Assembly (NCBI RefSeq): GCF_013201825.1
Contig: NZ_CP053836.1
Location: 930,001 to 994,000 of the forward strand
From: Halarcobacter ebronensis
Lineage (GTDB): Bacteria; Campylobacterota; Campylobacteria; Campylobacterales; Arcobacteraceae
Direction: 5' to 3'
DNA length: 64,000 bases
Both the position numbers and the translations under genes were made by a program. Positions 1 through 64,000 of this stretch are shown here, piece by piece; within the stretch, counting starts at the first letter, position 1; each line of letters begins with the position of its first letter. The notes beneath the pieces were generated by a model. It saw only the letters and a list, made by a program, of their open reading frames with translations, had not been told where the DNA came from and made no database searches.

Positions 1-57
1 GCAAAAGCTATTGATGGAAAATTTAAGTGTGATTGTAAAAATCACCATTTTGATTAA
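1..57 (+). CDS. C-terminal end of an upstream gene (partial)
   Basis: An open frame enters from the left edge and ends at TAA 55-57. Only 18 residues are visible, including two cysteines and a His pair near the end. It stops 11 bases before truD, so it is probably in the same operon. In Campylobacter the gene before truD is thiL (thiamine-monophosphate kinase), which is a possible identity by synteny only. The tail itself is too short to identify. Confidence 0.5.
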   Translation, partial: AKAIDGKFKCDCKNHHFD

Positions 58-68
58 AGGAAAACTAT

Positions 69-1133
69 TTGGAAAATTTACAAAGATATCTATCTCATTC
101 AAAGATTGATGTTTTATTTAAACAAACTAAGGATGACTTTGTTGTTACAGAAGTGCCACTATATGAGTTTAGTGGAGAGGGAGAACATCTAATAATTAAA
201 TTTAGAAAAAAAGATTTAACAACATGGGATGCGGTTCAAATTTTTTCTGAGCAGTTAGGTTGTAAAGCAAGAGATATAGGTTATGCTGGATTAAAAGATA
301 AAAATGCAATGACTATTCAACATATCTCTATTCCAAAATCTTGTGAAGAGAATCTAGAAAAATTTAATCACGATAATATAAAGATTTTAGAGACTACAAA
401 ACATAATAATAAGATTAGAGTAGGGCACTTAAAAGGTAATAGCTTTTTTATAAGACTAAAAAGAGTTACGCCTTTAGATGCAAAAAAGATTGAAGAGGCA
501 GTCTCTAAAATAGCACAGTTTGGAATGCCAAACTATTTTGGATTTCAAAGATTTGGAATTGAAGGGGATAACTACAAAAAAGGTGAAGCGATAATAAATG
601 GAGAGTTAAAAGAGAGAGATAGAAAATTAAAACAGATGTATGTTAATGCTTATCAAAGCCATCTTTTTAACTCTTGGCTCTCAAAAAGAATAGAGCTTTC
701 AAAATTAGTTGACGCTTTTGAAGCAAATGAAATATACAAAAAATTGAACCTTCCCCTTGATATGGTAAAAAGTATGAAAAAACAAAAACATCCTTTCAAA
801 CTTATGCTTGGAGATTTAATGAGTCATTATCCTTATGGAAAAATATTTTATGTGGAAGATATGGAAGCTGAAGCAAATAAATTTTTTGAACAAGATAGAG
901 TTCCAACAGGCCTTCTTTGTGGTAAAAGAGTAAAAAAATCTGAAGGTTCTGCTTATGAAATAGAGAAAGAGTTTGATAAAAAAATCTTTGAAGATGGTGC
1001 TAGAAGATTTGCTTGGATCTTTCCAAGTGAAGTTGAATCAAACTATAAAGAGGATAAAAATTGGATGGAATTATCTTTTTATCTTCCAAAAGGTTCATAC
1101 GCAACAGAGTTTATTTCTGAAGTTATTCATTAG
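69..1133 (+). CDS. truD: tRNA pseudouridine(13) synthase TruD
   Basis: TruD isomerises uridine 13 of some tRNAs to pseudouridine in the cytoplasm. The 354-aa protein carries the family motif GYAGLKDKNA around residues 71-80, where Asp77 is the expected catalytic residue. A second TruD-type segment, PNYFGFQRFG, lies near residues 154-163. Length fits the family. The start is TTG, chosen because AAGG (57-60) lies about 8 bases upstream and no better start precedes it. It follows the truncated upstream gene closely, suggesting co-transcription. Confidence 0.93.
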   Translation: MENLQRYLSHSKIDVLFKQTKDDFVVTEVPLYEFSGEGEHLIIKFRKKDLTTWDAVQIFSEQLGCKARDIGYAGLKDKNAMTIQHISIPKSCEENLEKFNHDNIKILETTKHNNKIRVGHLKGNSFFIRLKRVTPLDAKKIEEAVSKIAQFGMPNYFGFQRFGIEGDNYKKGEAIINGELKERDRKLKQMYVNAYQSHLFNSWLSKRIELSKLVDAFEANEIYKKLNLPLDMVKSMKKQKHPFKLMLGDLMSHYPYGKIFYVEDMEAEANKFFEQDRVPTGLLCGKRVKKSEGSAYEIEKEFDKKIFEDGARRFAWIFPSEVESNYKEDKNWMELSFYLPKGSYATEFISEVIH

Positions 1134-1224
1134 AAAATAAACCATAAGTTCATCACTCTTTTTATTATTTTGTTTAAGTATAAAAAAGATAAACTTTAAT
1201 AATATATAAAATAGGGGAAGAGAA

Positions 1225-1587
1225 ATGACTTATGAAGAGTTGATTAAAGAGTTATGTGATGTAATTAAAGAGTCTGAAGCTAACTCAATTTCTATTTATG
1301 AAAACTTTGAAAAAATAGAGGAGTTTCTTACTGATCTAGACCTACCACAACATAAAATGTCAAAAATAGATGAAGTAATATCTAGTTCTTATGGAATCCT
1401 GCAACATCAAGATTTATATAGACAAAGAATTGAAAGAGTAGTAAATTTTGTTTGTGAAAACAATAATATTGATTCAAGTGAATTTAATCTTGCTAGTTCT
1501 GCAAAATATATAGCAGGAGACACTGACAACTCTGAAGTTTTAGATAATGATGAGTTAGAGGCTTTAATTAAAAGTATGCAGAAATAA
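1225..1587 (+). CDS. Small CheZ-like chemotaxis protein (putative CheY-P phosphatase)
   Basis: This 120-aa soluble, acidic, helical protein has LQHQDLYRQRIERV near residues 59-72. The segment resembles the catalytic helix of CheZ-type phosphatases, where a Gln-Asp pair (here Gln62-Asp63) acts on phospho-CheY, and the QD(I/L)xRQxIERV pattern of the remote CheZ of Campylobacter and Helicobacter. The last residues, DNDELEALIKSM (107-118), look like the CheY-binding peptides of CheZ C-termini and FliM N-termini. It is much shorter than canonical CheZ (about 200 aa). The start ATG has GGGGAAGAG just upstream. A chemoreceptor gene lies convergently next door. Function is inferred from motifs. Confidence 0.6.
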   Translation: MTYEELIKELCDVIKESEANSISIYENFEKIEEFLTDLDLPQHKMSKIDEVISSSYGILQHQDLYRQRIERVVNFVCENNNIDSSEFNLASSAKYIAGDTDNSEVLDNDELEALIKSMQK

Positions 1588-1616
1588 TCAATAAAAAGTT
1601 TAACTTTTTATTGATT
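1586..1616. terminator. Bidirectional terminator hairpin
   Basis: AATCAATAAAAAGTT (1586-1600) and AACTTTTTATTGATT (1602-1616) form a perfect inverted repeat around one base, giving in practice about 13 pairs with a 5-nt loop. It sits between the convergent CheZ-like and chemoreceptor genes. A- and T-rich arms give a U tract on both strands, so it can end both transcripts. Confidence 0.75.
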
Positions 1617-1624
1617 AATCTTAA

Positions 1625-3805
1625 CTATTTACATGCGTCTTTTTTCAGATTATTTAGTGTACCAAATATTCTAAGAGACTCTATTTCTATCTCTTTTGCT
1701 TTTTGATTTAATACACTATTTGGCTCTTTTCTTGCATTTGCATCAATAAGAGCTTGAAGTTTAGTTTTTAAATTACTATTTAACTCTTTTAAGTTAGTTA
1801 AAATTTCTTGATTTAATTCATTATTATTTGTTACAGTCTCTTGGATCCAAGTATCTATCTCTTTAGAGTTTTCGGCAACCCATTTATCATAAGTTCCAAG
1901 TTTTGAGTACACATTATCTTTAACAGTTAATACATTTACTTTGAGTTTGGCAGTATCATATACTAAATCAACATTACATACCTCTTCTCTTGCCTCTTCT
2001 AAGAAACTTGCTCTTGAAGCCGCTGTTACAAGAGAGCTAGACATATTTGCAATTTCACTAGACATTTTAGAAATCTCTTCTGCAACTTGTGCATTTTGTT
2101 GTGTTGCTTGGTCTAGTGTATTAACTGCATCATTAATTTGAATAATACCTCTCTCTTGCTCTTTTGAAGCATTTGCAACGTGGTCAATTTTTTCAATTGT
2201 GAGTTTGATATTTTTGTTAAGTATTTCATATCCTTGAATCATTTCATCAGATATTTTTTTACCTTCATCAGCTTTACTTGTTGCATTTTCAACCAGCTCT
2301 TTAATCTCTTTTGCTGCTTCAGCAGATCTACTTGCAAGATTTCTAACCTCTTGTGCAACAACAGCAAAACCTTTTCCAGCTTCACCAGCAGTTGCAGCTT
2401 CAACAGCTGCATTAAGTGAAAGAATATTTGTTTGGAATGCAATTTGATCGATTACTTCAATAGCTTCATTAATAGAAGATATTTGAGTATTTATCTGATC
2501 CATTGCCACAGCAGTTTTGTTTGCAAACTCATGTCCAGTATGTGCAGCTTTTGTAACATCACTTGCAAGGTTTGACATCTCAATAGTTGTTTGAGTATTT
2601 CCTTGGATATTTGCAGTTATCTCTTCTAATGCAGCAGCAGTCTCTTCCAATGAAGCTGCTTGTTGGCTTGATGATTTAGAAAGGTTATTTGATGCTCCTG
2701 AAAGAGTATGAGTATTTTTATTTAAAGCATCTCCTGTATTCATAATCATTGCCAAAATTTCAGAAGTGTTATTCCCTACTAATTTAATACCAGCAGTTAA
2801 AGAACCTAAATCTCCATAAATTCCTCTATCATCAATTTTATAATCAAATTTTGATTCAGAGTAGTTTCTTAAAGTTATGTTGATTTTATCTAAAGTCTCT
2901 TTTGTGTGCGAAATCATAGTGTTAAGTTTGTTTTTTAAATCCTCAACATAAGGGTTTGCAGCTTTAGCTTCAACTTTATAAACAAAGAAACCATTTCCTG
3001 TTTTTTCTAAAATATCATTTGCCTCTTCAATAACAATTTCGTCTTGTTTTAGCCCTTCATTTACCTTTTCCATATAGGAATTGAAAAGGTGTGCTACTTC
3101 TCCAATCTCATCTTTTGAAGTAACTTGAAGTTTAATATTTGGGTCATTTGTTTGAAGTAAATTTCTAAATCCCTCTTTTAAAGCCTGAATAGGTTTTGTA
3201 GCTCTTTTTACAATTATAAAAATAAGTCCAATTGTAATCCATCCAAATACTGTTGAAGCTAGTAAAATATCTATAACTAAATCTCCAATTCTTCCATCTG
3301 ATTCATCAAGCGAGAAAGTTAAGTCCATAATCCCAATTATATCCCCTTCTGCTTGATTTGCATGACACATTAGACACTCTTGTGTTGCAATCATTGGTTT
3401 TATCATTCTAAGTGTGTGCTCATTGTTGTCATCTTCTAAAAGCTGATTATCTTTTGTTTTAAAAGAGTTTAATATATCTTTATCATTTGTAAATTCACTT
3501 CCTGGTGCATATAAATCAATTAAAGCTTGACTCTTTGCAATTGTTAGATTTTTTACTCCTTTAATTGTTTTTGCCTCTTCTTCTGCTTTCATAATTTGAG
3601 CAGGATCTCCAGTGTTCATAGCATTTCTCAAACTTTGAAAAATTGCTGTATTTAACATTTCAAGATTCTCTTTTGTTGTAACAATAGCATCATTTTTCAC
3701 TTGTAGTGTCGTAAAATACGTCACAATCAAACTAGATAGTGACATTAGTACAAAAAGTGCAAATATAATTTTGTTACTAATCTTTTTTGTTATTAATTTT
3801 AGCAT
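1625..3805 (-). CDS. Methyl-accepting chemotaxis protein with periplasmic haem-c motif
   Basis: A transmembrane chemoreceptor that would signal to CheA/CheW. With the ATG start it has about 726 aa: an N-terminal membrane helix (residues ~10-30); a periplasmic domain with CLMCH (residues 144-148), a CxxCH c-type haem attachment motif placed as in the DUF3365/Tll0287-like sensor fold; a second helix; a HAMP region; and the conserved hairpin tip ([19 protein letters not shown], about residues 450-470). A 100-residue tail with LGTYDKW faintly resembles a CZB domain but lacks its His/Cys ligands. An upstream TTG (3820) is in frame, but GGGGA fits the ATG at 3805 better. Haem suggests redox, oxygen or NO sensing; this is inference. 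Confidence 0.88.
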
Positions 3806-3903
3806 TATTGATATCCCCAATATTTAAGTTCATTTATTATATAATCTAATTCATTTATTACATATAAAAAAAGTATAAAATAAATTAGAAGTTTGGAAAA
3901 ATA

Positions 3904-4464
3904 ATGATAATCGGACTAGAAGGAACAGTAGAAAAAAAGGAGCCAACATCTCTTCATATTAACGTAAATGGCGTAGTTTATGAAGTGTTCGTTTCAGTCA
4001 ATTGTAGCTCAAAAATAACGGAAAATAAAGTTAAGCTAAATATTACACATATTATAAGGGAAGATGCTCAATCTTTGTATGGTTTTAGTGATATAAATGA
4101 AAAAAAACTATTTGATACGGTAATAAAAATAAATGGAGTTGGGCCAAAAGTTGCCCTTGCAATTTGTTCCACCTTTACACCTAGTTCTTTTGCCCAGATT
4201 GTAACTTCAAAAGATATTTCAATGCTAAAAAGAGTTCCTGGTATTGGTCCAAAAGGAGCAAGTAGAATTTTAGTGGAGCTTTCTGGTTTTGTAATAGATT
4301 CAGATGGAGAGAATAGTAGTAACTCTTCAGCAATGCTTGAAGCCTCACTTGCTTTAGAATCTTTAGGGTTTAAAAAAGATATAGTTTCAAAAGTATTAAA
4401 CAGTTGCAAATCAACAAACACAAGTGATCTTGTAAAAGAATCACTTAAATTGTTACAAAAATAG
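3904..4464 (+). CDS. ruvA: Holliday junction branch migration protein RuvA
   Basis: RuvA binds four-way junctions and loads the RuvB motor during recombination repair. The 186-aa protein has the N-terminal OB-like domain, two helix-hairpin-helix motifs ([12 protein letters not shown], about 77-88; [16 protein letters not shown], about 109-124) and a C-terminal helical domain III that contacts RuvB. Length is normal. It begins the ruvA-ddl-hydrolase-murF string, with ddl starting 9 bases after its stop. A TATAAA-like -10 lies at about 3874. Confidence 0.95.
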
Positions 4465-4473
4465 GAGAAAATA

Positions 4474-5508
4474 GTGAAAATAGGAATAGTTTTTGGTGGT
4501 CAATCATATGAACATGAGATCTCAATAGTATCAGCTATTGCAATGAAAGATGTTTTAAAAGAGGAGTTAATATATATTTTTTGTGACCAAAATAGAGATT
4601 TTTTTCATATCCCAACAAATACAATAAAATCAAAACTTTTTAGCAGTGGGGAGTATAAAAAATGTGACTCTTTAACTTTACAAAAGGGATCTTTTGTAAA
4701 AAAAGGGCTTTTATCTCAAAAAAGTTTAGATGTTGATGTTTATTTAAATCTTGCCCATGGCGCTGATGGGGAAGATGGACTATTTTCTTCTATGTTTGAG
4801 TTATATAATCTTCCTTATATTGGACCTAGAAAAAGTGCTTGTTCTGTTAGTATTAATAAGTTTTTAACAAAAGGTTATGCTTATAGTTGTGATATAAAAA
4901 CAATTGATTATAAATATTATACAAAAGATAATCAAATAGAAGTATCAAATTTTCCAGTAATAGTAAAACCAACAACATTGGGAAGTTCAATAGGAGTTTC
5001 AATTGTAAAATCAAAAGAGGAATTAGAATATGCCCTTGATGTTGCTTTTGAATTTGATGAAGCAATTATTATTGAACCATTTATTGCTGGAATAAAAGAG
5101 TACAATCTAGCAGGTTGCAAAATAAATGGAGAGTTTAAATTTTCTATTATTGAGGAACCACAAAAAGCTGAATTTTTGGATTTTGATAAAAAATATTTAG
5201 ATTTTGCAAGAACTTCAACAGCTTTAAAAGCTGATATCTCTACACAAATGGAAGAGAAAATCAAAGACTCTTTTAAAAAGATTTATAACAATATCTTTGA
5301 AGGTTCATTGATTAGATGTGATTTTTTTGTTTTAGAAGATGAAGTTTATTTAAATGAGATAAACCCAATTCCTGGCTCTATGGCAAACTATCTTTTCAGT
5401 GATTTTAATTCAACTTTAACCTCTTTATCAAATAATCTTCCAAAAACAAAAAAAATAAATATTACATACGAATATGTAAATAAAATCCAAAGTGCCAAAG
5501 GAAAATAG
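4474..5508 (+). CDS. ddl: D-alanine--D-alanine ligase
   Basis: An ATP-grasp enzyme that joins two D-alanines for the peptidoglycan pentapeptide. The 344-aa protein has the N-terminal FGGQSYEHEIS motif, the ATP-grasp loop PTTLGSSIGVS and the metal-binding EINPIPGSM segment. The start is GTG with AGGAG (4463-4467) overlapping the ruvA stop. It lies directly before a hydrolase and murF, which uses its product. This order is the one recalled for Campylobacter and Helicobacter. Confidence 0.95.
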   Translation: MKIGIVFGGQSYEHEISIVSAIAMKDVLKEELIYIFCDQNRDFFHIPTNTIKSKLFSSGEYKKCDSLTLQKGSFVKKGLLSQKSLDVDVYLNLAHGADGEDGLFSSMFELYNLPYIGPRKSACSVSINKFLTKGYAYSCDIKTIDYKYYTKDNQIEVSNFPVIVKPTTLGSSIGVSIVKSKEELEYALDVAFEFDEAIIIEPFIAGIKEYNLAGCKINGEFKFSIIEEPQKAEFLDFDKKYLDFARTSTALKADISTQMEEKIKDSFKKIYNNIFEGSLIRCDFFVLEDEVYLNEINPIPGSMANYLFSDFNSTLTSLSNNLPKTKKINITYEYVNKIQSAKGK

Positions 5509-6228
5509 TTGGCATTAAAGAGTATAAAAATAGATAATAAAGAGTTTGATATCTCTTATGAGATATTAAACCCAAATCAAGAGAAATGTATACTATTTTT
5601 ACACGGTTGGGGTTCAAATAAAGAGATTATGAAACAAGCTTTTTCTCCTTTTTTAAAAGAGTTTAAACATATCTATCTTGATATGCCTGGGTTTGGAAAA
5701 AGTTCAAATGAATACACTTTAAACACAAAAGAGTATGCCAAGATTGTTAAAACTTTTTTAGAGATTTTAAATTTTGAGGTAGTTGCAATTGCAGGTCACT
5801 CTTTTGGGGGAAAAGTTGCAACTTTACTTAATCCAGATAATCTAATACTTCTTAGCACAGCAGGTATTTTAGAAGAAAAACCACTAAAAGTAAAAGTTAA
5901 AATCTTTTTAGCAAAACTTCTTAAATCATTAGGTTTAGGAAAACTTACAAAAGCTTTTAGAAGTAAAGATGTTGAAAAAATGAGTGAAAATATGTATGGC
6001 ACTTTTAAAAACGTAGTTAATGAGGATTTTAGTGCTCATTTTATCTCTTATGAAAAAAATGGTATGATTTTTTGGGGAGAAGAGGATAGTGCTACCTCTT
6101 TAAGTGCTGGGAAAGAGATCCATTCATTGATAAAAAATAGTAGCTTTGACTCTTATAAAGATGGACATTACTTTTTTCTAAAATATGCACAAAATATATC
6201 TTCAAAAATAGAAAAGGGAATTAAATAA
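5509..6228 (+). CDS. Alpha/beta hydrolase in the ddl-murF cluster
   Basis: The 239-aa protein has the alpha/beta hydrolase core: an HGWGSN oxyanion-hole segment near residue 31, the nucleophile elbow GHSFGG near residues 95-100, and a late DGHYFF His segment that can supply the catalytic His. The substrate is unknown. It begins with TTG directly after the ddl stop, and its stop overlaps the murF ATG by one base, so it is translationally coupled to two cell-wall genes. Its conserved place between ddl and murF in this phylum suggests a link to envelope metabolism, but nothing in the sequence proves it. Confidence 0.8.
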   Translation: MALKSIKIDNKEFDISYEILNPNQEKCILFLHGWGSNKEIMKQAFSPFLKEFKHIYLDMPGFGKSSNEYTLNTKEYAKIVKTFLEILNFEVVAIAGHSFGGKVATLLNPDNLILLSTAGILEEKPLKVKVKIFLAKLLKSLGLGKLTKAFRSKDVEKMSENMYGTFKNVVNEDFSAHFISYEKNGMIFWGEEDSATSLSAGKEIHSLIKNSSFDSYKDGHYFFLKYAQNISSKIEKGIK

Positions 6229-7667
6229 TGGAGTATCTATATATATTCACTCATATAGTCTTGATAATGTCTTTGGGTTGGTATTTAATAACCAACTTAC
6301 AATGGTATAACTATAGACTTGAGAGAGTAATTTTAAAACACCACAAATGGCAATGGCATATTACTTATTTTGTAGCTCCAATTGTTTTGTTTCATATTTT
6401 AGATAGTTTATATTTTGCAATATATTTTTATCTTGTTTTTATGACAAGTTTTGTTTTATGGAATAAAAAACTAGATAGACCTTTGGTTTTGACAGGGCGT
6501 GTAAAAAGATTTTTATTAATTTTGCTTTTTGTTACTTTTGCAATGATATCTTTATGTTTGGCAAGTCAAAAATGCAACTCTTCAGCAATCTTATTTATCC
6601 CTTTAATCCTTTCATATACTATCTCATATATTTTAGAGAAGATACTTTTTATGGCTTTTAAGAGAAAAGCAAAAGATAGACTAGCAACAATTCCTTCTTT
6701 GAAAACTATTGCAATTACAGCTTCATATGGAAAAACTTCAATTAAAAATTATCTATACCATGTATTAAAAAAGAAATTCAAAGTCTATAAAACTCCAAGA
6801 TCAGTAAACACTATTGGTGGTATAGTTTTAGATGTAAATAGAGATTTACCTTTAGATACACAGATTTATATAGCAGAAGCTGGAGCTAGACAAAGTGGAG
6901 ATATTGAAGAGATAACCTCTTTTTTAGAACCAGAGTATTGTGTTTTAGGAAGTGTGGGAGAACAGCATATAGAATACTTTAAAACCTTAGATAATATTAT
7001 TCATACAAAAATGGAGATTTTAACCTCTCCAAAGATGATAAAAGGGTTTGTTCATGAATCAGTACCTATTAAAGACTATGAGACTATTGTAAAGTTTCCT
7101 GAGAATCTTCATGTAACAATGTCAAATCTTGATGGAATCTGGTTTGATATTGTAATAAATGGGAAACAAGAACATTTTAGTGCACCAATCTTAGGAAGCT
7201 TTAATGCCATAAATTTAACAGCTGTTATTCTTGTTGCCCATGAGCTTGGAATGAGCATAGATGAGATAAAAATGGCATTAAGTAACTTACCTCAAGTTGA
7301 ACATAGACTTCAAAAGATAGAAGCAGGTGGTAAAATTATTATTGATGATAGTTTTAATGGAAATCTTGAAGGAATGCTTGAAGCAATACATATTTGCTCT
7401 CATCATGAGGGAAGAAAAGTTATAGTAACTCCAGGACTTGTAGAGTCAACTTCTGAAGCTAATATTCTTTTGGCAAATGAGATTAATGAGAAGTTTGATT
7501 ATGCAATAATAACAGGAAGTCTAAATGCACAACTTTTAAGCTCAAATATTGATAATGAAAAACTTTTTGTATTAAAAGATAAAAGTGAATTAGAAAATAC
7601 ATTGGCAACAAAAACGCAAGCTGGAGATTTAATCCTTTTTGCAAATGATGCACCTAATTTTATTTAA
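6228..7667 (+). CDS. murF: UDP-MurNAc-tripeptide--D-Ala-D-Ala ligase MurF with N-terminal membrane region
   Basis: Adds D-Ala-D-Ala to the UDP-MurNAc peptide. The 479-aa protein starts with about 150 residues of hydrophobic segments (several predicted membrane helices), followed by the Mur ligase core. The P-loop is ASYGKTSIKN (about 165-174), a variant of the usual GSNGKTT. The central domain continues through AEAGARQSGD and the C-terminal domain has HRLQK and DDSFNGN. The membrane extension is not found in E. coli MurF but is seen in Campylobacterota. It overlaps the hydrolase gene by one base. Confidence 0.92.
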   Translation: MEYLYIFTHIVLIMSLGWYLITNLQWYNYRLERVILKHHKWQWHITYFVAPIVLFHILDSLYFAIYFYLVFMTSFVLWNKKLDRPLVLTGRVKRFLLILLFVTFAMISLCLASQKCNSSAILFIPLILSYTISYILEKILFMAFKRKAKDRLATIPSLKTIAITASYGKTSIKNYLYHVLKKKFKVYKTPRSVNTIGGIVLDVNRDLPLDTQIYIAEAGARQSGDIEEITSFLEPEYCVLGSVGEQHIEYFKTLDNIIHTKMEILTSPKMIKGFVHESVPIKDYETIVKFPENLHVTMSNLDGIWFDIVINGKQEHFSAPILGSFNAINLTAVILVAHELGMSIDEIKMALSNLPQVEHRLQKIEAGGKIIIDDSFNGNLEGMLEAIHICSHHEGRKVIVTPGLVESTSEANILLANEINEKFDYAIITGSLNAQLLSSNIDNEKLFVLKDKSELENTLATKTQAGDLILFANDAPNFI

Positions 7668-7687
7668 GCTATGACTTAAATAAAATT
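7656..7687 (+). terminator. Terminator-like hairpin at the murF stop
   Basis: AATTTTATTTAAG (7656-7668) and CTTAAATAAAATT (7675-7687) are perfect 13-nt complementary arms with a 6-nt loop that overlaps the murF stop codon. No strong U run follows, so termination may be partial. Confidence 0.55.
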
Positions 7688-7704
7688 AAATGAAATAGGA
7701 TTTG

Positions 7705-7788
7705 CTACTTTAAGGATTTTTTTACAAAATCCTGCTAAAAGTAGAAGAAAGATAAGGTCCCTTCAAAACTGGGACAGTTTTTAAGGAG
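7705..7788 (+). promoter_or_regulatory. Structured leader before the HIT gene
   Basis: Three inverted repeats lie in the 128-base gap. CTACTTTAAGGATTTT (7705-7720) pairs imperfectly with 7727-7744. GTCCC (7757-7761) can pair with GGGAC (7771-7775). AAAACTG (7765-7771) can pair with CAGTTTT (7775-7781). The last two share bases, so they exclude each other. The ribosome site AAGGAG (7783-7788) begins one base after the last arm. This could be a switchable leader or the remnant of a mobile-element end. Confidence 0.45.
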
Positions 7789-7795
7789 TCAAAAA

Positions 7796-8284
7796 ATGGA
7801 ACACCTATACGCACCTTGGAGATACTCTTATGTTACAGAAGAGAAGATAGAAGGGTGTATCTTTTGCCATATTTCAAAACATTTAGATGAAAAGAAACAT
7901 CATGTACTTTTCCATGATGAGTTTTGTTATGTGGTAATGAATAAGTTTCCATACTCTCCCGGTCATCTAATGGTAATACCACATTTTCACACAGATAAAA
8001 TAGAAGAGCTAGAAGCTGAAATTTGGGATAGAATGAGTGTAAGAATTAGACAAGCAGTTTGTTTACTAAAAGATACTATGAATTGTGAAGGTGTAAATAT
8101 TGGTATGAATTTGGGTAAAGCAGCAGGTGCTGGAATAGCTCAACATGTTCATTACCATGCAATGCCTAGATGGTTAGGTGATACAAATTTTATAAGTTCT
8201 ATTGGTGGGATGAGGGTTTATCCTGCTGATTTTGAGGAGATTTTTTTGAAGCTCAAGGCTGAGGCTTCTAAATACTTTATTTAG
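7796..8284 (+). CDS. HIT family nucleotide hydrolase/transferase
   Basis: The 162-aa protein has the histidine-triad motif HVHYH inside GIAQHVHYHAMPRW (about residues 115-128), plus the N-terminal CIFCHI and SPGHLMVIP segments of the Ap4A-processing branch of HIT proteins. These enzymes cleave or phosphorolyse dinucleoside polyphosphates or nucleoside phosphoramidates. The two N-terminal cysteines with nearby histidines may bind zinc. A strong AAGGAG precedes the ATG. It lies downstream of murF, as in Helicobacter. The exact substrate is not readable. Confidence 0.88.
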   Translation: MEHLYAPWRYSYVTEEKIEGCIFCHISKHLDEKKHHVLFHDEFCYVVMNKFPYSPGHLMVIPHFHTDKIEELEAEIWDRMSVRIRQAVCLLKDTMNCEGVNIGMNLGKAAGAGIAQHVHYHAMPRWLGDTNFISSIGGMRVYPADFEEIFLKLKAEASKYFI

Positions 8285-8305
8285 AATAATAAAATTTATA
8301 CTAAT

Positions 8306-8311
8306 TATAAT
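8306..8311 (+). promoter_or_regulatory. TATAAT -10 box for the Mrr-like gene
   Basis: A consensus TATAAT lies 16-21 bases before the ATG at 8327, with AAGGT between. No clear -35 is seen, which is common for sigma-70 promoters in this phylum. Confidence 0.45.
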
Positions 8312-8326
8312 ATAAGGTAAAATTGT

Positions 8327-9238
8327 ATGTCTAATAATATATCTTTAGAAAAATGGCTTAAAATTATAAAAAATAGTGAAAAAGATTTTGATGTAATAGA
8401 TTATCAGTTTATGTCAGATGAGCATTTTCATGAATATATAAATTCAATTGACAATCGTAGTGATTCAGAAATAAAATTTTTATTAAGAAAATTTCTTATT
8501 GTAGAAAATATGTCTCTTGGTAGTGATGCCCAACTTGAAGAATGGATATTTGGATTAGATGATGAAGAAATAGATAAATATATTAAAAATTATGTATTTA
8601 TTAAAAACTTACTATTTTCAAAACCATGGATTTCAATTGAATGGATATTTGATTTATTACCAAATCATCCAGATATGGCAATTAATGTTTTAAGAGCTTA
8701 TTCTATGGCACATGTGCAATTTCTTCCTGAGGGAAGGGCAATGGGATTATTTGATGCAATATCAATAATAGAAGCTAAATACATGAATCATAGACTACCA
8801 GTACAAAATATTTTAGAAGATATTAGTCCTAGAGATTTTGAATTATTAACTGCATATTTATATAAAAAGAAAGAATATCAAATATTTATTACTCAAAGGA
8901 CTCGTGATGGTGGTTATGATATTTTGGCAAAAAAAGATAATTTTAGAGAACAAGAAAAAATATATATAGAGTGTAAAAGGTATATTAAAAAAAATATTGG
9001 TGTTAGATTGATTAGAAGTTTATTAGGAATTTTGTCTCGAGAAATAGCAACAAAATGTGTATTAGTTACCACTTCTTATTTTACAAAAGATGCAAGAGAG
9101 GAAGCTTTTAAATCAAAAAGACTTGAATTAATTGATATTGATAGCTTTGACATGGAAATGAGAAGAAATGTTAACTATAATTGGACAAAAAATGTTAACT
9201 TGTATATCGAAGAAATCAAAAAAGAAATAAATAGATAA
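8327..9238 (+). CDS. Mrr-like restriction endonuclease
   Basis: The 303-aa protein has an unassigned helical N-terminal half and a C-terminal Mrr_cat-type (PF04471) nuclease domain. LEDISPRDFELLTAYL opens the domain. The PD-(D/E)xK core is read as the Asp in RDGGYDI (about residue 205) and ECK in IYIECKRY (about residues 221-223). VLVTTSYFTKDAREEA completes the fold. No methyltransferase or specificity gene accompanies it, so a type IV-like enzyme acting on modified DNA, or another DNA-processing role, is possible. It borders the IS110 accessory patch. Confidence 0.8.
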   Translation: MSNNISLEKWLKIIKNSEKDFDVIDYQFMSDEHFHEYINSIDNRSDSEIKFLLRKFLIVENMSLGSDAQLEEWIFGLDDEEIDKYIKNYVFIKNLLFSKPWISIEWIFDLLPNHPDMAINVLRAYSMAHVQFLPEGRAMGLFDAISIIEAKYMNHRLPVQNILEDISPRDFELLTAYLYKKKEYQIFITQRTRDGGYDILAKKDNFREQEKIYIECKRYIKKNIGVRLIRSLLGILSREIATKCVLVTTSYFTKDAREEAFKSKRLELIDIDSFDMEMRRNVNYNWTKNVNLYIEEIKKEINR

Positions 9239-9720
9239 TTTTTAAGATAAAGCTTTTAGTCTTTTTTCTTGTACCTATTTGCATGGGCACAACTTCTCTT
9301 GCACTCTTTTGCAAAGAGTTGCGCTTCTATCACTTTTTTGTGGAAAAAAGTAATGTAAAAAGCCACCAACGGCTTCACTGTTTGCTACGCAAATCCCCTC
9401 AAAAATAGAAAAATATTTATTGCGTTGCGGAACTCCTTCATAAAAGGTATATTCAATATCTTTTAGTCAGTCAAACAGTCCTCACGCATACCATAAATAT
9501 TTTCTTATCTTTTCGGCAGTTGCAGATGTTGGGAAGAAGAATGAAAGTTTAAATATTTTGCAAAAGTTGGTGGCTAGGATAGTCCAGACTTTGTTAAAGC
9601 CGAGATTTTTATGATTTAAAGTGAAAAAAAGTCGAAACTGTTTGAGGAGAGAAAAGTGCTAAATGCACTTTTTCGACGAGTTGCCACCTTAAAAAAACAT
9701 AAATATAATCATTAAAAGAA
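9239..9720. repeat. Intergenic palindromic repeat region left of the IS110 gene
   Basis: No gene is seen in these 482 bases. They hold short foldbacks: GCACTCTTTTGCAAAGAGTTGC (about 9300-9321); ATCACTTTTTT with AAAAAAGTAAT (about 9330-9355); and an outer pair AGCCACCAAC (9361-9370) / GTTGGTGGCT (9566-9575) enclosing AGAAAAATATTTAT (9407-9420) / ATAAATATTTTCT (9493-9505). GTCGAA (9631-9636) / TTCGAC (9672-9677) encloses AAAAGTGC / GCACTTTT. The first unit recurs inverted near 11101-11128, beyond the transposase. Confidence 0.7.
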
Positions 9721-10692
9721 TTAAATCCTATTTGGCTCATAGACTTCATTATTTTTATAAATTGAATGAGCAATAATTAATAATTTTCGCATAATTGCAA
9801 CTTGTATAACTGTTGTGTGTTTCCCATTCTCTTTTAACCTATCATAAAAACTTTTTAATCTTTCATTATGTCGTACAGATGTCATTGCTGGCATAAACAA
9901 AGTACCTCTACATATTTTTGAACCTGCTTTTGATATTTTAGTCTTACCTTTAACTGAACTTCCTGAACTCTTTTCTATTGGATCTAATCCTGCTAGGGAT
10001 ACTATTTGTTTTTGATTGGCATTTGGATATTGTGTGAAATGTGATAATAATACTATTGCAGATATTTCTCCTATACCATCAATTGTTTGAATATTTTTAA
10101 ATGCTTCTTGGAGTTTCTCATCTTTTTTTATCATAGATTTAATTTGTTTAATAAGTTTTAATTCTTGCTTTTTTAAAAATTGATACTGTGATTCTAACTC
10201 TTTAATTGAATAGCTCTTTTCTCTTTTTGCTTTTAAAGCTGCAATATGATTTTTGGCTATTACTTGTTGTTTAATAATAAGTTTATAACAGGCTATTAAT
10301 TCTTTTAACTCTTCTTCAACCGAATTAATTATAGGTACTTTAATATCTTCATTTTTAGCTGTTACAATCATCTTAGAAAGTAATCTAGCATCTTTTATAT
10401 CTGTTTTATTTCTATGTCCGATTACTTTCGCAAAGCTTGCACTTTTTTTAGGATTGACAATAAAACTTTTTATATTTTGATTTGCACAAAAAGATTTTAA
10501 TAAAAAAGAGTAATTAGAAGTTGGTTCATAAACAAACACTAATTTATCCAGTTCTTTTTTATAATATTTTTTTAATTTAGAATATAAACTTTTTATTGAT
10601 TTTAGATTATTCTCAATAATCAAATCTAAATCATTATATGGAACATACACATTGATTGTTGACTTACTAATATCTAATCCGATAGAATACAT
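9721..10692 (-). mobile_element. IS110-family transposase (DEDD RuvC-like plus serine domain)
   Basis: A 323-aa recombinase of the IS110 family. The N-terminal DEDD_Tnp_IS110 domain starts with GLDISKST (Asp7), continues with VYEPTSNY and has TDIKDARLLSKM for the paired acidic residues. A coiled-coil linker follows. The C-terminal Transposase_20 domain has IDGIGEISAIVLLS and LAGLDPIEKSSGSS; the serine cluster is the expected site of the nucleophile. The frame is intact, so it may be active. IS110 enzymes are guided by an element-encoded bridge RNA. Element ends cannot be set by eye, because the family lacks clear terminal inverted repeats. Confidence 0.92.
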
Positions 10693-10957
10693 TTCTAGAA
10701 CCTTTATTTTAGGATAAAGAGTTCGTTAGGGTAGGATTTCTCCTACCTGATAATTGTTACACCAAATTTAGACTTATAAAATACGAACTAGCAATGCTGT
10801 TCTTGTTGCCACTCAAATTTAAAGTATAACTATCAAACTCGCCATCAAGCTAATTATTTTTTATAATTGCTTTAGTTCCGCACCGATATATTATCTTTCA
10901 AACTCTAAGGAAATATATTATCATATTCCCTTAAATGTATTATATAAGTTCCGCAGG
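10693..10957 (-). ncRNA. Candidate bridge RNA / left-end region of the IS110 element
   Basis: About 265 non-coding bases precede the transposase start on its strand, where IS110-group elements encode their bridge RNA. Visible structure: a perfect 7-bp hairpin GGTAGGA-TTTC-TCCTACC (10730-10747), and a bulged stem GAAC-t-AGC-aat-GCT-GTTC near 10784-10801. AGTTCCGCA occurs twice (about 10870 and 10949), and its complement TGCGGAACT lies left of the element near 9426. Exact RNA ends, loops and core dinucleotide are not determinable here. Confidence 0.4.
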
Positions 10958-10989
10958 TTAAAAAATTTTATTACTATTCAAGGATAGCT

Positions 10990-11125
10990 TTAACAACTGT
11001 TTGGTTGCTTTTGGCGCAACCTTTTTCAACAAAAAGGTTGTAAGCGCTACTCTCAAAGAGAGAGCAAGAGAGATGAATCTTTTGGTACAAAAGATTGTAA
11101 ACACTCTGCAAAAGAGTGCAAGAGA
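10990..11125. repeat. Array of consecutive short hairpins
   Basis: Five adjoining stem-loops follow one another: GGTTGC/GCAACC; AACCTTTTT-CAAC-AAAAAGGTT; CTCTC-AAA-GAGAG; AATCTTTTG-GTA-CAAAAGATT; CACTCT-gcaa-AAGAGTG. The last one, with flanking GCAAGAGAAGTT, is the inverted copy of 9289-9315 on the other side of the transposase. A reverse-strand open frame crosses the array (10958-11164) but looks like a by-product of the repeats. Confidence 0.65.
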
Positions 11126-11235
11126 AGTTTTAAATAAGATAAAAACTTTATAAAAGATTAACAAAACCCTAAACTTTACTAAACTCTAAACAACAGATGA
11201 TATACTTACATTTCAAAAATAAAAAAAGAATAAAT

Positions 11236-11700
11236 ATGCTAGAAGTAATCTATAAAAACTTTTTAATACTCTTTATAACAATATTTTTAATAATGTTAAC
11301 CTACACAGGATATCTTTTCCTTTATGGACAAATAGATAATAGCACATTAGTAATCCACAAAGTTGCAGGGATTCTTTTGATAATTTTATCTTTACTTCAC
11401 TTTTATACAAAAAGAAAAAAAGTAAAAAAACTTTTAAATGAGTTTATTCACATTTTTACAAATGAAAAGGTAACTTTAGATAATGATATGGATCTACTAA
11501 TTGATTTAGTGGAAAACAAAACCTTAGAAGAGATTTGTATCCTCTTTAATATAAGTTTTGAAGAGTTAAATACTGTTTTTGAAAAAAATAGTATAAAGAA
11601 GTGTTCAAAGGAAGTGACACTAAAAGAGGTTTCAGATATAAACTCTTTTAAAATCTTTCCTTTGATAGTAAAGATTTTAGAGCAGAAAATAAGAAAATAA
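11236..11700 (+). CDS. Small membrane protein, possibly DUF4405-like
   Basis: About 154 aa from ATG 11236. Two hydrophobic helices open it (about residues 7-30 and 40-58), the second containing HKVAGILLIILSLLHF, whose two histidines resemble haem-ligating DUF4405/cytochrome b561-type helices. A charged cytoplasmic tail of about 95 residues follows. No clear ribosome site precedes this ATG or the in-frame ATG at 11197, which would add 13 residues. Function unknown. It sits just right of the repeat array. Confidence 0.5.
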   Translation: MLEVIYKNFLILFITIFLIMLTYTGYLFLYGQIDNSTLVIHKVAGILLIILSLLHFYTKRKKVKKLLNEFIHIFTNEKVTLDNDMDLLIDLVENKTLEEICILFNISFEELNTVFEKNSIKKCSKEVTLKEVSDINSFKIFPLIVKILEQKIRK

Positions 11701-11788
11701 TAATAGAATATATATAAATTATATACAAACTTTTTTATTTCCATAGAAAAGATTGTTGTATTATAAATTATTCTTAAAAGGATAAAGA

Positions 11789-13030
11789 ATGAAAAGAGAT
11801 ATAATCATAATTGGTGGTGGTATCGTTGGTCTTTGTACTGCTTACTATTTACAAAAATCTGGTAAAAAAGTAACTGTTATAGATGAAAACTCTATTACAG
11901 ACTCTACCTCTTTTGGAAATGCTGGATTATTATCTGCTTTTGATAAAACACCTTTAAGTTATCCAGGGGTTGTCTTAAATACCTTAAAACTTATGTTAAA
12001 GGGACAATCTCCAGCTATCATACATCCAAGCTTTGATTTAAAAGTTTACAGATGGCTTGCAAGATTCATTTTAAGTGCAAATGAAAAAAGAACAAAAAAG
12101 ACAATGATGCTTTTTGAAAAATATGGAGAGATCTCTCTTCAACTATATGAAAAAATGATTAGTGAAGATAGTTTAGACTTTGATTATCATAGAGATGGGA
12201 TGCTCTCTGTTTTTACAGAAGAAGAGAGTTATAAACAAAGACTTCAAAAATATAACTATGTAGATGAACAAAGATTTAAAATATTAAATAAAGATGAACT
12301 TCTTGAGTATCTTCCAAGTGCTACATCTAAAATAAAAGGGGCAATACTTTTTAAGAAAAATGCTTATTTTGATTCAAAAAGAGTGATGCTTGAACTAAAA
12401 AATCATCTTGAGAAAGCAGGTGTTGAGTTTATCTTAAATGAAAAAATAAACTCAATAAGAGTTGAAAACAATGAAGTAAAACATCTGGTCTCTTCAAAAA
12501 ATATCTATGAAGCAGAGCACTATGTAATCTCTACAGGATATCAAACCCTTTTAGCTCAAAAGTGTGGAAGAGATTTGATGATGACACCTGCAAAAGGTTA
12601 TAGTATAACTTTTGAGATGGAAGAGAAGTTTAAACCTAAAACCTCTACAATTTTTAATGATCTTTTTGTTGTGATGACACCAAGAAGAGATAATGTAAGA
12701 TTTACTTCAAAATTAGAGATTGGAAGCAGTGATGCAAAGGTTGTTAAAAAACAAATTGAGAGTATAAAGAAAAACTTTTTTGAATATAATTTGCCTTTTG
12801 AGATGAAAAATGAAATATACTGGACAGGATTTAGACCACTAACTCCCAATGATATACCACTTATTGGTAGAGATGATGAGATTAAAAACCTAACATATGG
12901 TATGGGACTTGGATGGCTTGGAATGACTTTTGCTCCGGCAATTGGAACAATATTAACTGATTTGATTGTAAATGATAAGAAAAATGCCCATAGTGATGAT
13001 ATTCTTCTTTTTTCTGGTTTTTATCAATAG
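11789..13030 (+). CDS. D-amino acid dehydrogenase-like FAD oxidoreductase (DadA family)
   Basis: A DAO-superfamily flavoprotein of 413 aa. The FAD-binding Rossmann motif IIGGGIVGLCTAYYL is at the N-terminus, the substrate domain in the middle, and a C-terminal GMGLGWLGMT with a WTGFRPLTPNDIPLIG segment, as in DadA. The family oxidises D-amino acids and passes electrons to the respiratory chain. It has a good AAGGA ribosome site 8 bases before the ATG. No alanine racemase or permease gene is adjacent, so the substrate is open. Confidence 0.85.
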   Translation: MKRDIIIIGGGIVGLCTAYYLQKSGKKVTVIDENSITDSTSFGNAGLLSAFDKTPLSYPGVVLNTLKLMLKGQSPAIIHPSFDLKVYRWLARFILSANEKRTKKTMMLFEKYGEISLQLYEKMISEDSLDFDYHRDGMLSVFTEEESYKQRLQKYNYVDEQRFKILNKDELLEYLPSATSKIKGAILFKKNAYFDSKRVMLELKNHLEKAGVEFILNEKINSIRVENNEVKHLVSSKNIYEAEHYVISTGYQTLLAQKCGRDLMMTPAKGYSITFEMEEKFKPKTSTIFNDLFVVMTPRRDNVRFTSKLEIGSSDAKVVKKQIESIKKNFFEYNLPFEMKNEIYWTGFRPLTPNDIPLIGRDDEIKNLTYGMGLGWLGMTFAPAIGTILTDLIVNDKKNAHSDDILLFSGFYQ

Positions 13031-13033
13031 AAG

Positions 13034-13050
13034 TTGCTTAGGCTAAGCAA
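13034..13050. terminator. Small palindrome between convergent genes
   Basis: TTGCTTAG and CTAAGCAA flank one base between the DadA-like gene and the reverse-strand RraB-like gene. It overlaps the last codons of the reverse gene. There is no strong U run, so it is only a possible terminator. Confidence 0.35.
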
Positions 13051-13361
13051 GGTTCTTCTACATCAAAACCATTAAAATGTTCAATTTTTAACTCTTTTGC
13101 AAATTTTTTAAAGTTATTGCATCTTTGACATAAGGACTCTATATCATGTTTTGTTATCTCTTCTAAACATAAATGATATGTTCCATTATCATAAAAGACT
13201 TCTATTTTACTAAAATCATTTGAAGCTAATAGTTCTTTTGCTTTTTTTAGAAGATTGACATTATCATCACTAAAGAAAAATCCCCAACTTAAAACCCTAT
13301 TTAAAGTCATATCATTTTCATTCTCTAATTCATAAAAAAATTGTTCTATCTTTCTTCTCAT
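13038..13361 (-). CDS. RraB-like small protein
   Basis: The 107-aa acidic cytoplasmic protein reads like the ribonuclease E inhibitor RraB fold (PF06877): LNRVLSWGFFFSDDNVNLLKKAKELL early, a beta strand with FYDNGTYHLCLEE, and a closing HFNGFDVEEP that matches the family's YDGWxxE ending. RNase E itself is absent from most Campylobacterota, so an RNase E inhibitor role is doubtful. Start ATG with AGAG upstream. It is flanked by two convergent flavoprotein genes. Confidence 0.5.
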   Translation of the reverse strand: MRRKIEQFFYELENENDMTLNRVLSWGFFFSDDNVNLLKKAKELLASNDFSKIEVFYDNGTYHLCLEEITKHDIESLCQRCNNFKKFAKELKIEHFNGFDVEEPCLA

Positions 13362-13515
13362 CTCTATTTTACACCCTTCTTCAAATATCCATATTTTATA
13401 GCTTAATATTAAATCTATTGTTAAAGAGTGAATTTATTTTAGTTTTTTGTTAAAAAATTTCGCGAAATTGTGACATTTTATGTGACGAAAGAGAAGTATA
13501 TTAGAGATTTTAAAT

Positions 13516-14796
13516 CTATTTCTCTAATATACTCTTTGCAGCTTTAATTCCTGAAGCCCAAGCAGCAGTTATTCCTCTACTTGTACCTGCACCATCTCCA
13601 ATGATATAATAACCCTCTTTTACCATAAAGTTTTTATTTAAAAATTGTGGTTTATTTGAGTAGGTTTTTATCTCTGGATAATAAAGAATAGTTGAAGGAT
13701 GAAGAACTCCTGGCACAATAGAGTCAAGTTTTTTTAATGCACTCCAAATATCTCTTAAAATTTTTGCAGGCATACTAAGGCTTAAATCTGCTGCAATTGC
13801 ATTTGAGAGAGTTGGTTTAAAATCATAAAGGTCATCATTAAAAGTCTCTTTTTTACTTCTTTGACCCAATCTAAAATCTCCAACCCGCTGCATAATAACA
13901 GAACCGCCACTTAGCTGCATAACCATTTCACCTAATATCTTTCCAAACTGTTGACCGCTAACTACAGGTTGGGTTAATCTAATAGTTTTAAGCATGGCAA
14001 AGTTTACAAGATTGTTTGGTTTTTTATCTCTTGAAAGTGAGTGTCCATTTACAGAGTAATAACCTTTATATTTTTCCCTTACTATATGAGCACATCCAGA
14101 GTTTGTACAAAAAGTTCTAACTTTATTTGGGAAAAGTATTTTGGGGTCATAATAATCTTTTACTATTGGATAGTTTTCCTCTTTCATCTCAACTCTAATT
14201 CCAATATCTACAATATTATCACTGTATTTTACACCGATTCTATCCATTTGAGCTTGCATCCAATCATAATCAGCCCTTCCAGGTCCTAAAATAATATCAT
14301 TGAATTCAATTTTGAAATCATTACTTAATCTAATCTCTTTTTTAGTTTCATGTAACTCTTTAACTTCTGTTTCAAGTGCAACAGTTACTCCAAGATTTTT
14401 TAATTGTTCTATAAGAGAGTTTATAAGTGCAGAAGATTTATCTGTTCCCACATGTGCTTGATCAATTGCTAAAATATCAACATCAAGTTTTTTTGCTCTG
14501 TTTACATATTTATCAATATTTAGTCTAGTCTCCATTTTGGGTTTCAAATGATTTGCAACTTCCACTAAAAGCTTTTGTGCCTCATCTTTTTCCCAATGTT
14601 CCAAAGGAAATCCAACAGGATAAGTGTAGTTTTGTTTGCAGTCGTTTCGTAAGCCTCCTGAGCTAATCTTCTTTTTCTCTATTAAAAGTACACTCTTTTT
14701 TGAATTTTCTGCTATTTTAAATGCAGCACCAAGTCCAGATGGACCAGAACCAACAATAATTACATCATAATATGAGTTAAGTTTTAAATTTTCCAT
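13516..14796 (-). CDS. FAD-dependent dehydrogenase (COG2509-like)
   Basis: The 426-aa protein opens with the dinucleotide-binding motif DVIIVGSGPSGLGAAFKIAE (residues ~12-31) and closes with GDGAGTSRGITAAWASGIKA, a second FAD contact. The middle (DYDWMQAQMDRIGV, DIGIRVE) is typical of the large uncharacterised COG2509 dehydrogenases. CTNSGCAH and an early cysteine are conserved-looking. No partner gene reveals a substrate. Start ATG at 14796. Confidence 0.78.
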   Translation of the reverse strand: MENLKLNSYYDVIIVGSGPSGLGAAFKIAENSKKSVLLIEKKKISSGGLRNDCKQNYTYPVGFPLEHWEKDEAQKLLVEVANHLKPKMETRLNIDKYVNRAKKLDVDILAIDQAHVGTDKSSALINSLIEQLKNLGVTVALETEVKELHETKKEIRLSNDFKIEFNDIILGPGRADYDWMQAQMDRIGVKYSDNIVDIGIRVEMKEENYPIVKDYYDPKILFPNKVRTFCTNSGCAHIVREKYKGYYSVNGHSLSRDKKPNNLVNFAMLKTIRLTQPVVSGQQFGKILGEMVMQLSGGSVIMQRVGDFRLGQRSKKETFNDDLYDFKPTLSNAIAADLSLSMPAKILRDIWSALKKLDSIVPGVLHPSTILYYPEIKTYSNKPQFLNKNFMVKEGYYIIGDGAGTSRGITAAWASGIKAAKSILEK

Positions 14797-14879
14797 TTTT
14801 CAAGTATAGCAAAATCTAAGTTTTTTAAGCTGAAAATTTTTTATAAATAATTAACCAAATTGTTACCATATTTATATAT

Positions 14880-14885
14880 TATAAT
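14880..14885 (+). promoter_or_regulatory. TATAAT -10 box for the CPBP gene
   Basis: A consensus TATAAT lies about 25 bases before the TTG start at 14911, with AAGG (14901-14904) as ribosome site between them. Confidence 0.45.
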
Positions 14886-14910
14886 CAACTAGATTATACA
14901 AAGGCAACTT

Positions 14911-15537
14911 TTGAGTAAGAGATATTTTTATAGTGTAAATGAGTTTTTGTTTATTTTTATTGCCCTTCCTCTTCTTTTTTTCTTTAGGTATATACCAATT
15001 ACTTTAATTGTACCAACTCTTTGGGTTCTCTCTTTTTATGTACTTTTTATTTTAAAAGATGATATTTCAAGTTTCGCTTTTGATAGGATTGAATATGATG
15101 AGTTAAAAGAGGTATTTAAAAGATTTATTATTATTGCTTTTTTGCTCTCTATTTTTACATATATTTTTTTTGAAGAGAGGCTATTTAGTTTTATTGAGAA
15201 AAAACCTTATACCTATATTCTTATAATGTTTTTATATCCAATTCTTTCAGTAATCCCACAAGAACTCATATTTAGAAAGTTTTTTCTTTTTAGGTATAAA
15301 CAGATATTTATGCCTCAAGCACTTATTTTGCTAAATGCACTTGTATTTGGTTTTATACATATTATTTTTGCAAACTATATAGCTGTAATTTTTAGTTTTG
15401 TTGGAGGAATTATATTTATGAGAACATACTTAAATAGTAAATCGTTTACTTTGGTATGTATTGAACATGCACTATATGGGGATTTTATCTTTACCATTGG
15501 ATTAGGTGATTTTTTTTATCATGGAGCAGTACACTAA
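14911..15537 (+). CDS. CPBP-family intramembrane protein (CAAX protease-like), altered first Glu
   Basis: The 208-aa protein has about six hydrophobic segments and the CPBP/Rce1 motifs: PQELIFRKFF near residue 115 (family pattern EExxxR), FGFIHIIFAN near 147, and a late EHALYGD. In this protein the first Glu of the EE pair is Gln, and that residue is the catalytic one in characterised Rce1 proteins. The family includes prenyl-protein proteases and bacteriocin self-immunity proteins. Start TTG with AAGG 6 bases upstream. Confidence 0.75.
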   Translation: MSKRYFYSVNEFLFIFIALPLLFFFRYIPITLIVPTLWVLSFYVLFILKDDISSFAFDRIEYDELKEVFKRFIIIAFLLSIFTYIFFEERLFSFIEKKPYTYILIMFLYPILSVIPQELIFRKFFLFRYKQIFMPQALILLNALVFGFIHIIFANYIAVIFSFVGGIIFMRTYLNSKSFTLVCIEHALYGDFIFTIGLGDFFYHGAVH

Positions 15538-15644
15538 AAAGCTTCAAATCTTTTATTTAACTTAAATTAGTTTCAAATAATCTCAAGTTGTCCTTTAAAA
15601 AAGGAAAGAAATTATATAAAAAAAGCTAAGAAATACCATAACTA

Positions 15645-15673
15645 TTGACATTTAATAGAAAATTAATTATAAT
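15645..15673 (+). promoter_or_regulatory. Consensus sigma-70 promoter of the S10 operon
   Basis: TTGACA (15645-15650), a 17-bp spacer, then TATAAT (15668-15673). Both hexamers match the consensus exactly, unusual in this phylum where -35 boxes are generally weak. Transcription should start near 15680, about 60 bases before rpsJ. Confidence 0.85.
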
Positions 15674-15679
15674 ACGCGC

Positions 15680-15720
15680 CCACTAAATGTGGTTAGAGTG
15701 CTTTTTTGGGCACATCTAAC
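15680..15720 (+). promoter_or_regulatory. S10 operon leader hairpins
   Basis: CCAC-TAAAT-GTGG (15680-15692) is followed by GTTAGAGTGC (15692-15701), which pairs with GCAC-a-TCTAAC (15710-15720), leaving an 8-nt loop and one bulged A. They fill most of the short 5' leader. A ribosomal-protein autoregulation site is a plausible role but is not shown. Confidence 0.5.
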
Positions 15721-15740
15721 GAGTTCTTTAAAGGAAAAAC

Positions 15741-16055
15741 ATGGAAAAAATTAGATTAAAGCTTAAAGCTTACGATCATAGAGTTTTAGACAGAAGTGTT
15801 GCTTCAATTGTTGAAGCTGTTAAAAGAACTGGTGCTGAGTTGAGAGGTCCAATTCCTCTTCCAACAAAAATTAGAAAGTACACAGTTATTAAAGGTCCTC
15901 ACGTAAACAAAGATTCAAGAGAGCAATTTGAGATCAGAGTTCACACTAGAATGATTGATATCATTGCGGCAACTCCTGATACAGTTGATTCATTAATGAA
16001 ACTTGACTTAGCTCCTGAAGTTGATGTTGAAGTTAGATCAATGGGTCAAGAATAA
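15741..16055 (+). CDS. rpsJ: Ribosomal protein S10
   Basis: First gene of the S10 operon; 104 aa, standard length. It belongs to the head of the 30S subunit and also serves as NusE in antitermination. The family segments KAYDHRVLD and [14 protein letters not shown] are clear. AAAGGA stands 7 bases before the ATG. rplC starts 19 bases after its stop. Confidence 0.98.
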
Positions 16056-16074
16056 AAAGAAAGGGTAAGTAAAG

Positions 16075-16650
16075 ATGGAATTTATCGTAGAAAAAATCGG
16101 TATGAGTAGAACTATATCTGTTCCTGCAACTCCTGTTACACTTTTAAAAGTTCTTGATACAAAAGTATGTGATGTTAATGAGGGTGTAGCACTTGTTTCA
16201 TATAGCGATGGTAAAAAATTTAACAAAGCTATTGAAGGTCAACAAAAAAAATATGGTTTAAGCAAAGAGTTTAATAGATTTGCAACATTAGATGTTGCTA
16301 ACAGTGAAGCTGGTGATTTAGATCTATCTGTTTTAGCTGAAGCAAAAGTTTTAAAAACTACTTTTAAAACAAAAGGTAGAGGTTTCTCTGGTGCAGTTAA
16401 AAGATGGAATTTTGCTGGTGGTAGAGCATCTCACGGACATAGAATGGGTAGAAGAACTGGTTCTATTGGTAACTGTGAATGGCCAGGAAGAGTACAACCA
16501 GGTAGAAAAATGCCAGGTCACTACGGAAATACAAATGTAACTGTTAAAAATGATATTGTTTCATTTGATGCAGAGACTGGTATATTAGTTGTTAAAGGTT
16601 CAGTATCTGGACCAAATGGTAGATTAGGAAGAGTAAGGATTGCTAAATGA
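16075..16650 (+). CDS. rplC: Ribosomal protein L3
   Basis: The 191-aa 50S protein sits near the peptidyl-transferase centre. [14 protein letters not shown] and the [11 protein letters not shown] loop are diagnostic; the Gln methylated in E. coli L3 falls in the first loop region, where this sequence has a different residue. Its TGA overlaps the rplD ATG by 4 bases. Confidence 0.98.
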
Positions 16651-17237
16651 GTAACGCAGTAGTAGTTAAAACAAACGAGTTACCAGAGTCATTCAAAGAC
16701 ATTAACTCACACAATTTATACCTTTATGTAAAATCATACTTAGCTGCTCAAAGAGCAAATACTGCTAGAGTTAAAAACAAATCTGAAGTAAGCGGTGGTG
16801 GTAAAAAACCTAAAGCTCAAAAAGGTTCTGGTGCAGCTAGATGGGGTTCTAAAAGATCACCACTATTTGTTGGTGGGGGACAAATTTTTGGACCTACAAA
16901 AAGAAACTACAATCAAAAAATCAATAAAAAGCAAAAAGCTTTAGCACTTAATTTTGCTATTAATGCTCACGCTGAAAGAGGTTCTTTATTTGTAGCTGAT
17001 TCAATCAAAGTTGAATCTGGTAAAACTAAAGATGCGGTTTCAATTATTAACGGATTAAACCAAAGAGATACTCTTTTAATTGTTAACTCAATTGAAGAGA
17101 AAACATACTTAGCGTTTAGAAACATTAAAAATTGTTATATGATTGAAAAACAAGAAATTAATGCATATTTAATTTCTGCATATCACTCAGTACTTGTTGA
17201 AAAAGAAGTACTTGAATCATTAACAAAAGAGGCGTAA
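16647..17237 (+). CDS. rplD: Ribosomal protein L4
   Basis: The 196-aa 50S protein has the long positively charged tunnel loop ([19 protein letters not shown], about residues 50-68). In E. coli L4 also represses its own operon by binding the S10 leader; whether it does so here is unknown, but a leader hairpin exists. It overlaps rplC by 4 bases. Confidence 0.98.
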
Positions 17238-17238
17238 G

Positions 17239-17520
17239 ATGGCAGATATTACAGATATTAAAGCAATATTATATACAGAAAAGACAATCGAGCTTCAAGA
17301 AAATGGTGTAATCGTTGTTCAAACAAGTCCTAAAATGACTAAAAACGGTTTAAAAGAAGTATTTAAAGAGTATTTTGGAGTAACTCCATCAAAAATTAAC
17401 TCTTTAAGACAAGATGGTAAAGTAAAAAGATTTAGAGGAAGACCTGGTAAAAGACCAGATTTCAAAAAATTCTATGTTACATTACCAGAGGGCGCTGAAA
17501 TAGCGAACCTATCAGCTTAA
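17239..17520 (+). CDS. rplW: Ribosomal protein L23
   Basis: The 93-aa 50S protein lies at the tunnel exit, where trigger factor and SRP dock. TEKTIELQE near the start and the [10 protein letters not shown] extension match the family. It starts one base after the rplD stop. Confidence 0.97.
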
Positions 17521-17531
17521 GGAGATTATAG

Positions 17532-18359
17532 ATGGCAATTAAAAAATTTAGACCAATAACTCCTGCAAGAAGATTTATGTCTGTAATGGACACTTCTGAT
17601 ATTACTTCTAAACCAACTGTTAGATCTTTATTAGTAAAACTAAATGCTAAAGCTGGTAGAAATAATTACGGTAGAATCACTTCAAGACACAAAGAAGCAG
17701 GTGCTAAAAAATTATATAGAATTATTGATTTCAAAAGAGATAAATTTGGAGTTGAAGGTACAGTAACTACTGTTGAGTACGATCCATACAGAAACTGTAG
17801 AATTTGTTTAGTTAGTTACCTAGATGGTGATAAAAGATATATTATTCAACCAACTGGTTTAAAAGTTGGAGATAAAGTACAAGCTGCTGAATCTGGTCTT
17901 GATATTTTACCAGGTAACGCAATGAGACTTATGAATATCCCTGTTGGTACAATGGTTCACAATATTGAACTTAAACCAGGTAAAGGTGCACAATTTGCAA
18001 GATCTGCTGGTGCATATGCTCAAATCATGGGTAGAGAAGACAAATATGTTATCTTAAGATTACCTTCTGGTGAAATGAGAAAAATTCTTGGTGTTTGTAT
18101 AGCAACAATTGGTGTTGTTGGAAACGAAGATTTCTCAAACATGGTAGTAGGTAAAGCTGGTAGAACTAGACACCTTGGTATTAGACCTCAAACAAGAGGT
18201 TCTGCAATGAACCCAGTTGATCACCCACACGGTGGAGGTGAAGGTAAAACTAACTCAGGAAGACATCCAGTTACTCCTTGGGGTATGCCAACTAAAGGTT
18301 ATAAAACTAGAAAGAAAAAAGCTAGTGACAAATTAATCATTTCAAGAAGAAAGAAGTAA
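17532..18359 (+). CDS. rplB: Ribosomal protein L2
   Basis: The 275-aa 50S protein is important for subunit joining and peptidyl transfer. The conserved [14 protein letters not shown] loop with the functionally important His is present near residue 230, and the C-terminus is strongly basic. Normal length. AGGAG precedes the ATG. Confidence 0.98.
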
Positions 18360-18368
18360 GGGTTTAAG

Positions 18369-18647
18369 ATGGCAAGATCAATAAAAAAAGGTCCATTTGT
18401 AGACGCACACTTAATAAAAAAAGTTATTAAAGCTAATGAAGCTAACGATAAAAAACCAATTAAAACGTGGTCAAGAAGATCTATGATTCTACCTGAAATG
18501 ATTGGTTTAACATTTAATGTGCACAATGGTAGAAACTTTGTACCTGTATTAGTTACAGAAAACCACGTTGGATATAAATTAGGTGAATTTGCTCCAACTA
18601 GAACATTTAAAGGGCATAAAGGCTCTGTACAAAAAAAGGTAGGATGA
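18369..18647 (+). CDS. rpsS: Ribosomal protein S19
   Basis: The 92-aa 30S head protein pairs with S13. The opening [11 protein letters not shown] and TWSRRS segments and the [11 protein letters not shown]-type stretch (here [11 protein letters not shown]) are typical. rplV starts 4 bases after its stop. Confidence 0.98.
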
Positions 18648-18651
18648 TAGT

Positions 18652-18984
18652 ATGGGAAAAGCAATATTAAAATTTATTAGACTTTCTCCAATTAAAGCAA
18701 GACTTATTGCAAGAGAAGTGCAAGGTATGAATGCTGAGTATGCTATTGCATCATTAGAGTTTACTCCTAACAAAGCTGCTGGAATTATTTCAAAAGTAAT
18801 CGCTTCAGCTGTAGCAAACGCAGGATTAGAACCACAAGACGCGGTTATTACATCTGCTAGAGTTGACAAAGGTCCTGTTCTTAAGAGATTTACTCCAAGA
18901 GCAAGAGGAAGTGCATCACCAAAAAATAGACCAACTGCACACATTATGATTGAAGTAGCGGCTGCTGAAAAAGGAGACAAGTAA
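18652..18984 (+). CDS. rplV: Ribosomal protein L22
   Basis: The 110-aa 50S protein lines the exit tunnel. [15 protein letters not shown] and the hairpin [17 protein letters not shown] match the family; the hairpin is where macrolide-resistance changes arise in other bacteria. TAA overlaps the rpsC ATG. Confidence 0.97.
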
Positions 18985-19685
18985 TGGGTCAAAAAGTTAA
19001 TCCAATAGGTTTAAGATTAGGTATCAATAGAAACTGGGAATCAAGATGGTTTCCTAAATTCTCTAATATGCCTGCAAATGTAGCTGAAGATGATAAAATC
19101 AGAAAATTTGTAAAAAAAGAACTTTACTATGCTGGTGTTGCTCAAACTGTTGTTGAAAGAACAGCTAAAAAAGTTAGAGTAACTATAGTAGCAGCAAGAC
19201 CTGGTATTATCATTGGTAAAAAAGGTGCTGATGTTGAAAAACTTAAAAACTCTCTTTCAAAATTAGTTGGAAAAGAGATTGCAGTTAATATTAAAGAAGA
19301 GAGAAAACCACAACTTTCTGCTCAACTTTCTGCTGAAAATGTTGCTCAACAATTAGAGAGAAGGGTAGCATTTAGAAGAGCTATGAAAAGAGTTATGCAA
19401 AATGCTCTAAAATCTGGTGCAAAAGGTATCAAAGTTTCTGTTTCTGGAAGACTTGGTGGTGCTGAGATGGCTAGAACTGAGTGGTATTTAGAGGGAAGAG
19501 TTCCTTTACATACTTTAAGAGCAAGAATTGATTATGGTTTTGCTGAAGCTCATACAACTTATGGTTGTATTGGTATTAAAGTTTGGATTTTCAAAGGTGA
19601 AGTACTTGCTAAAGGTATTCCAACTGAGAAAGAAGTTGAGTCTAAACCTGCAAAAAGAAGACCAAGTAAAAGAAGAGGTAAATAA
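18984..19685 (+). CDS. rpsC: Ribosomal protein S3
   Basis: The 233-aa 30S protein at the mRNA entry site has a type-2 KH domain ([15 protein letters not shown], about residues 72-86) and a C-terminal S3 domain ([14 protein letters not shown]). The basic tail is [13 protein letters not shown]. It overlaps the rplV stop by one base. Confidence 0.98.
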
Positions 19686-19687
19686 TC

Positions 19688-20113
19688 ATGTTAATGCCTA
19701 AAAGAATGAAATACAGAAAATACCAAAAAGGTAGAAACAGAGGTAAAGCACAAAGAGGTAACTCTTTAGCTTACGGTGAATATGGTATTAAAGCTTTAGA
19801 GCATGGAAGAATTGATTCAAGACAAATCGAAGCTGCCAGAATTGCTATGACAAGAAAAGTAAAAAGAGCTGCTAAAGTATGGATTATGGTATTCCCAGAT
19901 AAACCACTTACTGCTAAACCACTTGAAACAAGAATGGGTAAAGGTAAAGGTGCAATCGATAAATGGGTTATGAATATCAAACCAGGAAGAGTTTGCTTCG
20001 AAATGGCTGGTGTGTCTGAAGATTTAGCAAAAGAGGCTCTATCATTAGCACAACATAAGTTACCATTCAAAACTAAAATTGTAAGTAGAGAAAGTGAAAA
20101 TGATTTATTCTGA
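19688..20113 (+). CDS. rplP: Ribosomal protein L16
   Basis: The 141-aa 50S protein organises the A-site tRNA region. It opens with [19 protein letters not shown] and has [11 protein letters not shown]. Its last 14 bases overlap rpmC. Confidence 0.98.
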
Positions 20114-20291
20114 TTTAAATGAGAAAAGCTTACAAGAGCTAAATGAGTTATTAAAAGAGAAAAAGGTGCTACTTTTTGAATTAAAAGCTAAGCTAAAAAC
20201 TATGCAGTTAACTAATACTTCTGAATTAAGAGCGTGCAAAAAAGACATCGCTAGAATTCAAACAGCTATTACTGCAGCAAAAGCTAACTAA
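20100..20291 (+). CDS. rpmC: Ribosomal protein L29
   Basis: The 63-aa two-helix 50S protein lies near the tunnel exit. [20 protein letters not shown] is conserved in Campylobacterota. I take ATG 20100 rather than GTG 20094, because the N-terminus MIYSDLNEK then aligns with the known family start. Confidence 0.95.
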
Positions 20292-20302
20292 GGATCCAAA
20301 GT

Positions 20303-20557
20303 ATGAGTTCACATAAAAGAGAGATTCAAGGTGTAGTGGTTAAAAAAGCTGGTGACAAAACAGCATCTGTATTAGTTACTAGACAAGTTTTACACCCTAA
20401 ATACCACAAAACAGTTAAAAGATTTAAAAAGTATTTAGTTCATGATGAAAAAAATGAGTTAAATGAAGGTGACACAGTAATTGCTATTGAGTGTAGACCT
20501 TTATCAAAAACTAAATCTTTCAGATTAAAGACAATAGTAGCTACAGGAGTTAAATAA
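20303..20557 (+). CDS. rpsQ: Ribosomal protein S17
   Basis: The 84-aa 30S OB-fold protein binds early in assembly. [20 protein letters not shown] and [14 protein letters not shown] are family segments. TAA overlaps the rplN ATG. Confidence 0.97.
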
Positions 20558-20925
20558 TGATTCAAAGTTTTACTAGATTAAATGTAGCTGATAACACTGG
20601 TGCTAAAGAGATCATGTGTATTAAAGTTTTAGGTGGTTCTAAAAGAAGATATGCATCTGTAGGTGACGTTATTGTTGCTTCAGTTAAAAAAGCTTTACCA
20701 ACTGGTAAAGTTAAAAAAGGTGCTGTTGTTAAAGCTGTAGTTGTAAGAACACACAAAGAAGTTCAAAGAGAAAACGGATCTTTAATTAGATTCGATGACA
20801 ATGCTGCAGTAATCCTAGATGCTAAAAGAGAACCAATTGGTACAAGGATTTTTGGACCTGTAGCTAGAGAAGTTAGATACGCAGGTTTTATGAAAATTGT
20901 TTCACTTGCTCCGGAGGTATTATAA
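20557..20925 (+). CDS. rplN: Ribosomal protein L14
   Basis: The 122-aa 50S protein sits at the subunit interface; it is also the docking site of the silencing factor RsfS in other bacteria. [19 protein letters not shown] and [11 protein letters not shown] are diagnostic. TAA overlaps the rplX ATG. Confidence 0.98.
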
Positions 20926-21164
20926 TGGCTGCTAAATTGAAGATTAAAAAAGGTGATACTGTAAAAATTATTGCTGGAGACGACAAAGGTAAAACTGGTG
21001 AAGTTTTAGCTGTTTTCCCTTCAAAAGGTCAAGTAATCGTTAAAGATTGTAAAGTGGCTAAAAAGACAGTTAAACCAGATCAAGAGAAAAACCCAAATGG
21101 TGGTTTTGTAAATAAAGAGATGCCAATTAACATCTCTAATGTAGCAAAAGTAGAAGGTGAGTAA
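20925..21164 (+). CDS. rplX: Ribosomal protein L24
   Basis: The 79-aa KOW-domain protein starts 50S assembly. [20 protein letters not shown] is the KOW motif. Slightly shorter than E. coli L24 (about 104 aa), as in other Campylobacterota. Confidence 0.97.
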
Positions 21165-21165
21165 G

Positions 21166-21714
21166 ATGGCAGCAAGACTATTTGAAAGATATAATGCAGA
21201 AATCAAGCCAGCTTTAGAGTCTGAGTTTCCTAAAAATAAAACATTAACTGCTAAATTAGAAAAAGTAGTTATTTCTGTTGGTGCTGGTGAAGCTATGAAA
21301 GATAGTAAATTAATGCAAAACATTGAAGATACTATCTCTTTAATCGCTGGACAAAGAGCAGTAAAAGTTATTGCTAAAAAATCAGTTGCTGGTTTTAAAG
21401 TAAGAGAAGGTATGCCTGTAGGTGTAAAAGTTACTTTAAGAGGTGAAAATATGTATAACTTTTTAGATAAGTTATGTTCAATTGCACTTCCAAGAGTAAA
21501 AGACTTTAGAGGTTTAAACAGAAACGGTTTTGATGGTAGAGGTAACTTCAACTTTGGTTTAGATGAGCAATTAATGTTCCCAGAAGTTGTATATGATAAT
21601 ATTATTAAAACTCATGGTATGAACATTTCAATTTCAACATCTGCTGATAATGATCAAGAAGCATACAGATTATTAGAGCTTGTTGGAGTTCCATTTACTA
21701 AAGGAAGAGCGTAA
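21166..21714 (+). CDS. rplE: Ribosomal protein L5
   Basis: The 182-aa 5S rRNA-binding protein of the central protuberance has [11 protein letters not shown] and the INNSTTA-type fold end. ATG 21166 is preferred over an in-frame GTG at 21157 because AAGGTGAG lies directly before it. TAA overlaps rpsN. Confidence 0.97.
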
Positions 21715-21899
21715 TGGCAAAGAAATCAATGATTGCTAAACAAAAGAGAACTCCTAAGTTCTCTACAAGAGCATATACAAGATGTTCTGTTTGTGGTAGA
21801 CCGCACTCTGTATACAAAGATTTCGGTCTTTGTAGACTTTGTTTAAGAAAAATGGCTAACGAGGGATTACTTCCTGGCGTTAAAAAATCTAGTTGGTAG
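21714..21899 (+). CDS. rpsN: Ribosomal protein S14, zinc-binding type
   Basis: The 61-aa short S14 carries two CxxC pairs (CSVC and CRLC, about residues 23-26 and 39-42) that hold a zinc ion. This is the C+ paralogue; many bacteria replace it with a zinc-free long form under zinc limitation, and no second copy is in this window. Confidence 0.97.
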
Positions 21900-21912
21900 G
21901 AGAATAAAAGCT

Positions 21913-22311
21913 ATGATGAATGATATAATCGCAGATGCTTTAACTAGAATTAGAAATGCTGCAATGAGAAAATTAGAAGTTGCAACATTATTACATTCTA
22001 ATACAGTAGTTGGAATTTTAAGTGTACTTGAGAAGAAAGGGTACATCGAAGGATTCAAAGAAGTTGATGGTGAAAAAAATAAGAAAACAATCCAAGTTAC
22101 ATTAAAATATGATGATAACGAAAGATCTGTAATCAACGAATTAAAAAGAGTTTCAACTCCAGGAAGAAGAGTTTATAAAAACGCTTCTGAAATTAAAACT
22201 TTCAAAAATGGATATGGTACAATCATTGTTTCTACAAACAAAGGTGTAATTGCAAATGATGAAGCTTTCGCTGCTAATGTTGGTGGTGAAGTTCTATGTA
22301 CTGTATGGTAG
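21913..22311 (+). CDS. rpsH: Ribosomal protein S8
   Basis: The 132-aa 30S assembly protein; in E. coli it represses the spc operon. It opens with [14 protein letters not shown] and ends with [12 protein letters not shown] 21913 is kept because MMNDII aligns with the Campylobacter start; ATG 21916 is also possible. Confidence 0.97.
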
Positions 22312-22320
22312 GAGAGTGTA

Positions 22321-22857
22321 ATGTCTAGAATTGGAAAAAAACCTATCGCAATTCCATCAGGTGTAGAAGTTGCAGTTGATGGTACAATCGTAACAGTTAA
22401 AAAAGGAAACAAAGCTATTCCTGTTGAAACACACGGAAGAGTTGAAGTTAAAATTGATAACGGTAATGTTGTTTTAGAAAGAATTGGTGAAACAAAAGAA
22501 TCATCAGCTTTCTGGGGAACATACAGAGCATTAATTAACAATGCGGTAACTGGACTATCTGAAGGTTTCTCAAAATCTTTAGAAATCAACGGTGTTGGTT
22601 ACAGAGCAGCAGTAAAAGGAAAAATCTTAGAACTACAATTAGGTTATTCACACCCAATCAACTATGATATTCCAGAAGGTTTAGAAGTTACTGTTGAAAA
22701 AAACATTATTAGTGTAAAAGGTGCTGACAAACAACAAGTTGGTCAAGCTGCAGCAATTATTAGAGGCTTTAGAGCTCCTGAACCATATAAAGGTAAAGGT
22801 GTTAAATATACTGATGAGAAAATCATCAGAAAAGCTGGTAAAACTGCTAAGAAATAA
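22321..22857 (+). CDS. rplF: Ribosomal protein L6
   Basis: The 178-aa 50S protein sits near the factor-binding site. [15 protein letters not shown] and the C-terminal [14 protein letters not shown] are diagnostic. GGAGAG precedes the ATG. Confidence 0.98.
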
Positions 22858-22867
22858 GGTGTGAAGT

Positions 22868-23230
22868 ATGAGTAGAGCAAAAGATATATTAAAGAAAAAC
22901 TCTTTAAGAGCAATCAGAAAGAAGAGAGTTAGAGGAAGTATAGCTAAAGGTACTGCGCAATCACCTAGAGTAACTATTTTCAAATCAAATAGATACTTAA
23001 GTGCACAAGCAATTGATGATGTTGCAGGTGTTACATTAGTAGCAGTAAACTCTAAAGCTTTAGGTCTAAATGTTAACAAAGCTAATGCAGTTAAAGTTGC
23101 AGCACAGTTTGCAGAGAACTTAAAAGCTGCTGGAATTGAAACAGTAGTATTTGATAGAAATGGATACCTTTATCATGGTGTAATAGCAAGTTTTGCTGAT
23201 GCACTTAGAGATAATGGTATTAAATTATAA
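22868..23230 (+). CDS. rplR: Ribosomal protein L18
   Basis: The 120-aa 5S rRNA-binding protein has the pattern RKKRVRGSIAKGTAQSPR near the start and FDRNGYLYHGVIASFADALR at the end. AAGG lies upstream of the ATG. Confidence 0.97.
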   Translation: MSRAKDILKKNSLRAIRKKRVRGSIAKGTAQSPRVTIFKSNRYLSAQAIDDVAGVTLVAVNSKALGLNVNKANAVKVAAQFAENLKAAGIETVVFDRNGYLYHGVIASFADALRDNGIKL

Positions 23231-23239
23231 GGGTTAATG

Positions 23240-23683
23240 ATGGCAGCAGTAAATAGAGAAGATTTTCAAGAAGCAATCGTTAAAATCGGAAGAGTAACAA
23301 AAGTTGTAAAAGGTGGTAGAAGATTCAGATTTACAGCTTTAGTTGTTGTTGGAGATAAAAACGGTACAGTTGGATTTGGTACAGGAAAAGCTAAAGAGGT
23401 TCCTGATGCAATTAAAAAAGCTTTAGATGATGCATTTAAATCTTTAGTAAAAGTTAATATTCATGGTACTACTATTGCTCATGATATTGAACATAAATAT
23501 AATTCAAGTAAAATTTTATTAAAACCAGCATCAGAAGGTACAGGGCTTATAGCAGGAGGTGCTGCAAGACCAGTACTAGAACTTTCTGGAGTTAAAGATA
23601 TTATTGCAAAATCTTTAGGTTCAAATAATCCAAACAACCTTGTACAAGCTACAGTTGAAGCATTAGCAAGAATTAAAGGATAA
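23240..23683 (+). CDS. rpsE: Ribosomal protein S5
   Basis: The 147-aa 30S fidelity protein. [19 protein letters not shown] is the RNA-binding double-stranded fold and [15 protein letters not shown] the second domain. Two ATGs lie in tandem; 23240 gives better spacing to AAGGG and the usual MAAVNRED start. Confidence 0.96.
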
Positions 23684-23686
23684 TTG

Positions 23687-24085
23687 ATGGCATTAGAAAA
23701 TTTACAACCAGCAGAAGGTAGTACAAAAAATGTTAAGAGAATAGGTAGAGGACAAGGTTCTGGAACTGGTAAAACTGCCGGTAAAGGAAACAAAGGTCAA
23801 AAAGCTAGATCTGGATACAAAATCAAAAGAGGTTTTGAGGGTGGTCAACAACCATTACAAAAAAGACTTCCAAAAGTTGGTTTTTTCTCTAGAGTAGTAA
23901 AACCATATTCACTTAATGTAGATAAAGTAAAAAGCGTTGCTGAACTAAATGAAATTACAGTTGAAACAATTAAAACTGTATACAAACTTTCTAAAAGTGT
24001 TACAAAAGTTAAATTAGTTGGTGCATCTGCAAAAGATTTAGTATCTAAGATTAAAGACGAAAACGTAACAACTACTGGAAATTGA
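23687..24085 (+). CDS. rplO: Ribosomal protein L15
   Basis: The 132-aa late-assembly 50S protein has the glycine-rich RNA-binding stretch [22 protein letters not shown] 23687 is chosen over an in-frame TTG at 23684 because AAAGGA fits it. No rpmD (L30) gene lies between rpsE and rplO, as is usual in this phylum. Confidence 0.97.
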
Positions 24086-24087
24086 TT

Positions 24088-25350
24088 ATGAATAAAGATC
24101 TAATAAATAAGATTCTTCTTACATTAGGTTTTATTTTACTCTATAGGTTACTGGCTTATGTGCCAGTTCCTGGAGTTAATATTGACGTAGTAAAAGAATT
24201 TTTTGATTCAAATGCAAACAATGCATTAGGTCTTGTGAATATGTTTAGTGGTAATGCAGTGTCAAGACTGTCTATTATATCACTAGGTATTATGCCTTAC
24301 ATTACAGCTTCAATTATTATGGAGCTACTTGCCGCAACTTTCCCAGCACTTGGTAAAATGAAAAAAGAGAGAGATGGGATGCAAAAATATATGCAAATCA
24401 TCAGATATACAACTATTGTAATTACTCTTATTCAATCTATTGGTGTATCAATGGGTCTTAACTCATTAACTGGACAAAGTGGACAAAGTGCAATTTCTAT
24501 AGATATGAATACATTTGTTGCAGTATCTTCAATTTCAATGCTTACAGGAACTATGCTTTTAATGTGGATTGGTGAACAAATCACACAAAGAGGTATAGGT
24601 AATGGTATTTCGCTTATTATCTTTGCAGGTATCGTTTCAGCAATTCCAGGAGCTATTGGTGGTACTATAGATTTAGTTAATAATGGACAAATGAACTTTT
24701 TAACTGTAATTGCAATTTTAGTTATTGTTTTAGCAACTGTTGGAGCAATTATCTATGTTGAATTAGGTGAAAGAAGAGTTCCTGTTTCATACTCAAGAAA
24801 AGTTATGATGCAAAATCAAAACAGAAGAGTTATGAACTATATTCCAATAAAAGTAAACCTATCAGGAGTTATTCCTGCAATTTTTGCAAGTGCAATTTTA
24901 ATGTTCCCTGCAACAGTATTGCAAGGAAGCCAAAACAAATTTATGTTAGCTATTGCAGACTTTATTAGTCCAACTTCATATACATTTAATATCTTAATGT
25001 TTTTATTTGTAGTTTTCTTTGCATTCTTTTATGCATCAATTACATTTAACGCAAAAGATATTTCTGAGAACTTAAAGAAACAAGGTGGATTTATTCCAGG
25101 TGTACGACCAGGAGAATCAACAGCTGGGTTCTTAAATGAAGTTGCAAGTAAACTTACTCTTTGGGGAGCTGTATATCTTGGTCTTATCTCAACTGTGCCT
25201 TGGCTTTTAGTAAAAGCTATGGGAGTTCCATTCTATTTTGGTGGAGTTGCTGTTCTTATCGTTGTTCAAGTTGCTATTGATACAATGAGAAAAATAGAGG
25301 CTCAACAGTATATGAATAAATATCAAACTCTAAGTGCGGTTGGACTATAA
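24088..25350 (+). CDS. secY: Protein translocase subunit SecY
   Basis: Channel subunit of the Sec translocon in the inner membrane. About 420 aa with ten hydrophobic segments. The plug/TM2 region has NMFSGNAVSRLSIISLGIMPY, split here between residues ~52 and 72, and the cytoplasmic loop has GERRVPVSYSRK. ATG 24088 is preferred to a TTG two codons upstream. Location between rplO and map is the standard one. Confidence 0.97.
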   Translation: MNKDLINKILLTLGFILLYRLLAYVPVPGVNIDVVKEFFDSNANNALGLVNMFSGNAVSRLSIISLGIMPYITASIIMELLAATFPALGKMKKERDGMQKYMQIIRYTTIVITLIQSIGVSMGLNSLTGQSGQSAISIDMNTFVAVSSISMLTGTMLLMWIGEQITQRGIGNGISLIIFAGIVSAIPGAIGGTIDLVNNGQMNFLTVIAILVIVLATVGAIIYVELGERRVPVSYSRKVMMQNQNRRVMNYIPIKVNLSGVIPAIFASAILMFPATVLQGSQNKFMLAIADFISPTSYTFNILMFLFVVFFAFFYASITFNAKDISENLKKQGGFIPGVRPGESTAGFLNEVASKLTLWGAVYLGLISTVPWLLVKAMGVPFYFGGVAVLIVVQVAIDTMRKIEAQQYMNKYQTLSAVGL

Positions 25351-25354
25351 AATT

Positions 25355-26119
25355 ATGGCTATTCCTTTAAGAAAACCTAATGAAATTGAAAAACTTCGCA
25401 CTGCATCCGTTGCAGTTGCGAAGACTCTAAAATATCTTGAAAAAAATGTAAAAGCTGGAATGACTCTTTTAGAAGTTAACCAAATGGGTGAAGATTTTAT
25501 TGCAAGCCTTGGGGCTAGACCTGCTTTTAAAGGTCTATATGGTTTCCCAGCAGGAGTTTGTACTTCACTAAATGAAGTTATTATTCACGGAATTCCAGAT
25601 GAAAAAGTTTTAAAAGAGGGTGATATTTTAGGGCTTGATATAGGTACTGAAATTGATGGATGGTATGGTGATGCAGCAATTACTATGCCTATAGGGAAAA
25701 TATCAAAAGAGGATGAAGATCTAATTGCTTGTTCTAAAGATGCCTTATATTATGCAATCGATATTATAGAAGAGGGAATGAGATTTAAAGAGTTATCTTC
25801 AATGATTGAAAAATTTATCGTAGATAGAGGTTATCAACCTTTAGTTAGATTTTGTGGTCATGGTATTGGTAAAAAACCTCATGGTGAGCCAGAGATTCCA
25901 AACTATTTGGAGTCAGGAAATGCAAAATCAGGTCCAAAAATTAAAAATGGAATGGTATTTTGTATAGAACCTATGATTTGTCAGAAAAAAAGAGAACCAA
26001 TTATCTTAGAAAATGATTGGGATGTTGTCTCTGAAGATGGATTAAGAGGAAGTCATTATGAGCATACAGTTGCTGTTGTTAATGGAAAAGCAGTTATTTT
26101 AAGTCAAGTAGAAGAGTAA
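25355..26119 (+). CDS. map: Methionine aminopeptidase type I
   Basis: Removes the initiator methionine from new proteins. The 254-aa enzyme shows the metal-ligand set: Asp in [16 protein letters not shown], His in [14 protein letters not shown], Glu in FCIEPM and Glu in HYEHTVAV. There is no N-terminal zinc extension, so it is the short type Ia form. The start ATG lies 4 bases after the secY stop; an upstream in-frame start within secY is unlikely. Confidence 0.97.
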
Positions 26120-26133
26120 ACCTAGGAGAAAAT

Positions 26134-26352
26134 GTGGCAAAGGATGATGTAATAGTAATTGATGGTAAAGTTATTGAAGCTTTACCAAATGCTATGTTCA
26201 GAGTAGAATTAGATAATGGACATGTAGTTTTATGTCATATCTCAGGAAAAATGAGAATGCACTACATAAAAATATTACCTGGTGATAAAGTAAAAGTTGA
26301 AATTACACCATATTCACTAGATAAGGGTAGAATTACTCACAGATATAAATAG
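26134..26352 (+). CDS. infA: Translation initiation factor IF-1
   Basis: The 72-aa OB-fold factor blocks the A site during initiation. [18 protein letters not shown] and RITHRYK are characteristic. The start is GTG with AGGAG upstream; an ATG two bases before lies in a different frame. It ends the operon: the rpmJ-rpsM-rpsK-rpsD-rpoA-rplQ genes do not follow. Confidence 0.97.
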
Positions 26353-26388
26353 GGATAATATCAAGCTATATTATCCTTTATTCTTTTT
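26353..26388 (+). terminator. Rho-independent terminator of the S10/spc operon
   Basis: GGATAATAT (26353-26361) pairs perfectly with ATATTATCC (26368-26376) across a 6-nt loop, followed by a T-rich run (TTTATTCTTTTTT). It begins at the infA stop. Confidence 0.9.
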
Positions 26389-26394
26389 TAAAGT

Positions 26395-26472
26395 AAATAG
26401 ACCTATGAAGCCTATAAATTAGCTATTCGCGCTTTTAAAAAGTAACTAATCATAAACTTCATAGGTCTATTT
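26395..26472. repeat. 16-bp perfect inverted repeat with structured 46-nt loop
   Basis: AAATAGACCTATGAAG (26395-26410) and CTTCATAGGTCTATTT (26457-26472) are exact complements. Inside, ATTAG and CTAAT can pair around an inner loop containing TTCGCGC. It sits between the infA terminator and the stop of the convergent HTH gene. It is more elaborate than a simple terminator, so a small RNA or a repeat element is possible. Confidence 0.7.
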
Positions 26473-26473
26473 T

Positions 26474-26686
26474 TCACATAGCTCTATTTTTTGTTAAATC
26501 AATCTCATTTTCAATATGTTTTTTTTGTTCAATCATAAAATTTAGATGCTGTTTTAATAACTCTTTATCTCTATATGACTCAATAATAAACTCATAAAGT
26601 TTTGGTCTATTTTTTTTCCAATTGTGTAAAGTTGTTTTATTAACCTCTAAATCTTTTTCCAACTTTCTAAAACTCGGATAACTCAT
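26474..26686 (-). CDS. Small helix-turn-helix DNA-binding protein
   Basis: The 70-aa protein has an N-terminal helix-turn-helix-like stretch (FRKLEKDLEVNKTTLHNWKK, residues ~6-25) followed by a basic helix and a charged C-terminal helix that could dimerise. AAGGAAAAG stands before the ATG. Its own promoter (TTGACA, 17 bp, TACAAT on the minus strand) contains an operator-like half site in the spacer, pointing to autorepression. It lies divergent from the UDG-family gene, which has similar sites. Family name not recognised. Confidence 0.65.
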   Translation of the reverse strand: MSYPSFRKLEKDLEVNKTTLHNWKKNRPKLYEFIIESYRDKELLKQHLNFMIEQKKHIENEIDLTKNRAM

Positions 26687-26707
26687 TCTTTTCCTTTTGT
26701 GTTGATG

Positions 26708-26736
26708 ATTGTATCAATAATTTGTACATATGTCAA
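26708..26736 (-). promoter_or_regulatory. Promoter of the small HTH gene
   Basis: On the minus strand TTGACA (26736-26731), exactly 17 bases, then TACAAT (26713-26708), about 20 bases before the ATG. The operator arm 26715-26729 fills the spacer. Confidence 0.75.
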
Positions 26737-26801
26737 TATAAAATTATAGTAATGTACAAATTATTGGAACAAATTATTCCAAAAGTAGTTTTTTTGTACA
26801 A
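26715..26801. promoter_or_regulatory. Operator-like sites TTTGTACAT / ATGTACAAA / TTTGTACAA
   Basis: CAATAATTTGTACAT (26715-26729) and ATGTACAAATTATTG (26752-26766) are a perfect 15-bp inverted repeat. A third copy of the core, TTTGTACAA, lies at 26793-26801 over the likely -10 box of the UDG-family gene. TTGGAA/TTCCAA (about 26764-26781) adds a further dyad. The arrangement fits a dimeric repressor controlling both divergent genes. Confidence 0.65.
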
Positions 26802-26807
26802 TTTCGT

Positions 26808-27473
26808 ATGACAAAAGCAGTTAAAAGAGAGATTTTACATCATCTAAATTTTTTAAAGTCAATTGGATGTGACTATCACGAACAAATAGAATTTTATAAT
26901 AATGAATTAAACTCAAACAACTTACCAAACAGTCTTGATGAGTTAAAAACATTGGTAAACAATTGTTATTTGTGTGAGTTGTCAAAATCAAGAAAAAATG
27001 TTCTTTTTGGAGAAGGGAATAAAAATGCATCATTGATGTTTATTTCTGACGAACCAACAGCAACAGAAGATGAACTAAAGAGTCATTTTGTTGGTAAAAA
27101 CGGAGAGCAATTAGCAAAAATGATTGAAAATGTTCTACCTTTAAAAAAAGAGGATATATATATTACAAGTTTAGTTAAATGTAAAAGTAAAGATGGAATG
27201 AATGCATCTCATTTTAGTAGTTGTAGCTCATATTTATACAAAGAAATAGAGTTAGTCAATCCTAAATTGGTTGTAGCTTTAGGAGAAAAAGTTTATAGCT
27301 ATCTAAGTGCAGATAAAACCCCTTTTAATCAAGTTAGGGGTAAAATAATTAATTTTAAGAGTTTTGTTGTGTTACCAACTTTTAGTGTAAGTTATCTTTT
27401 AAGAAATCCATCACTAAAAAGAGAGGCATTTCATGATATGTTAAAAATCAAATCTATATTGGAGTCAAATTGA
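26808..27473 (+). CDS. Uracil-DNA glycosylase superfamily protein (family 4-like)
   Basis: The 221-aa protein resembles Fe-S family 4 UDGs. Cys53, Cys56, Cys125 and Cys139 have the spacing expected for the 4Fe-4S cluster. FISDEPTATEDELKSHFVGK stands where the family has GEAPGxxED...FVG, so the GEAPG active-site loop is changed to SDEPT. VVALGEKVYSYL and LPTFSVSYLL correspond to the later motifs; the family's final HPS is altered to TFSVSYLL. A repair or other DNA-binding role is likely, but activity is uncertain. No ribosome site precedes the ATG. Confidence 0.75.
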   Translation: MTKAVKREILHHLNFLKSIGCDYHEQIEFYNNELNSNNLPNSLDELKTLVNNCYLCELSKSRKNVLFGEGNKNASLMFISDEPTATEDELKSHFVGKNGEQLAKMIENVLPLKKEDIYITSLVKCKSKDGMNASHFSSCSSYLYKEIELVNPKLVVALGEKVYSYLSADKTPFNQVRGKIINFKSFVVLPTFSVSYLLRNPSLKREAFHDMLKIKSILESN

Positions 27474-28579
27474 AAAATTTACTATTTATTCTTTTATCTT
27501 GTTTTTTATTAATTGGATGTTCTGTAAAAAAAGAGGTTTCAGTTTCAAATAAAACTTATAATAAGGGACAATCAAATAGTTTTGAGAATGCAAGAAATAT
27601 AAATCCTTTTGAAAAGAGTGAAGTTCAAGAAGAGAGTATTATCTCAAATCTAAGCAGCGATACAAAAAGAATTGCAATAATTTATCCTTCAACTGTTGTT
27701 GGAAGATATGCAAAGTCTACAATGAGCACAATCAGTGCTTTTTTGATATTTAATAATACAAAATTCGAGTTAGAATCTTTTGATACCTATAATGAAAAAA
27801 GAGAGAATGTTATTACACAAGTTGAATCTTTAAAAGATAGAGGATTTGATAAAGTTGTAGCACTATTTACAAAAGATGGCTTTGATATTTTAAATACTAT
27901 GGGGGATATTCAAGGAGTTAAATTTTACTTTCCTTTGATAAATAAAAATGAAGTTATGACTTTCAATAGTAACTTTATTTTTGGTGGTATCTCTTATGAA
28001 AAGCAAGTTGCTTTATTGCAAAAACTATCAAGTGGAAAAAATAGTATGTTTTATGTAAAATCATATCTTGGTGATAAATTAAAAAAAATCTATGAGAATA
28101 GTTTTGCAAATCCTGGAGCAATAATAGAGATTGAAAGACAAAATAACAAATATAAAGATATTATGGAAGATGAAAGAATTGCTGGTAGTACAGTTGTTCT
28201 AAATACTCCAATAGTAAAAACATCAATAATCTTAACACAACTAACAGCTTATGAGGTTATGCCAGCTAAAGTTTTATCAACACAGTTAAACTATAACCCA
28301 CTTTTAATAAAATTAACCCAAGCAAAAGATAGAGAAAATTTCTATGTGGTTAGTTCTATAAATAAAGTTGATAGTTTTATAGAAGATTATAGTAATCTTT
28401 TAGGAGCAAATGTAGCTTATGAATGGGTAGATTATTCTACTTTAATTGGAGTAAACTATTTAATAAACGAAAATGAGTCATTGGTAATTAAAACTAAGAT
28501 TATAGATAATCAAGCCGATTATGAAGAGACTTTATATAAAAGTACAATTTATGGGTTTGAAAAAGTGCTTACAAATTAA
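27470..28579 (+). CDS. Periplasmic lipoprotein with a PBP-like fold
   Basis: The 369-aa protein starts with a lipoprotein signal, lipobox LIGC with Cys17. The body (RIAIIYPSTVVGRYAK, then alternating beta-alpha pattern) resembles type 1 periplasmic-binding-protein folds such as LpoA/LppC-type proteins, but I do not recognise a close family. The TTG start overlaps the UDG-family stop by 4 bases, with GGAG upstream, so the two are co-translated. Function unknown. Confidence 0.6.
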   Translation: MKNLLFILLSCFLLIGCSVKKEVSVSNKTYNKGQSNSFENARNINPFEKSEVQEESIISNLSSDTKRIAIIYPSTVVGRYAKSTMSTISAFLIFNNTKFELESFDTYNEKRENVITQVESLKDRGFDKVVALFTKDGFDILNTMGDIQGVKFYFPLINKNEVMTFNSNFIFGGISYEKQVALLQKLSSGKNSMFYVKSYLGDKLKKIYENSFANPGAIIEIERQNNKYKDIMEDERIAGSTVVLNTPIVKTSIILTQLTAYEVMPAKVLSTQLNYNPLLIKLTQAKDRENFYVVSSINKVDSFIEDYSNLLGANVAYEWVDYSTLIGVNYLINENESLVIKTKIIDNQADYEETLYKSTIYGFEKVLTN

Positions 28580-28592
28580 GTCGTATTTGGAT

Positions 28593-28598
28593 ATAATC
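28593..28598 (+). promoter_or_regulatory. TATAAT -10 box for aspS
   Basis: GGATATAATCGCGG gives a consensus TATAAT 40 bases before the aspS TTG start and just after the lipoprotein stop. No clear -35 is seen. Confidence 0.55.
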
Positions 28599-28637
28599 GC
28601 GGAATTTAATAAAAAGAGAAATAAAACGGAGTAGGAA

Positions 28638-30401
28638 TTGAGAACGCATTATTGTACTGAAGTAACTGAAAAAAACATTGGTGAAACTGTAACTGTTGCA
28701 GGATGGGTAAACAGTAGAAGAGATCACGGTGGAATTATTTTTATTGATTTAAGAGATAGAGGAGGGTTAGTACAACTTGTTTGTGACCCTACTGATAATG
28801 AAGAGGCTTGGAAAGTTGCAGATAGTGTTAGAGATGAGTATGTTCTTATTGCAACAGGAAGAGTAAGAGCTAGAGGTGAAGGTTTAGAAAACCCTAATTT
28901 AATTACTGGAAAAATTGAGATTATTGTTGACTCTTTAGTAATTGAAAATAGATCAAAACCAATGCCTTTTGAGCTTGGTGATGAAAAAGTAAACGAAGAG
29001 ATAAGACTAAAAAATAGATTTTTAGAGCTTAGAACAAAAAGATCTTATGATATTTTCAAACTTAGAAGTACTGCAAATATTGCAGTTAGAAACTGTTTGA
29101 ATGAGCTTGGATTTTTAGATGTTGAAACTCCAATTTTAACAAAATCAACACCAGAGGGTGCAAGGGATTATTTAGTTCCAAGTAGAGTACATCCAGGTGA
29201 GTTTTATGCGTTACCACAATCTCCTCAATTATTTAAACAACTTCTTATGGTTGCAGGGTTTGATAAATATTTTCAAATTGCAAAATGTTTTAGAGATGAA
29301 GATTTAAGAGCAGACAGACAACCAGAGTTTACACAAATAGACGTTGAAATGAGTTTTTGTACTCAAGATGATGTTATAAAAGTTGCTGAAAAACTTATTC
29401 ATGATACTTTTACAGCTTGTGGAAAAGATGTTCCTACAACTTTCCCTAGAATGAAATATAGTGATGCAATGGAAACTTATGGTTCAGATAAACCAGATCT
29501 TAGATTTGCAATGCCTATGGTAGATGTAATTGATATTTTTGCAAACTCAACAAATGAGATTTTTGCAGAGATTGCAAAAGATAAAAAGAATAATAGAATC
29601 AAAGCTCTAAGATGTCCAAATGGAGATAATATTTTCTCAAAAAGACAGATGAAAGGTTTTGAAGATTATGTAAGAAAATTTGGAGCAAAAGGTCTTGGAT
29701 ACTTCCAAATGAAAGAGGATGGATTAAAAGGTCCTCTTACAAAATTCTTTAGTGAAGCAGATTTAGAAGAGATTGTAAAAGTAACAAATCTTGAAGTTGG
29801 AGATGTTGTATTCTTTGGAGCTGGAGCTAAAAAAGTAGTTTGGGATTATATGGGAAGATTTAGACTATTTTTGGCTAATGAAATGAATATTATTCCAAAA
29901 GATAAATATGAGTTTTTATGGGTTGTAGATTTCCCAATGTTTGAAGTAGAAGAGGGTAGAACAAAAGCTTTACACCACCCATTTACTATGCCAAATACAG
30001 AAAAATTTGATTTAGATAATATTGAAGATATTGAAGATATTGAATCAATTGCTTATGATATTGTTCTAAATGGAACAGAACTAGGTGGAGGAAGTATAAG
30101 AATTCACAAAGAAGAGATTCAATCAAAAGTATTCAAACTTATGGGAATTTCTGATGAAGATGCAAATACAAAATTTGGATTCTTACTTGAAGCACTTAAA
30201 TATGGAGCACCAAGTCATGGTGGATTTGCAATAGGTTTTGATAGATTGATTATGCTTTTAGCAGGAACTGATTCTATTAGAGATGTTATTGCTTTCCCTA
30301 AAACTCAAAAAGCTCAATGTCTGCTTACAGATGCACCATCTGAAGTTGATAATGAACAATTAAAAGAGTTAAGTATTAGAGTAAGAAAAATAGAGGCTTA
30401 A
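28638..30401 (+). CDS. aspS: Aspartyl-tRNA synthetase
   Basis: Class II synthetase of 587 aa. It has an N-terminal OB anticodon-binding domain ([20 protein letters not shown]), motif 2 with [18 protein letters not shown], the bacterial GAD insertion ([16 protein letters not shown]) and motif 3 with [18 protein letters not shown]. Related bacteria use a non-discriminating enzyme with GatCAB to make Asn-tRNA; I infer the same may hold here. Start TTG with GGAG upstream. Confidence 0.97.
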
Positions 30402-30417
30402 GCACAAAGGCAATAAT

Positions 30418-31212
30418 ATGTATAAATCCATTTTCATATTATTGCTTCTCTCATCCTTTAGCTTTGCAAAAGTTTTTATAACTGTAACCTATCCTGTAGA
30501 GCGTTTTTTTATAAAAAGAATTGCAGAAAACACAATATATATCAAAACAATATTCGATGAAGAGAATTTTGATACAAATGATATTTCACAGATTAAGAAG
30601 TTTTCAAACAGCAACTACTACTTTAATTTTAATCTAGAAGATGAACAAAAAATAGAAGCTATATTTAAAGCAAGAAATAACAGTATAAAAATTTTCCACA
30701 TGCTAGAAGGGATTCCAAGAGTAAAAGCAAATGATGGAAAAGCAAATCCTTATGTTTGGTTGGATCCTTTGTTAGTTAGAAAACTTGCCGAAAATCTATA
30801 TAATAAACTAATTGAAATAGAGCCAGAGAGTAAAGATATTTATAGGGTAAATTATGAAAGTTTTCTTAGTGAACTTGATGAGATGTTTTTAGATATAAAA
30901 CAGAGAGTTGAAACAAGTAAAACTTTTGGTTTTTTTGCCTTTAGTGATGAGTTATATTACTTTGCAAAAAGATTTAGACTTAATATCTATCACGAAGATG
31001 CAAAACTTTTACATGTGGATGAAGTATTACAACTTTTAAAATTTTCAAGGAAAAAAAATATAAAACACTTACTTGTACCAATAAATTGTGATTATAGAAT
31101 TGCTCAATCTTTCTGTGGACATATAGATGGAAAACTTGTTGAATATAATCTTTATACATATAATTGGAAAGTAAATCTTTACTCAATTTTAAGAGGAATT
31201 GAGACTAATTAG
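30418..31212 (+). CDS. TroA/ZnuA-like periplasmic protein lacking His ligands
   Basis: The 264-aa protein has a signal peptide (residues 1-17) and the fold signature of cluster A-I metal-binding proteins: NPYVWLDPLLVRKLAENLYNKL in place of the usual HxWLDP segment (begun here at residue ~110), and FFAFSDELYYFAKRF in place of the SHxAFxYF segment. Both metal-ligand histidines are replaced (Tyr and Ser). It follows aspS by 16 bases. No permease or ATPase gene is nearby. Either it does not bind zinc or it uses other residues. Confidence 0.65.
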   Translation: MYKSIFILLLLSSFSFAKVFITVTYPVERFFIKRIAENTIYIKTIFDEENFDTNDISQIKKFSNSNYYFNFNLEDEQKIEAIFKARNNSIKIFHMLEGIPRVKANDGKANPYVWLDPLLVRKLAENLYNKLIEIEPESKDIYRVNYESFLSELDEMFLDIKQRVETSKTFGFFAFSDELYYFAKRFRLNIYHEDAKLLHVDEVLQLLKFSRKKNIKHLLVPINCDYRIAQSFCGHIDGKLVEYNLYTYNWKVNLYSILRGIETN

Positions 31213-31512
31213 TTTATAGTAAAAAATTATTTATTATAAAATACCCTTTTTAATATTTTCATCAAAATAAATTTAAAATTGTTTCATAATAGTAACAAAA
31301 AAATTCTGTTTTCAATTTTTTTATTTCACATAAAGCTTTATTTATAGTCAAATTTGAGGTTGAAATCAATTTTTGTTATACATATTTATCTATCTATATA
31401 AATCATATTTTAAAATATATAAATTATATATTTGTATATTTCATATACACTTATCATAAAATTATTTTTTTCTTTTATAGTAAAATCGTATTTTACAAAG
31501 GGAGTGTTATTA
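31213..31512. other. Gene-free AT-rich region before the Cache-CheW gene
   Basis: About 300 bases without a convincing gene. The only clear structure is GTAAAAT-CGT-ATTTTAC (31480-31496), a perfect 7-bp dyad directly before the AAAGGGAG ribosome site, and a TATAGTAAAAT that could serve as -10 box. An in-frame upstream ATG (31432) would add 27 residues but lacks a ribosome site. Confidence 0.5.
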
Positions 31513-34089
31513 ATGTCAAAAAATTTAATAGATTATAAAGGAATACAAGTAAAAAAAGAGTTATATCCTATTATAAAACATATTGAGGATGTGGATAAAT
31601 ATAGAGAAGAGTTAGGACGTTTAAGTTCTTCTTGGGATATTTTTGCACTCTTAGGACAACTTGGAGATATCAATATTGATATTGGGAAAACAAAAGAGAA
31701 TTTTTTAAATCTTACAACAACTTTATTAAACCATTTAAGCGATGAAACAGTAAAAAAAACAACTTCTGAGATGAAATTTAAAGCTCAAGTTGCTATTGAT
31801 GTGGTTATAAGAAATCTATTTGAAAGAACTGCCGATATTGGTTTTTTAGCAACAGATGATGATATTAGAGAATTTTTACTTCATTTCGTTTCAAAATACA
31901 ATAAAGATAGTGTTGAGATAAGAGAGAATATAAAAAAGAGATTTTTTGAATATGTAAAAAAGTATTCGGTTTATTATGATATTGTCTTAGCAGATACAAA
32001 AGGTAAAATTTTAGTAAGACTTGATGATAGTGTTGATATTGATAATATTGACTTATCATTTATTCAAAAAGTTTTAAATACTGATGATGAATATGTTGAG
32101 ACTTTTGCTTCACATAATTTCATTCCACAATATAAAAAATCATTGGTTTATTCGTATAAAGTTACAAGAACAAATAGTTCTAACTCTGAAACTATTGGAG
32201 TTTTATCACTTTGTTTTAAGTTTCAAGATGAGATGAAGGGAATTTTTAACAATCTTTTAGATAAAAAAAATAAAGAGATTATTATGCTTTTAGATGAAGA
32301 GGGTAGAGTAATTTCTTCAAGTGATGAGGACTGCATAGCACTAAACTCAAAACAAGAGATAATTTTGGATGATGAGTACAAAATTGTATCTTTTTCAAGT
32401 AGAGATTTTATAGCAAAAACTTGTAAAACAACAGGTTATCAAGGCTTTTTTGGGCTTAAATGGTATGGACATATAATGATTCCTTTGGAGTATGCCTTTT
32501 TAAGTGAAGAGTCAAATTCTGCAAAAGAGGTTGATGAACTTATAATTGAAGCAATGATGGAAAATGAAGAGCATTTTTCAAAAGAGCTAAAAGAGGTATT
32601 TAACAAAAGTAGAAATATTCAAGATAATTTAAGCCGTGTAATTTGGAATGGAAATGTTGCCCAAAGTAAAATAAACTCTTCAAATAGAGAGTTCTCTAAA
32701 TCTTTGTTATCTGAGATTGGTGTAACAGGTTCAAAGGCAAATTCCTCATTAAATAACCTAAATAGAACTATTATAAACTCTATTTTAAAAGATAGTGAGT
32801 TTATATCTTCTTTGGCAATAGATATTATGGATAGAAATCTTTATGAAAGAGCAAATGATTGTAGATGGTGGTCATTAACAACATATTTTAGAAAAGCTTT
32901 TGATGAACTAGAAACCCTTGAATCTAAAGCCCAAGAGATCTCTTCAATTTTAAAATATATAAATGATTTATATACAGTATATACAAATATTTTGGTATAT
33001 GATAGAAGTGGCAAAATCATTGCTGTTTCAAATAAAAAGGAGAGTCATTTAATTGGAAGAGTATTAACTAACTCTTGGGTTGAAAAGAGTTTGAAACTAA
33101 AAAATACACAAAAATATTGTGTTTCAAATTTTGAAAAATCAACGCTTTACTCAAATGAGTCAACATATATCTATTGTAGTTCTATTAGATCTTTTAAAAA
33201 TGAGGAACAAATAACAGGTGGGATTGCAGTTGTTTTTGATTCAAAACCACAGTTTAAAGCTATGCTTCAAGAGTCTTTACCCCAAAACAAAGATTCTATT
33301 TTTGCAATTTTTGCGACTAGAGATAAAAGTGTAATCTCTTCTTCAAATGAGAGTATTGAAATAAACTCAAAAATCAATATTGATGATAAATTTTTTAGTC
33401 TTAAAAATGGTGAAAAAATAAGTGAAATTGTTGAGATTGATAATAAATACTATGCTCTAGGGGTTAGATGTTCTAAAGGGTATAGAGAGTATAAAAGTAG
33501 TAGTGATGATTATGTAAATGATATCTTATGTTTAGTTTTTGTTTATATTGGGAAGAAGTGTTTAAATAAACTTTCTAAAATAAAAAGAAAAAAATTTATA
33601 AACAGTAATATTTTAAAAAAATCATTTAATAGTAGTTGTGAAGAGCTTGCAACTTTTCATCTAGGAAAAAAATTTCTTGCAGTTAATGCAAAAAATGTTG
33701 TTGAATCAATAGGGATTGAAAAATTAGAAAAATCAATTGATATGGATAAAAACAATCCTTTTAAAGGTATGGTTTTACATAAAGATAGGCTTATCTCTGT
33801 TTTAGATATTAGAAGTTTTGTAAATGAAGAGATTAAAAATGAAGAGTTAACCACAATTATACTTTTAGAATATGATAAAGATAATAAAGAGCACTGCATA
33901 GGGATTTTGGTATCCTCTTTAGAGAGTATTAGTGTAGTTGAAAAAAAAGCTATTCAACATATTCAAAGTCACTTTTTAGGAGCTGGAACTTTAGTTGAGA
34001 GTATAGTTGAAATAGATGATCTTGATGAACCACAAGTTGCCATGATTTTGGATATTAAAAAGATTGATGATAACTTGACCAAAAAGTGA
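31513..34089 (+). CDS. Soluble two-Cache protein with C-terminal CheW-like domain
   Basis: The 858-aa protein has no membrane helix. Two related sensory modules follow each other, each introduced by a helical segment with LFERTADIGFLATDDDIREF or LYERANDCRWWSLTTYFRKA. The Cache-like beta cores contain VLADTKGKILVR and ILVYDRSGKIIAVSN. About residues 712-840 form a CheW-like domain (ELATFHLGKKFLAVN, FKGMVLHKDRLISVLDIR). There is no receptor hairpin, so it may dock into chemoreceptor-CheA arrays as a scaffold or sense a cytoplasmic ligand. ATG 31513 fits the GGGAG site. Confidence 0.7.
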   Translation: MSKNLIDYKGIQVKKELYPIIKHIEDVDKYREELGRLSSSWDIFALLGQLGDINIDIGKTKENFLNLTTTLLNHLSDETVKKTTSEMKFKAQVAIDVVIRNLFERTADIGFLATDDDIREFLLHFVSKYNKDSVEIRENIKKRFFEYVKKYSVYYDIVLADTKGKILVRLDDSVDIDNIDLSFIQKVLNTDDEYVETFASHNFIPQYKKSLVYSYKVTRTNSSNSETIGVLSLCFKFQDEMKGIFNNLLDKKNKEIIMLLDEEGRVISSSDEDCIALNSKQEIILDDEYKIVSFSSRDFIAKTCKTTGYQGFFGLKWYGHIMIPLEYAFLSEESNSAKEVDELIIEAMMENEEHFSKELKEVFNKSRNIQDNLSRVIWNGNVAQSKINSSNREFSKSLLSEIGVTGSKANSSLNNLNRTIINSILKDSEFISSLAIDIMDRNLYERANDCRWWSLTTYFRKAFDELETLESKAQEISSILKYINDLYTVYTNILVYDRSGKIIAVSNKKESHLIGRVLTNSWVEKSLKLKNTQKYCVSNFEKSTLYSNESTYIYCSSIRSFKNEEQITGGIAVVFDSKPQFKAMLQESLPQNKDSIFAIFATRDKSVISSSNESIEINSKINIDDKFFSLKNGEKISEIVEIDNKYYALGVRCSKGYREYKSSSDDYVNDILCLVFVYIGKKCLNKLSKIKRKKFINSNILKKSFNSSCEELATFHLGKKFLAVNAKNVVESIGIEKLEKSIDMDKNNPFKGMVLHKDRLISVLDIRSFVNEEIKNEELTTIILLEYDKDNKEHCIGILVSSLESISVVEKKAIQHIQSHFLGAGTLVESIVEIDDLDEPQVAMILDIKKIDDNLTKK

Positions 34090-34159
34090 GCTAATTAGAA
34101 ATTTATATAGGAAGTTAAAACATTTTAGATAGAATTACAAGAAAATTCAAAGATAATAG

Positions 34160-35890
34160 ATGTTTTTACCTACTACAAAAGATGAGATGAAAAAACTTGG
34201 CTGGAGCCAATGCGATGTAATACTAATAAGTGGAGATGCCTATATTGATTCTCCTTTTATTGGTGTTGCCGTAGTTGGAAGAATACTTGAAGCACAAGGC
34301 TTTAAAGTAGGAATCATAGGCCAACCAGATATAAATAGTGATGATATTACAAGATTAGGTGAGCCACGACTTTACTGGGGAGTTAGTGGTGGAAGTATTG
34401 ACTCAATGGTATCAAACTATACTGCAACAAAAAAGTTTAGAAATAGCGATGATTATACTCCTGGCGGGAAAAATGATAAAAGACCAGATAGGGCAACTTT
34501 AGTATATACAAACCTAATAAGAAGATATTATAAAGATACCGTTCCAATAGTTCTTGGAGGAATAGAAGCAAGTTTAAGAAGAACAACTCACTATGATTTT
34601 TGGTCAAATAAACTTAGAAAACCAATTTTATTTGATTCAAAAGCTGATTATCTAATCTATGGAATGGGTGAAATGGCAATTAGAGAGTTTTCAACAGCTC
34701 TTGATAAAGGAGAAGACCCTACAAAAGTAAGAGGAGTTTGTTATATCTCAAAAGAACCAATAGAAAGCTATCTTCAACTTCCAAGCCATGAAGAGTGTCT
34801 AAAAAACAAAGAGAAATATATTGACCTTTTTGATGATTTTTATAAAAATAATGATCCAATTAGTGCAATGGGACTTTGCCAAAAAGTTGATAATAGATAC
34901 TCTATACAAAATCCACCTTGTGACTATTTAGATGAAAAAGAGATGGATGAGGTTGCTTCATATAAATATGCAAGAGAGCTTCATCCTTTTCATCAAAATC
35001 AGGGTAAAGTAAAGTGTTTAGAGACAATTAAATTCTCTATTCAGACTCATCATGGATGTTGGGGAGAGTGTAACTTCTGTGCAATTGGAGTTCACCAAGG
35101 AAGAACAATTAGAACAAGAAGTGAAAAAAATATTATCTGGGAAGCAAAAGAGTTTACAAAAGATAAAGAGTTTAAAGGTGTAATCTCTGATATAGGAGGT
35201 CCTACAGCTAATATGTATGGGTATGAGTGTGGTAAAAAACTTAAAAAAGGAACCTGTGATGATATTAGATGTGTAGACTATGACAGGCTTTGCAAGGTTA
35301 TGAAAGTTGATCATAGCAGACATCTAAAACTTTTAAGAGATATTAGACAAGTTCCAGGTGTAAAAAAAGCTTTTGTCGCTTCAGGATTACGATATGATTT
35401 TATTCCAGCAGATAAAAAATATGGGTATGAGTATTTAAAAGAGCTTGTCAATCACCATATAAGTGGGCAAATGAAAGTTGCTCCTGAACACACTTCTGAC
35501 AGGGTTTTGAAACTTATGGGAAAACCAGGGAAAGAACCTCTTATTGAGTTTAAAAAGATGTATGATAGATTAAATAAAGAGGCAGGGAAAAAGCAGTTCT
35601 TAACCTACTATTTAATTGCGGCACACCCTGGATGTGAGGAAAAAGATATGCATGAGTTAAAACAGTTTACAACCCATGAACTAAAAATGAATCCAGAACA
35701 AGCTCAAATCTTTACCCCAACTCCAGGAACATACTCTTCTGTTATGTATTATACAGAGATTGATCCAATTACAAGAAAAAAGATTTATGTGGAAAAAGAT
35801 AGGGCCCGAAAAGAGAAGCAAAAAAATATTGTAATTGATAAAAAGTATTACCAAAGAAGAAAAGATTCAAATGCAGGAATGCAAAGTTAG
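34160..35890 (+). CDS. YgiQ family radical SAM protein
   Basis: The 576-aa protein has an N-terminal cobalamin-binding-like domain (CDVILISGDAYIDSPFIGVA) and a radical SAM core with the CxxxCxxC cluster CWGECNFC (about residue 300). IGGPTANMYG and FTPTPGTYSSVMYYT are hallmarks of the uncharacterised YgiQ family. The reaction is not known. A thioredoxin-like gene starts 7 bases after its stop. Confidence 0.9.
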   Translation: MFLPTTKDEMKKLGWSQCDVILISGDAYIDSPFIGVAVVGRILEAQGFKVGIIGQPDINSDDITRLGEPRLYWGVSGGSIDSMVSNYTATKKFRNSDDYTPGGKNDKRPDRATLVYTNLIRRYYKDTVPIVLGGIEASLRRTTHYDFWSNKLRKPILFDSKADYLIYGMGEMAIREFSTALDKGEDPTKVRGVCYISKEPIESYLQLPSHEECLKNKEKYIDLFDDFYKNNDPISAMGLCQKVDNRYSIQNPPCDYLDEKEMDEVASYKYARELHPFHQNQGKVKCLETIKFSIQTHHGCWGECNFCAIGVHQGRTIRTRSEKNIIWEAKEFTKDKEFKGVISDIGGPTANMYGYECGKKLKKGTCDDIRCVDYDRLCKVMKVDHSRHLKLLRDIRQVPGVKKAFVASGLRYDFIPADKKYGYEYLKELVNHHISGQMKVAPEHTSDRVLKLMGKPGKEPLIEFKKMYDRLNKEAGKKQFLTYYLIAAHPGCEEKDMHELKQFTTHELKMNPEQAQIFTPTPGTYSSVMYYTEIDPITRKKIYVEKDRARKEKQKNIVIDKKYYQRRKDSNAGMQS

Positions 35891-35897
35891 GAAAAAG

Positions 35898-36311
35898 ATG
35901 AAAAGAGTTCTATTTATTATTTGTATAACACTATTTTTAACAAATGCAAATGCAATCTCACCTGATTTTATAAAAAAAATGTCGTATGAAACTGAATATG
36001 AAAAAGCTTTAAGTAAAGCAAAAAAAGAGAATAAAAATATAATGATGGTTGTTAGCCAACAATCTTGTCCTTGGTGTAGAAAGATGGAGAAACAGACTTT
36101 AGAAAAAAAGCCTATAGATAAGCTTATAAAAAAGAGTTTTATACCTCTTTTAGTGGATAAAGATTCAAACTCTTTTCCAAAAAAATTTGAAGCAAAACTT
36201 TTCCCTACAACAATTTTTATAGATGCAAAAAATGAGACAGAAATAACAAAGGTTTTAGGATATAAAGATAAAATCGAATTTAAAGCTATACTAGAAGAGG
36301 TAACAAAATGA
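35898..36311 (+). CDS. Periplasmic thioredoxin-like protein (CPWC)
   Basis: The 137-aa protein has a signal peptide (residues 1-19) and a thioredoxin fold with the active-site motif CPWC in SQQSCPWCRKMEKQT and cis-proline segment LFPTTIFID. It probably acts as a thiol reductase or oxidase in the periplasm. ATG 35898, with AGGA upstream, is preferred; the longer frame runs into ygiQ. It overlaps the next gene by 4 bases. Confidence 0.82.
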   Translation: MKRVLFIICITLFLTNANAISPDFIKKMSYETEYEKALSKAKKENKNIMMVVSQQSCPWCRKMEKQTLEKKPIDKLIKKSFIPLLVDKDSNSFPKKFEAKLFPTTIFIDAKNETEITKVLGYKDKIEFKAILEEVTK

Positions 36312-36757
36312 GAGTAATTTTTTTACTGTTTTTCTGTTTTTTGTATTTATTTGCAATTACTCCATATAATCTTGAAAATCTAAAAGAGCTAAATGTAAAA
36401 ATTCTAAATAAGAAAAATGAAATTTCAAAAGAGTTAGAAGAGAAAATCAAGGGTGATATTACTGCAAAACTTCAAGAACTTGGAGTTAAAACAAAAAGTG
36501 AAAGTTACTCAAATTTTCTAGTTCAAATAAAAATTGACAAAATAAATGGAATCGATTTTGTAAGGACAGCTTTAATTATAAGTGAAGATGTTTCTCCTCT
36601 AAGAGATAAAGATTTGGAAATTCTAGCAATTACTTATAAAAAAGAGGATAGTTTTGAAGCAGAAGATTTACAAAAGGATATTTATGAATCAGTTGTTAAA
36701 TATCTTTTTGAAGATTTTTGTGAACAATACAGAGCAGAAAACACAGAATTGAAATAA
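36308..36757 (+). CDS. Secreted or periplasmic protein of unknown function
   Basis: The 149-aa protein has a clear signal peptide (residues 1-18) and an acidic mixed alpha/beta body with one cysteine near the end. I recognise no family. It overlaps the thioredoxin-like gene (ATGA), so they may act together in the periplasm. Confidence 0.6.
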   Translation: MRVIFLLFFCFLYLFAITPYNLENLKELNVKILNKKNEISKELEEKIKGDITAKLQELGVKTKSESYSNFLVQIKIDKINGIDFVRTALIISEDVSPLRDKDLEILAITYKKEDSFEAEDLQKDIYESVVKYLFEDFCEQYRAENTELK

Positions 36758-36860
36758 AAGTGAAGATATACTATTCCCTCTTATTAAACTCATAGAGATA
36801 ATTGGATAAAATTACACTCTTTTTTAACACACAAGAAAAGTATCAATAAGGAAACAGGAA

Positions 36861-37430
36861 ATGAAAAAACTTTTTTTAATCATTGGGGCCCCAGGTTCAG
36901 GGAAAACTACAGATGCAGAGCTAATTGCAGAGAAACATACAACAATTACTCACTACTCTACAGGAGATATGTTTAGAGCTGAAGTGGCAAGTGGAAGTGA
37001 GAGAGGCCAAATAATTGATTCATATGTATCAAAAGGGAATTTAGTGCCAATCGATATTGTTATAGAGACAATAGTAGGAGCAATTAAAAATGCACCAACT
37101 CCAATTGTTGTAATTGATGGATATCCAAGAAGCAATGAGCAAATGATAGAGTTGGATAAATATTTAGCTACAGAGAGTAGTGTTGAATTAGTAAATACAA
37201 TTGAAGTAGAAGTATCTGAAGAAGTAGCAAGAGATAGAGTTCTTGGACGAGCAAGAGGCGCTGATGATAATGTTGAAGTATTTAATAATAGAATGAAAGT
37301 ATATACAGAACCTTTAGCAGATATTCAAGAGTTTTATACACAAAAAGGTATCTTGAAAAAAATCAATGGTGAAAGAACTATTGAAGAGATTGTAAATGAA
37401 ATGGATGCCTTTATTCAATCAAGAATCTAA
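36861..37430 (+). CDS. adk: Adenylate kinase
   Basis: Interconverts ATP + AMP and 2 ADP. The 189-aa short-LID form has the P-loop GAPGSGKTT (residues 8-16), the AMP site [21 protein letters not shown] and the short lid [16 protein letters not shown] lies before the ATG. TAA overlaps the following ATG by one base. Confidence 0.95.
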
Positions 37431-38188
37431 TGAGCAAAGAACTTAATTTTTACTCTGTTATTATTGGAACAGAGTTACTAAATGGGAGAAGAAAAGATTC
37501 CCATTTCTCTTTCTTAAATGAACAACTACTAAAAAGAGGCTGGAGACATAAAGCCTCTTTTGTAGTTGAAGATGACACCCTTTTAATGGAAAATATCTAC
37601 AATCTTATTAAAGCTGATGAAAACTCTGTAATGTTTAGTTTTGGTGGTATTGGAGCAACTCCTGATGATTATACAAGAGAGATTGCAGCAAAAATCTTTA
37701 CCAATGGAATAATGAATTACCATGAAGAGGCAAAAGAGCTGATAATCAATCAATTTAAAGAAGAAGCATATCCCCATAGAATAAATATGGCATATCTACC
37801 ACAAAATGCAAAACTTCTTAAAAATGTAGTAAATAATGTACCTGGATTTTATTTAGAGAATAGATTTTTCTTTACTCCTGGATTTCCCTCTATGAGTCAA
37901 GCTATGGTTGTGGAAGCTTTAGATAGATATTATGAAAGAAATTTGATTGTAAAATATAGAGAATCTTTGACTGCATATTGTGGAGAGAATGATTTAATTG
38001 ATATAATGAAAACTATTCCAAAAGAGATTGAACTCTCTTCTTTGCCTAAAATCATTGATGACAAAAGAATGGTGGTTATCTCACTTAGTGGACATGATAA
38101 AGAGTTAATTCTAAACTATTTCGCAAAATTTATTAAATTTTTGGAAAATAGTGGAGTTAAATTTCTTTTAAAAGATATAAGTAAATAG
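37430..38188 (+). CDS. CinA-type molybdopterin-binding domain protein
   Basis: The 252-aa protein has a MoCF_biosynth (CinA N-terminal) domain: IIGTELLNGRRKDSH and SFGGIGATPDDYTREI are the two conserved segments. It lacks the C-terminal deamidase domain of full CinA. In CinA proteins this domain has nucleotide-pyrophosphatase activity; here the role is inferred only. Translationally coupled to adk. Confidence 0.8.
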   Translation: MSKELNFYSVIIGTELLNGRRKDSHFSFLNEQLLKRGWRHKASFVVEDDTLLMENIYNLIKADENSVMFSFGGIGATPDDYTREIAAKIFTNGIMNYHEEAKELIINQFKEEAYPHRINMAYLPQNAKLLKNVVNNVPGFYLENRFFFTPGFPSMSQAMVVEALDRYYERNLIVKYRESLTAYCGENDLIDIMKTIPKEIELSSLPKIIDDKRMVVISLSGHDKELILNYFAKFIKFLENSGVKFLLKDISK

Positions 38189-38281
38189 TTTTTTTATTTT
38201 TTGAAGTACCTTAAAATAAGCCTTCTTCGCCTTTTGGTAAGAGTTTAAGAATTCTTTCAATAATTTTCTTTTTTTTTAACT

Positions 38282-38287
38282 TATAAT
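38282..38287 (+). promoter_or_regulatory. TATAAT -10 box for the 2OG oxygenase gene
   Basis: TATAAT lies about 31 bases before ATG 38318 in an otherwise T-rich stretch; AGGTG is the ribosome site. Confidence 0.4.
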
Positions 38288-38317
38288 TGCATCTATAAAT
38301 TTAAATTGTAGGTGTTG

Positions 38318-39037
38318 ATGGAAAACAAAAGCCTTGAGCAAATAAGTAATTATGTATATTGTGATAGTTCTTTAAACTCTCTTGATATTGAGACAAAACT
38401 ATTACCAAATCCATATTATGATTACCCTTTTTTGATTATAAAAAACTTTTTTAGTGATGAGATTTGCAAAGAGATAGTTAAGTCTATAAAAAGAGATGAA
38501 GATTGTATTGATGCAAAGGTTAAAGCAGAAAATTATGAAAATCATATTGATAAAGATATTAGAAAAACAAAAATTTATAAACTGGATAAAGAGTTTAGAA
38601 GTTTATATAATAAAATCTTTAAAGAGTTTCAACCAAAAATTGAACAATATTTTAATTTGGCTTTAACAACAAGCACTAAAATACAAGTTCTTGAGTACAC
38701 TAAAGGCTCTTTTTATGTGGCTCATAGTGATGACTCAAATATGATAATAGATGATGAAGAACTAATAGGTTTTAAATGTGTGGCTGTTAATAGAAAAGTT
38801 ACAACTGTTCTTTTTGCAACCTCTTGCAATGATGAAAACTCTGAAAACAGCTTTACAGGTGGCGAGTTAATTTTTAATTATCTTTATGACAAAGAGGGAA
38901 ATGTTATAAAATATGCTCCACAAGCAGGAGATATGGTTGTCTTTTTGAGCAATCCTTATTTTACCCATGAAGTTCTTGAAGTAAAGAGTGGATATAGGTT
39001 ATCAATTGTTCAATGGCACGATGCTTTGGTTACATAA
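38318..39037 (+). CDS. 2-oxoglutarate/Fe(II)-dependent oxygenase (prolyl 4-hydroxylase type)
   Basis: The 239-aa protein has the iron-binding HxD in AHSDDSN (about residue 134), GGELIFNY, and the distal His/Arg pair in FTHEVLEVKSGYRLSIVQWH. These match the P4Hc fold. A hydroxylation substrate is not evident. ATG 38318 is chosen over in-frame GTG/TTG two and one codons upstream. It stands alone between adk-cinA and the GGDEF gene. Confidence 0.8.
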   Translation: MENKSLEQISNYVYCDSSLNSLDIETKLLPNPYYDYPFLIIKNFFSDEICKEIVKSIKRDEDCIDAKVKAENYENHIDKDIRKTKIYKLDKEFRSLYNKIFKEFQPKIEQYFNLALTTSTKIQVLEYTKGSFYVAHSDDSNMIIDDEELIGFKCVAVNRKVTTVLFATSCNDENSENSFTGGELIFNYLYDKEGNVIKYAPQAGDMVVFLSNPYFTHEVLEVKSGYRLSIVQWHDALVT

Positions 39038-39075
39038 TGAAATAATTTTTTTTCTATTAATTTTCCTTTTTAGGA

Positions 39076-39081
39076 TATAAT
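39076..39081 (+). promoter_or_regulatory. TATAAT -10 box for the GGDEF gene
   Basis: TTTTTAGGATATAATATT gives a consensus -10 about 30 bases before the TTG start at 39109. Confidence 0.5.
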
Positions 39082-39108
39082 ATTTATAACTTTAACAGAG
39101 GAAAAATT

Positions 39109-40716
39109 TTGACTCATAAAATATTAGTTTCAGATGATGATATAAAACTAGTAGCATTTTTACAAGAGAGGATAAAAGATAGAAGATTTCAGTTTATTTT
39201 GGCTCTCTCTTTAGAACAAGTTATAGAACAACTAGAAAATGAGGATTTTTTTGCTGCAATAGTTGATTTTAATGTAGAAGATAGATGTGGTAAAAAACTT
39301 TTTGAATATATCCTTGAAAAAAAAATTCCTACAATTGTAACTTTAGATGAGTTGACTTTAGAGGCTTATGATCAAATTACCAACTATTCAATTATTGATT
39401 ATGTAATTGATAATAATTATGCAGGAAAATATTATCTTGCAGATTTACTTCAAGGGTTAGAGTATTTTAATAATAAAAAAGTTTTAATCTGTTATGACAA
39501 TAAATCCCCACAAAAGTTACACTCTTTAGTACAAACTTTCCACTCTTTGCTTTTTGAACCAATGTTAGCAACAAGTATTAAAGAGGCAAAGAGTATCTTA
39601 GGAAAAGAAGACTTTATAAAACTTATATATATTGATGCAGATTTAAAAGATGGAAAAGGGGTAGATTTTTGTCGTGAAATTAAAGAGAATATTAAATATA
39701 AAGATACTTTGATTTTTGCAGGGGCACAAAATAAGACAAATCTAATTCAAATAAAAGAATTAAGAGGTAAGTTTTATAAAAGTGGAGTTGTAAACTTTAT
39801 ATCTCTTCCTGTTGATAAAGAGGAGTTTAATACAAACCTTTTAAGTATGATGAAGATAATAAAACAGAAAAACAGATTAGATACTTATGTTGAGACTGTT
39901 GACAAATATGTTTTAATATCTATTACAAACCTAAAAGGGATAATTGTATATGCAAGTGATGCTTTTTGTAAAATAAGTGGATATAGCAAAGAGGAGCTTA
40001 TTGGTAAATCCCATAATATTATTAGACATCCAGATATGTCATCATCTCTTTATAAAGAGTTATGGGAAACAATCCAATTAGGAAAAGTTTGGTCAGGTGA
40101 GATAAAAAACAAAAAGAAAAATGGTGAATACTATTGGGTAAGTGCAAAAGTTGAACCTATATATGATAGTGTAGGTGAAATCATGGGGTATCAATCAATT
40201 AGATTTGATATAACAGATAAGAAACTTGTTGAAGAGTTATCACTAAAAGACTCCCTTCTTGGTATTTATAATAGAAGAAAATTTACTGAGATATTAAACT
40301 ATCAATTTACAATTTGGAATAGATTTAAAAATGAGTTTAGTATTATTTTTATTGATATAGATGATTTTAAAGTTGTAAATGATTTATATGGACATAGTGT
40401 TGGAGATAGAGTATTAATGGAGTTCTCTTCCGTTGTAAGTAAAGCGATTAGAGATGTTGATAGTATTTGCAGATGGGGTGGAGAAGAGTTTGTAGTAATT
40501 TGTCCATATACAGACTTAAATGGAGCACAAAACTTAGCAGAAAAGATAAGAAAAGAGATAGAAGAAAATGAATTTGATATAATAGGAGAAAAAACAGCAA
40601 GTTTTGGCGTTACTACTATAAAGAGTGGTGATACCATTGAGAGTTTTATCGATAGGGCAGACAATGCTTTATATAAAGCAAAAACAGCAGGTAAAAATAG
40701 GGTAGTTACCTTTTAA
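39109..40716 (+). CDS. REC-REC-PAS-GGDEF diguanylate cyclase
   Basis: The 535-aa soluble regulator has two receiver-like domains (first AIVDFNVED; second LIYIDADLKDG, both with an Asp in the acceptor position), a PAS domain with SDAFCKISGYSKEELIGKSH (about 280-370) and a GGDEF domain whose active motif is GGEEF. An inhibitory RxxD site (RDVD) lies five residues before GGEEF, as in product-inhibited cyclases. It should make c-di-GMP. The receivers lack a typical lysine-proline end, so control by phosphorylation is uncertain. TTG start. Confidence 0.9.
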   Translation: MTHKILVSDDDIKLVAFLQERIKDRRFQFILALSLEQVIEQLENEDFFAAIVDFNVEDRCGKKLFEYILEKKIPTIVTLDELTLEAYDQITNYSIIDYVIDNNYAGKYYLADLLQGLEYFNNKKVLICYDNKSPQKLHSLVQTFHSLLFEPMLATSIKEAKSILGKEDFIKLIYIDADLKDGKGVDFCREIKENIKYKDTLIFAGAQNKTNLIQIKELRGKFYKSGVVNFISLPVDKEEFNTNLLSMMKIIKQKNRLDTYVETVDKYVLISITNLKGIIVYASDAFCKISGYSKEELIGKSHNIIRHPDMSSSLYKELWETIQLGKVWSGEIKNKKKNGEYYWVSAKVEPIYDSVGEIMGYQSIRFDITDKKLVEELSLKDSLLGIYNRRKFTEILNYQFTIWNRFKNEFSIIFIDIDDFKVVNDLYGHSVGDRVLMEFSSVVSKAIRDVDSICRWGGEEFVVICPYTDLNGAQNLAEKIRKEIEENEFDIIGEKTASFGVTTIKSGDTIESFIDRADNALYKAKTAGKNRVVTF

Positions 40717-40762
40717 ACTACTTTTTTATAAGATATGTTAGTTATTTACAAAAGGTGTCTAC

Positions 40763-41731
40763 ATGGAAAATGGATTAGTTCACGCAGTAATTATGGATAA
40801 GAATGGTGGTGCAAAAAGCATTACTTATGAAGAGTTATTTAACTACAAAGAAGAGGATGGTATTTTGTGGGCTCATTTTGATTACTCTAGCAAAGAGGCA
40901 ATTGAGTGGATAAATGACAAAAGTGGCATTGATCCAATTGCAGCTGAAGCTTTATTGGAAGAAGAGACAAGACCTAGAACTACAATTTTAGATGACAATA
41001 TCCTTTTAGCTTTGAGAGGAGTCAATCTAAATCCAGATTCAGACCCAGAAGATATGATATCAATTAGGTTATTTATTAGTCCAACAATGATTATTAGTAC
41101 AAAAAAGAGAAATCTTTTATCAGTAAAAGATATATTTGAGATGCTTGAACATAAAAAAGGTCCTTGTAGCAGTGCAGAGTTTCTTATCTCTATTCTTGAT
41201 AGACTAACTTGCAGAATGGAAGGAACAATTGATGGTATGCAAGATAGAAGTTTAGAGATTGAAGAGCTAGTAATCGAGTCAAATAGTTATGAATTAGGAA
41301 GTAAGATTTCAACAATAAGAAGGGAAGCAATAGCTATAAGAAGATACCTCTCTCCTCAAAGGGAAGCTATGTTTAGACTCTATCATGAAAAAGTTACTTG
41401 GCTAAGTGAGTATGATAGAATACAACTTCAAGAGATAAACAACCAATTAATAAGATATATAGAAGAACTTGATTCAATTAATGATAAAATTGCACTCGTT
41501 TTAGATGAGATTGCAAATAAAACAAGTGAACAGATAAATAAAAGAATGTATTTTTTATCTATTATTTCGGCAATATTTCTACCTTTGGGATTTTTAACAG
41601 GTCTTTTAGGGGTAAATGTAGGAGGAATACCAGGTGCTGAAAATGGTAGTGCTTTTGCTATTTTTATTATAATCCTTTTTATTTTAGGGACAATACAATT
41701 TTATTTATTGAAGAAAAACAGATGGATATGA
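40763..41731 (+). CDS. CorA/ZntB-family divalent cation transporter
   Basis: The 322-aa protein has a long cytoplasmic funnel domain and two C-terminal membrane helices. The pore loop is GVNVGGIPG rather than the CorA GMN, which puts it in the ZntB-like branch linked to zinc or other divalent metals. The TGA is one base before the mgtE ATG, so the two transporters are coupled. Confidence 0.88.
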   Translation: MENGLVHAVIMDKNGGAKSITYEELFNYKEEDGILWAHFDYSSKEAIEWINDKSGIDPIAAEALLEEETRPRTTILDDNILLALRGVNLNPDSDPEDMISIRLFISPTMIISTKKRNLLSVKDIFEMLEHKKGPCSSAEFLISILDRLTCRMEGTIDGMQDRSLEIEELVIESNSYELGSKISTIRREAIAIRRYLSPQREAMFRLYHEKVTWLSEYDRIQLQEINNQLIRYIEELDSINDKIALVLDEIANKTSEQINKRMYFLSIISAIFLPLGFLTGLLGVNVGGIPGAENGSAFAIFIIILFILGTIQFYLLKKNRWI

Positions 41732-41732
41732 G

Positions 41733-43097
41733 ATGGAAGATATAAACAAAATAAATGATATAAAAAATCTTTTATTAAATTCAATTGAAGAGTATAAGGA
41801 TGGTACTTCTGATATTCACCCTTATGACTTGGCAAAAGAGTTAGAAAAACTTAGAGATTTAGATGACAAAGAGTATGAATATGTTTGTAAGAGAATCCCA
41901 AGTGACCTTTTTGCAGAGATTCTTTGTGAGATGCCAAGTTATATCCAAGAAGAGATTGCTGAGGTAATTAGTGATAAAAAGATTGCAACAATTACTTCAA
42001 AAATGGATAGTGATGACGCTTCTGAACTGATATATAATATTTCTCAAAAAGATGAAGAGATTGCCCAAACAATTCTCTCTAAACTTGATGATGAAGATAA
42101 ACAGATAATTGAAAAATTAAACTCGTATGATGACCATGAAGCTGGTTCATATATGCAAAGTGAGCTTTTTAGTGCAACTTTAGATGAAGATATTGGAACA
42201 GCTATAAAAAGATTAAAGAGTTTAAAAGAGGAAGAGTTACTTGACAATATTTTTCATGTGTTTTTGATTGACAAAGATAAAAAACTAATAGGTGCAGTTG
42301 GTTTAGAGGAGTTGATCCTTTTTGATAGACAACAACACTTTAGAGAAATTCCTCAAGATAAACTTATAAACTACTCTTGTAATCATAAAAGTGATATTTC
42401 AGATGCCGTTGAGATGTTTACCCACTATAATTTAAGTGCATTGGCAGTTGTAGATGAAGAGAATAGATTACTTGGAAGAATTACCCACGATGATATCCAT
42501 GATGTAATTCAAGATCAAGATACAAAACAGTTATATTCACTTGCAGGGGTTAATGATGATGCTGAAAATGAAGAGAGTGTATATCTAATTGGTAGAAAAA
42601 GAGCAATTTGGTTGGGAATCAATTTAGTTACCGCAATATTAGCTTCAATTGTTATTGGTTTTTTTGATACAACTATTCAATCTCTTGTTGCACTTGCAGT
42701 TTTAATGCCTATTGTTGCGTCAATGGGAGGAAATGCAGGAACTCAAACCTTGACAGTTACTGTAAGACAAATGGCTTTGGGAGAGATCTCTTATCAAGAT
42801 GCAAAAAAGACAATTAATAAAGAGGTTATTATCTCTTTGGTAAATGGATTGATTTTTGCTTTTATAATAGGAATAATCGCCTTTATTTGGTTTAAAATAC
42901 CTCTTTTAGGTTTAGTAATTGCTCTTTCAATGGTTATAAATCTACTTAGTGCAGGTTTTTTTGGTGCAGTTATACCAATACTTTTAGAGAAGTTTGAAAT
43001 TGATCCTGCTATTGGTTCAACTGTAATTCTAACTACAGTTACTGATGTGGTTGGATTTTTTAGTTTTTTAGGTTTGGCTACTTTAATTCTTTTATAG
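41733..43097 (+). CDS. mgtE: MgtE-family magnesium transporter
   Basis: The 454-aa protein has an acidic N-domain (superhelical), a pair of CBS domains (about 135-255, with a cytoplasmic plug helix after them) and five membrane helices with the PIVASMGGNAGTQTLTVTVR pore region. Ends in TDVVGFFSFLGLATLILL. Magnesium gating by the N and CBS domains is known for the family. It converges with a reverse-strand Sel1 gene with no gap. Confidence 0.93.
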   Translation: MEDINKINDIKNLLLNSIEEYKDGTSDIHPYDLAKELEKLRDLDDKEYEYVCKRIPSDLFAEILCEMPSYIQEEIAEVISDKKIATITSKMDSDDASELIYNISQKDEEIAQTILSKLDDEDKQIIEKLNSYDDHEAGSYMQSELFSATLDEDIGTAIKRLKSLKEEELLDNIFHVFLIDKDKKLIGAVGLEELILFDRQQHFREIPQDKLINYSCNHKSDISDAVEMFTHYNLSALAVVDEENRLLGRITHDDIHDVIQDQDTKQLYSLAGVNDDAENEESVYLIGRKRAIWLGINLVTAILASIVIGFFDTTIQSLVALAVLMPIVASMGGNAGTQTLTVTVRQMALGEISYQDAKKTINKEVIISLVNGLIFAFIIGIIAFIWFKIPLLGLVIALSMVINLLSAGFFGAVIPILLEKFEIDPAIGSTVILTTVTDVVGFFSFLGLATLILL

Positions 43098-43760
43098 TTA
43101 GGGTTGAGTATAGAAATTAAATTTCCAACCCTTATCTTCTGGATATTTCTCTAAGTTATAGTCATTCCAGACTTTTATGCATCTTTTGTTTCCTTCTTCT
43201 TTCCCTTTTTTGGCAAACTGGTGAGCTCTACCAAAATTTGGGAAAACTCCTTTTCCACTTGCATACATAAAAGCTAAATTACATTGAGCTTCAATATAAC
43301 CTTGTTTTGAGGCTTTTTCAAAAAGCTTAACTGCAAGAATATAATCTTTGTCTACTGCTATTCCATTGAGTAAAAACTGTCCAATCATATTTTGTGCTGG
43401 TGCATAATCATTATTTGCAGCAATAACAAAGGTATTATATGCTTTAACAGGATCATAATATGGGCCTTTTTTCAATAAATAGAGTTTACCAAGATAATAA
43501 GTTGATTTATCATGATTTCTTTCACTTGCACTCTCTAGAAGTTGTTTTGCACTAAAATAATTCCTTTTTACAACTTTCCCTTCTAGATAAATTCTAGCAA
43601 GTTCAAACATTGCTTCAACATCATCTTGCTCTGCTAACTTTTTATATAGTGGTAAGGCATCATTGTCACCATACTTTTTCTCTATATCTTTTACTTCCTC
43701 AAAAGTGAGTGAAAAAAGAGTAGTAAAAACTACAAAAAGAGAAAAAATAATTTTTTTCAT
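43098..43760 (-). CDS. Secreted Sel1-repeat protein
   Basis: The 220-aa protein has an N-terminal signal peptide (about 18 residues) with no lipobox, then several Sel1/TPR-like repeats (for example [27 protein letters not shown]). Such proteins act as binding scaffolds. It overlaps alr by 4 bases and belongs to the uvrC-alr operon. A GGGTTG/CAACCC hairpin lies over its end (43100-43132) and may terminate the convergent mgtE transcript. Confidence 0.78.
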
Positions 43761-44779
43761 CGAACCTCTTTGGGAAGATTTGGATTAAGTGTTGTTGTGA
43801 TTTCATAACTAATAGTATTATGGATTTTTGCCAATTCTTTTACGTCATCAAAGATACAAATTTCATCTTCTATACTATCAACTGAGATATTATCCATTGA
43901 AACTTTACCTAAAACACGGTATCCTTTAGGGGTATAGTACTGTTTGTCTCCATTTAATCTTAAAAAACCATCTCCATATCCAACATCATAAGTAGATATT
44001 TTTATATTTTCATCTGCAACAAATTTCCCACTATATCCCACTTTTTGGTTCTTTTTAAGCTCTCTTGTTACAATTTTATTTGCCCAAAGAGACATTACTG
44101 GTTTTAATTCTGGGTTATCAAAGATAGGATTTGTATCTAAATATCCATATTGAGCAATACCAATTCTTGCCATGTCAAAGTTGTAATTCTTAAATCTAAA
44201 TAAGGCTGAAGAGTTAGCACAATGGAACTTAGGAATGGGTAAAAAAAGTTTTTCACATATACTTTCTACTAAATTTTTTGCCTGTATAAAAACTGACCTC
44301 TGCCAAAAGAATTCACATGATAATTCATCTGCACTTCTAAAGTGAGTAAATACGCCTGTTAGAATAAGTTTTTTTTCTAAAAGCCCATGAATAGCCTCTT
44401 CTAGCTCTTCTAATAAAAAACCATTTCTATGCATTCCTGTATCAACTTTTAGATGAACATTCGTTTTTTCGGGTAACCTTTTGATATCTTCAAAACCATT
44501 TATTGCTATGTGAAAAGTATGTGAATAACTCTCTAAATTAGAATCAGCGAGAATTAAGATTTGTTCAAAAAGTGTCTCAATTTTTTTTGCCTCTTCTACA
44601 TTTCTTACCACAGCATTTTTTATACCAAACTCATTTGCTAGTTTTGCAATTTCTAAAAGTCCATGACCATAAGCGTTATCTTTTAAAACTACAGCAATTT
44701 TATTTTTATCTCCTATATGATTTGTAATAGTTTGTAGGTTGTGAAAATAGTGTGATTTATTAATAATAATTTTTGCCAA
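43757..44779 (-). CDS. alr: Alanine racemase
   Basis: PLP enzyme that makes D-alanine for the Ddl/MurF pathway also encoded in this window. The 340-aa protein has the PLP lysine in [11 protein letters not shown] (Lys34), the barrel segment [13 protein letters not shown] and the C-terminal catalytic Tyr in KVGYSGKF. Length is slightly below average. Located 3 bases after uvrC. Confidence 0.94.
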
Positions 44780-44782
44780 GGA

Positions 44783-46615
44783 TTAACCTTCAAGAGATCT
44801 GAAATATTTTTTTAAAAGCATAGCATCTTTTTCGTTTAGAACATCTTTCAATTCTTCTAAATTTGCATTTTTAATATTATCAAAGGTTCCAAAGTATAAA
44901 AGCAGTTTTTTTAGTTTTGCTTCCCCTATACCTTTTATCTGTAAAAGAGAGATTTGAGTATCCTCTTTTCTTTTTTGTTTCTTATGGAAAGTTATAGCAA
45001 ATCTATGGGCTTCGTCTCTTAGTCTTTGTACAAATTGAAGTCTTTTATCACTTGGAAGAAGTTCTAATCTTTCAACTTTATTATCTTTTTCATAAAAAAT
45101 AATATCTTTTGCACTCCCTTTTGCTCTATGTGCTTTAAAATCAAGTTTCTCTTTAGCAATTGCAATAATATCCAGGTTTACACCAAAAGAATCTCTAATA
45201 TCAATTGCAAGTTTTAGAAGTGTTTCTCCTCCATCTATTACCCACATATCAGGAGCAGGGTTCTTTTCAAAACTTTCAACTCTTCTCATTAGAGTCTCTC
45301 TCATTTGTGAATACTCATCTTTTGCTTCCAAATTGTAGTGTCTAAAATCACTTTTTACAAATTTTTCTTCCCATGTAACCATCGCTGCAACTGTTGCTTG
45401 CCCCATCATATGTGAGTTATCAAAACATTCAAATCTATATGCAGTTTTACCTAAATTAAAGAGTTCTTGTAATTGTTTGTATATAGAAGTTGCCTCTTTT
45501 GCATTGGTTAATCTTAGAAGTTCATTGCAGTTATTTAATGCAACATTAATAATCTCTCTTTTCTTGCCTCTTTGAGGAAAATTAATAGGGATTTTTTTAG
45601 AGAATCTATTTTTTATAAACTCTTCAATATCTCCAATATCTTCTAATTCATCTGAGATTAAAATTTCATTTGGTAAAACAGGAATTTCATTATTATAATA
45701 GTTTACAATGGCTCTTTCATAAACCTCTTGAATATCAATTGAAATATCATCTCTATTTGGTTTTATATAGTCATGGTTACTTGAAGCTAGTTTTCCATCC
45801 CTAAAGAACATTCTTACGACAACACCTTTGTTATTTTCAACTTTAATTGAAAATAGATCAATATTTTCATTTGTTGCCAAATCCATTCCTGTTTGAATCT
45901 GAGATTTTTCTATGGTTTTTACTCTATCTCTTAGTTTCATAGCCTCTTCAAATTTTAAATCAAGACTATACTCTTGCATCTTTTTATTTAATCTAGTAAT
46001 TAACTTGTTTTTATTGTAGATATAATTTAGTGCCTCATCTACAAGTTTTGAATACTCCTCTTTTGAGATTTTCCCTTCACAAGGAGCATGACACTTTTTT
46101 ATTTGATAAAAAAGGCAAGCTTCTTTCCCTTTAATACATGATTTTTTCTGAACCAATGGAACAATCTCATATATTGAATCAAGCATATCTCTAGCTCCAG
46201 TTGAGTAAGGACCAAAATATTTTATATTTTTATCATTTAGAACTCTTCTTGTTATTTCAAGTCTAGGAAAATCTTCATTTAGATTGATATAGATATATGG
46301 GTAGGTTTTATCATCTCTTAGTAAGATATTGTATTTTGGTTTTAACTGTTTAATAAGTGAGTTTTCTAAAATTAGTGCGTCGTGTTCATTTGGAACAACA
46401 ATCCACTCCAAAGTTTTTACTTCAGTTATCATTTTGTAAATACGAGGGCTTAATTTATCTGCTGGAAGGAGTTTAGGGGTAAATTTAAAATAAGATTTAA
46501 CTCGGTTTTTTAAAACTTTTGCTTTCCCTATATAAAGGAGTTTTCCCCTCTCATCAAAGTATTGGTAAACACCTGCTTTGTTTGGTAATTGTTGTAGTTT
46601 TTCTTCCAGATTCAT
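44783..46615 (-). CDS. uvrC: UvrABC excinuclease subunit C
   Basis: Makes both incisions in nucleotide excision repair. The 610-aa protein has a GIY-YIG domain (AGVYQYFDERGKLLYIGKAK), a UVR motif (LDLKFEEAMKLRDRVKTIEK), an RNase H-like nuclease domain (ECFDNSHMMGQ, WVIDGGE) and a C-terminal helix-hairpin-helix (LLQIKGIGEAKLKKLL). Normal length. First gene of the uvrC-alr-Sel1 operon. Confidence 0.97.
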   Translation of the reverse strand: MNLEEKLQQLPNKAGVYQYFDERGKLLYIGKAKVLKNRVKSYFKFTPKLLPADKLSPRIYKMITEVKTLEWIVVPNEHDALILENSLIKQLKPKYNILLRDDKTYPYIYINLNEDFPRLEITRRVLNDKNIKYFGPYSTGARDMLDSIYEIVPLVQKKSCIKGKEACLFYQIKKCHAPCEGKISKEEYSKLVDEALNYIYNKNKLITRLNKKMQEYSLDLKFEEAMKLRDRVKTIEKSQIQTGMDLATNENIDLFSIKVENNKGVVVRMFFRDGKLASSNHDYIKPNRDDISIDIQEVYERAIVNYYNNEIPVLPNEILISDELEDIGDIEEFIKNRFSKKIPINFPQRGKKREIINVALNNCNELLRLTNAKEATSIYKQLQELFNLGKTAYRFECFDNSHMMGQATVAAMVTWEEKFVKSDFRHYNLEAKDEYSQMRETLMRRVESFEKNPAPDMWVIDGGETLLKLAIDIRDSFGVNLDIIAIAKEKLDFKAHRAKGSAKDIIFYEKDNKVERLELLPSDKRLQFVQRLRDEAHRFAITFHKKQKRKEDTQISLLQIKGIGEAKLKKLLLYFGTFDNIKNANLEELKDVLNEKDAMLLKKYFRSLEG

Positions 46616-46837
46616 TTTTGGATTTTAGCAAATTAATTCTTGAAAGTAGATTTCATTTTAATAAAAAATTATTCATTCAAATGGCTATTAATAAAATAAT
46701 AATATAACTTATTAAAATAAGAAAAAGCATTAAAAAATCACTATTTTAAAATAGAGATAAATTTATTATGAAATAACTAATAAATTATTAAATTATAAAA
46801 AAATCATTTATAAAAGAATTTAAAAGTAGTATTTTAG

Positions 46838-46843
46838 TATAAT
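46838..46843 (+). promoter_or_regulatory. TATAAT -10 box for the histidine kinase gene
   Basis: TTTTAGTATAATTTC gives a consensus -10 about 28 bases before the ATG at 46871, with AAAAGGGA as ribosome site. Confidence 0.55.
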
Positions 46844-46870
46844 TTCAGCTTTAAAAGGGAATTTTCAATT

Positions 46871-48586
46871 ATGCTATCTAAAGAACAAAGAATAAAAAAT
46901 ACAATTCTAATCTTAATAATGTTGATATTGATTTCAGCAGGATTTATTATTAGTATTTATGATAATCATCTAATAAAAACACATATATCTGAAGATATGC
47001 AAGAAAAGAATAGACATATAAATAAAGTATTTAATCTTTTTATAAATGATATGGATAGAGAAATCTCTCAAAGAACAGATAAAATGTTATGTAAAGAGGC
47101 AAGAAAAGAGTTTTTTAATCAAAATAGAGATGCTTTGTATAAACTTGTCAAAGATGATTACGAAGATATGATAAAAAGTAATAGTTTTCTTAAAATTGTA
47201 ACTTTTAGATTACCCGATGGAAGTGCTTTTTTAAGAGTTCATAAACCAGAAATGTATGGAGATAGTTTAAATACAAAAAGAAAAATTATTATAGATACAA
47301 TCACCACTCAAAAACGTCAATTTGGTTTTGAACTTGGAAAACTCAGAATGACACATAGGGTTGTAACACCAATTTTTTATAATGATACCTTTGTTGGTGT
47401 TGTTGAAATTGGAATAGAACCTGAATATATAATTGAAAAAATGAATAATCTTTTTGATATAAAATCTTCACTTTTTGTAAAAGATGGTAATTTAGAAGTC
47501 TCATTAGATAAGAATTTGGAGAATAGAAGTCGTGTTGGTAACTTTATTTTTGCAAGAGGTTCAAATATTATAAAAGATAATCTAAATCAAATTGATTTAT
47601 CAAAAAACAGTTTTAGAATATTGTTTCAAAATAGAGAATATCATATTAATGTAATTGATCTTTTGGATCATAAAGGAAATGTTGCAGCAAAAATATTAGT
47701 CTATTATGATTTAACCAAGGAAAATGAAGAGTTTTCCTCTTTGATGAAAAAGAATTTGATAGCTATATTTTTGGTCATCTTTATGTTGTTTATTGTTTTA
47801 AATATTGGTTTAAACTACTTTTTAAAGAAGATAGACCAACTTTATCTTAATGTCCTTAAAAAAGACAAAATGATGTTACAACAATCAAAACTTGCTTCAA
47901 TGGGTGAGATGATAGGAAATATTGCCCACCAATGGAGACAACCTTTAAGTGTAATTTCAACAAGTGCAAGTGGATTGAGACTTCAAAATGAATTGAAAAT
48001 TTTAGATGATGAACAGCTTAATAACTCTGTTGAGTGTATTGTAAATAGTACAAAATATCTCTCTCAAACAATTGATGATTTTATAAGTTTTGTAAAAAAT
48101 AGCCAAGATGCAGTAGAGTTTGATATTAAAGAAAATTTAGAAAAGAACTTAGGAATATTAAAAGGAAGTCTTAAAATTCATGAAGTTAATGTTTTTTTAG
48201 ATTCTCAAAATAAGATTATAAAAGGGTTCCCAAACGAGCTAACTCAAGTTTTTATAAATATTGTACACAATGCAAAAGATGCTCTTAAATCAAATACTCT
48301 TAACAATAGATTGGTTTTTGTTTCAACAATAAGTGATGAAAATAGTATAAAAATTATAATAAAAGACAACGCAGGTGGTATTCCTGAAGATATAATGAGT
48401 AAAATCTTTGACCCATATTTTACAACAAAAGGTGATAGTGATGGAACAGGACTAGGACTTTATATGTCTTATAGAATAATAAATGAAAATATGGGTGGTT
48501 CAATTAAAGTTGAAAATATAGAATACGAGTATGAAGGAAAAGTTCATAAAGGTGCACAGTTTTCTATAACTCTACCTATAACATAA
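46871..48586 (+). CDS. Membrane sensor histidine kinase
   Basis: The 571-aa protein has an N-terminal membrane helix (about 12-30), a periplasmic sensor of about 255 residues with a Cache-like pattern (FRLPDGSAFLRVHKPEMYGD, PIFYNDTFVGVVEIGIEP), a second helix (about 295-318), an H-box NIAHQWRQPLS with the phospho-acceptor His near residue 352, and an ATPase domain (IKDNAGGIPEDI, GTGLGLYMS). No response regulator is adjacent, so it is an orphan kinase. Confidence 0.9.
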   Translation: MLSKEQRIKNTILILIMLILISAGFIISIYDNHLIKTHISEDMQEKNRHINKVFNLFINDMDREISQRTDKMLCKEARKEFFNQNRDALYKLVKDDYEDMIKSNSFLKIVTFRLPDGSAFLRVHKPEMYGDSLNTKRKIIIDTITTQKRQFGFELGKLRMTHRVVTPIFYNDTFVGVVEIGIEPEYIIEKMNNLFDIKSSLFVKDGNLEVSLDKNLENRSRVGNFIFARGSNIIKDNLNQIDLSKNSFRILFQNREYHINVIDLLDHKGNVAAKILVYYDLTKENEEFSSLMKKNLIAIFLVIFMLFIVLNIGLNYFLKKIDQLYLNVLKKDKMMLQQSKLASMGEMIGNIAHQWRQPLSVISTSASGLRLQNELKILDDEQLNNSVECIVNSTKYLSQTIDDFISFVKNSQDAVEFDIKENLEKNLGILKGSLKIHEVNVFLDSQNKIIKGFPNELTQVFINIVHNAKDALKSNTLNNRLVFVSTISDENSIKIIIKDNAGGIPEDIMSKIFDPYFTTKGDSDGTGLGLYMSYRIINENMGGSIKVENIEYEYEGKVHKGAQFSITLPIT

Positions 48587-48597
48587 TTACAGTCTTA

Positions 48598-49425
48598 TTA
48601 TAAACCTAAATCACCTTTATATTTAATAGGAAACTCATCTGAGGTTAGTTGAAGTTCGTAGCCTTTTTTTATTGTTTCATTTGGGATTTGCCAATCTTTT
48701 TTTAATAGATTTATAACTGATCTATAACTAAACTTATTTCCTATTAAAGCTATAGCATAAGCAGAAGCTTTGATATCATCTCGTAAATCTTCATGATAAA
48801 AAAGAGCTATATTATTAAAAGCTGTATAATTTCTTTGTTTTACTGCTTTTAAATACCATTGTTCTGCTTGTTTAAAATCTTTCAACTTTTCATTATAGAT
48901 AAATCCTAAGTTATTCATTGCATTTACATAACCTTTATTAGCTGAAAGTTTATAATATTCTATTGCTTTGTCATATTTTTGTGTATCTTCATATATAGTC
49001 CCAAGCATAAATAATGCTTCTTTATTGCTTTCTTGTATGATTGAGTCATTACACCATTTTATTGCTTTATCATATTGTTTCATTTCTTGAAGCACATAAC
49101 ACGCATAAGCAGAATTATCTGCTGTTGGCTTCATTGAGTTTGAGTATTCAAACCACTCTAAAGCTTTTTGATAATCTTGTAGTTTATTTGCATAAGCATA
49201 ACCTATTTGGGTTGCTGGGATTGGGTCGTGTTTGGATGTGTGCCATAAAGTTGCATATTTTCCCATTTCACTTGAAAGATTTTCATCCCATTTTGGTATA
49301 GGTAAACTTGCTTTATATTTTACTTCTTGTGTTTGGGTTTCTTTTACAGCTTTATCCTCACAAGCGCTAAAACTAATTGTTAATAGTAGTATGACTGATA
49401 TTTTAGCTAATATATTGATTCTCAT
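48598..49425 (-). CDS. Sel1/TPR-repeat lipoprotein, copy B2 (candidate immunity protein)
   Basis: The 275-aa protein has a lipoprotein signal with Cys22 (ISFSAC). It then has about five Sel1/TPR-like repeats (ALFMLGTIYEDTQKYDKAIE, AMNNLGFIYNEKLKDFKQAE) and a C-terminal signature KASAYAIALIGNKFSY...ETIKKGYELQL shared with the three other lipoproteins here. The first ~42 residues are identical to copy B1. Sel1-type lipoproteins protect against some T6SS effectors (for example the Tle5 immunity protein), so an immunity role is likely but inferred. Its ATG overlaps the stop of the 52-aa peptide. Confidence 0.7.
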   Translation of the reverse strand: MRINILAKISVILLLTISFSACEDKAVKETQTQEVKYKASLPIPKWDENLSSEMGKYATLWHTSKHDPIPATQIGYAYANKLQDYQKALEWFEYSNSMKPTADNSAYACYVLQEMKQYDKAIKWCNDSIIQESNKEALFMLGTIYEDTQKYDKAIEYYKLSANKGYVNAMNNLGFIYNEKLKDFKQAEQWYLKAVKQRNYTAFNNIALFYHEDLRDDIKASAYAIALIGNKFSYRSVINLLKKDWQIPNETIKKGYELQLTSDEFPIKYKGDLGL

Positions 49426-49580
49426 TTATTATCTCTATAAAAAGGAGAGTTTGGATTCATAGTATCTAAAAGTGCACCTCTCATACTTTGTTGTCTATCT
49501 TGTTCGTGTTGTTTTTGAATAAGATATCTACCACCAAAAAATACTATAAGAACAATTAAAATAGCTACAGTTTTATTCAT
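49422..49580 (-). CDS. 52-aa single-pass membrane peptide, copy 2
   Basis: Reverse-strand frame from ATG 49580 to TGA 49422. It begins MNKTVAILIVLIVFFGGRYL, one hydrophobic helix (residues ~4-16), followed by a charged, Gln-rich tail QKQHEQDRQQSMRGALLDT ending in SPFYRDNK. Its ATG overlaps the stop of lipoprotein A2 (ATGA), and its TGA overlaps the ATG of lipoprotein B2 (ATGA), so all three are translationally coupled. A nearly identical copy lies at 52365-52523. Conservation of frame and overlaps in both copies argues that it is a real gene. Function unknown. Confidence 0.72.
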   Translation of the reverse strand: MNKTVAILIVLIVFFGGRYLIQKQHEQDRQQSMRGALLDTMNPNSPFYRDNK

Positions 49581-50383
49581 AATCCTAAGTCACCTTTGAA
49601 TTTGATAGGGAAATCATCTGAATTTAGTTGAAGTTCATAACCTTTTTTTATTGTTTCATTTGAAATATTCCAATCATCTTTTAAAAGACGAAGTACGGAT
49701 GATTTAGTATATTTTGTATTGATAACTGCAATTGCGTAGGCTGAGGCTTTTATGTCGTCTTTCAATCCATTGTGATAAAAACTTGCTATATTTTGATAAG
49801 ATTCTAGATTTCCTTTTTCTATAGCTTTTTTAAAATATATTTCTGCATTTTCATAATCTTTATTATCATAGTAAACTGAACCTAAATTACTTAGTGCCAT
49901 TAAATCACTTGTATCTTCAAAAGATTTTTTATAATATGTAAGAGACTTATTATAATCTTTGTTTAGCTCATAAACTTTACCTAATCTAAATAATGCATCT
50001 TTACTTCCCATATTAATTGCATCCTCACACCATTTTATAGCTTCTTTATATTGTTTTAGCTGTTGATAAGCATAACAGGCATAATTAGAAGTTTCAGGAA
50101 GAGGTTTCATAGAGTTTGAGTATTTGTACCATTCTATAGCTTTTTCATAGTCATTTAATTTTTCTGAATAGGCATAACCTATGTTTGTTGCTGCTATTGG
50201 GTCTTTTTTTGCATGATGCCATTCTTTATATGCAAACCATATTTTATTTTCAGCATTTTTATCCCATGCAGGGATAGGCAAAGAATTTTCTAGTTTCTTT
50301 TTTTCATTATTATTACAAGCATTTAAAAATAGACTTAATAGTATTATAAAAATAAATTTATAAATCTTTATAGAATTTATCAA
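49577..50383 (-). CDS. Sel1/TPR-repeat lipoprotein, copy A2 (candidate immunity protein)
   Basis: The 268-aa protein has a signal with lipobox LNAC (Cys23), then TPR/Sel1-like repeats (EKAIEWYKYSNSMKPLPETS, DALFRLGKVYELNKDYNKSL). The C-terminus is KASAYAIAVINTKYTKSSVL...KKGYELQLNSDDFPIKFKGDLGL, split here at residue ~240. It is closest to copy A1, with near-identical DNA around 49990-50190 and 52930-53140. Its ATG overlaps the stop of the orphan effector module by 4 bases, the placement expected for an immunity gene. Confidence 0.7.
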   Translation of the reverse strand: MINSIKIYKFIFIILLSLFLNACNNNEKKKLENSLPIPAWDKNAENKIWFAYKEWHHAKKDPIAATNIGYAYSEKLNDYEKAIEWYKYSNSMKPLPETSNYACYAYQQLKQYKEAIKWCEDAINMGSKDALFRLGKVYELNKDYNKSLTYYKKSFEDTSDLMALSNLGSVYYDNKDYENAEIYFKKAIEKGNLESYQNIASFYHNGLKDDIKASAYAIAVINTKYTKSSVLRLLKDDWNISNETIKKGYELQLNSDDFPIKFKGDLGL

Positions 50384-51543
50384 TTTTTATCCTTTTTTTC
50401 TTTAAATTTTTTTAATTCTTCATTATCTTTTATAGTAAAGCTAACTTGTTTGAAATTTATTGCATCAAGATACTCAATTTCTCTATAATCATACATAAAT
50501 TCATATTTTAGTTCTACTTGTGGTGAGATTACAATTATTGAAGTTTTTTGTTTATTGATAAATTCAAAATCTTCTAAATATGAAAAATTTTGATTATATA
50601 AGTCATAAACATAGTAATCTTTTTCATCAAATAAGGTACTTTTTTCAATTATGTTATAACTGTCGTTTTCAACAAAGATAAATTTTACATTTTCACTATC
50701 ATATATAACTTTAGGAATCTTTACAAAAGTATTCTGCCATAACTGAACATCATTACCATAAATATTTTTAAGTTTTTTACCTTTTCTTCTATCAAGTAGT
50801 TCCAATTTATATCCATAAATAGAAGCTTTTAAGAAGCTAAGTTCATTGTTTAGTGCTGTATCAAAGTATAGTTCATTTGTTTTATAATTCTCTCCTATAA
50901 AATTTGTTATCTTTTTAGCACTTGTAAAACCTTCACTATTTATTGCTTTTAACTCTTCTTTTCTATTTGTTGTTTCTAAAAGATATTTTGCTGAGAAGCC
51001 ATTTATTTTTTTATCTTTACTTTCTAAATATATAGTATCTTTATAAAACAAAGACCTTTTTAAATAGCTTTCAAAAGCACTGTCTTCAAGTTTTAACATA
51101 ACAATTGCATAAGCAATTGAACTTAAGGATACAAATACAACAAGAGGAGTACCGCTAGTTACAAATAAAGCTACGATATTTAAAGTTATCATTCCAACTG
51201 TTGCCGTTAAAGCATCATAGTCTTCATTCTTTTCATATTTTATGGCATCAAGTATTGACATAATTATTACAGCGTATGCTGATACTTTTGCAAAAGATTT
51301 GCCAGTTGCTGTTAAAAATTCATTATTTGCAAGATTTATTTTTATTACCTCTTTTCCACTTAATCCTTTGTGCATTTTATTTAAAAAAGCTTGTGCCATA
51401 TTTTCAAACTCTTTATTTTGTATTATCCCTACTAAAGCACTATTAAGTCCTGCAAAATCATTTATAAAACCTATTGTTGATTTTATATCTTTATTTGTAT
51501 TATCATAAATATACTCTTTCATTGGGTTAATAGAAATTGACAT
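50380..51543 (-). CDS. Orphan effector C-terminal module (no PAAR-like domain)
   Basis: The 387-aa protein corresponds over residues 11-387 to residues ~850-1227 of the upstream large effector. It has two to three hydrophobic segments around 85-150 (KVSAYAVIIMSILDAI; IVALFVTSGTPLVVFVSLSS), then a soluble domain. Residues 227-275 are identical to the large protein over 49 positions (starts FDTALNNELSF, ends WQNTFVK). It has its own short N-terminus MSISINPMKEY but no delivery domain, so it looks like an orphan toxin tip kept next to its immunity genes. Possibly silent until recombined with the large gene. Confidence 0.7.
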   Translation of the reverse strand: MSISINPMKEYIYDNTNKDIKSTIGFINDFAGLNSALVGIIQNKEFENMAQAFLNKMHKGLSGKEVIKINLANNEFLTATGKSFAKVSAYAVIIMSILDAIKYEKNEDYDALTATVGMITLNIVALFVTSGTPLVVFVSLSSIAYAIVMLKLEDSAFESYLKRSLFYKDTIYLESKDKKINGFSAKYLLETTNRKEELKAINSEGFTSAKKITNFIGENYKTNELYFDTALNNELSFLKASIYGYKLELLDRRKGKKLKNIYGNDVQLWQNTFVKIPKVIYDSENVKFIFVENDSYNIIEKSTLFDEKDYYVYDLYNQNFSYLEDFEFINKQKTSIIVISPQVELKYEFMYDYREIEYLDAINFKQVSFTIKDNEELKKFKEKKDKN

Positions 51544-51549
51544 TTTTAT

Positions 51550-52368
51550 TTACTCTAAATTTAATTTCCCTTTATATTTAATAGGAAAATCATCAGAAGT
51601 TAGTTGAAGTTCGTAGCCTTTTTTTATTGTTTCATTTGGGATATTCCATTCATCTTGTAAAACTTTTAAAACTGAAGATTTTGTATATTTAGTATCAATT
51701 AGAGCAATTGTATAAGCACTGGCCTTTAGATTGTTTTTAACACTATAAAAATAGAACCTTCCAATGTTATGATAAGAGTCTTGATTACTATTTTTAACAC
51801 CTTTTTTATACCAATTTTCTGCCTCTTTATAGTTTCCTAATTTTTCATTTGAAAGACCAATACTAGTTACTGCTATCTTTTCACCTTTTTCATATGCTTT
51901 AGTAAACCATTTTAAAGCATTATCAAAATCATTTTTTTTATAATAAACCGTTCCCAATTGATATAAAGCTTTATCCCATTTTAAATCGATAGCTTTTTGA
52001 CACCAGATTATTGCTTCATTGTATCTTTTTAATTGTTGCAGGGAATAACAAGCAAAATAAGAATTTTCACCCAAGGGAATCATGGAATCAGCATATTTAA
52101 ACCATTCTAAGGCTTTCTCATAATCATGTAGCTTTTCTGAATAAGCGTATCCTATTTTCATTGCGGGGATGGGGTCTTTTTTTGCATCATACCATAAATC
52201 AATAATTCCCATTTTTCTAAGTTCGTTGCCTGATTCAGGCATAGGTAAACTTGCTTTATATTTTACTTCTTGTGTTTGGGTTTCTTTTACAGCTTTATCC
52301 TCACAAGCAGAAAAGCTAATTGTTAATAGTAGTATGACTGATATTTTAGCTAATATATTGATTCTCAT
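51550..52368 (-). CDS. Sel1/TPR-repeat lipoprotein, copy B1 (candidate immunity protein)
   Basis: The 272-aa protein shares its first ~42 residues with copy B2, including the lipobox Cys22, but the repeats differ (ALYQLGTVYYKKNDFDNALK, AVTSIGLSNEKLGNYKEAEN). The C-terminal signature is KASAYTIALIDTKYTKSSVL...KKGYELQLTSDDFPIKYKG. Conserved ends with a diverged middle suggest that the middle sets the partner. Its ATG overlaps the 52-aa peptide stop, and the orphan effector module starts 6 bases after its stop. Confidence 0.7.
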   Translation of the reverse strand: MRINILAKISVILLLTISFSACEDKAVKETQTQEVKYKASLPMPESGNELRKMGIIDLWYDAKKDPIPAMKIGYAYSEKLHDYEKALEWFKYADSMIPLGENSYFACYSLQQLKRYNEAIIWCQKAIDLKWDKALYQLGTVYYKKNDFDNALKWFTKAYEKGEKIAVTSIGLSNEKLGNYKEAENWYKKGVKNSNQDSYHNIGRFYFYSVKNNLKASAYTIALIDTKYTKSSVLKVLQDEWNIPNETIKKGYELQLTSDDFPIKYKGKLNLE

Positions 52369-52523
52369 TTATTATCTCTATAAAAAGGAGAGTGAGGATT
52401 CAAAGTATCTAAAACAGCACCTCTCATACTTTGTTGTCTATCTTGTTCATGTTGTTTTTGAATAATATATCTACCACCAAAAAATACTATAAGAACAATT
52501 AAAATAGCTACAGTTTTATTCAT
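52365..52523 (-). CDS. 52-aa single-pass membrane peptide, copy 1
   Basis: Reverse-strand frame from ATG 52523 to TGA 52365, the same length as copy 2, with few substitutions (Leu20 to Ile; Leu37 to Val; Met41 to Leu; Asn44 to His). One N-terminal hydrophobic helix, then a polar tail. It overlaps lipoprotein A1 upstream and B1 downstream by ATGA, as in copy 2. There is no signal cleavage site, so it is probably anchored in the inner membrane with the tail on one side. It could be a third component of the immunity set, or a chaperone or holin-like factor; none is proven. Confidence 0.72.
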   Translation of the reverse strand: MNKTVAILIVLIVFFGGRYIIQKQHEQDRQQSMRGAVLDTLNPHSPFYRDNK

Positions 52524-53323
52524 AATCCTAAATCACCTTTATATTTAATAGGAAACTCATCTGAGGTTAGTTGAAGTTCGTAACCTTTTTTTATTGTCTC
52601 TTTTGAAATATTCCAATCATCTTTTAAAAGACGAAGTACGGATGATTTAGTATATTTTGTATTGATAACTGCAATTGCATAGGCTGAGGCTTTTATGTCG
52701 TCTTTAAATCCATCATGATATAGTTTTGCAATACCTTGATATGCTTCATAGTCATTTTTTTCAATAGCTTTTTTGTACCAAAGTTCAGAATTTTTATAAT
52801 CTTTTTTATTTAAATAAACTGTACCTAGATTTATCATTGCATTAATGTCATCATTTTCATAAGCTTTTTTATACCACTTAATGGCATTATCATATTGTTT
52901 TAGCTTTGAATAGCTATATCCTAATCCAGTTAGAGCATCTTTACTTCCCATATTAATTGCATCTTCACACCATTTTATAGCTTCTTCATATTGTTTTAGT
53001 TGTTGATAAGAATAACAAGCATAATTTGAAGTTTCAGGAAGAGGTTTCATAGAGTTTGAGTATTTGTACCATTCAATAGCTTTTTCATAGTCATTTAATT
53101 TTTCTGAATAGGCATAACCTATACTTGTCGCTGCCATTGGGTCTTTTTTTGCATCATTCCATAGGCTCCAATAGTTATCTATAGTTGATTTTGCTTTTTC
53201 ATCCCATTCTGGAATAGTTAAACTTGATTTTATTTCTTCTTTTTTATTACTATCATCATTACACGCTGTAAAAGATACAAGTATATAAATAATTAAAGAT
53301 ATAGTTATTATTGTTTTTTTCAT
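52520..53323 (-). CDS. Sel1/TPR-repeat lipoprotein, copy A1 (candidate immunity protein)
   Basis: The 267-aa protein has lipobox FTAC (Cys21), five or so Sel1/TPR-like repeats (DALTGLGYSYSKLKQYDNAI, AMINLGTVYLNKKDYKNSEL) and the shared C-terminal signature. It starts one base after the large effector stop, the usual place of a cognate immunity gene. As an exported lipoprotein it would act in the periplasm, which fits a target in the periplasm or inner membrane. Confidence 0.72.
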   Translation of the reverse strand: MKKTIITISLIIYILVSFTACNDDSNKKEEIKSSLTIPEWDEKAKSTIDNYWSLWNDAKKDPMAATSIGYAYSEKLNDYEKAIEWYKYSNSMKPLPETSNYACYSYQQLKQYEEAIKWCEDAINMGSKDALTGLGYSYSKLKQYDNAIKWYKKAYENDDINAMINLGTVYLNKKDYKNSELWYKKAIEKNDYEAYQGIAKLYHDGFKDDIKASAYAIAVINTKYTKSSVLRLLKDDWNISKETIKKGYELQLTSDEFPIKYKGDLGL

Positions 53324-53324
53324 T

Positions 53325-56300
53325 TTACTTATCCTCTTTTTTTTCTATAAATTGTTCTAAGTTATTTTTATCCTCAGGGGTAAAGCTCACTTGTTCAAAT
53401 CCAAGTACATCTAAATATACTAACTCTCTATAATTGTAAGTAAAATTATATTTTAATTCAACTAATGGAGATAAAACTATAATAGATGCTTTTTTATAAT
53501 TTATTAATTCCAATTCTTTTAAAATATTAAAATCTTGATTAAATAAGTCATAAAGAGCATAGTTACTTTCCTTGATAAACAGATTTTGTTTTATTTCTTT
53601 ATACGTGTCATCTATTTTAAAAATAAATTTAGTTTCTTTGTTATCAATCAATATTTGAGGGACTTTTACAAAAGTATTCTGCCATAATTGAACATCATTA
53701 CCATAAATATTTTTAAGTTTTTTACCTTTTCTTCTATCAAGAAGTTCTAACTTATATCCATAGATAGAAGCTTTTAAGAAACTAAGCTCATTGTTTAGTG
53801 CTGTATCAAAAAAGTTTTCTTTTCCTTTGTAGTTTTTACCTATAAAATCTATTAGTTTTTTATAGTCATTAAAACCATCATCTGAAATAGCTTTTAACTC
53901 ATCATCTTTGTTTGTTGTTTCAAATAGATAATAAGCTTGGTATTTTTTACTTTGTTCCTTATCAAATAAGGCTTTAAATACTGAAAAATCAATAGTTTTA
54001 TAAAGAAGCGATTTTTTAAGATATATATCCACATCGCTGTCGATAATCTCATTTAATATAATACCTGTAATAATAGTTAATAATACACCAGTTATAAAAG
54101 CAGGTAAAGTTGGAGTACAAATAAGAAGAGCAATATTTAAACCTGTTGCTAATGTTGTAACAGCTAAAGCATCATAATCTTCTCTTTTATATAAATTAAC
54201 ACTATCAAAAAGTGTTGTTACAACAATTGATATGATTGAGAGTTTTTTTAACATTGTATTTTCTGCATATGTAAGTAGTTTTTGACTTGAAAGACTTATC
54301 TCTTTTACAGCTTTTGCACTAAGATAGTTTCTTAAAACTTCTAAAGGCATTTTTGGATTTTTTTCTATAAATCCACCTACCATTACACTTATATTTGCCA
54401 TATCATTTATAAAACCTATATGTGATTTTATTGTTTTTTTCTCATCATTAAAAAATAGATAGTCTGCTGCACTTGCATATACTAGAATATTTGAGAATAC
54501 TTTTAATTTACTACCAACTCTGAAATACACTGTTTTTGATAGTGTTCTTCTTTCAGGTGCAACATTTTTCATCTCTACTAAAATTTTCTCAAGCCCCGAA
54601 GTTATCCCTTCAATATTTTTAATAGTTTCATAAAGCTCTCTTTCTTTTGATTTTAAATTTTGAGGCAAACCTGTTACTGATTTATATTTATCTTCATTTT
54701 CTTTTAATAGTTTTTGATTTTCATCTTTTTTTGCAAAAAGTTTTAAAAATTCTAAACCTTTTGGATTTTTATTTTCTGGGAAAAACACACTATTTAGTAA
54801 GAGTTTTACTTGCATGTCACTGTAGTTATTTGCTATTTGATACTCTTTATTTAGAGTATTTTTTTCTTCATCAGAAAGATTTATTCTTTTATTTGTCAAG
54901 TCAACTACAAAATCATATATATGTGTAAGAGAAGAGCTAAAAAAAGAGGTTTTATCAGTTTCTTCATCTAAATAAATTCTTGGAGTTGATAACATGTAAG
55001 CTATATTCATAGCAGATACAACATAATTGAAGCTATTTGTATCTTTTATATTTTTATAGATATTTAAAACTTCAATTAATTTTGAGTCATTTAGTTTAGA
55101 CACTATTTTAGTTAGGATTTCTTTAGGAGTTTCGAACTCTTTTTCTTTTTTATAGTATTTTAGTGTTTTATCATAGTATAAATATTTTGTTTTAAATTTG
55201 ACACTATCTCCATATTGTTCAAAAGATTTTATCTTTTTTGTATGGTCTAGATTCTCATACTCTTTTAAATAGTTGTCTTTATATTCTTCCAATGCGCCAA
55301 TTGTGTCCCAATATACTGAAGAGTTTACTTTCACAGCCTTTTGAACATCTTGTATACTATCATCACTTATATTAGGTAATGGAGCAATTGATTTTAGTTG
55401 TAATAAAAATTTATCTCTTAAACTATCTATTTTGCTATAATTATCTAACTTTTTTAACTCATCTTCAAACTCTTCACTAAAATAAAGTGAAAACATTAGA
55501 TAAGCTAAAACTTGCCTAGCATCATTTTTTATTTTTGTGAAAGCTTGATTTGAACTATTAAATTCAAACTTTTTATACCCATATCCCACATGTTTACTTT
55601 GTCCTGTTACAGCTTTTGTCATATATACAAATTTTTGATTTTTTGCTGTAGTTTTAAAATATCTTTTTGTAATCATTGCATTATTAAGATTCTCTTTTCT
55701 TTTTGAATCATTTTTATCTTCAAAAAAATCACTTTTTATGATATTGATTTGTTGTATGTATGAAGCTGCAACTTTCTTTGTATCTTTATCAAGTATTTTT
55801 GATATATCATTTTCATCTTTGAAAAACTTTTCTAAAAGTGAATCATCACTTAAAAGTAAACCAACTAATTTGTTATAAAGAGTTTTTAGTTTTTCTGTAT
55901 CTTCTTTATATATCTTCTCTTCATTTTTTGAAACATAAAAATAATCCACAAGATTTGCTATAGTATAGGGGTATTTGTTCCTTGCTTTTATATCCTCTAT
56001 AATGTCGTGATTTTTTCTATAAGCCACTTTGTATCTAGTGTGATATTCAAGGTACAAATCTTCAATTTCTGCTAAAATATCTTCTATAATACATACAATA
56101 TTTACATTTTCATCTGTACCTTTTTCTATCTTTTTATTTTTTATATCTTGTTTTGTAACTTCTCTCAAATCTATATCATCAAGTTCTTTTATATAAAATG
56201 TATTAATCCCATCAACGGATGTTGGAGAAAAAGATATTTTTTTTAGTTTTTTTATGTCCGAGTTATCTTTTAGTTGTATATTACTGTATGATATATCTAT

Positions 56301-57008
56301 TTTACTCTCTTCATATATTGGAATAATTTCAGTAATTTTAGTCGTAGCTGTATTTTGAAAAAATATATCTTTTTGTGATTCTGCATATATATTTCCTTTA
56401 GAAAATACTTGATACTCTGCTGTTTTGCCATTTTGAGTAATATAGATAAAGGCAAAGGTATGTGAGTGGATTGATGTGTCATTAAACTCATCTAAGGCAT
56501 CAGTTGAGTGAGTCTCTATGGTATTTCTAAAAGCTCTTGTCGGTCGTATAGGTTTATAGATGTCTTGATATTTTCTTAAAAAGCTTAGGGTATATATTGT
56601 ATCTTTTTTTATAATCTCTTCTTGATACTCTTCTTTAGTAATTTCCTCTTCAGGTTCTACATCTTGATTTTCCAAACTAGGTATTGCAGAGATTTTTGAT
56701 GTTCTTTGTCCTGGGTCATTTAATATTATTGCTCTTCCTTTATCTGATTTAAAACCATCAGTTCTAAGAAGGTAGGTTAAGCCTGTTGCTGACACATTTA
56801 CTTCAGTTCCTGCATCTGATATTGAAGCTACTTTTGTACAAGGATCTTTTGAAGGACAACCTGAAATAGGAGCATTAAGTATGTCTTTTAAGTATAAAGG
56901 TTTTTCACCATTTATTTTAAGATTTGGTACTGTTGAAGTTAATACTACTTCCCCACCACAAGCACATTTTATAATACCTTTTTCCAATACATTAAATTCA
57001 TTACCCAT
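53325..57008 (-). CDS. Large DUF4280/PAAR-like T6SS effector with hydrophobic C-terminal module
   Basis: About 1227 aa from ATG 57008 (GGAAG upstream; an in-frame TTG at 57041 is less likely). Residues ~1-105 are a DUF4280 PAAR-like domain (GIIKCACGGEVVLTSTVP; Cys15, Cys17, Cys51, Cys57), which would cap the VgrG spike. A long, mostly helical and highly charged middle follows without a catalytic motif I recognise. Residues ~850-1227 form a module with two or three hydrophobic segments (about 923-990, e.g. LPAFITGVLLTIITGIIL) and a soluble end. The layout resembles pore-forming T6SS effectors such as VasX, by analogy only. First gene of the reverse operon, followed by candidate immunity genes. 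Confidence 0.78.
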   Translation of the reverse strand: MGNEFNVLEKGIIKCACGGEVVLTSTVPNLKINGEKPLYLKDILNAPISGCPSKDPCTKVASISDAGTEVNVSATGLTYLLRTDGFKSDKGRAIILNDPGQRTSKISAIPSLENQDVEPEEEITKEEYQEEIIKKDTIYTLSFLRKYQDIYKPIRPTRAFRNTIETHSTDALDEFNDTSIHSHTFAFIYITQNGKTAEYQVFSKGNIYAESQKDIFFQNTATTKITEIIPIYEESKIDISYSNIQLKDNSDIKKLKKISFSPTSVDGINTFYIKELDDIDLREVTKQDIKNKKIEKGTDENVNIVCIIEDILAEIEDLYLEYHTRYKVAYRKNHDIIEDIKARNKYPYTIANLVDYFYVSKNEEKIYKEDTEKLKTLYNKLVGLLLSDDSLLEKFFKDENDISKILDKDTKKVAASYIQQINIIKSDFFEDKNDSKRKENLNNAMITKRYFKTTAKNQKFVYMTKAVTGQSKHVGYGYKKFEFNSSNQAFTKIKNDARQVLAYLMFSLYFSEEFEDELKKLDNYSKIDSLRDKFLLQLKSIAPLPNISDDSIQDVQKAVKVNSSVYWDTIGALEEYKDNYLKEYENLDHTKKIKSFEQYGDSVKFKTKYLYYDKTLKYYKKEKEFETPKEILTKIVSKLNDSKLIEVLNIYKNIKDTNSFNYVVSAMNIAYMLSTPRIYLDEETDKTSFFSSSLTHIYDFVVDLTNKRINLSDEEKNTLNKEYQIANNYSDMQVKLLLNSVFFPENKNPKGLEFLKLFAKKDENQKLLKENEDKYKSVTGLPQNLKSKERELYETIKNIEGITSGLEKILVEMKNVAPERRTLSKTVYFRVGSKLKVFSNILVYASAADYLFFNDEKKTIKSHIGFINDMANISVMVGGFIEKNPKMPLEVLRNYLSAKAVKEISLSSQKLLTYAENTMLKKLSIISIVVTTLFDSVNLYKREDYDALAVTTLATGLNIALLICTPTLPAFITGVLLTIITGIILNEIIDSDVDIYLKKSLLYKTIDFSVFKALFDKEQSKKYQAYYLFETTNKDDELKAISDDGFNDYKKLIDFIGKNYKGKENFFDTALNNELSFLKASIYGYKLELLDRRKGKKLKNIYGNDVQLWQNTFVKVPQILIDNKETKFIFKIDDTYKEIKQNLFIKESNYALYDLFNQDFNILKELELINYKKASIIVLSPLVELKYNFTYNYRELVYLDVLGFEQVSFTPEDKNNLEQFIEKKEDK

Positions 57009-57041
57009 TATTACTTCCAAAAATTTTTTAAAATCATACAA

Positions 57042-57203
57042 AAAAATAATTTAAAAAGATATTATACTCTTAAATATATATTTATAGAATTATTATTAAT
57101 AAAAAATAAGAATTAAGAATATAAATTAATAATAAATTTATATATTTTAAAGTTTTAAACAGTTAAAATACACAAAAAAATTATTATATAAGGTTATAAG
57201 TCA
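57042..57203. promoter_or_regulatory. Divergent promoter region of the T6SS locus
   Basis: About 160 very AT-rich bases separate the reverse cargo operon from tssA. TATA-like boxes occur on both strands (for example TTATTATATAAGG before tssA), but no single promoter can be named. Confidence 0.4.
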
Positions 57204-58700
57204 TTGAGTTGTTTGATGTTAAATGAACTTTCAGATATTGAAAAATGCGGTATTGATTGCAAATATGAAGATACTTATTTACTAATTGAACAAGAAGTAG
57301 ATAAAGAGCATTGCGTTACCCAAGAGGATACTGATTGGACATTAGTTTATGATAATACTTTAGAGCTACTTGAAAAAAAAACAAAAGATTTAAAACTTGC
57401 ATCATGGTGGCTTTTTTCAGCATGGAAAAGTAAATCTTGGAGTGGATTAGAAACTTCATTAATTACTTTTACTGAATTATTAGAAAAATTTAGTGTAGAT
57501 CTTTTCCCTAAATCACTTAAAAGTAAAAAAAATATTATTTTATGGTTAGAGGAAACTTTGACATATGAACTCGTAACAGAACAAAATAAAAACATTATCA
57601 CTTCTTATATCTCTCTTTATGAAAAATTTTTAAAATTGAATTTAGTTGTAAAAGGGATGTTAAATAGTGATGAAGAGAATTTTAGAAAAATTATAAATTT
57701 TATTAAACCTTTTTATGATGAAGAGAAAAATAGAGGAAAAGAGAGTCTAATAAAAGAGGAAAATAGACAAAACATTGATACAAAAACTCTATCTTTTGAG
57801 GCTATTACTGAAATAACATCAGATGCAGATGCAACAAAAATTTTAAATGCTTTAAAAAAAATCGCATCATTATTGGCAAGTTATTATAGAAAAAATGATT
57901 TTACAAATTTAAAAGCTCTTAGAATCAGCAGGTTTTTATCTTGGATTGAAACTGATGGATTACCTTATAATGAGAGAAAAAGAACTTCATTATATCCTCC
58001 CTCTGAACTTGAATTGGATGAATTAAAAAAATTGCTTGCAGAAGAAAAATATGAAGAAGCATTATTTCTTGCTGAAGAGATTATTGAAGTCTCTCCATTT
58101 TGGATTGATGGGCACTATCATGTGCATAATATATTTGAAAAAACCAACAATAAAAATCTCTCTTTAGAGGTTAAAAATTCATTAATAAGTTTTGTGAAAA
58201 CAAATGAAGGAATATTAGATTTTTATTTTGTAGATGATACAGCTTTTGCTTCAAGTAGAGTTAAAAAATGGATAAATGAAGAACTAAAAACAAATAATAG
58301 TGAAGATGAAACTTCAAATGATAATGAATTTAGCAAAAAAATTGATGCACTTTTTGAACAAGCAAGTAGCGGTAAAGTAAAAGAGTCAATGTCATCTATG
58401 GCAACTTATTACAGTAATGCTTCTACAAAAGAGGAGAAGTTTAATTGGAGATTAAATCACGCTCAACTAGCAATTGAGTTTGGTAAAAAAGATATTGCAT
58501 TAGCACTTTTGGAGGATTTACAAAATGATATAGAAAAATTTAATTTAGACGAGTGGAATCCCAAACTTGTATCAAAAGTTTATTCATTGATATTGAGTAA
58601 CTATACAAATGTGGATATTGAAAACAATAGATTAGAAGAGATTTATAAACGTCTTTGTAAATCGGATATAAAAAGTGCATTTGAAATTGAACTAAAATAG
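57204..58700 (+). CDS. tssA: T6SS protein TssA (ImpA N-terminal domain)
   Basis: The 498-aa protein has the ImpA_N region with DLKLASWWLFSAWKSKSWSG (about 62-81) and LYPPSELELDELKKLLAEEK in the middle, then a C-terminal helical region as in VasJ-like TssA. TssA primes sheath polymerisation at the baseplate or stabilises its distal end. A TTG start (57204) is used because AAGG lies 10 bases upstream; ATG 57216 is possible. First gene of the structural operon. Confidence 0.85.
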   Translation: MSCLMLNELSDIEKCGIDCKYEDTYLLIEQEVDKEHCVTQEDTDWTLVYDNTLELLEKKTKDLKLASWWLFSAWKSKSWSGLETSLITFTELLEKFSVDLFPKSLKSKKNIILWLEETLTYELVTEQNKNIITSYISLYEKFLKLNLVVKGMLNSDEENFRKIINFIKPFYDEEKNRGKESLIKEENRQNIDTKTLSFEAITEITSDADATKILNALKKIASLLASYYRKNDFTNLKALRISRFLSWIETDGLPYNERKRTSLYPPSELELDELKKLLAEEKYEEALFLAEEIIEVSPFWIDGHYHVHNIFEKTNNKNLSLEVKNSLISFVKTNEGILDFYFVDDTAFASSRVKKWINEELKTNNSEDETSNDNEFSKKIDALFEQASSGKVKESMSSMATYYSNASTKEEKFNWRLNHAQLAIEFGKKDIALALLEDLQNDIEKFNLDEWNPKLVSKVYSLILSNYTNVDIENNRLEEIYKRLCKSDIKSAFEIELK

Positions 58701-58708
58701 GAGAAAAA

Positions 58709-59194
58709 ATGAACAAACAATCAGAATCACCAAAAGAGAGAATAAACGTCACATATAGACCTGCAACAGGAGATGTGCAAGAAGATGTTGAGATACCTTA
58801 CAAGTTAACAATTCTTGGGGAATATAATCCAAATGAAGAGAGAGTATCTATTGAAGAAAAAAGGGCTATAAAAATTGATAAAAACAATTTTAATGATGTG
58901 TTAAAAGCTCAAAATTTATCAGTAAATTTTAATGTTGACAATAGATTAATTGAAGATGAAGATGCTTCTTTAAATGTCAATCTAAAAATAAATGGAATCA
59001 AAGATTTCTCACCAGAAAAAATAGTTGAAAGTGTACCTGAGATGAAAGTTTTAATGCAGTTAAGACAATCATTAATGGCATTAAAAGGACCATTGGGAAA
59101 TGTACCTGCTTTTAGAAAAGCTATAGAAGAGGCTATCTCAAATAAAGAAGAGAGAGATAAATTAATGGCAGAACTTAGTTTAAGTGCTAAATAA
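58709..59194 (+). CDS. tssB: T6SS contractile sheath small subunit TssB
   Basis: The 161-aa protein has ERINVTYRPATGDVQEDVEI near the start and the C-terminal LRQSLMALKGPLGNVPAFRK, both typical of TssB/VipA. It pairs with TssC to form the sheath. AGGAG lies before the ATG; 8 bases after tssA. Confidence 0.96.
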   Translation: MNKQSESPKERINVTYRPATGDVQEDVEIPYKLTILGEYNPNEERVSIEEKRAIKIDKNNFNDVLKAQNLSVNFNVDNRLIEDEDASLNVNLKINGIKDFSPEKIVESVPEMKVLMQLRQSLMALKGPLGNVPAFRKAIEEAISNKEERDKLMAELSLSAK

Positions 59195-59210
59195 TATAAA
59201 GGATTTATAA

Positions 59211-60683
59211 ATGGTAGAAAATATGCTTCAAGAGAGTTCATCATTAGAGACGCTCTCTTTATTAGATAGTATTGTTGCCCAAACAAAACTTTCACAAGAG
59301 GATGAAACATATGATGTTGTTAAATCAGGAGTTGGTGCTTTAATTGAAGAGTTAATTAAATCAGATAGTGAAGAAGAGAAAGTCAATAAATCAATAATTG
59401 ATAAAATGATTGCAGAGATAGATGAAAAAATTTCTGCACAAATGGATGAGATACTACACCACAAAGAGTTCCAAGCTTTAGAGTCTAAATGGAGAGGATT
59501 ATATCTATTAGTTGAAAGAACTGATTTTAGACAGAATATTCAAATGGAGATACTAAATGTGTCAAAAGAGGAGTTAATTGAAGATTTTGAAGATAGCTTA
59601 GATATAACCCAATCAGGACTTTATAAACATATTTATACAAGTGGATATGGGCAATTTGGTGGTGAACCTGTTGGTACTATTATTGCAGATTATCAATTAT
59701 CTCCTTCAAATGTAGATATAAAATTTTTAAATAAAGTCGCATCAATCGCTGCAATGGCACATGCTCCTTTTATCTCTGGTGCAGGACCTAAGTTTTTTGG
59801 ATTAGAGAGTTTTGAAGGGCTACCTGATTTAAAAGATATTGATGATGTAATGAATTCTCCACAATATGCAGCATGGAGAGGGTTTAGACAAAATGAAGAT
59901 TCAAGATATGTTGGATTAACCCTTCCAAGATTTTTATTAAGAGCTCCTTATGATCCAGAAGATAATCCAATTTCAAATTTTGTGTACAAAGAAGATGTTT
60001 CAAAAAATCATGAACACTATTTATGGGGAAATACAGTTTATACCTTTGCAAGTAAGCTTACAGACAGTTTTGCAAACTACAGATGGTGCACAAATGTTAT
60101 TGGTCCAAAATCGGGTGGAGAAGTAAGAGATTTACCTGTACATACTTTTGAAAGTATGGGTGACATTGAGATGAAAATTCCAACTGAGGTTTTAGTTTCA
60201 GATAGAAGAGAATATGAATTGTCAGAACAAGGATTTATTCCTTTGATTATGAGAAAAGGAAGTAATTCTGCAGCTTTTTTTGCAGCAAGCTCTGCACAAA
60301 TGCCAAAAATTTTCCCTGATACAAAAGAAGGGAATGAAGCAGCACTAAACTATAAGTTAGGAACTCAACTTCCATATTTATTTGCAATAACAAGAATGTC
60401 TCATTATATTAAAGTATTACAAAGAGAACATATTGGTTCTTGGAGAGAAAGAGCAGATTTAGAAAGAGAACTAAATAGATGGGCAAAACAGTATGTTGCA
60501 AATCAAGAGAATCCAAGTGCAGAAATAAGAAGTAAAAAACCATTTAAAGATATATTGATTGTTGTTGAAGATATAGAGAATGATCCAGGTTGGTATAGAG
60601 TAAAAATTTCACTAAGACCACATTTTAAATATATGGGTGCAAGTTTTGAGTTATCTTTAGTAGGAAAACTTGATAAAGAGTAG
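59211..60683 (+). CDS. tssC: T6SS contractile sheath large subunit TssC
   Basis: The 490-aa protein has ALESKWRGLYLLVERTDF, YGQFGGEPVGTIIADY, HAPFISGAGPKFFG and the C-terminal DPGWYRVKISLRPHFKYMGA, all hallmarks of TssC/VipB. It forms the sheath with TssB and is recycled by ClpV (encoded at the end of the window). Confidence 0.97.
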   Translation: MVENMLQESSSLETLSLLDSIVAQTKLSQEDETYDVVKSGVGALIEELIKSDSEEEKVNKSIIDKMIAEIDEKISAQMDEILHHKEFQALESKWRGLYLLVERTDFRQNIQMEILNVSKEELIEDFEDSLDITQSGLYKHIYTSGYGQFGGEPVGTIIADYQLSPSNVDIKFLNKVASIAAMAHAPFISGAGPKFFGLESFEGLPDLKDIDDVMNSPQYAAWRGFRQNEDSRYVGLTLPRFLLRAPYDPEDNPISNFVYKEDVSKNHEHYLWGNTVYTFASKLTDSFANYRWCTNVIGPKSGGEVRDLPVHTFESMGDIEMKIPTEVLVSDRREYELSEQGFIPLIMRKGSNSAAFFAASSAQMPKIFPDTKEGNEAALNYKLGTQLPYLFAITRMSHYIKVLQREHIGSWRERADLERELNRWAKQYVANQENPSAEIRSKKPFKDILIVVEDIENDPGWYRVKISLRPHFKYMGASFELSLVGKLDKE

Positions 60684-60685
60684 AA

Positions 60686-61108
60686 ATGAAACCTTTTAAA
60701 GGAAGTCTTTTTGAGAGGTTAAATTCAGAGTTTGATTATGCTCAATATGAGACAAAGGAGGAGGCGTTATACGCTTCCATCGCAAACAATTTATCAAGAA
60801 TATTTTCAACAAATGCAGGTAGCTGTGAAACTGCAACTGATTATGGTAGACCTGATTTAAATAATATAAATTTGAGTATGAAAGAGTCTATAGAAAAAAT
60901 AGAGTTTTATTGTGAGCGTTGTATTAAGATGTATGAACCAAGACTTTATAAAACAAGAGTTGCAGTTTCACGAGAGAGATTAGCAATGAATCAAATGAAT
61001 ATTCTAATTGAAGGTTATTTAGTAATAAATGGCAAAAGTAGAAGAGTTGATTTTAAAGCTGATTTATTAAAAAATGGTAAGGTAAAGATATACAAAGATG
61101 GTATTTAA
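60686..61108 (+). CDS. tssE: T6SS baseplate protein TssE (gp25-like)
   Basis: The 140-aa protein has the gp25-like domain: GSLFERL at the start, ASIANNLSRIFSTNAGSCET and DYGRPDLNN, then EPRLYKTRV. TssE is a baseplate wedge part that initiates sheath assembly. Two bases after tssC, and it overlaps tssF by 11 bases. Confidence 0.93.
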   Translation: MKPFKGSLFERLNSEFDYAQYETKEEALYASIANNLSRIFSTNAGSCETATDYGRPDLNNINLSMKESIEKIEFYCERCIKMYEPRLYKTRVAVSRERLAMNQMNILIEGYLVINGKSRRVDFKADLLKNGKVKIYKDGI

Positions 61109-62876
61109 TGATTATTACAAAAAAGAGCTGATTGCCCTAAGAGATGATGGTGCAAATTTTTCAAAAAAGAATCCAGGCTTATCAACTTTTCTTTCAAAAG
61201 AGGGACAAGATCCAGATGTTGAAAGATTGTTAGAAGGCTTTGCTTTTTTAACAGGAAGATTGAAGCAACAGCTTGATAAAGAGCTTCCTGAAGTTGCTCA
61301 CACTTTAGTTGAATTGTTATGGTCAAATTATACAAAGCCAATTCCCTCTTTTAGCATAATACAGTTTGAACCTATTAAAGAGTCAACAACAAATACAAAA
61401 GTTAATAAAGGAACAGAAGTATTGAGTAAGGTTAAACCTGATGCAATACAATGTAAGTTTAGAACCACCTATGATACAGTAGTAATGCCATTTCATCTAA
61501 AAAATGTCGATTATCATATTTATGGAAAAAGAAGTATTTTAGAGTTAAATATGAATTTAACTACTTCAGGAAGCCTACTTGATATTGTTTTTAACGATTT
61601 AAGAATATATTTAAGTGGTTCTAAGTTTATTGCACAAGATTTATATCTATTTTTAACAAGATATATTGAAAGTATTGAAATCCAAATAAAAGATTCAGAT
61701 AAAAATCTGCTTGAGACACTTCCTCTTAATAAAGAGTCTATCTTCCCTGTAGGGTTTAGTTCTTCCTATGAACCTTTAACTCCACAATCAGCAAATGTTT
61801 TTGATGGGTATTTACTATTACAAGACTTTTTCTGTTTTAAAGATAGATTTCTTTTTGTAGATATAAAAAATCTAAATCTAATAAGCTCTTTATCTAGTGA
61901 AATATTGTCTCAAAGTAGAGAGTTTACAATAAAAATAAATTTTTCAAAAAAAATGGCGCAATCAAATCTACCTAAAAAAGAGAATTTTTCGCTTTACTGT
62001 ACTCCTATAGTAAACATTTTTGAAACGGATTCCGTACCAATTAGAAAAAACAGTGATTTTACAGAATTTTTGGTTTTGCCAGCAGATTTAGACAAAAACT
62101 ATAGTGAAGTTTATTCTATTTTGCAAGTAAGAGGTTGGATTCCTAAAAAACATACATATAAAAACTATTTACCTTTTGAATCCTTTGAACATCTAGATGA
62201 TGATAATGGATACTATTCAACAAGAATAAAACTTACAAATGATGGAGAGAGAACTAATACTTATATAAGATTTTCAAACCTTTTTGAAAATGAAGAGGAT
62301 ATAAATAAAACAAATTCAACAGTTTCTGTTAAAATTTTGTGTACTAATAAAGATGTTCCTTCCTCTTTACTTTTAGGAGATATCTCTATTTTAAATGCAA
62401 TGTCAAACTCTGCAAATGTAAGTTTTAAAAATATAACAATTCCAACAATTAGCTATCCGCCTCCACTAGATGGAGACTTTTTATGGAGAGTTATTTCAAA
62501 TATGTCTTTAAATTATTTATCACTAAGTGATGTAAAAACATTAAGAGCAATCCTAGAAACCTATGATTTTTTTGGTGCCCATGATATTAAACAAAGAGAA
62601 AAAACATTAATGATGTTAAAAGGTTTAGAGAGTATTGAATATGAAACTTGTGAGATGATAGATAAAGGATTGCCAATTAGAGGAATGCACATAAAGTTAA
62701 AAATAGATCCTCACAAATTTTCATGTATTGGAGAAGCTTATCTTTTCTCTTCGGTATTAAATGAGTTTTTCTCTTTATATAGCAATATAAACTCTTTTCA
62801 TAGATTAAGTGTAGATATTTTGAATGAAGAACTTTTTGTATGGAGACCTAGATTAGGTTCTCAAGAGTTGATTTGA
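61098..62876 (+). CDS. tssF: T6SS baseplate protein TssF
   Basis: The 592-aa protein opens with NDYYKKELIALRDDGANFSK and has DPDVERLLEGFAFLTGRLKQ, the standard TssF/VasA start, and GLPIRGMHIKLKIDPHKF near the end. It forms the baseplate wedge with TssG. ATG 61098 lies inside tssE. Confidence 0.96.
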   Translation: MVFNDYYKKELIALRDDGANFSKKNPGLSTFLSKEGQDPDVERLLEGFAFLTGRLKQQLDKELPEVAHTLVELLWSNYTKPIPSFSIIQFEPIKESTTNTKVNKGTEVLSKVKPDAIQCKFRTTYDTVVMPFHLKNVDYHIYGKRSILELNMNLTTSGSLLDIVFNDLRIYLSGSKFIAQDLYLFLTRYIESIEIQIKDSDKNLLETLPLNKESIFPVGFSSSYEPLTPQSANVFDGYLLLQDFFCFKDRFLFVDIKNLNLISSLSSEILSQSREFTIKINFSKKMAQSNLPKKENFSLYCTPIVNIFETDSVPIRKNSDFTEFLVLPADLDKNYSEVYSILQVRGWIPKKHTYKNYLPFESFEHLDDDNGYYSTRIKLTNDGERTNTYIRFSNLFENEEDINKTNSTVSVKILCTNKDVPSSLLLGDISILNAMSNSANVSFKNITIPTISYPPPLDGDFLWRVISNMSLNYLSLSDVKTLRAILETYDFFGAHDIKQREKTLMMLKGLESIEYETCEMIDKGLPIRGMHIKLKIDPHKFSCIGEAYLFSSVLNEFFSLYSNINSFHRLSVDILNEELFVWRPRLGSQELI

Positions 62877-62894
62877 TAAAGAGATATAAAAAAG

Positions 62895-63866
62895 ATGCAG
62901 TTAGAGATTATAAATAGAGAATTAAACGAATCAATAAAAAAAGTTATGTTGCCACAAGCTATTAGAATAAGTTGCATATATTTGAAGAAATTTTATCCAA
63001 ATAGCACTTTTGAAGCTTTATACGAAAAAATTGTATTTAAATCTAATACAAGCTTATCTTTTCAAAAATCAGAGATTGATAGAATTAGATTTATTGAAGA
63101 AGAAGGTGTTGTAAAAGCAGAACTTACTTTAAATTTTTTAGGAATTTTTGGAAGTTCTTCTCCTCTTCCTTCTCATTATAGTGAGATGGTATTAGATAGT
63201 TTAGATGAAGATATGGTTTTATATGATTTTCTAAACCTTTTTAATCATCATTTACAAAAATTTATCTACCCAATTTGGGAAAAACATAGATACTATATAC
63301 AGTATAAAAAAGATTTGAGCGATAGATTCTCAAAATATGCTCTGTCTTTTTTAGGTCTTCATAATCAAAATAAAGAACACTCAAAACTAAAACTTCAAAA
63401 GTTGATTTCAGCTATTGGAATACTTAGTATGAAACATAAATCTTCTGGAACAATAAAATCTATTTTGAAGCACTATTTGTCACATAATGAGATAGAAGTT
63501 ATTCAATGTATTCCAGCAAAATATAAGATTCCATCGTGGCAACAATCCTCTTTAGGAAGTAATAATATTACTTTAGGAAGTGATTTTTTAATTGGAGAAT
63601 CAATTATAAGTAAAAATAGCAAGTTTAGGGTTTTGCTTAAAAATATAAAGTCCCATGAAATTATTGATTATAGTATCTTAGGCAAAAAATTAGAAGAGAT
63701 AAAATCAATCCTCACTTTTTCATTAAATGAACAGTTTGAACATGAGGTTTGCCTAGATATAAAAAAAGAGGAAAAAGTCTCTTTTATTTTAGGAGAAAAA
63801 AACTATTTGGGAATAAATTGTTGGATAGGTGATTTAAGAGATGATGAACAAATTATTATGGCATAA
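62895..63866 (+). CDS. tssG: T6SS baseplate protein TssG
   Basis: The 323-aa protein has FLGIFGSSSPLPSHYSEMVL and FLNLFNHHLQKFIYPIWEKH, the diagnostic TssG/VasB segments, and a C-terminal domain ending GINCWIGDLRDD. Partner of TssF. Confidence 0.95.
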   Translation: MQLEIINRELNESIKKVMLPQAIRISCIYLKKFYPNSTFEALYEKIVFKSNTSLSFQKSEIDRIRFIEEEGVVKAELTLNFLGIFGSSSPLPSHYSEMVLDSLDEDMVLYDFLNLFNHHLQKFIYPIWEKHRYYIQYKKDLSDRFSKYALSFLGLHNQNKEHSKLKLQKLISAIGILSMKHKSSGTIKSILKHYLSHNEIEVIQCIPAKYKIPSWQQSSLGSNNITLGSDFLIGESIISKNSKFRVLLKNIKSHEIIDYSILGKKLEEIKSILTFSLNEQFEHEVCLDIKKEEKVSFILGEKNYLGINCWIGDLRDDEQIIMA

Positions 63867-63876
63867 AAGGTAAAAA

Positions 63877-64000
63877 ATGAAGTTAGAACTAAAAGATTTG
63901 ATTAATTCTTTGGACTTAAATACAAAAAGATATTTAGAGGATTCTGCTCAAAGATGTGTTCAAAGAGGTGGAAATGAAATTATAATTGAAGATGTTTTAT
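63877..64000 (+). CDS. tssH: T6SS ATPase TssH/ClpV (5' end only)
   Basis: ATG 63877 after AAAAGG opens a frame running off the right edge; 41 codons are visible. KLELKDLINSLDLNTKRYLE and SAQRCVQRGGNEIIIEDVL match the Clp N-domain of ClpV, the AAA+ enzyme that disassembles contracted sheaths. Some Campylobacter T6SSs are reported to lack ClpV, so its presence here is of note. Confidence 0.85.
   Translation, partial: MKLELKDLINSLDLNTKRYLEDSAQRCVQRGGNEIIIEDVL

Follow-up and report, generated by a model that had tools for sequence, protein, structure and literature searches.

A minimal helix-turn-helix protein and a conserved pair of predicted operators beside a uracil-DNA glycosylase-like gene in Arcobacteraceae

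Results

The locus

The window analysed here is a 64,000-nucleotide stretch (positions 930001-994000) of the 3.17-Mb single-contig genome of Halarcobacter ebronensis. Its relatives are the Arcobacteraceae, and a search with a profile of the small helix-turn-helix (HTH) protein considered below also returns Poseidonibacter, Malaciobacter, Aliarcobacter and Arcobacter records. At the locus, a 70-aa HTH gene and a gene for a uracil-DNA glycosylase-like (UDG-like) protein are divergently oriented, and before the HTH gene in window coordinates lie ribosomal protein genes, secY, map and infA, with functions recognised by eye. The features are as follows (window coordinates).

26395 to 26472, no strand: long inverted repeat between infA and the HTH gene (arms 26395-26415 and 26452-26472)
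26474 to 26686, minus strand: open reading frame of the 70-aa HTH protein, the proposed regulator
26708 to 26713, minus strand: -10 of the HTH promoter, TACAAT, from the promoter scan
26709 to 26729, no strand: predicted operator O1, TTGTATCAATAATTTGTACAT, between the HTH -35 and -10 and overlapping the -10
26731 to 26736, minus strand: -35 of the HTH promoter, TTGACA, from the promoter scan
26752 to 26772, no strand: predicted operator O2, ATGTACAAATTATTGGAACAA, just upstream of the UDG-like promoter
26794 to 26814, no strand: weak third copy from the repeat search, overlapping the UDG -10 and start codon
26797 to 26802, plus strand: predicted -10 of the UDG-like gene, TACAAT, read from the sequence, 5 nt before the ATG
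26808 to 27473, plus strand: UDG-like gene, a 221-aa family-4-like UDG homologue with an altered active site (PF03167, alignment to 1ui0)
27470 to 28579, plus strand: putative lipoprotein gene, 369 aa, TTG start, overlapping the UDG stop by 4 nt

The inverted repeat behind the HTH gene has 21-nt arms that are 90% complementary and a 36-nt loop, and is a possible two-way terminator; a terminator scan restricted to loops of 3-8 nt found none. On the other side, the putative lipoprotein has no Pfam match up to E 1. A secreted or lipoprotein-looking frame overlaps the UDG stop in all 34 family loci read, by 4 nt in 32 and by 7 nt in two, and the lipoprotein gene is likely to be in the same operon as the UDG-like gene; consequently, any control of the UDG-like gene would extend to it. 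In some outgroups, secreted-looking frames likewise overlap the UDG gene.

Two 21-bp predicted operators lie between the genes

A first-pass annotation had described a perfect dyad of 15-bp arms, one of them within the spacer of a consensus promoter of the HTH gene. Both elements are present. The arms lie at 26715-26729 and 26752-26766 with 22 nt between them, and a gapped dyad search gave this single occurrence in the window and none in 100 dinucleotide-preserving shuffles. The promoter reads TTGACA-17-TACAAT on the minus strand (26736-26708) with 11 of 12 consensus matches; the promoter scan as a whole returned 7 promoter-like sites against 4.0 expected, and the HTH promoter alone stands out. 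A repeat search without a preset unit recovered longer inverted arms of 21 nt (26709-26729 and 26752-26772, 90% complementary), together with three direct 21-nt copies starting at 26710, 26753 and 26795, spaced by 43 and 42. The true repeat unit is a 21-bp pseudo-palindrome that extends past each 15-bp arm, and the arms would thus be parts of two operators of one type, approximately TTGTWCM-N7-KGWACAA, which we call O1 and O2.

With transcription starts assumed from the -10 elements, the centre of O1 falls at about -18 of the HTH promoter, and that of O2 at about -47 from the predicted UDG start and about -61 from the predicted HTH start. Across the family, a permissive pattern for a TTGAC-type/-10 pair at 17-18 nt is found in 58 of 60 intergenic stretches with the HTH gene. 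The UDG -10 is conserved whether or not that gene is present. The 5 nt that separate the -10 from the ATG are too few for a ribosome-binding site, which makes a leaderless UDG-like mRNA probable in the window. A short UDG leader is common to most family loci read; g7 genomes, G081 for example, have a longer leader. Among published titles on Arcobacter transcription start sites or sigma factors, only one concerned Epsilonproteobacteria.

A third copy, TTTGTACAA, had been said to overlap the likely -10 of the UDG-like gene, and it does so (TACAAT, 26797-26802). As evidence for an operator it fails, since it mostly stays in genomes that lack the HTH gene: TTG-TANAAT-N4-7-ATGA persists in 28 of the 30 loci scanned without an adjoining HTH gene, including an unlinked UDG-like gene (G095). 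In a position weight matrix, the third copy of the window scores 2.9, against a minimum of 10.8 and a median of 22.1 for 122 operators. We accordingly rejected it as an operator, and it is probably a promoter plus start codon. The motif score at this position is slightly higher where the HTH gene is present (median 0.3, maximum 12.0, 54 loci) than where it is absent (median -4.3, maximum 8.4, 28 loci), a difference that speaks for a weak site and has no complete explanation.

The predicted operator pair goes with the HTH gene

A single-copy orthologue of the HTH protein (E<=1e-8, 62-93% identical) is found in 62 of 104 family genomes, and the UDG-like protein in 100 of the 104 (E<=1e-15). A pair of O1- and O2-type sites 41-43 bp apart is present in all 62 genomes with the HTH gene and at none of 40 UDG promoters without an adjoining one (39 genomes lacking the gene and one in which it is unlinked). 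Conservation of the dyad in relatives that keep both genes, on which the earlier proposal turned, is thus borne out. The distance is 42 bp in 51 of the 62, 43 bp in ten and 41 bp in one; pairing was sought within 38-47 bp (36-49 bp for G088), and the spacing in G002 was added by hand from a site search of unlimited distance. When the three best unpaired sites were taken with no distance limit, the same O1 and O2 were recovered in all 60 loci covered. Leave-one-out pair scores (sites 41-43 bp apart) have a minimum of 28.4 and a median of 42.8 over the 62 loci, against maxima of -1.7 (31 loci) and -5.7 (nine more) at UDG promoters without an adjoining HTH gene, and the pair score of the window was reached in none of 5000 two-base-block shuffles.

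Aligned across genomes, the operators read TTGT[A/T]C[A/C]-N7-GGAACAA or degenerate forms of it, and some genomes carry near-perfect palindromes, for example ATGTTCCAATAATTGGAACAA. In 30 non-redundant loci, the arms of both operators hold 1.34 bits per base and their centres 0.53-0.54, compared with 0.32 for the O1-O2 spacer beyond the -35 and 0.89 for the UDG -10 region.

In 60 of the 62 genomes, no more than 1 kb separates the HTH gene from the UDG-like gene. In G088 the start of the UDG-like frame is at a contig end (by eye), and G095 (74% complete) is the only unlinked case: its HTH gene, which carries three sites 42 bp apart (L212 1310-1901), is separated from the UDG-like gene and found close to a tRNA-Leu at the end of a contig, and its UDG-like promoter has no such site. 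Presence of the HTH gene is mixed within five genus codes (g1 10/16, g27 15/31, g34 5/6, g6 9/10, g7 7/8), so several gains or losses in the family are likely. G108 lacks the gene while the rest of its genus code has it; here the right half of the UDG promoter is kept and the O2 arm is lost.

Sites elsewhere in the genome lie in coding frames

In its own genome, with up to 3 mismatches, the motif matches 31 places, of which O1 and O2 alone fall outside open reading frames (ORFs); the other 29 are in ORFs of 191 aa or more. The exact pattern occurs in the 104 genomes at 31 places at the HTH locus (27 genomes) and at 20 places elsewhere, all 20 within ORFs. Because the motif is otherwise found only inside ORFs, this looks like a local circuit. 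A wider regulon was considered and set aside at these patterns, with which weaker sites would be missed. Controls with the backward pattern gave 7 matches against 43 rows in the own genome and none against the 20 off-locus places in the 104 genomes. The control counts are thus below those of the coding matches; each palindrome is counted twice, seven matches belong to one orthologous gene, and the excess is otherwise unexplained. That gene is an aminotransferase-like coding frame containing a perfect TTGTTCC-N7-GGAACAA in seven g27 genomes (L196-L202).

The HTH protein belongs to an uncurated family

The AlphaFold model of the HTH protein (mean pLDDT 94, pTM 0.64) consists of helices alone (residues 6-13, 17-26 and 28-69): two short helices followed by one of 42 residues, an arrangement with an HTH fold and no second domain in its 70 aa. 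The long C-terminal helix of the model suggests a coiled-coil dimer, the form that binding to a palindrome would call for. In an alignment of 33 sequences, 21 columns are invariant, dN/dS is 0.01-0.15 (six pairs), and the protein is better conserved than the adjoining UDG-like protein (in G083, for example, 70% versus 39%).

No Pfam or NCBIfam model matches the protein over its cut-off, weak matches to HTH families lying below; the family has no curated model. A PDB sequence search with the HTH profile gave no good structural match (best E 0.03), and structural comparisons of the model in Foldseek (best E 2.4) and VIA-align (best Z 4.3) were uninformative. Outside the family, the best match in 16 order-level genomes has E 7e-6 over 39 residues, and a short-pattern genome scan returned 37 loci, titled as Arcobacter and relatives or as unspecific Campylobacterota, one of them as a Helicobacter pylori assembly; searches of this kind leave room for distant relatives. 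A literature search returned no titles on an Arcobacter HTH operator or repressor, or on autoregulation of an Aliarcobacter regulator.

The UDG-like protein keeps its cysteines and has lost catalytic residues

The UDG-like protein passes PF03167 (92.6 bits, cut-off 24.3), scores below the NCBIfam TIGR00758 cut-off (115.2 versus 125.3 bits) and is homologous to Thermus thermophilus (Tth) UDGa (PDB 1ui0) over residues 43-203 (E 1.2e-27). The four cysteines and the E47 and F54 positions of the Thermus enzyme are kept; C53, C56, C125 and C139 are cysteine in all 64 aligned rows and are putative Fe-S cluster ligands. The active site differs. Mapped onto the Tth UDGa active-site residues named in PMC5387724, E41-G42 correspond to Asp81-Glu82, N80 to Ser121 and H155 to Ser193, and the N89 region is two residues shorter. 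With the H155S substitution in UDGa, k2 falls to 7.2e-5 per second from 2.3e-1, and k2/Km to 94 from 2.4e5 (PMC5387724, Table 1).

Motif 1, GE[AG]PG, is SDEPT in the window, and the full motif is found in none of the 53 family genomes read, a set that omits G023x and a Malaciobacter record as duplicates or possible duplicates. At the catalytic histidine position (H155), these 53 genomes have His in 10, Ser in 41, as in the window, and Glu in two; five of the Ser genomes carry a His one position earlier. The order-level outgroups read, 9 of the 16 UDG loci, have GE[AG]PG, Asn and His in 9/9. Nine of the 73 listed loci gave no UDG frame in the motif reading (G007, G011, G079, G086, G087 and G090-G093), and L050 was left out of alignment A2. 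The catalytic His and the bulk of motif 1 survive in G109 and G112, two genomes with the HTH gene, so the loss of the active site is a matter apart from the presence of that gene. The UDG-like protein remains under purifying selection (dN/dS 0.03-0.14, eight pairs). The genome also encodes a second PF03167 protein, whose motifs look family-1-like by eye.

These substitutions weaken the earlier description as a DNA-repair-type gene, if repair is meant in the catalytic sense, and most members of this family are probably misannotated when called uracil-DNA glycosylases; a glycosylase of altered specificity is possible. What is conserved is a UDG homologue that retains its Fe-S ligand positions and purifying selection and has lost catalytic residues. 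Published titles on Arcobacter UDG, UDG pseudoenzymes and Campylobacter family-4 UDG included none on this protein.

Discussion

We propose, with reasonable confidence on the comparative sequence evidence, that the HTH protein is a dedicated local regulator acting on two operators, which would repress its own gene and probably tune the divergent UDG-like/lipoprotein operon. An HTH dimer, formed via the long C-terminal helix, would probably bind both 21-bp operators, which, at a spacing of 42-43 bp or about four helical turns, would occupy the same face of the DNA. Occupancy of O1, between the -35 and -10 and over the -10, would repress the HTH gene, and pairing between O1 and O2 may tighten this self-repression. 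From O2, which abuts the UDG-like promoter on its upstream side, the protein would probably tune, and most likely repress, the divergent operon. As the HTH protein is too small to accommodate a ligand domain, the input to this regulation is likely to be simple homeostasis or an unseen partner protein. We infer binding, dimerisation and cooperativity of the HTH protein. Self-repression is the part we regard as highly probable; O1, at about -18, occupies a classical repressor position. Control of the UDG-like operon we rate only somewhat above an even chance. The first-pass annotation had joined the two, as a regulator that controls both itself and the UDG-like gene; the regulator/operator unit stands on the 62/62 versus 0/40 distribution, and for the control of the neighbour, which looks likely, the argument is that O2 abuts the -35 region at a conserved distance. 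Against it, 39 genomes lacking the HTH gene retain both the UDG-like gene and its -10, and this gene therefore does not need the regulator.

In an alternative arrangement, a pure autoregulator, both operators serve the HTH promoter alone and the UDG-like gene is a bystander sharing the intergenic stretch. Where the HTH gene is lost, O1 and O2 are lost too and the UDG -10 stays behind, and G095 keeps its set of operators with an HTH gene that is away from the UDG-like gene, although G095 is a single incomplete assembly. A bystander would not be expected from the close linkage of the two genes in nearly all genomes that have both, nor from the spacing: among 42 loci matched by the pattern, 39 place O2 exactly 42 bp from the UDG -10 (the other three have 41, 43 and 86 bp, with 19 further loci unmatched by the pattern), whereas the distance from O1 to the HTH start is variable. 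We consider this arrangement unlikely. The same fixed distance, with the O2 centre near -47 and a UDG promoter without a recognisable -35, would also suit a protein that activates the UDG-like operon in a class-II-like manner, following lambda CII-like logic, while repressing itself; indeed, an operator centred there would be as compatible with activation as with repression. However, the UDG promoters of genomes lacking the HTH gene show no gain of a -35 by eye, and the fold has no match to CII beyond noise (E 5 or worse), and we judge an activator to be a little less probable still than a bystander.

Chance, or a structural, terminator-like element, would be a conceivable source of the dyad itself, given the AT-rich region and the hairpin that its perfect arms could form. 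We give this almost no credence: pair scores separate loci with and without the HTH gene completely, and in relatives the 21-bp unit is preserved although changes in the arms do not follow hairpin pairing. For this minimal, uncurated family of HTH regulators in Arcobacteraceae, the preferred reading, a local regulator on two operators, provides a precise predicted operator and target; natural gene losses back the operator, and binding and control are directly testable.

Divergently transcribed, autoregulated local repressors are a general bacterial arrangement. The locus shares with them a small HTH gene, an operator over its own promoter and a second operator beside the divergent gene, but differs in having no visible ligand domain and a very strict 42-bp double operator. 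The locus had also been suggested to form a damage or mobile-element switch. For a damage switch we found no supporting evidence. A repressor near a repair-like gene recalls LexA and the SOS response as an idea only, and the half-sites bear a loose GTTC/GAAC likeness to that type; in contrast to LexA, the modelled 70-aa protein has no self-cleaving protease domain, and the own-genome matches at up to 3 mismatches include no further intergenic site that would point to a multi-gene regulon. LexA is not known from these bacteria. It is a long shot that the UDG-like protein, no longer a glycosylase, serves with its retained Fe-S ligands as a sensor or partner protein, with the HTH protein as the transcription arm of one redox- or DNA-state-responsive switch. 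The mobile-element proposal is not supported: the HTH protein has no PADLOC match and no PHROG match under E 0.01 (best E 0.017), and its neighbours between 20 and 34 kb in the window are ribosomal or housekeeping by eye. Small prophage regulators such as CylR2 and lambda CII are comparable in size, minimal HTH proteins of 66-82 aa being among the weak Foldseek matches; they differ in that no fold match is better than E 2.4 and that the genes around the present locus are housekeeping ones. HTH proteins of similar design, 60-66 aa long, occur in other Campylobacterota contigs, among them a 60-64-aa family of TLRNWRK-KPKLYE type in several Campylobacterota (L209 1030-1221, L210 911-1096, L016 1474-1653 and L019 832-1014), of which the two that were scanned fall under Pfam cut-offs.
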